DNA of 38,489 nucleotides from Thermotogota bacterium (lineage in GTDB: Bacteria; Thermotogota; Thermotogae; Thermotogales; Fervidobacteriaceae). Under the pieces are notes generated by a model, which made no database searches, was not told where the DNA came from, and worked only from the letters and a program-made list of their open reading frames with translations. Made by a program: the position numbers and the translations under genes. The DNA lies in contig JAUQPP010000010.1 in NCBI GenBank assembly GCA_030550315.1, positions 1 to 38,489 on the forward strand, given 5' to 3'. Positions 1 to 38,489 of this stretch are shown here, piece by piece; position 1 is the first letter of the stretch; the number at the start of each line of letters is the position of its first letter.

Positions 1-123
1 GCATACGACGTGCATATCGACGAAGATGGTTCGATAGTAGTCGTTGGGAGCTCGTTCTCCAAAAACTTTGATGTGAACAAGAACCTTGGTGGAAGCGATA
101 TTTGGATCTTTAGGGTAAAATAG
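1..123 (+). CDS. C-terminal fragment of a repeat (probable beta-propeller) protein
   Basis: Frame 1 is open from the window edge to TAG at 121-123, giving 40 residues. The peptide has the pattern IDEDGSIVVVGSS...GGSDIWIFRVK. A 'G.D.WI.R' strand pair following 'DG.I.VVG' is typical of beta-propeller style repeat proteins, many of them secreted. Only the last repeat is visible, so the family call is an inference. The start and most of the gene lie outside the window. A strong hairpin terminator follows 16 bases after the stop, which supports this as a genuine gene end. Confidence 0.55.
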   Translation, partial: AYDVHIDEDGSIVVVGSSFSKNFDVNKNLGGSDIWIFRVK

Positions 124-139
124 TTAGCAGTAAAATAGG

Positions 140-173
140 GCGGTCGGCTGAATTTTCAGCTGACCGCTTTTTT
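140..173 (+). terminator. Bidirectional intrinsic terminator
   Basis: A 12-bp stem (140-151 with 156-167, one G-U pair) with an ATTT loop is followed by six T on the plus strand. It ends the upstream repeat-protein gene. The hairpin overlaps the stop codon of the convergent dinB gene, so it may serve both directions, although the T-tract on the minus strand is weak. Confidence 0.85.
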
Positions 174-1277
174 ATCCTTGAAGGTAAGAAATCCACCAAA
201 GTGGATGTCTTCCACAAAGCTCAAACGTTCATACCGGGACTCTTCATCATGCCAGAATAAGTTTAATTGTTTACCGTTGACCTTCTTGAGGTTACCGAGC
301 GTTACCCCCATCTTTACAACCGGCTTATCTTTCCAGACCTTTCTGAGCATCTCCAATGCAACATTTTTGAGTAACGTGAAATCGCTCACAGGAACCCCAA
401 AGCTCCTCGATAGTCCTAACCGTGTTCCATTGTGAAATCTTACAAGCACCGACAACGATTTTGCTCCCATTCTGTTTCTGAGAATCTTAGAGTACAACCC
501 GTATAGTAAGTACGTTAGAATCTCCGCACCTTCATCAAAATTTCTCAAACTCTTGTCAAATGTGTAAAAATGTCCGACACTCTTAGGAAGTCTCCGTTCG
601 AAGAACTCTGGTTCGGTGTATTCCTTCGTTATTAAAAACTTCAAGCGTGAAATTTCACTACCTTCGGGGAATTCAGTTTTAAGTAAATCTGAGAGAAATC
701 TTATACCGAGCTTCTCAAATGCTTCGGCGGTGCTTTTTCCGATTCCGGGTACGCTTTTGACATCGACAAAGTAAGAAAATTCCTTCAAGTTGTCCACCAC
801 AAAGAAACCGTTTGGCTTTGAGAACTCACACGCAGTCTTTGCTATGATGGGATTCATTCCGACACCGATCGTGCAACTTAAACCTAGAGTGCTTCTTATT
901 GCTTCCTTCAAGTCTTTCAACCTTTCAATGGACTTATCCACGGGATCAAGCGCTATGTAGAACTCATCAATACTTGCCTCCTTATACACGGGGAAGTACT
1001 TTTCAATCAATTGCACGATTTTCAAAGTGGTGAATTCGTAATATGCGAAATCTGCCTTGATAAAAACAATTTCAGGACATAGACTCCTCGCTTCGTTAAT
1101 TGTCATTCCCGTCCTCACTCCATATTTCTTGGCTACTGCGTTCGGACTCGTCACAACGGTCTTCTCGCCATGTCCTATCACCGCCATTGGTTTCTTCGCA
1201 AGAAAAGAATTCCTAAAACACTCAATGGATGCAAAGTATGAATCCATATCGAGGAGCGCTACGCGCCTATAAAGCAT
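156..1277 (-). CDS. dinB: Y-family DNA polymerase IV
   Basis: Translesion polymerase of the DinB/Pol IV family, 373 residues from the chosen start. Motifs seen: DMDSYFASIE (residues 10-19, first catalytic Asp in a 'DMDxFFAxVE' box), YGVRTGM (52-58), ASIDEF (101-106, Asp104/Glu105 metal ligands), and a helix-hairpin-helix 'VPGIGKST' after the palm. The little-finger domain fills the C-terminus. The open frame extends 21 codons further upstream, but the internal ATG at 1277-1275 is preceded by GGGGGGATTAAC, and DinB proteins normally begin just before the DMD box, so I prefer that start. It is divergent from murD and transcribed alone. A dyad in its upstream region (1315-1341) could be an operator. 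No C-terminal beta-clamp motif was confirmed. Confidence 0.93.
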   Translation of the reverse strand: MLYRRVALLDMDSYFASIECFRNSFLAKKPMAVIGHGEKTVVTSPNAVAKKYGVRTGMTINEARSLCPEIVFIKADFAYYEFTTLKIVQLIEKYFPVYKEASIDEFYIALDPVDKSIERLKDLKEAIRSTLGLSCTIGVGMNPIIAKTACEFSKPNGFFVVDNLKEFSYFVDVKSVPGIGKSTAEAFEKLGIRFLSDLLKTEFPEGSEISRLKFLITKEYTEPEFFERRLPKSVGHFYTFDKSLRNFDEGAEILTYLLYGLYSKILRNRMGAKSLSVLVRFHNGTRLGLSRSFGVPVSDFTLLKNVALEMLRKVWKDKPVVKMGVTLGNLKKVNGKQLNLFWHDEESRYERLSFVEDIHFGGFLTFKDKKAVS

Positions 1278-1314
1278 GTTAATCCCCCCGGCTCGATTTT
1301 TTAGGTCTCGAATA

Positions 1315-1341
1315 TATGTATATAGTTGTATACTATACATA
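1315..1341. promoter_or_regulatory. Inverted repeat between dinB and murD
   Basis: TATGTATA (1315-1322) and TATACATA (1334-1341) form a perfect 8-bp inverted repeat with an 11-base spacer. It lies about 40-65 bases upstream of the dinB start, in a very A/T-rich stretch that would also supply -10 elements. dinB genes are often under damage control in other bacteria, so an operator is plausible. AT-rich dyads also arise by chance. Confidence 0.3.
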
Positions 1342-1485
1342 AGTATATCAAAAACTTCCAGACGGTGTCAAACATTTCTTGTGATTTTTTTTATGAATTT
1401 TTCTTGAAAATTTCCATTACAACCTGCACAAGGATTCGGGTTGTGATAAAATTGACATGGAAAATTGTCTGCAAAGGGTGGTTCA

Positions 1486-2751
1486 ATGAGGTACGCACTT
1501 GTGGGTTTTGGCCTAAGCAACAAGTATGCCGCGCAATTTCTACGAAAGATCGGTGAACAGGTCTTCGTTAGCGAATCTGGAAAACTTTCCCAAGAAGACA
1601 AGGAGTTCCTGGAAGAATTGGGTATTGAATACGAAGAGGGACAGAACTCCGAACGAATCCTTCAAGCCGATGTGGTGCTCACCAGTCCAAGTGTCCCATA
1701 CAACCATCCACTTTTAATGAAAGCTCGCGAGTCGGGAATCAAAGTTGAAACCGAGATAACCTACTTCATGAGATTCCTCGATTGGAATCCCATCACGATT
1801 GCCATAACTGGCTCCGTTGGTAAAAGTACAACTGTGGCCATGACCAATCACTTGATCTCCAAAACAAAAACATCCCAAATATCTGGAAATTTCGGAATTC
1901 CCATTGCACAGGTGCTACTTGAAAACAAACGTCCGGAGTACTTGGTTATAGAGATCAGCTCGTTTCAGCTGTACTGGGCTGATTATTTCAAGCCTAAAGT
2001 CGCAGCGATAACGAACATCTACCCAAATCATCTGGACTGGCATCCTTCGATGGAACACTACGTTGAATCGAAGATGAAGATAACAAAATGGCAAGACAGC
2101 GAAGATTACTTTGTTTACAATCCAAGAGACTTAGAGATGTTCAAGAGACTTGCCTTGGTTCAGGCAAAGCGCGTTCCCGTAACCGTTGGATTCAGCCTCG
2201 ACGAGGTCCCTTTCCCTATACGAACAAAACAAAATATCGAAAACATTGCCATGGCTAAAACGATAATAAAGATACTTGGCTTACCATTCCAGATGAGTTT
2301 TCTCAATGATTTCACTCCGCTTCCGCACAGAATGGAGTACGTTACTACGTGGCATGATGTGCGCTTCTACAACGATTCTAAAGCAACGAACGCAGCTGCT
2401 GTAATTAAAGCATTGGAGAATTTTGATTCGAATGTGATATTGATCATTGCGGGTAAGGGAAAGAACGAGGATTACACAGAACTTACCGAAGAAATAAAAA
2501 AGAAATGTAAATTTGTTGCACTCGTCGGTCCGATTGCCGATGCTATCGAGTCGTACTTAGTTACGAGAGAAATCACATTTAAAAGGTACGAAAATATTGA
2601 GAAGGCCGTTTCGGATATCTGCTTGTTTGCCCAGCCCGGTGACGTGGTACTTCTAAGTCCTGGAGGGGCAAGTTACGATAGGTACAGGAACTTTGAGGAG
2701 CGTGGAGAACACTTCAAGTCTGTGGTAAGAAGCTTAGTAGAACAAATGTAA
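1486..2751 (+). CDS. murD: UDP-N-acetylmuramoyl-L-alanine--D-glutamate ligase
   Basis: Cytoplasmic Mur ligase that adds D-Glu to UDP-MurNAc-L-Ala in peptidoglycan synthesis; 421 residues. Domain order: N-terminal Rossmann domain (GFGLSNKYA), ATPase domain with P-loop TGSVGKST (108-115), the MurD-type EISSFQL (156-162), NIYPNHLDWH (177-186), and a C-terminal domain with DSKATN (297-302), a MurD hallmark. The P-loop is unusual: Mur ligases normally have GTNGK, here GSVGK. The start is the ATG at 1486, 4 bases after AAAGGGTGG; a TTG seven codons upstream is less likely. mgtA follows after 30 bases. It stands apart from any visible dcw cluster. Confidence 0.93.
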   Translation: MRYALVGFGLSNKYAAQFLRKIGEQVFVSESGKLSQEDKEFLEELGIEYEEGQNSERILQADVVLTSPSVPYNHPLLMKARESGIKVETEITYFMRFLDWNPITIAITGSVGKSTTVAMTNHLISKTKTSQISGNFGIPIAQVLLENKRPEYLVIEISSFQLYWADYFKPKVAAITNIYPNHLDWHPSMEHYVESKMKITKWQDSEDYFVYNPRDLEMFKRLALVQAKRVPVTVGFSLDEVPFPIRTKQNIENIAMAKTIIKILGLPFQMSFLNDFTPLPHRMEYVTTWHDVRFYNDSKATNAAAVIKALENFDSNVILIIAGKGKNEDYTELTEEIKKKCKFVALVGPIADAIESYLVTREITFKRYENIEKAVSDICLFAQPGDVVLLSPGGASYDRYRNFEERGEHFKSVVRSLVEQM

Positions 2752-2781
2752 AGAACTTTTGAGAAAGAAGGGGGAAGTAGT

Positions 2782-4146
2782 GTGATAGGTTACGAGATAT
2801 TTGTGCGTTCTTTTGCCGATTCAAATGATGACGGAATAGGAGATTTTCTTGGTATAGCGAGTAAGGTGGATTACCTTAAACAACTTGGTGTAGACCTAGT
2901 TTGGTTGACTCCGCATTTCAAGTCACCCAGTTACCACGGCTATGATATCATTGACTATTTTGAAACGAATACAAGTTTTGGCTCGATAGAAGATTTCAAA
3001 AAGATGGTTCACGTACTCCACGAGAACGGCATAAAGTTGGTTATAGACTTACCACTCAACCATGTTTCGGATAGACACCCTTGGTTCAAAGCCGCTATGC
3101 GCGGGGAAAAACCGTACGTTGATTACTTCCTCTGGGCACAGCCACACTTCAATTTAGAGGAAAAACGGCATTGGGATGAAGAGTTGTTATGGCACGAGCG
3201 AAACGGAAAAGTTTACTACGGAGTTTTCGGTGGTTCCTCACCTGATTTGAACTACGACAATCCTGAAGTTGTTGAAAAGGCACTCGAGATACTTAGTTAT
3301 TGGGTGCAACTCGGAGTTGACGGATTCAGATTCGATGCTGCCAAGCACATTTACGACTACGACACGAAAGAAGGTAAGTTTAAATACGATCACGATAAGA
3401 ACGTTGCATTTTGGAAGATCGTGATGGACAGGGCGCGCGAGGTCAAAGGTGGGGATGTTTTTGCCGTCACCGAAGTTTGGGATGACCCGGAAATAGTGGA
3501 TCGTTATGCCACAACAATCGGGTGTTCTTTCAATTTTTATTTCACGGAGGCTATCAGGGAATCGATGCAACACGGAGCAGTCTACAAGATAGTCGACTGC
3601 TTCCAAAGAACGCTCACAAAGAAATCCTACAGACCGAGTAACTTCACCGGTAACCACGATATGCACAGGTTGGCAAGTGTGCTTCAAAATGAAGATCAAA
3701 GAAAAGTTTTCTTCGGGCTTTTAATGACTACACCTGGTATTCCGTTCATTTACTACGGTGACGAGCTTGGCATGAAGGGTGTTTACGATTCCACCTTCAC
3801 TGAGGACGTGATCGAACCGCTACCTTGGTACGCCTCACTTTCGGGGGAAGGTCAGACATTCTGGAAGGCAGTTAGGTTCAACAAAGCCTTTTCCGGTGTT
3901 TCGGTGGAAGAACAAATGAACCGGAATGACAGCTTACTGAAAACCGCCATTGAGTGGGCGAATTTCAGAAAAATGAACGCATGGCTAACTGATGCGTGGA
4001 TTCAGGATGTTACACACAACACCTTCGTTGTTGCTTACACAGTCACCGATGGAGAGAACGGGTTCAGAGTGTACGCAAACATCGCTGGTCATTCGGAAAA
4101 TTTTGAGGGAATAGCACTGAAGCCGTACGAAGTAAAGGTAATCTGA
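2782..4146 (+). CDS. mgtA: 4-alpha-glucanotransferase, GH13 (MgtA type)
   Basis: Glycoside hydrolase family 13 enzyme of 454 residues. It has no signal peptide, so it is probably cytoplasmic. The closest family I recall is the T. maritima MgtA glucanotransferase of similar length, which disproportionates maltodextrins. GH13 regions are visible: VIDLPLNH (87-94), GFRFDAAKH with nucleophile Asp185, VTEVW with acid/base Glu231, and FTGNHD with Asp293. The C-terminal 'QTFWK...FSGVSVEEQ' stretch also fits MgtA. The start is GTG at 2782 behind AAGGGGGAAG. It lies between murD and eno on the same strand, probably co-transcribed with murD. A different transglycosylase or a cyclomaltodextrinase specificity cannot be excluded by eye. 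Confidence 0.82.
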   Translation: MIGYEIFVRSFADSNDDGIGDFLGIASKVDYLKQLGVDLVWLTPHFKSPSYHGYDIIDYFETNTSFGSIEDFKKMVHVLHENGIKLVIDLPLNHVSDRHPWFKAAMRGEKPYVDYFLWAQPHFNLEEKRHWDEELLWHERNGKVYYGVFGGSSPDLNYDNPEVVEKALEILSYWVQLGVDGFRFDAAKHIYDYDTKEGKFKYDHDKNVAFWKIVMDRAREVKGGDVFAVTEVWDDPEIVDRYATTIGCSFNFYFTEAIRESMQHGAVYKIVDCFQRTLTKKSYRPSNFTGNHDMHRLASVLQNEDQRKVFFGLLMTTPGIPFIYYGDELGMKGVYDSTFTEDVIEPLPWYASLSGEGQTFWKAVRFNKAFSGVSVEEQMNRNDSLLKTAIEWANFRKMNAWLTDAWIQDVTHNTFVVAYTVTDGENGFRVYANIAGHSENFEGIALKPYEVKVI

Positions 4147-4201
4147 TTCTTCGATACCCATAGACTATATCCGTGTCCACGTTTTTGGTTATTGGTTTTA
4201 G

Positions 4202-5524
<1,323 letters not shown>

Positions 5525-5533
5525 AAAAAAATC

Positions 5534-5566
5534 AAAACCGGCTACCATTTGGTAGCCGGTTTTTTC
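5534..5566. terminator. Bidirectional terminator between eno and the FGGY kinase gene
   Basis: A 13-bp stem beginning AAAACCGGCTACC (5534-5546), an ATTT loop and GGTAGCCGGTTTTTT form a hairpin with T-runs on both strands. It sits between the convergent eno and FGGY kinase genes and can end both. Confidence 0.92.
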
Positions 5567-5574
5567 CTTTAAAT

Positions 5575-7116
5575 TCACTTTGTCTCCAGTTTCCTTAGCT
5601 CTCCGTACAGCCCGTTCATCGATCTCCAAAGTTTTTTGTAGATGCGATTGTAGATCTTATCGTACCTTACGTGATTTTCCCGATTTGGAATAAATTCGCT
5701 GCTAACGTGTACCATGTTGCGTACCGCTTCTTCGAACGTTTTGAAACGTTTCAGACCAACAAGACATGCGATTGCTGCACCAAGTGCCGAAGTGTCATGC
5801 GTCTGGATTTTGTAGGTGGTTACTCCGAACATATCGGCCGTAATCTGACAAATCTCGTCACTCAACGCCCCTCCTCCGGACAAACCAATCTTCTTAACCG
5901 GTATTCTTGTTTTGCGCTGAATGAGCTCGAGACCTTCCATGAGCCCGAAGTTTATTCCCTCTATGAGTGCCCGGTAAACGTGTATTCTTGAATGCTTATC
6001 GGAGAATCCAACGATTGCACCTCTTGAGAAAGCTTTATCCAAGCCAGGGGTCCAAGTCGGATGCACAATCAACCCTTCTGAGCCTGGGGGAATCGATTTT
6101 AAACGCTGATTTAGTAGTTCTTCCGCGGAGATTCCCAAACGTTCCGCTTCGCGCACTTCATGTGCCGCGAACTCTCTTTTAAACCAGGATAACAACCAAT
6201 AACCCCTAAATATTGCAACTTCCGGGGTGTATTTTCCTGGAATAAGAGAAGGATATGGGGGCATGAAAGGTATCACTTCTATGTATTTATTAGTAGTAGT
6301 TTCAATCGTAGCAGTTGTCCCAAGGCTAATACTTGCAACTTCTGGGCTCAGGCATCCAACGGCAAGAGTTTCGCACATTTTATCCGCTCCAGACGCGATT
6401 ACAGGTAATCCTTCTGGCAAGCCCGTTTCCCCTGAAGCTTCCCGGGTAATGTGACCTATAACCGTTGTAGGCTCTACCAGTGAGGGAAGCATATGTCGTT
6501 CGATTCCAAACATGCGCCATTTGTAGTGGTGAAGATTTTCGTACCATCGAAAATGTTTGTAGTCAAAAGGGATGTAGCCAACCTGTGATGCGACGGAATC
6601 AACAAAGAGACCTGTGAGTTTGTAATTCAGGTACCCGGAAAGAAGGAGGTATTTATCCACCCTACGCCATAGTTCCGGTTCCTTCACTCTCATGTAATTC
6701 GCCAAGCTTCTGCGCCAAGCCTTGTGTGCTGCATCCTTCATTCCAATAATCGAAAATGCCAGGTTTTCCCAAAATTTGAAATTCGGTCTCCCTGGAGCAA
6801 GTCTTTGATCTAGCCAGAGCACCGCGTTTCTCACTGGTTTACCGTATTTGTCAAGCACAACAACCGTCGACCTTTGCGTTGTAAGTGACACGCCTTCGAT
6901 TTCGGAAAAATGACTTGGTGCGTCCTGTCGTAATTTTTTTGTAGCTTTGCAAAGAGCTTTCCAGTAAAACTCCGGATCCTGTTCCGCATTGTCAACACCG
7001 CGTGAGATGTACGGAGGATCATACTCTACATTTGTCTTTGCGAGCACTTCCCCCTTGTCGGAAAATATAACCGCCCTCAGGCTTTGTGTCTCACAATCGA
7101 TGCTTAAAACTTTCAT
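5575..7116 (-). CDS. FGGY-family carbohydrate kinase, substrate unknown
   Basis: ATP-dependent sugar or polyol kinase of the FGGY (xylulokinase/gluconokinase/glycerol kinase) superfamily, 513 residues. Seen: an N-terminal phosphate-binding segment (IDCETQSLRAVIF, 6-18), LTTQRSTVV, VLWLDQR (99-105), the catalytic-base region SGADKMCETLAVG with Asp245, LGTTATIE, and the C-terminal ATP loop IGLSGGGALSDEI. The N-terminal 'DCETQSLRA' differs from the usual 'D.GT.S.R'. ATG at 7116 lies 12 bases after the dnaE stop, so it is probably translated from the dnaE transcript. No sugar transporter or catabolic gene is nearby to suggest the substrate. It could be a xylulokinase-like or a glycerol/erythritol-type enzyme. 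Confidence 0.85.
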   Translation of the reverse strand: MKVLSIDCETQSLRAVIFSDKGEVLAKTNVEYDPPYISRGVDNAEQDPEFYWKALCKATKKLRQDAPSHFSEIEGVSLTTQRSTVVVLDKYGKPVRNAVLWLDQRLAPGRPNFKFWENLAFSIIGMKDAAHKAWRRSLANYMRVKEPELWRRVDKYLLLSGYLNYKLTGLFVDSVASQVGYIPFDYKHFRWYENLHHYKWRMFGIERHMLPSLVEPTTVIGHITREASGETGLPEGLPVIASGADKMCETLAVGCLSPEVASISLGTTATIETTTNKYIEVIPFMPPYPSLIPGKYTPEVAIFRGYWLLSWFKREFAAHEVREAERLGISAEELLNQRLKSIPPGSEGLIVHPTWTPGLDKAFSRGAIVGFSDKHSRIHVYRALIEGINFGLMEGLELIQRKTRIPVKKIGLSGGGALSDEICQITADMFGVTTYKIQTHDTSALGAAIACLVGLKRFKTFEEAVRNMVHVSSEFIPNRENHVRYDKIYNRIYKKLWRSMNGLYGELRKLETK

Positions 7117-7128
7117 TGTATCACCCGT

Positions 7129-9690
7129 TCAGTCCAAGATTTGAGTCTGGAAGCGATTCACTATTGGTCGTGCATTTTCGATAATCGTTGTGTTGTTTAC
7201 ATCTTCAACGACAACTTTTTCGAATCCACCAACTACTTTTGATTTAGATATTTCCGATTGGCTTATTTCGTCAACAATGTAAATGACACGTCTGAGTCCC
7301 TCGTGCAATTTTGATGGATAAACGAGTGTATAAACTCCATCGGGGGCGTTAACTTTGAAAACGCTCCTTCCATCGGTTCCAAAACCCGCCTTAACACGGA
7401 CGTGGACTGCATACGGAAGATTCAGCGCATATGCCAAACAGTAAGGTGCGAGGAGGTTTTCACACTCGGCTGGTGGCGTGAGTCCAATTCCTATCGTTTC
7501 AAATTCCATAAGTGTCCTTTCCCAAATTTCTTCAATTTTTGTTTCGGGCTCAGCTATTTTTTTCCCAAAAAGTCTTGCAAGACGTTGCGCTTCGGGATTC
7601 AGCCCCGTTCGTAGGTGCCTGAGCTTTTGGATAGCCTTTCGTCTACTCTCGAAGATTGCATCGAACGAACCAACCTTTATCAGTGCTTCAATTGTCGAAA
7701 TATTCAATCCGCTACTGTCTACGAACTCTTCAAATGTTTCGAACACCCTATTTTCTAATTCTTCGGCTTTTGCAATCGAGATACCTGGTACTACTGAAAA
7801 CGGAAGTTGGAAGATAGTTTCCGTAAGTTTATCACGTTCGGTTGATACCCCCTTGAATTTAACAATTGGTGGAAGTACCTTGTACCCAAGTACTTGAAGA
7901 TTGTACAGTGCATCTTCGAGGACGGAACTATCATGTTTTAGGTAAACGCTGTAGAATAGCGTTGGATGATTCGTTTTGAAGTATGCCATAAAGTACGTCA
8001 GGTGAGCGTAGGCAATGGCGTGCGATTTGTTGAACGTGTACTCACCAAACGCAAGTATCGACTTCGCGAGCTCTTTTCCAGTCTTTCCAAACTTCAACGT
8101 CAATATTCTTTCGAGACGTTCGTAAAGTTCTTTGAAAGAGGATGCATCACCTTTGGAAATTGCCCGTCTCAACGAATCTGCCTCAACCGGCGTCATACCA
8201 GCGAGTTGCAACGCGATTAACATAACCTGTTCTTGGTAAAGAGGAAAACCGAACGTTTCATCTAAAATGTCGAAGTTGAACAATTTTCTTTTCTCTTTTT
8301 TTGCTTTTTTGATTCTGTCGATTATTCCCGCTTTTATCGGACCGGGACGATTCAGCGAAATGGCCATCGCCAACTCCCTTATGGAGGAAGGTTTAACATC
8401 GCGAACGACCATTTTACCAAGCTTACTATCTAACTGAAAGATGTTGTCTGTGAATCCTGTTGATACGTACTTGAAAGTTTTTCTATCGTTTAGAGGTATG
8501 GTTTCAATCTCGATTCGGCTCGTGAGTTCTTTATAGACCGAAAGGGTCTTCAGTCCCAAGATATCTATCTTAACAAGTCCCCATTTTTCAAGCGTTTCCA
8601 TGTCCCATTCCAGTGTTTGAGTTCCCGGGGCGATTGGAAGTCTCAAAGGGGTGGTAGAAATGACGAGTCCTGCAGCATGTGTGGTCCGCGAAACAGGAAT
8701 AGACCTCAACTTTTCCGTCAGAGACATCGGTAAATCTTCCATGAATTTTGCAGGTAACGTTGAGTACGCGCTGATGTGGTAAACGTAACCGAACTCCTTT
8801 CTGAGAAGCTCTATGAGTTCTTGTCGACGTTCGTCTTCCACATCGATGTCTACGTCCGGGTAATCCTGCCTACCTTCGTTGAGGAACCTCTCAAAAAGCA
8901 ACCCGAACTCGAGGGGATTTATGGACGTAACACCCATAAGGTATAGAAGATAACTGCCCACTGCACTGCCCCGTCCGGGACCCAAGAGGATTCCATTTTC
9001 CCGCGCGATGCTTACAATTTTGTAGATAGTGTAGAAGTAATCCTCAAAACCTTTCGACCGTATAAGCTTGATCTCCTTGAGCATGCGTTCCCTCTGGTTA
9101 CGTTCAGAGGCAAACCCAGCGAACCTTTCAAGGAATCCCTCGGGTGCAACCGGAAGTTTTTGACCTGGAGCCAATTCGTAACCGGTGAATCTCTGCAACG
9201 AATTGATTAAATCTTGGTGAAAGGAGAGTTCTTGAATTTCGAAAATTCGTGGCTCGTTTGAAATTGGATTGTAGGTCACTTGTTGACCTCTGAATTTTTC
9301 GAGTTTATCTCGAAAAATTGACCACAGCTGTTGCTGATCCGGTAAGTATTGGGCTGGTGGAATATCAACGTATGGTAAGTTCTTGATTTGGGAAAACCGT
9401 CCGGAATTATACGAGTTGATAATCAATTCTAGTTGTTCGTCATTTGTTGCAAGGAAAGTCTTATTCGGTTCATCCGGAAACCTCATACCCACGAGAGCTC
9501 TTAGCTTGGGAAACCTTCGGGCGTGGAGAATAAAATTTCCGATACCGCAGAGCGTGGTATCGGAAAGTATAAGCACATCGATGCTGTTTTTTGCCGCCCA
9601 GTCAAAAACGTCTTCGAAGGTTACAACTGAACCGTTAAAGGAAAAAACTGACGAAAAGCAGAACGCTCTCACAACTTTTGCAGAAACCAC
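7129..9690 (-). CDS. dnaE: DNA polymerase III alpha subunit, short DnaE type
   Basis: C-family replicative-type polymerase of 853 residues, clearly shorter than the roughly 1160 of proteobacterial DnaE. Seen: GPGRGSAVGS (237-246), PDVDIDV with catalytic Asp281 and Asp283, THAAGLVIS (337-345), third catalytic Asp376 in VKIDILGL, the fingers stretch 'PLYQEQVM', the 'FNKSHAIAYA' box, and a C-terminal OB-like region. The N-terminal PHP domain is shortened and its metal-binding signature is gone: CFSSVFSFNGS stands where HLHTxYSLLDG is expected, and LSDT replaces LTDH. It is therefore unlikely to be a proofreading nuclease. Thermotogales also carry a PolC, so this would be the second C-family enzyme. 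The start is GTG at 9690-9688; its Shine-Dalgarno AAGGAA is about 15 bases away and both lie in a hairpin (9683-9741). Confidence 0.93.
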   Translation of the reverse strand: MVSAKVVRAFCFSSVFSFNGSVVTFEDVFDWAAKNSIDVLILSDTTLCGIGNFILHARRFPKLRALVGMRFPDEPNKTFLATNDEQLELIINSYNSGRFSQIKNLPYVDIPPAQYLPDQQQLWSIFRDKLEKFRGQQVTYNPISNEPRIFEIQELSFHQDLINSLQRFTGYELAPGQKLPVAPEGFLERFAGFASERNQRERMLKEIKLIRSKGFEDYFYTIYKIVSIARENGILLGPGRGSAVGSYLLYLMGVTSINPLEFGLLFERFLNEGRQDYPDVDIDVEDERRQELIELLRKEFGYVYHISAYSTLPAKFMEDLPMSLTEKLRSIPVSRTTHAAGLVISTTPLRLPIAPGTQTLEWDMETLEKWGLVKIDILGLKTLSVYKELTSRIEIETIPLNDRKTFKYVSTGFTDNIFQLDSKLGKMVVRDVKPSSIRELAMAISLNRPGPIKAGIIDRIKKAKKEKRKLFNFDILDETFGFPLYQEQVMLIALQLAGMTPVEADSLRRAISKGDASSFKELYERLERILTLKFGKTGKELAKSILAFGEYTFNKSHAIAYAHLTYFMAYFKTNHPTLFYSVYLKHDSSVLEDALYNLQVLGYKVLPPIVKFKGVSTERDKLTETIFQLPFSVVPGISIAKAEELENRVFETFEEFVDSSGLNISTIEALIKVGSFDAIFESRRKAIQKLRHLRTGLNPEAQRLARLFGKKIAEPETKIEEIWERTLMEFETIGIGLTPPAECENLLAPYCLAYALNLPYAVHVRVKAGFGTDGRSVFKVNAPDGVYTLVYPSKLHEGLRRVIYIVDEISQSEISKSKVVGGFEKVVVEDVNNTTIIENARPIVNRFQTQILD

Positions 9691-9741
9691 GCCGTAAAGA
9701 CTCAGTTCCTTCTGGTAATTAAAGGAAGACGGCGTGGTTTC
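9683..9741 (-). promoter_or_regulatory. Inverted repeat enclosing the dnaE ribosome-binding site and start codon
   Basis: GAAACCACGCCGT (9683-9695) and ACGGCGTGGTTTC (9729-9741) are a perfect 13-bp inverted repeat. Inside it TTCCTT (9706-9711) pairs with AAGGAA (9722-9727). On the dnaE transcript the 3' outer arm contains the GUG start and the inner pair contains AAGGAA, the only Shine-Dalgarno-like sequence nearby. Folding would hide both. There is no T-run, so it is not an intrinsic terminator. Pairing is directly visible; translational control is an inference. Confidence 0.6.
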
Positions 9742-10011
9742 CGGTCGATACCTCCTTCCGCCTGAGAAATATTATGAAAATAATTATATGTCCCCGTTGA
9801 GTGGAACCAACTGGTGATTGACCTGCGGTATCCGTACGAACGGACAATAGCTGTTAAATCAAGCTGGACTTGAAATCCAAAACAGTTGCAAGGCTCACAC
9901 CGTGTGCAGTACTAAAGCAGCCTTGGAGTATACATTATACATTTCTTCACAAGAATGGCCTGTGAGTTGGTAACTCCTTAACTCCTGTTGTTTCTAGTCG
10001 ATTTGAGGTAG
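9742..10011. other. Non-coding gap between rsuA-family gene and dnaE; candidate structured RNA at 9794-9925
   Basis: No plausible gene is seen. Four stem-loops follow one another: HP1 CCGTTG (9794-9799) with CAACTGG (9808-9814, one bulge); HP2 TCCGT-ACGA-ACGGA (9831-9844); HP3 AGCTGTT (9849-9855) with AACAGTT (9881-9887) and an inner TGGA/TCCA; HP4 CAAGGCT (9889-9895) with AGCCTTG (9919-9925) and an inner CACA/TGTG. On the minus strand a TATAAT (9939-9934) lies just upstream, so a small RNA or dnaE leader could start near 9927. A weaker CTGAGA/TATATG pair precedes the block on the plus strand. I could not match it to tmRNA, RNase P, SRP RNA or a common riboswitch; 6S RNA is possible but not shown. 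Confidence 0.4.
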
Positions 10012-10752
10012 TCAATCCAGTTGGTCTTCATCGCTGTTTTTTTCAAACAGCTTTTTCACATCCTCTTCAGTTAACTCACGCCACTCACCGAGTTTCAAAT
10101 CACCAATTGTGAGACCACCGATTCTGATACGTCGTATCTTCTTCCACAAAATTCCTAGCGCTTCACACATACGCTTGATTTGGTGGTACCTACCCTCGTG
10201 TATGGTTATTGAGATAGTGAAATCATCCACCTGCCTTATTTTTGCTGGCAAAAGGATGGTACCATCTTTTAGCTTCAAACCCTTTTCGAGTTTTTGGCGC
10301 ATCTTCTCACTGATGATCACGGGTTTTTCAGTTTCGATAATGTACTCCTTCTCCACATGCTTTTTGGGAGATATGATGCGATGTGTGAAATCTCCGTCGT
10401 TGGTGAGTATTAAAAGTCCCTCAACATCTTTATCAAGTCTTCCTGCAATGTGCAATTCACATGCGTAGGGATGATCAATCAACGCCAACACAGTACGTTC
10501 CGAGTCAGATGTTGTTGATACGTAGCCAGCTGGTTTGTTGAGCATTATGTACACTTTCCTGTGAGCCTCGACGACTTTGCCTCCCAACTCTATCTTGTCG
10601 TCTTCGGACACCTTGTACGAAGGATCCTTTATCACCTGTGAATTGACTGTCACCAGTCCCGCTCTTATCAAATGTTTCACTTCGCTTCGCGTTCCCACGT
10701 GCGCGCTTGCGAGGAACCTATCAAGCCTTTGCTTTTCGATGGACTTTCTCAT
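10012..10752 (-). CDS. Pseudouridine synthase, RsuA/RluB family
   Basis: rRNA pseudouridine synthase of 246 residues. An N-terminal S4 RNA-binding domain (about 8-55, 'RLDRFLA...GLVTVNSQV') is followed by the catalytic domain with AGRLDKDVEGLLILTNDG (catalytic Asp107), a LNKPAGYVST segment, and the late HEGRYHQIKRM box typical of the RsuA/RluB/RluE/RluF branch. Members modify a uridine in 16S or 23S rRNA. The sequence alone does not say which, so no symbol is given. The ATG at 10752 overlaps the folP stop by 4 bases (ATGA), implying translational coupling. Two T-rich codons but no terminator follow. Confidence 0.88.
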   Translation of the reverse strand: MRKSIEKQRLDRFLASAHVGTRSEVKHLIRAGLVTVNSQVIKDPSYKVSEDDKIELGGKVVEAHRKVYIMLNKPAGYVSTTSDSERTVLALIDHPYACELHIAGRLDKDVEGLLILTNDGDFTHRIISPKKHVEKEYIIETEKPVIISEKMRQKLEKGLKLKDGTILLPAKIRQVDDFTISITIHEGRYHQIKRMCEALGILWKKIRRIRIGGLTIGDLKLGEWRELTEEDVKKLFEKNSDEDQLD

Positions 10753-11570
10753 CTTTTTGCACCCTTTATGGCTTCGATGACCTTCACGACTTCAACGTTC
10801 TCTTTAACATCGTGTACCCGTACAATGTTAACGCCGTGAAACGCACAGTAAGCTGTTATTGCAAGCGTACCGTTGAGTCGTTCTTCGGGAGGTACGTTCC
10901 CAAGAATCATTCCTATCATCGATTTCCTGCTTGCTCCAACTAATATGGGAACCCCGAGTTCTTTGAAGTCGTCTATTCTTGCAAGTATCTGAAGATTGTG
11001 CTCAAGTTTTTTTCCAAAACCGATTCCAGGATCAATAATTATTTTGTCCACACCGTTCTGCCTTGAGTAATCGATGCGTTCGAATAAAAATTGCTTGATT
11101 TCTCCAACAACATCGTTGTACTCTGGATCGAGCTGCATAGTTTTTGGTTCACCTTTCATATGCATGAGAATAACAGGACATTTGTAGTGTGCGGCGATCT
11201 TGACCATGTTTGGGTCGAACCTCAACGCACTGACATCGTTAATTATGTCTGCACCGTTCTCGAGTGCAAGCCTAGCGACCTCCGCCTTGTATGTGTCCAC
11301 CGAGATTGGAATATCGAAATACTTCCTTATCAACGAAATCGCAGGTACTACCCTTTTGATTTCTTCTTCCAGCGGTACAGGATCCGCACCGGGTCTGGTA
11401 CTTTCGCCACCAATGTCAAGTAACTCTGCACCTGCACTGATCATCCCTTCAACCTTTTTGAGTAAATTTTTTTCGTCAACCCTGCTTTCGGCAAAAAAAG
11501 AATCCGGTGTTACATTGATGATGCCCATGACAAACGTATGGTCGTGCTTGAGAATTTCAAAATCGAACAT
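10749..11570 (-). CDS. folP: Dihydropteroate synthase
   Basis: Condenses p-aminobenzoate with hydroxymethyl-dihydropterin diphosphate in folate synthesis; cytoplasmic TIM barrel, 273 residues. Family signatures: MGIINVTPDSF (15-25), LLDIGGESTRPGA (pterin loop), SVDTYKAEVA, INDVSAL, VILMHMKG, IIIDPGIGFGK (with conserved Asp), VGASRKSMIG, and the C-terminal VRVHDV. The start is ATG at 11570, 4 bases after the stop of the pseudopilin-like gene and behind GAGGTGAGGGT. It overlaps the downstream rsuA-family gene by 4 bases. Other folate genes are not in the window, though glyA (a folate user) is. Confidence 0.96.
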   Translation of the reverse strand: MFDFEILKHDHTFVMGIINVTPDSFFAESRVDEKNLLKKVEGMISAGAELLDIGGESTRPGADPVPLEEEIKRVVPAISLIRKYFDIPISVDTYKAEVARLALENGADIINDVSALRFDPNMVKIAAHYKCPVILMHMKGEPKTMQLDPEYNDVVGEIKQFLFERIDYSRQNGVDKIIIDPGIGFGKKLEHNLQILARIDDFKELGVPILVGASRKSMIGMILGNVPPEERLNGTLAITAYCAFHGVNIVRVHDVKENVEVVKVIEAIKGAKR

Positions 11571-11574
11571 ACCC

Positions 11575-12099
11575 TCACCTCTGAGGAACTGGATTACTAA
11601 CCTTTCGGACCGATATGTTAATTACTTGAACATCTGGAAGCAATTTGGGTATGAGAACGTCACCGTAAGTCTTTGACTCGAGGACAATAAACCTTGAATC
11701 CGGGCTTTCGTAGAATCGTAGCGGTGAAAGGACGGTAAAGTAACGTCTGTTTAGTACTGCGCGGTAAAAATAATCTTCTGTGGTCCGCGTCAGTGTCCAC
11801 TTGCCGAGTATTTCATCGCTGATGCGGTACTGAACGTATTTTTTAACTCCGTCAATGGACTCTACGAAACTTATGTAACTGCTACTGCCCGTCTTACCTA
11901 TCTTTACAGTGGCGCCGCTAACAGCATGACGTGTTATGTCAAACCTGATGTAGTTAACCGCATGGAATTCAAGTAAGCTTTCTTGGTTTTTGTTGATGAT
12001 GTTTCCCATATGAACAAGTACCGCATTGTAACATGTCATTGCAACGCTAATGACGAGAACGGCCACGAACATGCAAATCAGCAATTCTATATAGTTCAA
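11575..12099 (-). CDS. Pseudopilin-like membrane-anchored protein
   Basis: 174 residues, not matched to a precise family. The N-terminus MNYIELLICMFVAVLVISVA is a single hydrophobic helix of the type IV pilin/pseudopilin kind, with Glu5 in the expected '.IELL' context, followed by a polar globular domain rich in beta segments (GspJ-like length and pattern). The start is TTG at 12099, 4 bases after AAGGGGGG. The usual prepilin leader ending in Gly before the hydrophobic helix is absent: in-frame codons upstream read GDF just before the TTG and offer no other start. It sits between nusB and folP with no other pilus genes visible. It could be a minor pseudopilin for secretion or DNA uptake, or simply an anchored protein resembling one. 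Confidence 0.6.
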   Translation of the reverse strand: MNYIELLICMFVAVLVISVAMTCYNAVLVHMGNIINKNQESLLEFHAVNYIRFDITRHAVSGATVKIGKTGSSSYISFVESIDGVKKYVQYRISDEILGKWTLTRTTEDYFYRAVLNRRYFTVLSPLRFYESPDSRFIVLESKTYGDVLIPKLLPDVQVINISVRKVSNPVPQR

Positions 12100-12173
12100 A
12101 AAATCCCCCCTTGGTCCCCCTTGAGATACGATTTGAAATAAGATATGTTAAGACTATGAAAGTAAAGTAAGAC

Positions 12174-12599
12174 TTAAAGATTGAATTTTTCGCTGGGAGC
12201 TTCGGCCTTCGCGATCTTGTCAAGGACGCCGTTTATAAACTTTCCACTCTCTTCTGTGCCGTACTTTTTTGCAATCTCGATCATCTCATCGAGTGTAACT
12301 TCAATAGGGACATTTGGTTCGAATACCAACTCGTAGGTTCCCAACCTAAGCAAGCTTCTCTCCAAATAAGATATCCGTTCAAACGACCAATTTATTAGGT
12401 ACCTTGAAATAATCTCATCTATCTGGCTAAGATTCTCGAAAATTGCTCTGACGTACCTTTGAAAGTCCGCTTTGAGGCTCGAATCGGAAATTTTTTTGAG
12501 TTCCAACTCTGCGAAATTCTTGTAATCATCAGGATTAAAGTCGTACTGAAACAGTACACGCATGACAGCTTCCCTGAGAATTCTTCTTTTCGACACCAA
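12174..12599 (-). CDS. nusB: Transcription antitermination factor NusB
   Basis: 141-residue all-helical protein that, with NusE (S10), binds boxA RNA for rRNA antitermination. Family pattern: 'RRILREAVMRVLFQYDF' at the N-terminus, 'ISRYLINWSFERISYLERSLLRLGTYEL' in the centre, and 'PIEVTLDEMIEIAKKYGTEESGKFINGVLDKI' near the end, all in NusB order and length. The start is TTG at 12599, with a GTG as the next codon; GGGAGTGA lies about 10 bases upstream. The asp23-like and efp genes precede it, an order also common in Firmicutes. Confidence 0.94.
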   Translation of the reverse strand: MVSKRRILREAVMRVLFQYDFNPDDYKNFAELELKKISDSSLKADFQRYVRAIFENLSQIDEIISRYLINWSFERISYLERSLLRLGTYELVFEPNVPIEVTLDEMIEIAKKYGTEESGKFINGVLDKIAKAEAPSEKFNL

Positions 12600-12661
12600 T
12601 TATTCTTCACTCCCGTTAAACGTTCGGTACAGCGAAACGTGAATTGGGACAAGGGTTCTGT

Positions 12662-12970
12662 TTATTCACCCTTTTCCTCGTATACACTCACGATGGCAAC
12701 GTTAACAGCGTCAACGACCTTGTCTGTCATCTGCGAAACGCTTTCCGCAACGTTTTTCATGATGTTCTTGGAGAATTCGACGATGTTCTCTCCGTACGGC
12801 ACTTCAAGCTTGATCGTTATTACTACGTGATCTTCAGGTGTGCGATCGATTTGAATATTCTTCTTATTCTTCTTAAACTCCTTGTTTTCCGGCTCTACTC
12901 CGTATATCTGACAAATGGTCCTGTAGGCTATCTCCGAAATCACCGAATCGGATATTGTGATGTTTCCCAT
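12662..12970 (-). CDS. Asp23/Gls24 family protein
   Basis: 102-residue protein of the Asp23/Gls24 (DUF322) family. It begins with 'ITISDSVISEIAYRTICQIYGV', carries a variable lysine-rich linker, then 'VVITIKLEVPYGENI..FSKNIMKNV...V..MTDKVVDAVNVAIVSV', the family's C-terminal half. Members in Firmicutes are linked to envelope stress or the cell membrane; the molecular role is unknown. ATG at 12970 behind GGGAGGGAGGAAA. Its place between efp and nusB matches the conserved neighbourhood of the YqhY-type members, where a link to fatty-acid synthesis has been suggested, but the usual accBC genes are missing here. Confidence 0.85.
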   Translation of the reverse strand: MGNITISDSVISEIAYRTICQIYGVEPENKEFKKNKKNIQIDRTPEDHVVITIKLEVPYGENIVEFSKNIMKNVAESVSQMTDKVVDAVNVAIVSVYEEKGE

Positions 12971-13029
12971 TTTCCTCCCTCCCTAAGAGAGGGCTTTGCA
13001 GCCCCATTGCCAAGTAATTCAGGTTCATT

Positions 13030-13587
13030 TTACGCACGCTCAATGTATTCACCGGTTCGAGTGTCCACCTTGATTTTATCACCGACGTTTACGAAGAACG
13101 GTACGGTTATCCTCAATCCAGTTTGTAGAACGGCAGGTTTACCACCACCGGAGACAGTATCACCTTTGAAGTTCGGTTCAGTTTCCACAACCTCCAGTAC
13201 GACGGTGGTGGGAAGTTGAATACCAATCGGTTTCTCATCATGCATAATGATGTCTACCGGAGTGTTTTCGATGAGATAGTATTTCTCCTCCTCGAGTTCT
13301 TCAGCGGGGATGGAGTACTGCTCGTAGGTTTGGAGGTCCATGAAGTAGAAGTTTTCCCCGTCGTTGTAAAGATACTCCGCCTTTCTGAATGCAAGTTCGG
13401 CCTCTTCAACTTTTTCACCACTTGCGAAGTTCACATCTCTGATAAGGCCAGTCATGAGGTTTTTGAGTTTCGTTCGAATCAGTCCTGAACCTCTGGCTCT
13501 AAAGTGCTTGTTCACATCTATAACTCTGTAAATCTCGCCTTCGTACTTTATGTACATACCCTTTTCGAGGTCTCCAACTTCGATCAT
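13030..13587 (-). CDS. efp: Elongation factor P
   Basis: Translation factor that rescues ribosomes stalled at polyproline; 185 residues with three beta-barrel domains. Seen: '[22 protein letters not shown]' (domain I), '[10 protein letters not shown]', '[13 protein letters not shown]', '[38 protein letters not shown]' (domain III signature). The loop that reaches the peptidyl-transferase centre reads RARGSG, so the tip residue is Arg32 rather than Lys. ATG at 13587 follows GGAGGTG by 6 bases; an upstream in-frame ATG (13611) has no such site. Downstream are asp23-like and nusB. Confidence 0.96.
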
Positions 13588-13631
13588 AACTAACACCTCC
13601 AAAATCTTCAAAATTTCGAACAGTTTAGCAG

Positions 13632-15020
13632 TTATCCAACATACCTGACCACCAATGCAGTTGTATCGTCATGTTGTGGCATGCCTTGAGAAAATTCCAT
13701 AACCGAGTCGATCAACTTCTCCACAAAATCCTGAATCTTCAAATACCTGTTTCGCAGAATGAATTCCTCGAACCTTTGGAAACCAAACTCCGCTTCTTTC
13801 ACGTTCCGCGCCTCAACCACTCCGTCAGTATAGGTTACGACAAGATCACCAGAAGAGAGTTGAACTTTCTCAACTTCATAGAATCCGTCGCCCAGTATAC
13901 CAAAAGGTGTTCCCGTGGACTCTATTTTTGTCAAATAGCCACCTTTGACGACGTAAATTGGATCATGACCAGCGTTAACAACTTCCATCAAACCATCAGG
14001 CGAGATTTTAAAAATCACAGCGGTAATGAACCTACCAACCTCGAAATCGCTGCTTATCATTTTATCGAACTGTCTAGCTAAACTCGCAAGGTCATGCGTT
14101 ATCGCAACCGAGAGCCTAAACATCGTTCTAAAGGACGACATGATAAGTGCAGCAGGTAGTCCTTTTCCCGAAACGTCGGCTAGACAACACATTATTGAAC
14201 CATCATCCATCTCCAGGACGTCGTAATAGTCACCGCCAACTTGGACCGCAGGTACGCTTTTACCGTACACCTCAAAATGTAGAGAACTTGGAAACTTACT
14301 AGGTAACAATCCCTGCTGAATACCGCGTGCTATAGCGAGTTGCTCTTCAAGTCTTTTCTTTTCAATCTCCCTTTGGAGCATTATGTATCTATCGATCGCG
14401 GATAGCAGAAGTTGTGCAATGGCTTCCGTTATTTTTTTATCCCCGGCTGTGAGCATTTTCTGATTACCTGATGATAGGGCAATGAAACCGTAGGAACCAA
14501 TCTCAGAAGCTAACGGAACGATGATGTAACCCCCAAGCTCTCCATTGGAATCGACGAAGACCGTCTCGCTGGTTGTTTTTGCGATTTCAACTAATTTCTC
14601 AATTGCACGTGTATCACCCTGGTGTTCGGAGTAATCCTCGTCGTTCAACTTTATCGAAATAACTGCAGCGACGTAGTTGACGGCGTTCTTCAATACTCTT
14701 AGCACACTTCCCAAAATGAGCCACGGTTCGTTAACGGAGGATATTATCTTGTTTATCTCAAAGAGTGCCGAAAGCCCTTCATAGGCAGTGGAAAGTTCTT
14801 CCAACTGCGCATCGATGAGTTGCTGCAATGCAAGATTGTTTACTTGGAGATCGTTCATCCACCTTTCTACGTGGGACTTCAACCTTTCAAACTCACTTAG
14901 CACTTCTTCAAAACTCTGACACTTTGCAATTTCAAAACTAAAAAGTTTTGCAAAGCCCTCGAGTTTGGAGAGAAAAATGTCCAGGCACTCTTTGCACAAC
15001 TCGTCATTTCTTTCCGACAA
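13632..15020 (-). CDS. PP2C-type (SpoIIE/RsbU) phosphatase with GAF-like domain
   Basis: 462-residue signalling phosphatase. Order: an N-terminal helical, probably coiled-coil region (1-85) with CxxC-type CKEC; a GAF-like domain (about 86-210); a linker helix '[24 protein letters not shown]' typical of RsbU-like proteins; then a PP2C_SpoIIE domain (about 245-460) with GGDYYDV (262-268), [12 protein letters not shown] (281-292), [20 protein letters not shown] and HDDTTALVV, which supply the metal-binding aspartates. No transmembrane segment. TTG start at 15020 behind GAGGAGG, overlapping the response-regulator gene by 17 bases. Substrates in this family are phosphorylated anti-sigma antagonists (STAS proteins); none is encoded here. 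Confidence 0.9.
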
Positions 15021-15369
15021 TACTCTTAACCTCCTCGACCAACTGGGTAGGACTAAAAGGTTTGGTCATGACCTTCTTTGCTCCAAGCGATAAAGCGATT
15101 TCTTCGTCGTTCTGACCGCCCTTTGCTGTGAGTACGATGACAGGGATATCTTTTATCCTGTCGTCTTTCTTCATCTCCTTCAACACGGTAAAGCCGTCCA
15201 TTCTTGGCATCATGATGTCCAGTATTACGACATCTGGCTGCCACTGCCTCATCTTTTCAAGACCGTCAATGCCATCAACAGCTTCCTCAACCTCCATCCC
15301 CAATTTCTTCAAATTGAAAACGGTTATCTTTCTTAGGACGTCGGAATCGTCGACAACAAGTACCTTCAT
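15004..15369 (-). CDS. Single-domain response regulator (CheY-like)
   Basis: 121-residue receiver domain only. It shows VVDDSD (acidic pocket Asp7/Asp8), phospho-acceptor Asp51 in [13 protein letters not shown], the conserved Thr in VLTAKG and Lys in TKPFSP. There is no output domain. The start is ATG at 15369, 7 bases behind GGAGGG and 2 bases after the stop of the DUF2344 gene; an ATG 11 codons upstream has no ribosome-binding site. Its 3' end overlaps the phosphatase gene by 17 bases, so the two are very likely translated together and act in one pathway. No histidine kinase gene is present in the window. Confidence 0.92.
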
Positions 15370-15371
15370 AT

Positions 15372-16025
15372 TTAATCCCTCCGAGCGTTGCAATTCTCGC
15401 ATACGGTGGAACGGTAATCAGTGACATGTTCTTCCAAAAGTTCGGTGAGGTTTCTATCTTTAACCAGAGCCATTTTTCGAACCGCTAAATACACTCCGCG
15501 GATCAGATACGGATTAAAAAGATTAGACCTTCCAACCTTATATTTTATCACATACAAGCGTCCCTTGAAAGCAACCTCGAGATCTTCCATGACTTCACCG
15601 GGTACGAATTCTTTTCCCGAGTGCTTCTTAAGTCTTTCGTTCAACTCGGGCTTTTCATAGCAAAATAGCGTGTATTCAAAGTGCGTTGTTACCCTGTTCA
15701 GGTCAATATCCGAAACGAATACCTTTTCAACCACCAGGTTATTTAGAGATACCTGGTTTATCCGCTCTTTTAAAATCTCCGGGTTTATTTCCCCGGGACT
15801 TAATACTGCATCCTCCCGGAGCTTGACACTAACAAAAAGTGCCAAATCGATAACCCCTGTAGGCGTAGAATCAAGAAACGAGACCCTTGGTTGCGGGTTG
15901 AAACCCTGGGAATACTCCATCGGTAGATTTGCGCGTCGCAAAAGCTTTACTATGGCATTTGAAGTTTCAATACCTGAGAGAAACCTTAAAAAGCCGGTCT
16001 TTTTAAAATGCAAGATTATCTGCAT
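15372..16025 (-). CDS. DUF2344 / TIGR03936 family protein
   Basis: 217 residues. The N-terminus '[44 protein letters not shown]' is the hallmark of the TIGR03936/DUF2344 family: 'G..RFLSH.D....L.RA.RRA.LP...S.GF.P.P.....'. In many bacteria this domain follows, or is fused to, a B12-binding radical SAM protein and sits near RNase G or ribosomal protein L21. Here it is alone. A CENC pair lies near the C-terminus. ATG at 16025 follows AGGAGAG, which lies in the end of lptB 5 bases away. Function unknown; a role in tRNA or rRNA modification has been guessed from context elsewhere. Confidence 0.8.
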
Positions 16026-16030
16026 TTTAT

Positions 16031-16771
16031 TTACTCTCCTAAGTAGACGTTCTTGACAACCTCGTTCTCAAAGACTTCTTTAGGAGTTCCGGAAGCCAAA
16101 ACCTGTCCTTTGTGGATAACGTACAGCCTATCGACGATAGGTCTTAGCGCATCCACGGAGTGATCCGTTATGATTACACCTATTCCACGTTCCTTTAAAT
16201 CGAACACTATCCTTTGTATTTCCTTTACTGTCTTTGGATCTATACCTATGAACGGTTCATCGAGGAGAACGAACTTTGGACGGAGTACCATCATTCGTGC
16301 AAGCTCCAGCCTTCGTTTTTCACCGCCCGATAGGGAATATGCGTACTGTTTCTTCAAGTCGAGTATCCCAAATTCCTTTAACGTGTAATCGATTAGAGCC
16401 TTTCTCTCACTTTTACTCATTTTCTGGTATTCGACTATTGTCTTTACGTTATCTTCGACGGTTAATTCGCGAAAAACCGAGGTTTCCTGCTGGAGGTAAG
16501 TTATGCCCAACCTTGCACGTTTATGTATGGGCAAGTTGGTAATGTTCGTATCGTCAAAGAATATCTGACCTTTATTCGGTATGACAACACCGAGTATGAT
16601 GTTAAATAAAGTGGTTTTGCCCGAACCGTTAGGTCCGAGCAAACCCACCACTTCTCCCGTGTTAGCTTCAATCGAAACATCGTTTAAGACCAATTTCCTT
16701 CCAAATTTCTTCGAAATGTTTTGGCACACGATTCGACTCATAGTCGTTTGCTTTCGTCCGTTTTTTATCAT
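16031..16771 (-). CDS. lptB: LPS-export-type ABC transporter ATPase
   Basis: 246-residue ABC ATPase. Walker A GPNGSGKT (46-53), Q-loop YLQQE, signature LSGGE (147-151), Walker B FVLLDEP with Glu172, and switch His204 in ITDHSVD. 'YLQQETSVFRELTVEDN' and 'LLDEPFIGIDP.TV..IQ' are close to LptB, the ATPase that powers lipopolysaccharide export; a branched-chain amino acid LivG/LivF paralogue is less likely given the neighbour. ATG at 16771 lies 1 base after the ompH-like stop (coupled). A second ATG at 16741 would trim ten residues, and neither has a strong Shine-Dalgarno. The OmpH-like gene upstream supports an outer-envelope role. The LptC/A/D/F/G partners are not in view. Confidence 0.8.
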   Translation of the reverse strand: MIKNGRKQTTMSRIVCQNISKKFGRKLVLNDVSIEANTGEVVGLLGPNGSGKTTLFNIILGVVIPNKGQIFFDDTNITNLPIHKRARLGITYLQQETSVFRELTVEDNVKTIVEYQKMSKSERKALIDYTLKEFGILDLKKQYAYSLSGGEKRRLELARMMVLRPKFVLLDEPFIGIDPKTVKEIQRIVFDLKERGIGVIITDHSVDALRPIVDRLYVIHKGQVLASGTPKEVFENEVVKNVYLGE

Positions 16772-16772
16772 T

Positions 16773-17207
16773 TTACTTCTTAGACGTCCTAAGGTACCTT
16801 AAAAACGCATCCGTCACGTTGTAAGCCTGACTGCCGTAAGCCATGGTTGTGCTGTTGAAGATAAAATCGTATCCCATGACCTCCGCGAATTCCTTGACTT
16901 TTTGGAGTATTTCAGCTTCTATTTGTTGTTGAGTCTGTGCTATCTTTTGGTTGATAAGTTGCTGGTATTCGAGGTATTTTTGTTGCTTCAGATTCTGGTC
17001 TTTAATCTTGTCCAACTCAGCTTGGTACTTGTTTATCTCGTCTTGCATCTGTTTTTGGAAGTTGATCCACTTATCGTAGCTTTGGAGTACCCTGTTTGGA
17101 TCAATGTACCCAAGTTTCGGTCCACTTTTCGTATCCTGGGCTGTACCAACAACAACTGCAAAGATCGTCAGAAGTACTAAAATGAAAGGAAAAAAGTACC
17201 TCTTCAC
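16773..17207 (-). CDS. OmpH/Skp-family periplasmic chaperone-like protein
   Basis: 144 residues. A signal peptide (MKRYFFPFILVLLTIFAVVVGTA, written here in part only to show the hydrophobic core) is followed by 'GYIDPNRVLQSYDKW', the OmpH start pattern, and a long Gln/Lys/Glu-rich coiled coil (about 45-105, many QQ and KQ) ending in 'FAEVMGYDFIFN'. Skp/OmpH proteins hold outer-membrane proteins in the periplasm. The start is the GTG at 17207, preceded by GGAGAGGTG; the open frame continues 23 codons upstream without a site. glcK lies 31 bases upstream and lptB starts 1 base downstream. In a Thermotogales cell it would serve the toga. Confidence 0.85.
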   Translation of the reverse strand: MKRYFFPFILVLLTIFAVVVGTAQDTKSGPKLGYIDPNRVLQSYDKWINFQKQMQDEINKYQAELDKIKDQNLKQQKYLEYQQLINQKIAQTQQQIEAEILQKVKEFAEVMGYDFIFNSTTMAYGSQAYNVTDAFLRYLRTSKK

Positions 17208-17238
17208 TGCGAACACCTCTCCTTCTTTGGAATGGGGT

Positions 17239-18174
17239 TTATATCTTTCCAAATTGTAGCGCAACTGAAGCAGCACCTAAGATACCGGCTTCCTCAACTA
17301 AAGGACTTTGAACGATTTGGTAAGTGTCCTTAAACGAAGGCATGACCAAATGTTCAACTTTTTCTCTCAGGGGCTTGAACAGAATGTCGCCGGCTTTAGA
17401 AACGCCGCCACCAATTACGATGATCTCTGGATTGAAAACGTGAATAAAGTTTGCAACACCTATTGCGAGTGAGTTCACCACTCTTTCGACAATGTTCAAT
17501 GCCAGCATGTCCCCTTCCTTTGCAGAGTCAAAGACTGCTTTTGCATCGATGCTAGTTTTCTTAAATATCGACGATTCGGGGAACTTCTTTTGACCTTCCA
17601 ACGCCATTCGCCTTATCGCCGTTGCGGAGGCAAGTGCTTCCAAACAGCCGTAATTACCGCAACCACAAAGTGGTCCGTTGGGTTCTATTATCACATGTCC
17701 CAGCTCCGCACCTATGCCGTTTTTTCCAGTGATGAGCACACCATGTGAGATTACACCTCCACCGACACCAGTTCCCAGCGTCAGTGCCAAGATATGCTCG
17801 TATCCTTTTCCAGCACCAAACCATTTTTCTCCAAGAGCGAACGCGTTTGCGTCGTTCTCCACGTAAACCTTAAGACCAGTGAGGTTGCTGAGCATGGGGC
17901 CAAGCGGAAAATCGCTCCAATCAGGGAAATTAGGAGAGAAACGTACTATACCGGAATCGTGATCTATTGAACCAGGTGAGCCAACGCCGATACCTCGAAC
18001 ATTATAACCGTTCGCTATTTCAAGAATCGCTTCCGCCATCCTCCTGACAACTCGTTCGCCACCTTCGGAAACGAGTGTTTCTCTCTCAACTTTTCTGAGA
18101 ATTCTACCGCTTTCTGCTTCCACGAGTCCTACCTTGAAAAACGTACCCCCGAGGTCTACACCTACGACGTACAC
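17239..18174 (-). CDS. glcK: ROK-family glucokinase
   Basis: Phosphorylates glucose with ATP; cytoplasmic, 311 residues. ROK features: GVDLGGTFFKVGL (5-17, ATP phosphate loop), ENDAN with catalytic Asp108, LGTGVGGGVI (133-142), GAELGHVII (sugar-binding Glu157 and metal-binding His160), the zinc motif CGCGNYGC (Cys170, Cys172, Cys177), and VIGGGVS. No N-terminal helix-turn-helix, so it is a kinase and not a ROK repressor. ATG at 18174 behind GAGGAGG. It is the first gene of the long minus-strand run and diverges from disA. Specificity for glucose is inferred from family similarity; N-acetylglucosamine or fructose kinases look alike. Confidence 0.88.
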   Translation of the reverse strand: MYVVGVDLGGTFFKVGLVEAESGRILRKVERETLVSEGGERVVRRMAEAILEIANGYNVRGIGVGSPGSIDHDSGIVRFSPNFPDWSDFPLGPMLSNLTGLKVYVENDANAFALGEKWFGAGKGYEHILALTLGTGVGGGVISHGVLITGKNGIGAELGHVIIEPNGPLCGCGNYGCLEALASATAIRRMALEGQKKFPESSIFKKTSIDAKAVFDSAKEGDMLALNIVERVVNSLAIGVANFIHVFNPEIIVIGGGVSKAGDILFKPLREKVEHLVMPSFKDTYQIVQSPLVEEAGILGAASVALQFGKI

Positions 18175-18239
18175 GCCTTATCCTCCTCCAAAACACATGA
18201 GTAAATAGAAAAAGTTTGCTGCCAAACTTCACGTTTCCT

Positions 18240-18274
18240 ATTATATCATACGAAAACATTTTTTGTTGTATAAT
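18240..18274. promoter_or_regulatory. Divergent -10 elements between glcK and disA
   Basis: The 160-base glcK-disA gap contains TATAAT on the minus strand (18245-18240) for glcK and TATAAT on the plus strand (18269-18274) for disA. No good -35 hexamer is at 17 bases from either, so only the -10 boxes are supported. The rest of the gap is AT-rich with no other structure. Confidence 0.4.
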
Positions 18275-18334
18275 TATCTTGAACGCGAAGTTTAAATTTT
18301 TATCAAAGATTCGAGTTTTGTGAGGTGAACACGT

Positions 18335-19399
18335 TTGGCTGCGCAAATTCCACAGGAAGTTATCGAAAAAATAAAACAAGTTTCTCCAGGTACGAAGCTA
18401 AGAAAGGCTCTTGATCAAGTAATAGAGGCGCAATTGGGGGCGTTAATAGTTTTTATTAACGAAGACGAGATGAAGGCCTATCCTCAAGTTTTTCAAGCCG
18501 GCTTCAAAATCGATGCGCCGTTCAGCCCAGAAAGACTTTACGAACTCTCCAAGATGGATGGGGCGATAGTCGTTGACGAACATGTAAGCAGAATCCTTGC
18601 TGCAAACGTTCATTTAGTACCAGATCCATCCATCCCTACAAGCGAGACTGGAACACGCCACAGAACCGCCGAACGCATAGCTAAACAACTCAAAAAAATG
18701 GTTATTGCTATTTCTAAAAGGAGAAACGTGGTAACGCTTTACTACAAAGAATACAAGCATGTCTTTGAAGACATGAAGTTTGTTCTTACAAAGGTTTCGC
18801 AAACATTAAACACGTTGGAACGGTTTCGAGAAATATTCGACAGGGACTTGGAACTGCTCAATTACAAAGAGATTGAAGGGAATGTTACGCTCGATTTTAT
18901 CTGCGGTTTATTGTTAAGAAGCGCGGAAATTCACAATATTACCTCTGAGATTCAGCTTCAGATTATTGAACTTGGTATCGAAGGGAGGCTCGCATCGTTG
19001 AGACTCAGGGAAGTTCTTAGAGACTTAGATGAACTCACGCTCCTGCTCATAATGGACTACCATAAGAAGGATGTGACGGAAGAAGATGCTAGAAAACTGA
19101 TGGAAGAGATGTGGGGTCTGGAATACAAACATCTTACATTTGCGAAATTCCTTGGCTATGATGTTTCCAGTACCCACAAGGCAAGCGAAACATTCGTTGT
19201 ACCACGAGGTTACAGGCTTTTGCGTACCGCTATCCACATTCCAATGAACGTATCTCAAAAGGTCATCGATTCCTACAGAAACCTTGGAAACCTCATCAAA
19301 ACCGACGTAAACCACCTTCAAGAGATTGACGGAATTGGAAAAAAGAGGGCAAGGGCAATACTCAAGACGATCAAGTCCATAAAAAAAAGGCGGGGCTGA
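18335..19399 (+). CDS. disA: Diadenylate cyclase DisA, DNA-integrity scanning protein
   Basis: Makes cyclic di-AMP from two ATP and senses branched DNA; 354 residues. The N-terminal DAC domain has KMDGAIVVD (Asp75-Gly76-Ala77) and GTRHRTAER (Arg108-His109-Arg110), the two catalytic signatures. A helical linker leads to a C-terminal helix-hairpin-helix pair, 'LQEIDGIGKKRARAI'. TTG start at 18335, 7 bases after GAGGTGA; the N-terminus MAAQIPQEVIEK fits family length. It is monocistronic, without the radA neighbour common in Firmicutes, and is followed at once by a terminator. Confidence 0.96.
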   Translation: MAAQIPQEVIEKIKQVSPGTKLRKALDQVIEAQLGALIVFINEDEMKAYPQVFQAGFKIDAPFSPERLYELSKMDGAIVVDEHVSRILAANVHLVPDPSIPTSETGTRHRTAERIAKQLKKMVIAISKRRNVVTLYYKEYKHVFEDMKFVLTKVSQTLNTLERFREIFDRDLELLNYKEIEGNVTLDFICGLLLRSAEIHNITSEIQLQIIELGIEGRLASLRLREVLRDLDELTLLLIMDYHKKDVTEEDARKLMEEMWGLEYKHLTFAKFLGYDVSSTHKASETFVVPRGYRLLRTAIHIPMNVSQKVIDSYRNLGNLIKTDVNHLQEIDGIGKKRARAILKTIKSIKKRRG

Positions 19400-19415
19400 T
19401 AATCCCCGCTTTTTT
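19390..19415. terminator. Bidirectional terminator of disA and the DUF1015 gene
   Basis: GCGGGG (19390-19395), an 8-base loop, CCCCGC (19404-19409) and six T follow; eight A precede the stem (19381-19388), giving a T-run on the other strand. The stem begins inside the disA stop region. It serves two convergent genes. Confidence 0.9.
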
Positions 19416-19430
19416 GGTAGTCTATTTCCA

Positions 19431-20666
19431 TCAAATCAAGTGAACCACAATACCACTTTTCAGCTTTGGTTCGAACCACGTAGATTTTGGTGGCATGATC
19501 TTACCTTCGTCCGATACCTTTATTAGATCCTCTATTGACGTTGGGTACATTGCGAATGCAACTTTGAACTTCCCTTCATCTACAAGCCTCTGGAGTTCTT
19601 CAAGTCCCAATATTCCTCCAACAAAATCGATTCGCTTATCCGTGCGTGGATTTTCGACTCCGAGGACGGGAGCGAGTAAATTCTTCTGGAGAATCGAAAC
19701 GTCCAGTGAATCAATTACGTCATTTTCATCGTACGTACCCGGTTTTGGCTCAAGTTTGTACCATTTTCTCGATAGGTACATGCCAATAGTGTGCTTACGC
19801 TCCGGTTTGTAAATCCCCTCCCAAGGTGTGATTGTAAACTTCTCGCTCACTTTCTTTATAAATTCTTCTTCCGACAAACCGTTCAAATCTTTGACGACAC
19901 GATTGTAATCCAGAATCCGCAGTTGAGTGTGCGGAAATATCGCGGCAAGAAAGAAGTTAAATTCCTCCTCTCCGGTGTAGTTCGGATTTTCTTGCCTCAG
20001 TTCCAATGCAGTTCTCACCGAGGCTGCAGCCCTGTGGTGACCGTCAGCGATGTAGAAAGCTTCAACATTTTTGAAAGCTTCAACGATTCTCTGTATCTCA
20101 TTATCGTCCTTCAGCACCCACACAATATGCCTTACACCGGATTCATCGACAAAATCGTATTCAGGCTCGCCAGTTGCATGTTTCATAATGAGTACATCGA
20201 TTTCTGGTCTCGATTTGTACATCAAAAAAACTGGACCCGTTTGCGCACCTACAACTTTGAAGTGCATAACGCGTTCATCCTCTTTATCTTTCCTCGTGAG
20301 TTCGTGCTTCTTTATCTTGTTTTCTATGTACTCATCGACCGAGAATGTAGCGAAGAAACCAGTTTGTACATGGTCTCTCCAATGCTGTTGGTATATGTAA
20401 ATCGCGGGTTTATCTTCGACGAACATACAACCGTTCTTAATAAGCCATTCCATGTGTTCTCTGCCCTTGATATGTACGTGAGGATCAAGTGTATCAACTG
20501 GGTGATCGAAGTGTATCTCCGGTCTTGTGACTTTGTACCACGTGTACGGGTTAACTTTTGCAACCTCGCGTGCCTGTTCTTCGTTAACTACGTCGTACGG
20601 TTTTGCAGCTATTTTGCTCACCATTTCTCTTGTTGGCCTCAAAGCCTTAAACGGTCGAACAATCAC
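19431..20666 (-). CDS. DUF1015 family protein
   Basis: 411 residues of unknown biochemical function. Family signatures are clear: an N-terminal 'IVRPFKALRPTREMVSKIAAKPYDVV', a central 'KKHELTRKDKEDERVMH' and 'GPVFLMY', and FYIADGHHRAAAS (DGHHR at 208-212). DGHHR also marks the ParB/sulfiredoxin-like fold that includes free-serine kinases, and DUF1015 genes are often beside serine-biosynthesis genes. Here it lies directly downstream of glyA. Inference: a role in serine or phosphoserine metabolism. I chose GTG at 20666 (7 bases after GGGAGGG) over the ATG at 20684, which has no ribosome-binding site and would add six odd residues. No transmembrane segments. Confidence 0.85.
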   Translation of the reverse strand: MIVRPFKALRPTREMVSKIAAKPYDVVNEEQAREVAKVNPYTWYKVTRPEIHFDHPVDTLDPHVHIKGREHMEWLIKNGCMFVEDKPAIYIYQQHWRDHVQTGFFATFSVDEYIENKIKKHELTRKDKEDERVMHFKVVGAQTGPVFLMYKSRPEIDVLIMKHATGEPEYDFVDESGVRHIVWVLKDDNEIQRIVEAFKNVEAFYIADGHHRAAASVRTALELRQENPNYTGEEEFNFFLAAIFPHTQLRILDYNRVVKDLNGLSEEEFIKKVSEKFTITPWEGIYKPERKHTIGMYLSRKWYKLEPKPGTYDENDVIDSLDVSILQKNLLAPVLGVENPRTDKRIDFVGGILGLEELQRLVDEGKFKVAFAMYPTSIEDLIKVSDEGKIMPPKSTWFEPKLKSGIVVHLI

Positions 20667-20696
20667 ACTAGATCCCTCCCCCATAGGTAATTTCGT

Positions 20697-21971
20697 TCAG
20701 AGTGTGATTTTTCCTTCATAAAGTGGGAACTGCTTGCAAAGTTTTATTACTTTGTCGCTTACTTCCCTCGCTATAGCTTCGTCGATGTTTCCTTCCTCGT
20801 CTTTTATGTGCTTCAGCACCGTGACAATGAGCTCCGCAATTTCTTCCATCTGTTCTTCCTTCATTCCACGTGTTGTCAACGCGGGTGTTCCAAGCCTTAT
20901 CCCGCTTGCTACAAACGGTGAGCGTTTTTCGTTGGGAATGGTGTTTTTGTTCACTGTAATATGGCAATACCCAAGGGCCGTTTCCGCGGCCTTTCCGGTC
21001 ACGTTCAGAGGAGTCAAGTCAACGAGCATCAGATGTGTGTCCGTTCCACCAGAAACGATCCGCAAGCCTCTATCCTCAAGTGCTTTGGCAAGAGCTTTCG
21101 CGTTCTTAACAACTTGTTCTTGGTATCTTTTGAAGTCTTCGCTGAGGGCCTCTTTGAAACAAACAGCCTTAGCTGCGATCACATGCATAAGCGGTCCACC
21201 TTGTATTCCGGGGAATATTGCTTTATTTATCGACTTGTAAAGCTCTTCGTCGTTTGTGAGTATTAAACCACCACGTGGTCCCCTCAGGGTTTTGTGCGTT
21301 GTGCTGGTTACAACGTGCGCGTATTCAAGAGGATTCGGGTACAACCCGGCTGCCACAAGTCCGGCGAAGTGCGCCATGTCAACGACCAGATAAGCACCGA
21401 CTTCGTCGGCAATTTCTCGGAATTTTTTGAAATCGATGATTCTGGAATATGCACTTCCACCTGCAACAATGATCTTTGGCCTGTGCTCGTGTGCTAATCT
21501 TCTAACCTCATCGTAGTCAATCAATTCCGTTTCGAGATTGACCCCGTACTGTACGACTTTGTAAATCTGTCCGGAAAAATTAACCTGCGCACCGTGTGTG
21601 AGGTGTCCTCCGTGACTGAGAGACATTCCCATGAGCACCGAACCTGGTTCTGCGAGGGCAAAATACGTTCCCATATTCGCTTGAGAACCAGAATGCGGTT
21701 GAACGTTTGCGTACTTTGCGTTAAAAAGTTGCTTTGCGCGTTCTCGTGCAAGTGTTTCGGCAACATCGACCCATTCACAGCCACCGTAATAGCGTTTTTT
21801 CGGATAACCTTCCGCATACTTGTTTGTCAGAACACTCCCCATCGCTTCCATCACTGCGGGCGAAACGAAATTTTCCGAAGCGATCAACTCAAGACCGTAC
21901 TCTTGCCGTTCCCACTCCTTGACCAATACTTCGTAAATTTCTGGATCAACGACCTTTACGTGCTCCCACAT
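20697..21971 (-). CDS. glyA: Serine hydroxymethyltransferase
   Basis: PLP enzyme interconverting serine and glycine with tetrahydrofolate; 424 residues. Seen: [10 protein letters not shown] (28-37), [26 protein letters not shown] (89-99), [11 protein letters not shown], and the PLP lysine Lys227 in [17 protein letters not shown] at 21971 is 8 bases after AAGGAGG; the open frame continues 17 codons upstream across the leader but without a site. A good promoter lies just before (22050-22022). The DUF1015 gene follows after 30 bases and is probably co-transcribed. glyA supplies one-carbon units and connects to folP and to possible glycine cleavage (lpdA). Confidence 0.97.
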
Positions 21972-22021
21972 ACTCGTGGCCTCCTTCCAAGTAGACTCGA
22001 TGGTGCTTTTCCTCCGCATCA

Positions 22022-22050
22022 ATTATAACTATCAATCAATGCTTTGTCAG
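22022..22050 (-). promoter_or_regulatory. glyA promoter
   Basis: CTGACA (22050-22045), a 17-base spacer and TATAAT (22027-22022) read on the minus strand, close to consensus. Transcription would begin near 22015, giving a leader of about 45 bases before glyA. Confidence 0.7.
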
Positions 22051-22078
22051 TTTGACGGGCAATTCCAGCCTCGTCAAA
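22051..22078. repeat. Inverted repeat upstream of the glyA promoter
   Basis: TTTGACG (22051-22057) and CGTCAAA (22072-22078) are a perfect 7-bp inverted repeat with a 14-base loop, adjacent to the glyA -35. On the plus strand it is followed by TTTTT, so it could act as a weak terminator or as an operator. Confidence 0.35.
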
Positions 22079-22158
22079 TTTTTATGTTGGAAAACCCAAA
22101 AACGGTGAAAATCTTTCATGAGCTCACTCGCATTTTGGTATACTACATTACGCCAGCG

Positions 22159-22188
22159 TTGACAATCGATGAGGAAAAATGGTCTAAT
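22159..22188 (+). promoter_or_regulatory. Promoter of the thiolase-fabG operon
   Basis: A consensus TTGACA (22159-22164), an 18-base spacer and TCTAAT (22183-22188) on the plus strand. The leader to the thiolase start is about 85 bases. Apart from this and the glyA promoter and repeat, the 307-base divergent gap shows no other structure or gene. Confidence 0.65.
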
Positions 22189-22278
22189 ATATGTAGGTAA
22201 TCTGAAAGGTGATTCAGTATTTGTAATAAGTGGAAGTACCTTTCTTGAGAGCGTTCAGAATTCTATGGGGGTGGGAAG

Positions 22279-23481
22279 ATGGTGTATATCTTAGGTGCGA
22301 AGAGGACAGCCATAGGAACTTTCGGAGGTTCACTTAAGGATATTCCTGCTCCGCAACTTGGAGCCATAGCCGCGAAGGCGGCCATCGAGCAAGCGGGTGT
22401 TCCTGTCGAAGACTTTGATGAGACTATTGTTGGCTGTATTCTCCAGGCTGGTCAAGGCATGGGACCGGGAAGACAAGTTGGCATTTACGCGGGAATTCCG
22501 GCGGAAAAGCCAGGCTACACAGTAAACATGCTCTGCGGTAGCGGGATGAAAGCGGTGATGATAGGGGCAACTGACATCGAACTTGGGGAAGCCGACCTGG
22601 TCTTAGCTGGTGGTATTGAAAACATGTCTCAGGCACCGTTCCTTTTAAGCTACAAAGCACGTTTTGGACTGAGATTCGGTGCTCAGGAACTCCAGGATCA
22701 TATGATTCTTGACGGGCTAACCGACGTCTTCAACAAAGTTCATATGGGTTTGACAGCCGAGGCCCTCGCCGAGGAGTTCGGTATCTCCAGGGAGGAACAA
22801 GATGAATTCGCATACAACAGCCAAATGAAAGCAAAAGCCGCGATAGAAGCTGGAAGATTCAAAGACGAAATCGTGCCAGTGGAAGTTCCAGATAAGAAGG
22901 GAGTAAAGATTTTTGACACCGATGAGTATCCGAGGTTCGACAGCACACTCGAGTCGCTTGCCAAACTTAAACCGGCATTCAAGCCGAACGGTACAATCAC
23001 GGCCGGTAATGCAAGCGGAATCAACGATGGTGGTAGTGCCATTGTTATAGCAAGTGAGCGTTACGTTGAGAAAAATGGCTTGAAACCGCTTGCGCGCATC
23101 GTTGCCTGGGCGCAGGCTGGTGTTGATCCCATGCGCATGGGCTTTGGGCCGGTACCGGCCACGGAGAAAGTGCTAAAGAAAGCGGGACTTTCGTTCCAAG
23201 ACATAGAACTCATCGAACTTAACGAGGCATTCGCCGCACAGAGTCTGGCTGTTATCAAAGGTTGGGAAAAGGCATTTGGAGTTACGAAAGACTGGATTCT
23301 TCAGAGAACAAACGTTAACGGCGGTGCAATTGCTCTCGGGCATCCAATTGGTGCGAGTGGTAACAGGATTATAGTCACGTTGCTGTACGAAATGAAGAGG
23401 CGTAGAGCAAAGTATGGTCTAGCGACGCTCTGCATCGGAGGAGGCATGGGCACCGCGATTATCGTAGAGAATCTCGAATGA
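22279..23481 (+). CDS. Acetyl-CoA C-acetyltransferase (thiolase)
   Basis: Condenses two acetyl-CoA to acetoacetyl-CoA, or the reverse; 400 residues, standard biosynthetic thiolase length. Catalytic Cys86 in [10 protein letters not shown], His355 in [14 protein letters not shown] and Cys385 in CIGGGMG are all present, as is the NEAFAAQ box. ATG at 22279 follows GGGGGTGGGAAG. fabG follows after 18 bases, so the two may make 3-hydroxybutyryl-CoA, or serve separate fatty-acid roles. It is of the AtoB/ThlA type; which name applies is not decided by sequence. Confidence 0.94.
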
Positions 23482-23499
23482 AAGAGGGGGGCGGAATAC

Positions 23500-24219
23500 A
23501 TGAGACTGAAGGACAAGGTTTGTATCATTACCGGTGCTGGTAGTGGAATAGGAAAGGCGGCGGCGGAACTCTTTGCTCAGGAAGGTGCAATCGTTATTGC
23601 CTGTGATGTTTCGGAAGCCACTTACGATAATCCAAACATCCACTATTATAAACTCGATGTAACCGACCGGGCAAGGGTTACCGAAGTAGTTAAAGAGGTT
23701 GTTGAAAAGTTCGGGAGAATCGACGTTCTTGTCAACAATGCGGGAATAACAAGAGATGCCCTCATTCAGAATATGACTGAGGAAGACTGGGACAAAGTCA
23801 TCAACGTCAACCTCAAGGGTGTCTTTAACATGACACAGGCGGTTGTCCCGTACATGCTCGAAGCTGGAAAGGGAAGCATCATTAACACGTCATCCGTAGT
23901 TGGTGTGTACGGAAACATCGGCCAGACGAACTACGCGGCGACAAAAGCGGGCGTCATTGGCATGACCAAAACTTGGGCGAAAGAATTTGCCAGGAAAGGT
24001 GCACAAATAAGGGTAAACGCGGTGGCTCCAGGTTTTATCAAAACACCGATGACGGAAAAAGTGCCTGAAAAAGTGATAAATGCAGTCATTGAAAAAACGG
24101 CACTCAAACGTATGGGTGAACCTATCGAGGTGGCGTATGTTTACCTCTTCCTCGCAAGCGATGAATCTTCGTTCATAACAGGACAGGTCATTGGTGTGGA
24201 TGGAGGTCTCGTGCTTTAA
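23500..24219 (+). CDS. fabG: 3-oxoacyl-[ACP] reductase (short-chain dehydrogenase)
   Basis: NADPH-dependent ketoreductase, 239 residues. Rossmann loop TGAGSGIG (11-18), NNAG (79-82), catalytic Ser132, Tyr145 and Lys149 in 'TSSVVGVYGNIGQTNYAATKAG', and the FabG C-terminus 'SFITGQVIGVDGGL'. ATG at 23500 follows AGAGGGGGGCGG, 18 bases after the thiolase stop. The pairing with a thiolase means it could reduce acetoacetyl-CoA as well as acyl-ACP. A strong terminator closes the operon. Confidence 0.93.
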   Translation: MRLKDKVCIITGAGSGIGKAAAELFAQEGAIVIACDVSEATYDNPNIHYYKLDVTDRARVTEVVKEVVEKFGRIDVLVNNAGITRDALIQNMTEEDWDKVINVNLKGVFNMTQAVVPYMLEAGKGSIINTSSVVGVYGNIGQTNYAATKAGVIGMTKTWAKEFARKGAQIRVNAVAPGFIKTPMTEKVPEKVINAVIEKTALKRMGEPIEVAYVYLFLASDESSFITGQVIGVDGGLVL

Positions 24220-24242
24220 AGTTTTGATTTTTAAGCAAGTTG

Positions 24243-24269
24243 GCGGCCAAATAAAATGGCCGCTTTTTT
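24243..24269 (+). terminator. Terminator of the thiolase-fabG operon
   Basis: GCGGCCA (24243-24249), a 7-base loop, TGGCCGC (24257-24263) and six T (24264-24269). Confidence 0.92.
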
Positions 24270-24275
24270 AATCCT

Positions 24276-24582
24276 AATTTAATTGGGGTGCTGTTAAATG
24301 CTATTGTGCTTATCATAGATTTACTGTTGCCTTGTACAACCTCCTCAAATCGCGGCAGACGTGTAAATCATACTTTCAGTCATCCAACCCTTAAGAGATC
24401 TTTTGGAGGTTTATTACTCAGGTGGAAGTAACCTTAGAGGCCGAAGAGTACGCTTTTATGGTGAGTTGTGGAATGATGAAGGAAAGCCTACATATTGATT
24501 AGGGCACCCTGGGAGATTGTTGTGGTTGGAAACTGATGAGTTGTGAATTTCACGTATATTCTTTAATGAGGAGGTTGAGATT
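24276..24582. other. Non-coding gap before the secreted OB-repeat gene
   Basis: About 300 bases without a convincing gene. A GTG-started frame at 24422-24502 encodes a 26-residue peptide (begins VEVTLEAEEYAFMVS); GGAGG lies 13 bases before it, a poor spacing, and the peptide matches nothing I know. A second hydrophobic frame begins with GTG near 24286. Either could be a relic of a decayed gene. A palindrome lies at 24543-24553. I see no RNA gene. Confidence 0.4.
24543..24553. promoter_or_regulatory. Palindrome upstream of the secreted OB-repeat gene
   Basis: GTGAATTTCAC is a perfect dyad (GTGAA-T-TTCAC), 30 bases before the GTG start and directly before TATATT (24555-24560), a possible -10. 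It would overlap the promoter spacer if that -10 is used; no -35 is evident. Candidate operator only. Confidence 0.3.
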
Positions 24583-25230
24583 GTGCTTTGTAAACGGTTT
24601 GTTGCTGCCATTCTTGTTCTTACATTCGTTTTCATTGGAACCTTGTTGTTTGCTCAAAGTGTTATACCTATCTTGCAAATTTACCAGCTCAAAGAGGGAG
24701 AAACCGTGGAAGCAACAGGAGTGGTTTTGGTTGCACCAGGTGCATTGATGAATAAAACTACCTGGATCCAGGATGGAACCGCTGGAATCATGATCTACGG
24801 AAATCTTCCGGAGCTTAAGATTGGTGACGCTATACGGGTAAGTGGAAAAACTAAAATTTACTACGGAATACTGGAAATCCTCCCAGATAAAGTGGAGATT
24901 ATCGGGAAAGCAGAAGTTAAACCTGTTGATCTGAACAAACTTTTCGCAGAGGAGGCAAAGAAAGGCACTCTGACAAAACAAAAAATAGGAGAATTATTCA
25001 ACAGTCTTTTGTCGCAACTTGTAACAGTGACAGGTCAGATTGTGGATATACAAGGATACCAATTTACAGTTAAGACAGACTACTTCGAAATACTTATCTA
25101 CCTGAGAAAGGAAGCGAACATTTCCACGAAAAACCTCAAGAAAGGCCAAACTATAAGTGTAACTGGAATTATGTATCTGTACAAGGATGTGTTTGAGATT
25201 CTTCCAAGGTTCCAGGATGATATAAAATAA
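24583..25230 (+). CDS. Secreted protein with two OB-fold-like repeats
   Basis: 215 residues. A signal peptide covers about 1-25 (basic start, hydrophobic core, 'LLFAQ' cleavage region). Two similar halves follow: about 35-113 and 137-215. Each has 'V.VTG.V' at its start and ends in matching blocks, GDAIRVSGKTKIYYGILEIL and GQTISVTGIMYLYKDVFEIL. 'W.QDGTAGIMIYG' plus 'G..I.V.G' is the pattern of secreted OB-fold (COG4085-like, nucleic-acid-binding fold) domains. Ligand and function are unknown; nucleic acid is one option. GTG start 9 bases after GAGGAGG. Monocistronic with its own terminator. Confidence 0.65.
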   Translation: MLCKRFVAAILVLTFVFIGTLLFAQSVIPILQIYQLKEGETVEATGVVLVAPGALMNKTTWIQDGTAGIMIYGNLPELKIGDAIRVSGKTKIYYGILEILPDKVEIIGKAEVKPVDLNKLFAEEAKKGTLTKQKIGELFNSLLSQLVTVTGQIVDIQGYQFTVKTDYFEILIYLRKEANISTKNLKKGQTISVTGIMYLYKDVFEILPRFQDDIK

Positions 25231-25249
25231 AGTTAGTTTAATATCAAAG

Positions 25250-25281
25250 AGCCCAATCCGTTCGGGGGATTGGGCTTTTTT
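25250..25281. terminator. Terminator between convergent genes
   Basis: AGCCCAATCC (25250-25259), a 7-base loop, GGATTGGGCT (25267-25276), and six T (25276-25281). It ends the secreted OB-repeat gene. On the minus strand the stem lies beyond the family-3 binding-protein stop, but the T-run there is short. Confidence 0.92.
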
Positions 25282-25291
25282 CACATAAGTG

Positions 25292-26029
25292 CTAATAACT
25301 ACCAACGTATCGCATTACGATGTTTTTTATCTCCGTGCTTTTCTTGGATATCAGATCGTTTATTCGGTTCAAGAGTTCTGACTTGAGTACGACAAAGCCG
25401 ATCTGGGTCTCATAAACCAACTTTGGCCAAACCTGCAGGCCATAACTTTTGCTGAGGTACAGTGCATTGATGTAATCAAAAAATGCCGCGTCAACTTGCC
25501 CGAGTAAGAGCTTTGTTAGTATTTCTTGGTTGGAAACGAGGGCTTCGTATCCGACCCTTTTTCCGGCTTTCAACCACTCGCGAATTATCATCTCACCGGT
25601 TGCTCCCTTTTTGACCGCGAACCTGACATGTTCGACGTTTCCATCCCATTTGATACCCTTCCTCAAAACGATTGCCAAGCCGGACTGTAAGTACGGTGCG
25701 GAAAACGTAAATACCTTTTTTCTCTCCTCAGTGATGTGAATCCCACCAACCACAAGGTCAAGGCTTAAAGATTTCAAAACAAGTGGATCAAGGGCGCTGA
25801 ATGGCAAGACGTAATACTCGAAGTGATACTTCATCTCCCTCGAGAGTAGCCGACAAATATCTACGTCGATGCCAATCAGGCTTGATGCACTCCAGAAGGC
25901 GTATGGGCTTCCGAGAAGAAAGCCGACCTTTACTATCATCTCTGCTGGCTGGACGATGCCTGAAAAAACTAAGACCAAGAATAAGACCAGGATAAAAAGG
26001 TAGGTACAGGAATTCTTTGAAAACAACAC
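25292..26029 (-). CDS. Family-3 extracellular solute-binding protein
   Basis: 245 residues, exported. An N-terminal hydrophobic segment (about 9-24) is followed by the SBP_bac_3 pattern: 'VKVGFLLGSPYAFW', 'LIGIDVDICRLLSREM', 'LDLVVGGIHITEERKKVFTFSAPYLQSGLAIVLRKG', and 'ILTKLLLGQVDAAFFDY'. Such proteins bind polar amino acids for ABC import, or act as sensors. No permease or ATPase gene is adjacent. GTG start at 26029, with a TTG next; GGTGGGAG ends 1-4 bases before, and this region pairs with an upstream arm (26028-26151). It lies 145 bases downstream of thiB on the same strand and may be co-transcribed. Smaller than most family members because the C-terminal helices are short. Confidence 0.8.
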   Translation of the reverse strand: MLFSKNSCTYLFILVLFLVLVFSGIVQPAEMIVKVGFLLGSPYAFWSASSLIGIDVDICRLLSREMKYHFEYYVLPFSALDPLVLKSLSLDLVVGGIHITEERKKVFTFSAPYLQSGLAIVLRKGIKWDGNVEHVRFAVKKGATGEMIIREWLKAGKRVGYEALVSNQEILTKLLLGQVDAAFFDYINALYLSKSYGLQVWPKLVYETQIGFVVLKSELLNRINDLISKKSTEIKNIVMRYVGSY

Positions 26030-26151
26030 GCTCCCACCACCCGTTTACTCGACGTGCAAACGTACTACGTGGCTGTAACGGAAGGACACACAAGATAAAG
26101 TACCGTTAAAGTGCCTCACAATTCTTTAGACCCGGTTTTCGGTGGGAGCGT
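26028..26151 (-). promoter_or_regulatory. Long-range inverted repeat over the binding-protein start; candidate RNA leader
   Basis: ACGCTCCCACC (26028-26038) and GGTGGGAGCGT (26141-26151) are a perfect 11-bp inverted repeat enclosing 102 bases. In the minus-strand transcript the 3' arm contains the GGTGGGAG Shine-Dalgarno and the first bases of the GUG start. Inside, AACGG/CCGTT and CGTTT/AAACG can pair, giving a three-way-junction shape. It resembles a riboswitch closing stem but matches no class I know. It could instead be a small mobile repeat. Confidence 0.45.
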
Positions 26152-26174
26152 TCAACAAGTTGGGCTTGATTAGT

Positions 26175-27152
26175 TTAGCCTATTACGGTGCTTTCCCATC
26201 TTTTCAGAAGTTCGTCAAGCCTCTTGTTTATATCTGAAGGCAACTTGAGTATTTTCTTTGGCTGCGGAACGTACTTTCTAAATACCTCAGGGAGTTCCAC
26301 ATTAATAACCGGGTACATCCATTGGTTAAGTGGCACTTCTCTTTGGAAATCTGGTGTTAGCATGAATTCTATAAACGCTCGTGCAAGCGCACTGTTCTTT
26401 GCTCCTTTGACAACGGAAGCGTATTCCTCAAGTACGTAAGCTCCCTCTTCAAAAATAACCGGCATGTACTTTATAGTACCGTACCTATGCATGCTATAAG
26501 CTCCATCTGTTGCGTAACTTACTATCATATCTGCCTCACCGGTTTCCAACATCTTGAACGCGGCACTCCAACCACTGGTGAAGGTGAGCACATTGTTTTT
26601 CACTTTGTTCCAGAATTCGAACGCACCTTCTTCACCGAGAGCTGCTATAGTCCACATAAAGAAGGCAAGACCTGTGCTCGACGTTCGAGGATCGATGAGA
26701 ACGAATCTACCTTTGTATTCAGGTTTGATGAGGTCCCAGAAAGATCTCGGTGGATTTTTGATCTTTTCAACATTGTATATCATCGAAAGTGCACCGTAGT
26801 CGTAGACCGTTCCATAATCCGTTACGAGTGCACGGTACGTGATGTGTTTGGAATTCACCGGTCTAAACTTTTCGAGCAAATCCTCGGCTATAGCTTTTGA
26901 AAGTTGTTGTTGATTCAAACCGACGACGACATCCGCCCTCGGAGTGTTTTTCTCGGCTATAAGTCTGGCGAGTACGTCACCCATCGAGCCAAAGCTCACA
27001 ACCTTTACCTTGCATTTGTACATCTGCTCAAATTTCGGGATGACAACCTTGGCAATTCCTCCAGCAAAGCTGTCTGACGTGTAAATCACTAACTGTGCTG
27101 CAAAGGAAGTAGTGAGCATACTTAATACCAGTACTAATACCAACTTCTTCAT
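26175..27152 (-). CDS. thiB: Thiamine ABC transporter substrate-binding protein
   Basis: 325 residues with a signal peptide (about 1-19). The mature part begins 'QLVIYTSDSFAGGIAKVVIPKFEQMYKCKVKVVSFGSMGDVLARL', close to the ThiB/TbpA pattern, with 'PRADVVVGLNQQQL', 'DYGALSMIYNVEKI', 'DPRTSSTGLAF', and 'SWSAAF'-like 'TSGWSAAFKMLETGEADMIVSY'. The TPP riboswitch directly upstream independently supports thiamine (or a thiamine precursor or phosphate) as ligand. ATG at 27152 follows GGAGGTGG by 6 bases; the frame continues 14 codons upstream. ThiP and ThiQ genes are absent here. Confidence 0.88.
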   Translation of the reverse strand: MKKLVLVLVLSMLTTSFAAQLVIYTSDSFAGGIAKVVIPKFEQMYKCKVKVVSFGSMGDVLARLIAEKNTPRADVVVGLNQQQLSKAIAEDLLEKFRPVNSKHITYRALVTDYGTVYDYGALSMIYNVEKIKNPPRSFWDLIKPEYKGRFVLIDPRTSSTGLAFFMWTIAALGEEGAFEFWNKVKNNVLTFTSGWSAAFKMLETGEADMIVSYATDGAYSMHRYGTIKYMPVIFEEGAYVLEEYASVVKGAKNSALARAFIEFMLTPDFQREVPLNQWMYPVINVELPEVFRKYVPQPKKILKLPSDINKRLDELLKRWESTVIG

Positions 27153-27195
27153 GTTAAGCCACCTCCTGAACAACGGATTGAGCATGCTTTGCAAA

Positions 27196-27220
27196 TAAAA
27201 AACCCTCCAAAAGCGGAGGG
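27196..27220 (-). terminator. Riboswitch-controlled terminator before thiB
   Basis: On the minus strand, CCCTCC (27220-27215), loop, GGAGGG (27208-27203) and a T-run (27202-27197). It lies between the TPP aptamer and thiB. The aptamer's 3' part contains GGAGGG (near 27251-27256), which could compete for the same pairing. It is therefore an attenuator and not an operon end. Confidence 0.85.
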
Positions 27221-27242
27221 AACAATTCTAACTTTGTCGTTC

Positions 27243-27342
27243 TTCCCGGTCCCTCCGCCGGTATTACCCGGATCAGGTTCGAAGGGTCGAGGGATTGACT
27301 CCCTCCTCTCAGCCCCGCATCATAGGAGCTCCCCTCCGGGAA
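27243..27342 (-). ncRNA. TPP (thi-box) riboswitch
   Basis: Thiamine diphosphate aptamer on the minus strand. Closing stem P1: TTCCCGG (27342-27336) with CCGGGAA (27249-27243). Pyrimidine-sensing region: GGGGCTGAGA with CUGAGA at 27312-27307, and a P3 stem of GGGAG/CUCCC type. Pyrophosphate-sensing arm: ACCTGATCCGGGTAATACCG, then GCGGAGGG. These are the core conserved TPP motifs in the right order. Followed by the terminator at 27220-27196, so it should turn off thiB when TPP is plentiful. Confidence 0.95.
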
Positions 27343-27368
27343 TCGGGACTATTGATTTTTCGGAAATT

Positions 27369-27397
27369 ATTCTACACAAAGTCCAGCGGAATATCAA
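27369..27397 (-). promoter_or_regulatory. Promoter of the riboswitch-thiB transcript
   Basis: TTGATA (27397-27392), a 17-base spacer and TAGAAT (27374-27369) on the minus strand, directly downstream of the peroxiredoxin-nitroreductase stop. Initiation near 27362 would leave about 20 bases before the aptamer. Confidence 0.75.
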
Positions 27398-27398
27398 G

Positions 27399-28364
27399 TC
27401 ACAAGAATTTAGCAATGTCGTCGATTTGAACTCTGCTTCGTGGAGAAAATTCCAGTTGAAGGTGTTTTTCGTTCAGTGACTCAAAATCTCCCCAATATCC
27501 AACCGCGATAAGGGTAATCACCGTACCATCGATTTTTAGCAGTTCCCTGACCCTAACAGGATCGTACCCTGCAACTGGATGTGCCACCAATCCCATCTGT
27601 GTTGCTTGAACCAGGAGCATTCCAACGGACATTCCGGTATCGAAGAGAGCGTAGTTCCTGTCGTTTGAAAGTTGGCAGTCAAACTCATCCTTCGTGTAAA
27701 CCACGATGATAGCTGGAGCGTTTTTCATCCAATAGTTTCCACCCGAGAGCGTTTCATGCAGTTTTTCAAGCGTCTCCTTACTATTAGCCACAATAAACCT
27801 CCACGGTTGTTTATTCATACACGAGGGAGCCAAGTGGGCCGCTTCTATCAGTTTTTGGAGAACTTCCTTTGGGATAGGTTTGTTAGAAATTCCTCGATAT
27901 GCGCGTCTTAGGATTATGCTTTCATTTAATTCTTGGTCTTCTGCAATGATTTTTCTGTATTCTTTCAATACTTCCTGTGCATGACCGACGACGTTAACCT
28001 TTACCCATTCTCGTCTTATACGTCCCCATGGATCGACGATGAACGTGGAGCGGATGAGTTTCCCGTCTTTTAGAACACCAAATTTCTCGGCGACCTGTTT
28101 TTCTGGATCGGCAAGTAGTTTAACTTTCAAGCCTTTCTTGGATTTAAAATTCGCAATGGTATTGCACGTATCGGGTGAGATGCCTACAATGTTTCCTCCA
28201 AATTCATCTATAAGACTTGAAAAATCCAAAGCCTCCATTGTGCATCCTGGCGTGTTCGCTTTTGGATAGAAGTAAACTACGGAGTATTTACCGAGTAAAT
28301 TCGTCCAATTGAATTCCTTACCTTCCTCATCCATAAGCACGAACTTGGGAATCATTTTACTCAT
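27399..28364 (-). CDS. Peroxiredoxin-nitroreductase fusion protein
   Basis: 321 residues in two parts. Residues 1-145 are a BCP/PrxQ-type peroxiredoxin: '[14 protein letters not shown]' with peroxidatic Cys in the PGCT motif; a likely resolving Cys lies downstream near 'SPDTCNT'. Residues 150-321 are a flavin (FMN) nitroreductase domain: '[13 protein letters not shown]', '[17 protein letters not shown]', '[25 protein letters not shown]'. The same fusion is described for T. maritima. It may couple NAD(P)H, through FMN, to peroxide reduction. The ATG at 28364 overlaps the korB stop by 4 bases; the next ATG (28355) has better spacing to GGAAG. Last gene of the IOR/KOR operon. Confidence 0.93.
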
Positions 28365-29191
28365 ACTTCCAACCCCCTAAAAGCAACGGGTGTTTTATCC
28401 GTCATGTAAGGTGCGAGTTGTTCTTCGTACACCGGCCGATTCGGGTTCATGTAGATAACACCAAGTGCAAGTTTTGACGTACCAGTTGCTACTTTGAAGG
28501 CCCATTCCCTGTCCCTCGGGTCATAGTTATCTGGCAAGAGATAAGTGTTCTCCCTGTACCACTGGTACGTGTTGACCTTGTTAAATGTGACGCACGGCTG
28601 GAGTATATCAACAAGTGCATACCCTTTGTGTTTGATGGCCATCTTGATCAGCTCAACCGTCAGGTTGAAATTACCAGAGAAGCTTCGAGCTACAAACGAA
28701 GCATCAAGAGCTACCGCGACGGCTACTGGATTGAATGGATCAACTGGAACTCCGTCAAACTGCAGTGTCGTGACTTGTCCACGTGCAGTTGTTGGTGAAG
28801 CCTGTCCTTTAGTTAGCCCGTAAATTTGGTTATCGTGAACTACGTTCGTTATATCCGGATTCTTTCTTATTGTATGAATGAAATGATTGCCTCCCTCACC
28901 ATAAGTACAGCCATCACCACTCTCCGCAATGACCACGAGTTCGGGATTGACCATCTTTATAGCCACAGCTGCCGGTAACGAACGTCCGTGCAAACCGTTG
29001 AACATGTGAGCCCTGACGTACTGTGGCATCTTTGCCGCTTGACCAATTCCCGAAACGATGACCACACGATGTGGAGGTAATTCAAGTTGTGCAAGCGCAG
29101 TCTTTAGCTCGTTGATTATACCAAAGTTTCCACAACCTGGACACCATGCAATGTCCGCTCCCGGAATATCGTAGATTTTTGGGTCGAACAT
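28361..29191 (-). CDS. korB: 2-oxoacid:ferredoxin oxidoreductase, beta (TPP-binding) subunit
   Basis: 276 residues. TPP-binding half of a KorAB-type oxidoreductase: '[13 protein letters not shown]', '[14 protein letters not shown]', '[18 protein letters not shown]', '[22 protein letters not shown]', and '[15 protein letters not shown]'. The Cys residues in WCPGCG match the beta-subunit cluster motif. The start is ATG at 29191, 1 base after the korA stop (TAATATG) with GGAGGGAGG upstream; the frame extends 17 codons further. The N-terminus MFDPKIYD fits the family. The 2-oxoacid is probably 2-oxoglutarate, but branched-chain or pyruvate relatives look similar. Confidence 0.92.
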
Positions 29192-29192
29192 A

Positions 29193-30914
29193 TTACTCAT
29201 CCTCCCTCCGAAGTCTTCCGACCACTCCAAGTATCCTTTCAACAGCTTCCTCCACGGAAAACGGGAAACCGTCGTACTTAAGGATACGCTCGTCGGTGTG
29301 GATTCCGAAAACCAATTTCAAAAGGTTCGCAAATTGACCTGTTGCGTTGCCTTCAAAGAAGATAGTTTTCCTCGCCTTTTCAATAAAATCGGTAATCGAT
29401 GGATGCACAGGGTAAACTTGGGAGAAGTGCAGTAGAGCGATATTCAATTTCAGTTCATCGTTCAGTAGTTCAACGGCCTCTTTTAAAACCAACTGGGTGG
29501 ATCCCCAAGCAACTAGTAAATATTCGTAGTTTTCCGGGCCAAAGAGTTTGGGAGGAACGCTATCTTCCAACATGTACTTGAGCTTTCTCAGCCTCTTTTC
29601 GACCATCCTTTTGCGGACTTGCGCGCTCTCCGTAATGTGGCCGTACTCATCATGTTCATCGCTATCAACTCTCACCAATCCAGTTCCATAACCGGGAATC
29701 CCGCGCGGTGAAATTCCACTTTCGGTGATTTCGTACCTACGGTAATTTTCATCAGTTTTAACAACGTAACGCTCAATCTTTGCATCGGGCATGGTTTCCA
29801 CGTTGTAAAACGAATCAAGGAAGTACTGATCGGTTAAAACAAAAACGGGAATCTGATACTTGTCAGCAATGTTAAAAGCTCTTGCTGTTAGTTCGTAAGC
29901 TTCGCACAGGTTTCCCGGTGCATAGATTACCCGCGGGAACTCACCGTGTCCGGCATGGAGAACCAAATTCAAATCGCCTTGTTCGGTTCTTGTCGGAAGC
30001 CCCGTTGCAGGACCTGGTCTTTGGCCAAGGTGTACCACAATGGGGGTTTCTATCATGCCGGCTAAGCTTATTGCCTCAGTCATCAATGCAAACCCCCCGC
30101 CAGAAGTGGAAACCAACGCACGTGCACCAGCGTACCAAGCTGCGATCGCCATATTCGCGGCAGCAATTTCATCCTCGGCCTGATCGACGAGAATCCCGTA
30201 CTCTTTCGATAACCTTGAAAGCTCGGTAAATACGGTAGTTGCTGGTGACATTGGGTACGAAGAGATGAAGTTACAGCCCCCAGCTATCGCGCCTCGTGCT
30301 ACCGCTTCGTAACCTGCCATTAAATAATGCGATTTGACCTCTTGCGACGGAATTAATTCGAATCTCAGTCCGAGAGTTCGACCGATTTCCAAACCCTTCA
30401 AGGCTGCGTTAACGTTTGCCTTAACAACGTCCTCGGACTTCCTAGAAAAATAAGCGGTGATATGTTTCACGAGAGCCTCCTCTTGTGCGCCGATGATTCC
30501 GGAAAGAACACCGATTGCCACGGAGTTCTCGTAAATCTTGTTTCCAAAACTCTCCGCAATCTCTTCGAAGTTTACCACCAGTGCGTTCCTTTCACCGCGA
30601 ACGTACTTCTCGTTCCCGAGGATAATCGTTTCGCTTGTTATCCTGTCCCTAAGTCTTTCAAGCGCGTTATCGTTCAGCGGAACAAGGATGTCGATTCTAT
30701 CCACATAAGCTTTCACCGGACGCTCAGAAATCCTTATGGACGTGGAATTGTTCCCACCACGCACCCTGGACATGTACTCCTTAGTTGCAAAAACATGGAA
30801 ACCCGAATCTTTCGCAATACGTGTGAACACATGTTCAACCGTCTGTATACCCTGCCCAGCTGCACCGCTGAGCACCATGCACACTTCTCCGTTTTGTTTT
30901 CTTCTGAGATTCAT
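29193..30914 (-). CDS. korA: 2-oxoacid:ferredoxin oxidoreductase, alpha subunit (gamma-alpha fusion)
   Basis: 573 residues. About 1-190 is the gamma-like domain ([33 protein letters not shown]). From about 195 the alpha domain begins with '[36 protein letters not shown]' and '[36 protein letters not shown]', then '[18 protein letters not shown]'. This gamma-alpha order is typical of two-subunit KOR enzymes (KorAB), which decarboxylate 2-oxoacids to acyl-CoA with reduced ferredoxin. ATG at 30914 lies 1 base after the iorB stop. No ferredoxin-like domain is in this chain. Confidence 0.92.
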
Positions 30915-30915
30915 C

Positions 30916-31488
30916 TCAGAACACCTCCATAGAACGTTCGAAAACGACTAGGTTGGCTTCGTAGACCTTGTTGCTCATCATATCCGCCATAGCTCTTAAG
31001 TAGTGTTCCTTCAAGACGTTTGGAATAAGCGAATATTTCGCCACCACACCTAAGAGAGCGATATTTTGCATACGCGCATCCGGTAATTCCATCCAAACCC
31101 TAAAAACTCGAACGCCGTTACCGTTACAAGCATCTTGAATTTCTTCGCTAGTAACTTCCATTTCTCGTCCAAGTCGGACGGGAAGAGGCTGCCAGGAAGT
31201 GTCGTAATAAACCAACGTTCCTCTGGGTTTCAAGTATGACAATCCGCGCAAGGCTTCGTGTCGTTCGAGTGCGATTACCAGATCAACATCACCCGGAATC
31301 ACCAGGGGAGAATGTACTTCCCCTATCTTTATGTGCGAAGAAACTACTCCACCTCGCTGTGCAAGGCCATGCGTATCCACTCCAAGGACTTTCTGGCCAC
31401 TGTAGTCAACTGCCCTTGCGATGATTTCACTCAGTAACCCGATTCCTTGCCCTCCAACACCTATCAAGAATATAGAAAAACTCCTCAT
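30916..31488 (-). CDS. iorB: Indolepyruvate:ferredoxin oxidoreductase subunit beta
   Basis: 190 residues, gamma-type Rossmann domain: 'SIFLIGVGGQGIGLLSEIIARA', 'THGLAQRGGVVSSHIKIG', 'DLVIALERHEALRG'. With IorA it oxidatively decarboxylates aryl pyruvates from aromatic amino acid transamination. The ATG at 31488 overlaps the iorA stop by 4 bases and the korA start lies 1 base after its stop. Overlap on both sides points to one transcript and fixed stoichiometry. Confidence 0.93.
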   Translation of the reverse strand: MRSFSIFLIGVGGQGIGLLSEIIARAVDYSGQKVLGVDTHGLAQRGGVVSSHIKIGEVHSPLVIPGDVDLVIALERHEALRGLSYLKPRGTLVYYDTSWQPLPVRLGREMEVTSEEIQDACNGNGVRVFRVWMELPDARMQNIALLGVVAKYSLIPNVLKEHYLRAMADMMSNKVYEANLVVFERSMEVF

Positions 31489-33338
31489 CTCACATCACCA
31501 CCACTTACAGGTGAATTCTCAAGTTCAAGGGCACCGGATGGACAAACTACCATGCACGATCCATCGCCGATACACAGATCTCTGTGAACGAATATGCGAC
31601 CGTCTTCTCCAATTTGGAAGGACGGGCAAGCGAAGTTTGAAACACAAACGCGAGCCAACGTGCACCTGCTTGTTATCCTCAGCTTAGATGCCGTTACGAT
31701 GCCTTTCTTCCTACGCTCCCTTGTGAATTTCAACATACATGGATGTTTTGCGATCACAACACTGAACTCAGGAGCTTCAAGTGCCGCTCGCAGGTATTCT
31801 TCGAGCTTATCCTGCTGGTAAGTATCCACTTCCCAGATGTACTTGACACCGATTGCCTCCAAAAGATTTCTTATCTTTATCTTCTTTCCTGGATGATCCT
31901 GATGACCGGTCATTGCCGTTGTCCCGTTTTCCATGATTACTAACGTCAGTTTATGGTTGTTGAAAATCGCGTTTACAATCCCAGGAATGCCGGCGTGGAA
32001 GAACGTTGAATCACCGAGGAGTGCGATAACGCGCCTTGAGTTGTTCATTAAGCTTAACCCAGCACCTGTACTCACGGAATGCCCCATCGATAGCAGAACT
32101 TGACCTACATTGTAAGGGGGCAAGAAACCGAGCGTATGGCAACCAATATCGGCAACGGAGATATCGCTATCTTTAAGTATCTTGGAAAGCACATAAAAGA
32201 CCGGCCTGTGTCCACAGCCTGGACACAGCTGTGGTGGACGCTTTACTATTCTGATAGAATCGATGCGTTTTGGAAGGTGCACCAAATCTGGCCACGTCTT
32301 TGAGAGTACCTTTGCCACCTTTTCTGGGGTGTACTCACCGATCCAGTCATCTATGTCCAGCTTTCCAAAAATCTTGACGTCCAATCTTTCCTCGAAAGCT
32401 ATAGCCTTCACGGTTTGTTCAATAAAATCGTCGAGTTCCTCGAGCACCATCACCTGTTCGTGCATCCTTAAGAACTCTGTTATCGCCTTTCGCGGGAGTG
32501 GGTAGACCATTCCGAGCCTAAGAATATCAACATCCCCAACCTTCTCTCCTAGCACATCTAAGAGGGATAAAAACGGTAGGCCCGCGGTGATGATACCGCG
32601 TTTGTTTTTTGAACCAATCGCGTACGCGAAACGTTCCGAAATTTCGGCCCATTTCCGTAACTTTTCAATTGCTCTTCGTTTCATAACGGGTACGTTTTCA
32701 GCTATTGGAATGTAAGGTCCGAAAGATATTGGATCAAAAAGTGCGGGGGGAAGTTGCCTTGGAACGTAAGTCCCAAAATTTACCCTCTGTTTATAATGAG
32801 CCGTGTGGGTTGTGAGTCTGACTATTACAGGAGAACGCAAGTCCCTAGAATATTCGACCGCCGCTTTAAACATGTCGTAAACCTCTTGTGCATCCTTCGG
32901 TTCAAAAACGGGAGTGTAAGCCATACGTGCGTAATGACGATTATCCTGCTCATTTTGTGAACTGTTTGCACCGGGGTCATCGCCTATAACAATAACCATT
33001 CCGCCGGGAATTTCCATCATGCTTAACTGAACGAACGAATCGGCAACAACGTTCATCCCAACACTTTTGAAAAACACACACGATGTTCTACCATTTACCG
33101 CCGCACCAAAGGCTACTTCAAGTGCAACCTTCTCGTTGGTTGAAAACTCAAAGTATAAAGGGTTCTTGTCAGAAGGTATACTCAAAATCGCTTCGGCAAT
33201 CTCTGGTGTTGGTGAACCTGGATAGGAAGTCACAACCTGCACACCACTTTCAATCATCGCTCGAACGAGTGCGTGATTCCCAATGAGTATCTCCGAAAAC
33301 GGTCCCTTCTCAACTAACAAATCACCTAAACGTTTCAC
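31485..33338 (-). CDS. iorA: Indolepyruvate:ferredoxin oxidoreductase subunit alpha
   Basis: 617 residues. An alpha-like domain ('GNHALVRAMIESGVQVVTSYPGSPTPEI', 'FSTNEKVALEVAFGAA') is followed by a TPP-binding domain ('PPQLCPGCGHRPVFYVL', 'ALLGDSTFFHAGIPGIVNAIFN', 'ENGTTAMTGHQDHPG') and a C-terminal diferredoxin-like tail. The tail reads CTLARVC...ACP and CIGDGSC..VCP: in each CxxCxxCxxxC-type motif the second cysteine is replaced, by Ala (codon 31655-31653) and Asp (codon 31565-31563). The start is GTG at 33338 behind GGGGGGAGA; a GTG 18 codons upstream lacks a site. First gene of the five-gene operon, divergent from the hydrogenase. Confidence 0.93.
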   Translation of the reverse strand: MKRLGDLLVEKGPFSEILIGNHALVRAMIESGVQVVTSYPGSPTPEIAEAILSIPSDKNPLYFEFSTNEKVALEVAFGAAVNGRTSCVFFKSVGMNVVADSFVQLSMMEIPGGMVIVIGDDPGANSSQNEQDNRHYARMAYTPVFEPKDAQEVYDMFKAAVEYSRDLRSPVIVRLTTHTAHYKQRVNFGTYVPRQLPPALFDPISFGPYIPIAENVPVMKRRAIEKLRKWAEISERFAYAIGSKNKRGIITAGLPFLSLLDVLGEKVGDVDILRLGMVYPLPRKAITEFLRMHEQVMVLEELDDFIEQTVKAIAFEERLDVKIFGKLDIDDWIGEYTPEKVAKVLSKTWPDLVHLPKRIDSIRIVKRPPQLCPGCGHRPVFYVLSKILKDSDISVADIGCHTLGFLPPYNVGQVLLSMGHSVSTGAGLSLMNNSRRVIALLGDSTFFHAGIPGIVNAIFNNHKLTLVIMENGTTAMTGHQDHPGKKIKIRNLLEAIGVKYIWEVDTYQQDKLEEYLRAALEAPEFSVVIAKHPCMLKFTRERRKKGIVTASKLRITSRCTLARVCVSNFACPSFQIGEDGRIFVHRDLCIGDGSCMVVCPSGALELENSPVSGGDVR

Positions 33339-33377
33339 CGCTCTCCCCCCCTTCCGCAAACTTCTCAAAAGACGTTT

Positions 33378-33443
33378 ACTAAACTTAGTCACAACTTAGT
33401 TATTTTCAAATTCATTATACGATAAAATCCTGTACTTCGTCTA
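33378..33443 (-). promoter_or_regulatory. iorA promoter region with repeated AACTTAGT
   Basis: TATAAT (33419-33414) with TAGACG (33443-33438, 18-base spacer) gives a moderate promoter on the minus strand. Just downstream in the leader, AACTTAGT occurs twice exactly 11 bases apart (33382-33389 and 33393-33400), and ACTAA-AC-TTAGT (33378-33389) is a dyad. This is a candidate binding site for a regulator. Confidence 0.45.
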
Positions 33444-33566
33444 CATTGGGAATTATATCACAAATTATTGCGAAGACATTTTCGGGTTTTCTTTGTGGAT
33501 TACAAATTGGAAAAATAACGCAAACGAAAGGTGATTTGGAGCGGAAATCATCGAAAGAAGTGTTAT

Positions 33567-33613
33567 TCGATGTACAATCGATGCTTGTGAAATTTTTATC
33601 CTTATGGTAAAAT
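33567..33613 (+). promoter_or_regulatory. Hydrogenase promoter with upstream dyad
   Basis: TTGTGA (33585-33590), a 17-base spacer and TAAAAT (33608-33613). Directly upstream, TCGAT-GTACA-ATCGA (33567-33581) is an inverted repeat, ending 3 bases before the -35. A further TATAAT near 33661 has no suitable -35. The remaining bases of the 357-base iorA-hydrogenase gap show nothing else. Confidence 0.6.
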
Positions 33614-33695
33614 AAGAAAGGAAATTATTGACTATTATGGTGGTGTTTAAGAAGGCAGATTATAATCTTAATTTTATTTCGGAGGTGTGGGGCCG

Positions 33696-35447
33696 ATGGT
33701 GACTATCTACATCAACGACAAACCGTACCAAGTGCAGGAAGGCAAAACTGTTCTTGAGGTTGCTTGGGAACTCGGTTACAAAATCCCTACCCTTTGTCAT
33801 CACCCGGAGCTTGAGCCAATAGGAGCTTGTAGGATATGTGTTGTTGAGATCGAAGGTGCAAGGACATTACAACCGGCTTGTACAACAAAAGTTGCCGATG
33901 GAATGAAGATAAAGACGAACACCGAACGTGTCGAAAGTGCTGTGAAGTTCAATCTCTCCCTTATTATGGCAAACCATCCTCACGAATGTATGTACTGTGA
34001 GGCTGATGGAAGGTGCGAGCTCCAGAAGCTGGTTCACATGTACGATATCCAACCGATATTTGGTGTCAACGTTGCGAAGGAAAAAGAAATAGATATTAGT
34101 AGTCCATCCATTAACCGCGATCTTTCGAAGTGTATTAAATGCCAGAGATGTGTGCGTGTGTGTAGTGAAATCCAGGGAATGAACATATATTCAATGGTTG
34201 AGCGTGGCTACGAGACGCTTCCGGAGACTGAATTCGGTATTCCGGTTTATGAAACAAACTGTATCAGCTGCGGACAGTGTGCGTACTTGTGTCCGGTCGG
34301 TGCTATCTATGAAACGCCGGATTGGAAAAAAGTTTGGAAGATGCTCAACAACAAGGAACCCGGCAAAGTTTACGTGGCGCAAACGGCCCCATCTGTTAGA
34401 GTGACTATTGGAGAAGAATTTGGCATGGAACCTGGAACGGTTAGCACTGGTAAGATGGTAGCGGCGTTGAGAAGGCTCGGATTCGATTACGTTTTTGACA
34501 CAAATTTCGGCGCCGACTTAACGATAATGGAGGAAGGCTACGAGCTTATTCACAGGCTCCAAGAGGGTGGTAGATTCCCAATGTTCACTTCCTGTTGTCC
34601 AGGTTGGGTGAACGAGATGGAGAAAGAATGGCCGGAACTTCGAGAACACCTCTCAACAGCAAAATCACCGCAACAGATGATGAGCAGTGTTGTCAAGACG
34701 TATTTTGCGCAAAAGATTGGCGTGAAACCTGAGGATATCGTGATGGTTTCGGTGATGCCATGTACAGCGAAGAAGGATGAAATCACCAGACCACAGCAAT
34801 TGGTTGATGGAATAAAGGTGACCGACTACGTCATCACAACAAGAGAACTCGGAAAACTCATCAAACTCAAAGGCATACCGTTTGTGAATTTGCCAGAAGA
34901 ACAGTACGACAGTCCACTTGGTACATCAACCGGCGCGGCCGCGCTCTTCGGTGTTACCGGTGGTGTTATGGAGGCTGCGCTGAGAACCGCGTATGAAGTG
35001 TTGACTGGCCAGAGACTCGCAAAGCTTGTCTTTGAACCGGTACGTGGTCTTGATGGAATAAGGGAAGCGGAGATTGATATCAATGGGAGAAAATTGAAAG
35101 TTGCCATCGCACACGGTATGGCCAACGTTAAGAAGCTACTCAGAGAAATGAAAGAAGGTAAAAGGTATTACGACTTCGTTGAGATCATGGCCTGTATGGG
35201 CGGTTGTATCGGTGGTGGCGGACAGCCGAAGAACCTCGACCCAGACATCCTTAAGAAGCGCGCAGCTGCGATTTACAGCATCGACGAAATGAGTGTACTC
35301 AGAAGGTCGCACGAGAACCCAGATATCATAAAACTCTACGAGGAGTTCCTAGGAAAGCCGAACAGCCACATTGCTCACCATCTGCTCCATACGCATTACA
35401 CCGACAGGTCGAAAGCGGTACGCAAGGCTCAGAAGACCGTGAGTTAA
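33696..35447 (+). CDS. [FeFe] hydrogenase, CpI-like, single subunit
   Basis: 584-residue class enzyme (583 from this start) that reduces protons with reduced ferredoxin. Cofactor sites in order: [2Fe-2S] ligands Cys34, Cys45, Cys48, Cys62; His94/Cys98/Cys101/Cys107 cluster; two [4Fe-4S] sites (Cys146-149-152-156 and Cys189-192-195-199); H-cluster motifs TSCCPGW (Cys300 relay, Cys301 ligand), MPCTAKKDE (Cys356) and CMGGC (Cys500, Cys504). Length and order match monomeric Clostridium pasteurianus CpI. It lacks the C-terminal extension of bifurcating HydA and has no hydB/hydC beside it. ATG at 33696 is 9 bases after GGAGGT; the GTG at 33687 is too close to that site. No maturation genes here. 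Confidence 0.95.
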   Translation: MVTIYINDKPYQVQEGKTVLEVAWELGYKIPTLCHHPELEPIGACRICVVEIEGARTLQPACTTKVADGMKIKTNTERVESAVKFNLSLIMANHPHECMYCEADGRCELQKLVHMYDIQPIFGVNVAKEKEIDISSPSINRDLSKCIKCQRCVRVCSEIQGMNIYSMVERGYETLPETEFGIPVYETNCISCGQCAYLCPVGAIYETPDWKKVWKMLNNKEPGKVYVAQTAPSVRVTIGEEFGMEPGTVSTGKMVAALRRLGFDYVFDTNFGADLTIMEEGYELIHRLQEGGRFPMFTSCCPGWVNEMEKEWPELREHLSTAKSPQQMMSSVVKTYFAQKIGVKPEDIVMVSVMPCTAKKDEITRPQQLVDGIKVTDYVITTRELGKLIKLKGIPFVNLPEEQYDSPLGTSTGAAALFGVTGGVMEAALRTAYEVLTGQRLAKLVFEPVRGLDGIREAEIDINGRKLKVAIAHGMANVKKLLREMKEGKRYYDFVEIMACMGGCIGGGGQPKNLDPDILKKRAAAIYSIDEMSVLRRSHENPDIIKLYEEFLGKPNSHIAHHLLHTHYTDRSKAVRKAQKTVS

Positions 35448-35477
35448 TCCGCCTTACTGAGGTTTGAACTATCAATG

Positions 35478-35500
35478 TCCCCCCTCAAGGGGGGATTTTT
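35478..35500 (+). terminator. Terminator of the hydrogenase gene
   Basis: TCCCCCC (35478-35484), a TCAA loop, GGGGGGA (35489-35495) and five T. Confidence 0.9.
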
Positions 35501-35539
35501 AGTTTGTATTTTACCAAGCTCGTTCACAGGTAGGGTGGG

Positions 35540-36802
35540 ATGATGAAAACGGAACCAAAGGCGATTCTCAGAGGAGTTGTTGATGAAATAATAAAGGAAT
35601 GCGACCCATACACTTGCGTTCGTGAGTCTATTGAAAAACTGGCTAAACTAAAGAATTTTGAGCAAATGATTCTTATTGCAATCGGAAAAGCCGCTTGGAG
35701 GATGGCAAAGGCTGCAAAGGACAGTTTGAGGGAACGTATAAAAACGGGTATAGTTGTCACCAAATACGGCCACTCTGAAGGTAATCTGGATGGTGTTGAA
35801 ATTTTTGAAGCTGGTCATCCTATCCCAGATGAAAATTCGTTGAGGGCCACGAAAAAGATTCTGGAGATCACGAGTAATCTTTCGGAAAAAGATTTGGTAC
35901 TTTTCTTAGTTTCAGGCGGTGGTTCTTCGCTTTTTGAGTTGCCTCAGGATGGGGTTGGAATCGAAGACATTCAAAAATTAACGGTACAGTTGTTAAAAAG
36001 CGGTGCAGGTATTGTTGAAATTAACTCCATAAGAAAACGACTTTCCAAAGTCAAAGGTGGGAGATTTGCCCAGCATGTTTATCCTGCAAGGATAGTTTCA
36101 CTCGTTCTTTCGGATGTTCTGGGAGATCGTCTCGATACGATAGCATCTGGACCTGCGTATCCAGACGGTACCACAACGGACCAGGTACTGGAAATCCTTG
36201 AGAGGTATGATGTAGAGATTTCAGCTCAACTCTTAAACGTGCTTCTGCAGGAGACAACAAAAGAGTTGTCGAACGTTGAGACTTACATTGTTGGAAACGT
36301 GCAAAAGGCCTGCGAAGTGGCACGTAATTCTCTTGAAAGATTCGGATTCAACGTAATTGTCCTAACAACGCAGCTTTCATGTGAGGCACGGGAAGCTGGA
36401 AGATTCTTTGCTGCGATTGCCAAGGAGATTAGTAATTACGATCGTCCCATTAAAAAGCCTGCAGCGGTGATTGCCGGTGGAGAAACGGTGGTACATGTGA
36501 CTGGCAGCGGTAATGGTGGAAGAAACCAAGAACTTGCCCTCGCGTTTGCTATAGAAGTGGACGGTATGAAAGGCGTGACTCTCTGCTCGTTTGGAACCGA
36601 TGGAACAGACGGGCCAACGGATGCGGCCGGTGGTATTGTCGATGGGGACACATGCGAAAAGATAAGAAAAACTGGATACTCGCCCCAGCAGTTGCTTGAC
36701 AACAACGATTCTCACACCGCTCTCAAACTTGCTGGTGATCTCTTGGTAACCGGCCCCACTGGAACAAACGTGAACGATATTATGATGTTGATTGTTGAAT
36801 GA
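35540..36802 (+). CDS. Glycerate 2-kinase, type-2 (MOFRL family)
   Basis: 420 residues. An N-terminal GK-type domain has 'AIGKAAWRMAKAA', 'VTKYGH', 'EAGHPIPDENSL', 'FLVSGGGSSLFELP', 'INSIRKRLSKVKGGR', and 'SDVLGDRLDTIASGP'. The C-terminal MOFRL domain has 'GGETVVHVTGSGNGGRNQELAL' and 'SFGTDGTDGPTDAAGGIVDG'. The family phosphorylates glycerate, often to 2-phosphoglycerate, which enolase uses. This is of interest because eno is also in the window. ATG at 35540 after AGGTAGGGTGGG; the next codon is also ATG. Alone between two terminators. Confidence 0.92.
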   Translation: MMKTEPKAILRGVVDEIIKECDPYTCVRESIEKLAKLKNFEQMILIAIGKAAWRMAKAAKDSLRERIKTGIVVTKYGHSEGNLDGVEIFEAGHPIPDENSLRATKKILEITSNLSEKDLVLFLVSGGGSSLFELPQDGVGIEDIQKLTVQLLKSGAGIVEINSIRKRLSKVKGGRFAQHVYPARIVSLVLSDVLGDRLDTIASGPAYPDGTTTDQVLEILERYDVEISAQLLNVLLQETTKELSNVETYIVGNVQKACEVARNSLERFGFNVIVLTTQLSCEAREAGRFFAAIAKEISNYDRPIKKPAAVIAGGETVVHVTGSGNGGRNQELALAFAIEVDGMKGVTLCSFGTDGTDGPTDAAGGIVDGDTCEKIRKTGYSPQQLLDNNDSHTALKLAGDLLVTGPTGTNVNDIMMLIVE

Positions 36803-36804
36803 AA

Positions 36805-36831
36805 AAGCCACAACCACGACGGTTGTGGCTT
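36805..36831. terminator. Hairpin between glycerate kinase gene and lpdA
   Basis: AAGCCACAACC (36805-36815), ACGAC loop, GGTTGTGGCTT (36821-36831). The T-run is short on the plus strand (TTTAATT) and better on the minus strand (AAAAA at 36802-36806), so it likely serves both convergent genes, mainly lpdA. Confidence 0.75.
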
Positions 36832-36849
36832 TAATTCCCGATGGTTTAT

Positions 36850-38214
36850 TTAAAGGTGTATCGGCTTGTCCACTATACCTTCGAGGGCCCCAAGTGTCGT
36901 CTCGCTCAAAGTTGGATGTGGATGTATTGATTCCTCAAGTTGATGAGCCGTTAACTTGTTTCTCACGGCGATGACACCCTCCATAATGAGCTCTGTCGCG
37001 TGGGGAGAGACAATCGTAACTCCAAGCACCACATCGCTGGCTCTATCGGCAATTACCTTCACGAATCCAAGATTTTCGAGCATTGTCCTAGCTCTTCCAT
37101 TTGCCGACAAAGGAAATTTAAAAACCTTGACCTCCTCTTGATTGGTGTCTTTCTCCCGCAGACCGACAGCAGCTACTTCCGGGTTCGTAAAGACGATTGA
37201 CGGGACCGCCGAATAATCCATGTGTGCTTCGATGCCAGCGATGTTCTTTGCTGCGACCACACCTTCGTAAGCTGCAACGTGTGCGAGCATAATCTGTCCC
37301 CTGATATCGCCGATTGCATACACGCCTTCGATGTTTGTTCGCATCCTCGTATCGGTTTTAACTCCCCTGTCAATTTCCACACCCAGCGCTCGGACATCGT
37401 CTGTTATATTTGGTTTTCGTCCCACGGCTAAGAGTACCTTTTCTGCGCTCAGGGTGGTTTCTGTGCCTTTTTCGTTAACGAAAACTACAGTGTAACCTTC
37501 CTCCGTCTTCTTTATCGATGTAACCTTACTCTTTTCGTAAATTGTAACCCCTTTTCGTACAAAAGATTTCTTCAATTCTTCCGCAACATCCGCATCTTCG
37601 GAAGGCAATATATGGTCAGCTAACTCGATAATGGTCACCTTCGTATCGAGCGCGCTGAAGAACGTTGCAAACTCAACGCCGATAACCCCACCACCGATGA
37701 TAAGCAAGCTCTTCGGTACGCTCTGCATCGTAAAAATATCGTTGCTTGTCCAAATTCCTTCGACTTCGTTGAAGGGTGGAAAGATAACCGGTACCGAACC
37801 GTGAGCAAGAACAATGTTTCGAGCCTCGATGATCTGCCCGGTTTCTTTTATCTGTATCTTTCCCTTTTCAAGAATTTCTGCGGTGCCTTTAAGAAACTCA
37901 ACATCGTTCTTTTTGAGTAAATACTCTATTCCCTTTCTCGACATCATTACGCTCTTTTGTGCATGTGCCATGATTTTTTGGAAATCGTAGCCTTCGACTA
38001 TCAATTTCACCCCAAGCTTATCGGCCTTTTCTTTTGCCTCGCTGAGTAAATGCGTTGCTGTTAGAAGTGCCTTTGTCGGGATGCACCCCCAGTTTGTGCA
38101 CGTTCCTCCAAGTTGGTCTTTCTCGATCAAAGCAACTTTCTTTCCGTAATGCGCCAACTTAATGGCGCACACGTAACCTCCAGGTCCTCCTCCAATTACG
38201 GCTGCGTCGTACAT
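36850..38214 (-). CDS. lpdA: Dihydrolipoyl dehydrogenase
   Basis: FAD-dependent disulfide oxidoreductase, 454 residues: reoxidises dihydrolipoyl groups with NAD+. Seen: FAD loop 'VIGGGPGGYVCAIKLA', redox pair Cys39/Cys44 in GGTCTNWGCIPTKA, NAD loop 'IGGGVIGVEFATFF', 'VYAIGDI', and the C-terminal His-Glu in 'HPHPTLSE'. ATG at 38214 is 10 bases after AGGAGGTG; the nine upstream codons have no site. No pyruvate dehydrogenase or lipoyl-protein gene is adjacent, so in an anaerobe with ferredoxin-linked 2-oxoacid enzymes its likely partner is the glycine cleavage system. A minus-strand TATAAT lies near 38272. Confidence 0.94.
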   Translation of the reverse strand: MYDAAVIGGGPGGYVCAIKLAHYGKKVALIEKDQLGGTCTNWGCIPTKALLTATHLLSEAKEKADKLGVKLIVEGYDFQKIMAHAQKSVMMSRKGIEYLLKKNDVEFLKGTAEILEKGKIQIKETGQIIEARNIVLAHGSVPVIFPPFNEVEGIWTSNDIFTMQSVPKSLLIIGGGVIGVEFATFFSALDTKVTIIELADHILPSEDADVAEELKKSFVRKGVTIYEKSKVTSIKKTEEGYTVVFVNEKGTETTLSAEKVLLAVGRKPNITDDVRALGVEIDRGVKTDTRMRTNIEGVYAIGDIRGQIMLAHVAAYEGVVAAKNIAGIEAHMDYSAVPSIVFTNPEVAAVGLREKDTNQEEVKVFKFPLSANGRARTMLENLGFVKVIADRASDVVLGVTIVSPHATELIMEGVIAVRNKLTAHQLEESIHPHPTLSETTLGALEGIVDKPIHL

Positions 38215-38489
38215 ATCAAAATTACACCTCCTAAAAGTCAAGGTTCATTGTGGTTCGTTCGTAAAACAATTATACCAAAGCTTTATCGTACGCACCATCC
38301 TGTTTGTCACGCCCCATCTGTCATTTCTTCGGTTCTCCCTCAAGAACGTCGATTAGATACCTTGATCAAGCTCATCAGTCTGTTATTGTCATACACCTCA
38401 AGTTACTTTGAAATATTCTGCTTAAAATTCCCCTTCATCCGTCTCTGAGCTTGTAAACTTTCCTACGCGTGCGCGTTGTTAATTTTCTC
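38215..38489. other. Region upstream of lpdA to window end
   Basis: Holds the lpdA ribosome-binding site, a minus-strand TATAAT (about 38272-38267) without a clear -35, and an AT-rich stretch. No gene, RNA or repeat can be supported in the remaining bases. A coding sequence starting beyond the window cannot be excluded. Confidence 0.4.

What the first reader, a model, noticed from the sequence alone, without database searches (positions are those of the whole stretch)
31551..31668. IorA ferredoxin tail has lost the second cysteine of both cluster motifs
The tail reads C-T-L-A-R-V-C and C-I-G-D-G-S-C where CxxCxxC is expected, so each site keeps three cysteines plus Ala or Asp. An Asp at this place is known in Pyrococcus furiosus ferredoxin, where it gives a site-differentiated [4Fe-4S] that can be [3Fe-4S]. 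Two altered clusters in one IOR would change redox potentials or electron flow.
Basis: partly seen in the sequence, partly recalled or inferred. Interest (0 to 1): 0.6.

Follow-up and report, generated by a model that had tools for sequence, protein, structure and literature searches.

The report
IOR-like enzyme with rewired iron-sulfur tail
A whole branch of bacterial keto-acid-oxidising enzymes has given up one cysteine at each of its two tail iron-sulfur sites, putting a strictly conserved aspartate at one of them; this probably changes the cluster type and where the electrons can go, and it is not a sequencing error.

Summary
The 635-aa IorA-like protein (31485-33392, minus strand) ends in C577-TLA-RVC583...C589P and C607-IGD-GSC613...C617P: the second cysteine (Cys-II) is Ala in motif 1 and Asp in motif 2. 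It is not an error or decay. All 32 members of its clade in three phyla lack both Cys-II: motif 1 varies (A,K,Q,I,R,S,N,E), motif 2 is always Asp. All 40 canonical IorA examined have eight Cys. On a tree of the catalytic core alone the Asp set is one clade (SH-aLRT 100), and the tail is under the same purifying selection as the core. No other cysteine replaces the lost ligands. Six genomes carry both this paralogue and a canonical IorA. It fails the curated IorA cut-off. The motif is closer to the Sulfolobus ferredoxin [3Fe-4S] site (DLCIADGSC, Asp unbound, reduced by an OFOR) than to P. furiosus ferredoxin (TCIGDAIC, Asp-ligated). I infer two three-cysteine sites, at least one [3Fe-4S], with a more positive electron exit. 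Neighbours in three lineages (Prx-nitroreductase, OsmC, rubrerythrin) hint at peroxide-related acceptors. A second IorA clade has CxxHxxC in motif 1. Substrate, cluster types and acceptor are untested.

The parts
31485..33392 (-). IorA-like protein of the Asp clade (635 aa as called from GTG 33392; relatives start at residue 19, so the true start is probably GTG 33336-33338)
   Evidence: start from alignment A1
31626..31664 (-). tail motif 1: C577-T-L-A580-R-V-C583 and C589-P; Cys-II replaced by a variable residue
31542..31574 (-). tail motif 2: C607-I-G-D610-G-S612-C613 and C617-P; Cys-II replaced by an invariant Asp
32136..32225 (-). Cys390, Cys393 (CPGCGHR) and Cys418 (DIGCH), three of the four putative proximal [4Fe-4S] ligands, invariant in all 99 IorA aligned
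31737..31739 (-). Cys552 (KHPC), putative fourth ligand of the proximal cluster, invariant in all 99
30916..31488 (-). IorB-like subunit (POR domain, PF01558), ATGA overlap with iorA; adjacent to iorA in every Asp-clade locus whose flank was long enough to show it
29193..30914 (-). 2-oxoacid:acceptor oxidoreductase alpha subunit (fused gamma-alpha, TIGR03710 over cut-off)
28361..29242 (-). 2-oxoacid:acceptor oxidoreductase beta subunit (TIGR02177 over cut-off)
27399..28364 (-). peroxiredoxin (AhpC-TSA) - nitroreductase fusion, start overlaps the beta-subunit stop; last gene of the operon

Best explanation
This is the alpha subunit of a distinct paralogue of indolepyruvate-type 2-oxoacid:acceptor oxidoreductase. 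TPP oxidation of a 2-oxoacid feeds electrons to the proximal [4Fe-4S] cluster (Cys390/393/418/552, retained). From there they pass to a C-terminal ferredoxin-like tail whose two sites each have only three cysteines. Site 2 (607/613/589 plus unbound or loosely bound Asp610) most likely holds a Sulfolobus-ferredoxin-type [3Fe-4S] cluster that may convert to Asp-ligated [4Fe-4S]. Site 1 (577/583/617, no possible fourth ligand in most members) most likely holds [3Fe-4S]. The exit potential is therefore more positive than in ordinary IOR, which makes the oxidative direction more one-way and allows acceptors other than low-potential ferredoxin. Shown: both Cys-II lost, Asp invariant, three cysteines kept at each site, purifying selection, single clade, distinct from a coexisting canonical IorA. 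Inferred: cluster types, potentials, direction, acceptor.
For: 32/32 clade members have Asp610 and no Cys580; C577, C583, C589, C607, C613, C617 are 32/32. Asp set is one clade on a core-only tree, SH-aLRT 100. dN/dS of tail 0.00-0.125, like the core. No extra invariant Cys or other ligand-like residue near motif 1. Coexistence with eight-Cys IorA in G038, G046, G054, G055 and G103, G105. Clade-specific invariant changes elsewhere in the core, including T60S in the YPxTP carboxylate-binding motif, R196H and H238K. Sulfolobus 1xer reads DLCIADGSCINACP and P. furiosus 1siz reads DTCIGDAICASLCP; the clade reads DLCIGDGSC. PMC6237146: CXX[A/G]XXC is the [3Fe-4S] motif; ferredoxins with H, N, S, T or Y there were all isolated as [3Fe-4S].
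Against: No structure: AlphaFold models were unusable (pLDDT 56 and 48). Ser612 also occurs beside Cys610 in the sister L099 and in two canonical sequences, so the Asp-Ser pair is not exclusive. P. furiosus shows that Asp at this place can hold [4Fe-4S] anaerobically (PMC6237146), and these are anaerobes. Potentials of [3Fe-4S] proteins overlap those of [4Fe-4S] at the low end (below -340 mV for one, PMC6237146).
Confidence: 0.55

Rival explanations
1. Mixed tail: site 2 is an Asp-ligated [4Fe-4S] as in P. furiosus ferredoxin, site 1 a [3Fe-4S]; a 7Fe-type tail in the enzyme as it works in the cell.
For: Invariant Asp, 32/32; CIGD identical to P. furiosus CIGD; anaerobic isolation keeps [4Fe-4S] there (PMC6237146).
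Against: Ser two residues after Asp matches the Sulfolobus unbound-Asp site, P. furiosus has Ile there.
Confidence: 0.28
2. Both sites hold four-iron clusters with an open coordination position, used for binding a ligand or substrate rather than electron transfer.
For: Three cysteines per site are invariant; site 1 has no plausible protein ligand in A, K, R, I members.
Against: No precedent in ferredoxin-type domains for two such sites that I know of; the variable residue at site 1 argues against a precise binding pocket.
Confidence: 0.1
3. Sequencing error, frameshift or decay of a tail no longer used.
For: Tailless IorA homologues exist in another lineage (L145).
Against: The same states in 32 sequences from many independent genomes in three phyla, with varied codons; dN/dS about 0.02-0.12 in the tail.
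Confidence: 0.02
4. The enzyme donates to peroxide-reducing proteins (Prx-nitroreductase, OsmC, rubrerythrin), directly or through a carrier; the tail is tuned for this acceptor and for resistance to oxidation.
For: Three lineages each have a different peroxide-related gene next to iorAB on the same strand: Prx-NR in 5 of 5 long loci of f1/f5, OsmC in 7 f9 genomes, rubrerythrin in 6 f10 genomes. Base rate only 8-11 such genes per genome for these three families. None among the genes tested beside the six canonical Thermotogota loci sampled.
Against: About eight other lineages lack it; the theme was chosen after seeing the data; OsmC and Prx are usually reduced by thiols, not by Fe-S proteins.
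Confidence: 0.2

Closest known systems
Canonical indolepyruvate:ferredoxin oxidoreductase alpha subunit (IorA, TIGR03336)
   Same: Domain order POR_N - TPP_enzyme_C - ferredoxin tail, four proximal-cluster Cys, adjacent IorB
   Different: 35-39% identity, below the curated cut-off (552 vs 651 bits), lacks Cys-II of both tail motifs, invariant clade-specific core changes, coexists as a paralogue
Sulfolobus zinc-containing 7Fe ferredoxin, cluster I (PDB 1xer, 2vkr)
   Same: DLCI[AG]DGSC...CP motif; a [3Fe-4S] site that accepts electrons from an OFOR (PMC2946596)
   Different: A separate protein with a zinc site and a full [4Fe-4S] as the second cluster; here the site is part of the oxidoreductase and the other site also lacks Cys-II
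Pyrococcus furiosus ferredoxin (PDB 1siz)
   Same: CxxDxxC...CP with CIGD
   Different: Single cluster, Asp is a ligand, no Ser at +2, separate protein (PMC6237146)
Mycobacterial/actinobacterial CXX?XXC [3Fe-4S] ferredoxins (Fdx1-11 of M. marinum)
   Same: Cys-II replaced by many different residues, as at site 1 here and as CxxHxxC in the second IorA clade (PMC6237146)
   Different: Single-cluster stand-alone ferredoxins serving cytochromes P450

Membership tests
IorA (TIGR03336, equivalog) | score above the curated cut-off 650.9 bits | tested here: not met
   552.3 bits; Asp-clade relatives 540-568 against 877 and 875 for canonical Thermotogota members
IorA (TIGR03336, equivalog) | alpha subunit with POR_N, TPP-binding and C-terminal ferredoxin tail, next to IorB | tested here: met
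IorA (TIGR03336, equivalog) | tail with two CxxCxxC...CP motifs (eight Cys) | tested here: not met
   six Cys plus Asp
IorA (TIGR03336, equivalog) | oxidises arylpyruvates with ferredoxin as acceptor | not testable with these tools
   no assay; invariant T60S, R196H and H238K suggest a changed pocket
2-oxoacid:acceptor oxidoreductase superfamily | TPP-binding core and proximal [4Fe-4S] cysteines | tested here: met
   PF02775 and PF01855 over cut-off; four Cys invariant in 99 of 99
[3Fe-4S]-type ferredoxin site (Cys-II replaced) | Cys-I, -III, -IV kept, Cys-II replaced | tested here: met
   both sites, 32 of 32
[3Fe-4S]-type ferredoxin site (Cys-II replaced) | cluster shown to be [3Fe-4S] by EPR or structure | not testable with these tools
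   needs purified protein

The most novel reading that the evidence does not exclude
The first natural dicluster tail with two [3Fe-4S] sites (6Fe): a clade of IOR-like oxidoreductases with a built-in Sulfolobus-type acceptor site and a more positive exit, probably serving peroxide-linked acceptors instead of low-potential ferredoxin.
Probability: 0.3. Interest if true: 0.7.

Novelty: new variant of a known kind. Interest (0 to 1): 0.52.

Why it matters
Annotation pipelines call these genes IorA and models assign reduced low-potential ferredoxin as the product. If the tail holds one or two [3Fe-4S] clusters, the electron yield and reversibility of the step change. Two [3Fe-4S] clusters in a bacterial-type dicluster domain are described in one review as very unusual, with the known case a crystallisation artefact (PMC2946596). 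Here a selectively maintained natural series (CC, HC, VC, XD) in one enzyme family makes the role of Cys-II testable by comparison, without mutants.

Tried and rejected
Sequencing error and decay: rejected. Other cysteines filling the sites: rejected, as the only other invariant Cys are the four proximal-cluster ones shared with all IorA. Single loss of motif-1 Cys-II shared by the Asp and His clades: marginally rejected (AU p = 0.047), so two losses are only weakly favoured. Obligate link to the two-subunit OFOR in the window operon: rejected, since it is confined to f1 and f5. Direct phmmer of the whole protein against PDB: no IorA structure. Paper searches for IorA with [3Fe-4S], for Pelosinus IOR, and for 'two 3Fe-4S clusters': nothing relevant. 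Wide scan of genome contigs is capped at one, so phyla beyond the three sampled were not checked.

Full report
Observation. The ORF 31485-33392 on the minus strand encodes an IorA-like protein of 635 aa: POR_N, TPP_enzyme_C and a C-terminal Fer4 region. Its tail reads C577-TLARV-C583-VSNFA-C589-P and C607-IGDGS-C613-MVV-C617-P. Aligned to canonical IorA of the same phylum (CTGCKICINTFGCP...CWGCGSCVQICP, L041; also eight Cys in Peptoclostridium acidaminophilum, L147), the spacing is unchanged and exactly Cys-II of each motif is replaced, by Ala580 and Asp610.

Error, chance or biology. Relatives were taken from the phylum (103 genomes), from a scan of genome contigs and from samples of the phyla of Pelosinus (299 genomes) and of a deltaproteobacterial MAG that NCBI places in Myxococcota (297 genomes). 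Of 99 distinct IorA-like proteins, 32 have Asp at 610 and no Cys at 580 (A 11, K 5, Q 5, I 3, R 2, S 2, N 2, E 2). One (L099) has Val580 with Cys610. Twenty-five have His580 with Cys610. Forty have both Cys. One (L145) lacks the tail. The six other tail cysteines are kept in all 98 tailed proteins, and the four putative proximal-cluster cysteines in all 99.

Tree. A maximum-likelihood tree on the catalytic core with the tail cut away puts the 32 Asp proteins in one clade (SH-aLRT 100), with L099 as sister (100). The His proteins form a separate group (support 66) near two eight-Cys proteins. Holding all motif-1 losers together costs 19 log-likelihood units (AU p = 0.047), so loss of Cys-II in motif 1 probably happened twice, but the evidence is marginal. 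L099 suggests that motif 1 changed before motif 2. The Asp clade covers Thermotogota (27 of the 32), Bacillota (Pelosinus, and G357 from its phylum sample) and L039 with G685 from the Myxococcota sample.

Selection. Pairwise dN/dS of the tail is 0.00-0.125, the same range as the core. The tail is maintained.

A separate enzyme. The protein scores 552 bits against TIGR03336 with a cut-off of 651; canonical Thermotogota members score about 876. G038, G046, G054 and G055 and G103 and G105 have one copy of each kind. The clade has 38 invariant positions that are rare in the others, among them T60S in the YPxTP motif that binds the substrate carboxylate in OFORs (PMC5020499), R196H, H238K and P394G. 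The substrate may therefore differ; that was not tested.

What the sites hold. Site 1 has three cysteines and, in most members, nothing that could bind a fourth iron; CXX[A/G]XXC is the described [3Fe-4S] motif, and even H, N, S, T and Y variants were isolated as [3Fe-4S] (PMC6237146). Site 2 has an invariant Asp. P. furiosus ferredoxin (TCIGDAIC) binds [4Fe-4S] through this Asp at -375 mV, or [3Fe-4S] at -160 mV (PMC6237146). The Sulfolobus 7Fe ferredoxin (DLCIADGSC) has the Asp unbound, hydrogen-bonded to the Ser two residues on, and a [3Fe-4S] at -280 mV that is the cluster selectively reduced by the cognate OFOR (PMC2946596). The clade has both Asp610 and Ser612 invariant and the same DLCI lead-in. 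I therefore favour the Sulfolobus-like reading, with the caution that Ser612 also occurs with Cys610 in L099 and two canonical proteins. The same review calls two [3Fe-4S] clusters in a dicluster ferredoxin very unusual, an artefact in the known case.

Mechanism (inferred). Two-oxoacid oxidation by TPP, electrons to the proximal [4Fe-4S], then downhill to one or two [3Fe-4S] sites in the tail, then to an acceptor that need not be low-potential ferredoxin. Confidence 0.55 for this, 0.28 for the mixed 7Fe alternative.

Neighbours. iorB follows in every locus long enough to show it. In families f1 and f5 the operon continues with a two-subunit OFOR and a peroxiredoxin-nitroreductase fusion. In seven f9 genomes an OsmC gene precedes iorA; in six f10 genomes a rubrerythrin does; in G685 a divergent nitroreductase. 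The three families together have 8 to 11 genes per genome in the genomes counted, so about 1% per lineage is expected for the two flanks and three of about eleven lineages is unlikely by chance. The theme was chosen after seeing the data, other lineages lack it, and one gene per flank was sampled for canonical loci. I treat it as a lead.

Limits. No structure prediction was usable. No spectroscopy exists. No paper on this clade was found in the open library, which does not hold most subscription journals. Sampling covers three phyla only.

Noticed in passing
L100-L120, L122-L125 (phylum sample of G105): A second IorA clade has CxxHxxC in motif 1 with a full CxxCxxC in motif 2 (25 sequences), the described [3Fe-4S] pattern.
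   Followed up: partly
L145 (G652) and about a dozen other hits ending near residue 560: IorA-like proteins with no ferredoxin tail at all, still next to an iorB-like gene in L145.
   Followed up: no
window 27399-33392: Five tightly packed genes with short start/stop overlaps at iorA-iorB and beta-PrxNR: iorA, iorB, a two-subunit OFOR alpha and beta, and a peroxiredoxin-nitroreductase fusion; conserved in f1 and f5.
   Followed up: partly
window 33687-35447: Divergent [FeFe]-hydrogenase with 2Fe-2S, 4Fe-4S and HydA domains, 98.6% identical in the sister species; possible electron partner, not tested.
   Followed up: no
L049:11804-12370: A fragment of iorA (67% identical to residues 224-402) downstream of Prx-NR in G070, apparently a partial duplicate.
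   Followed up: no
window 33336-33392: The called GTG start adds 18 residues that relatives lack; GTG at 33336-33338 is the likelier start.
   Followed up: partly
window 29193-29242: The TTG start called for the OFOR beta subunit overlaps the alpha gene by 50 bases; the ATG near 29200 is more likely.
   Followed up: no
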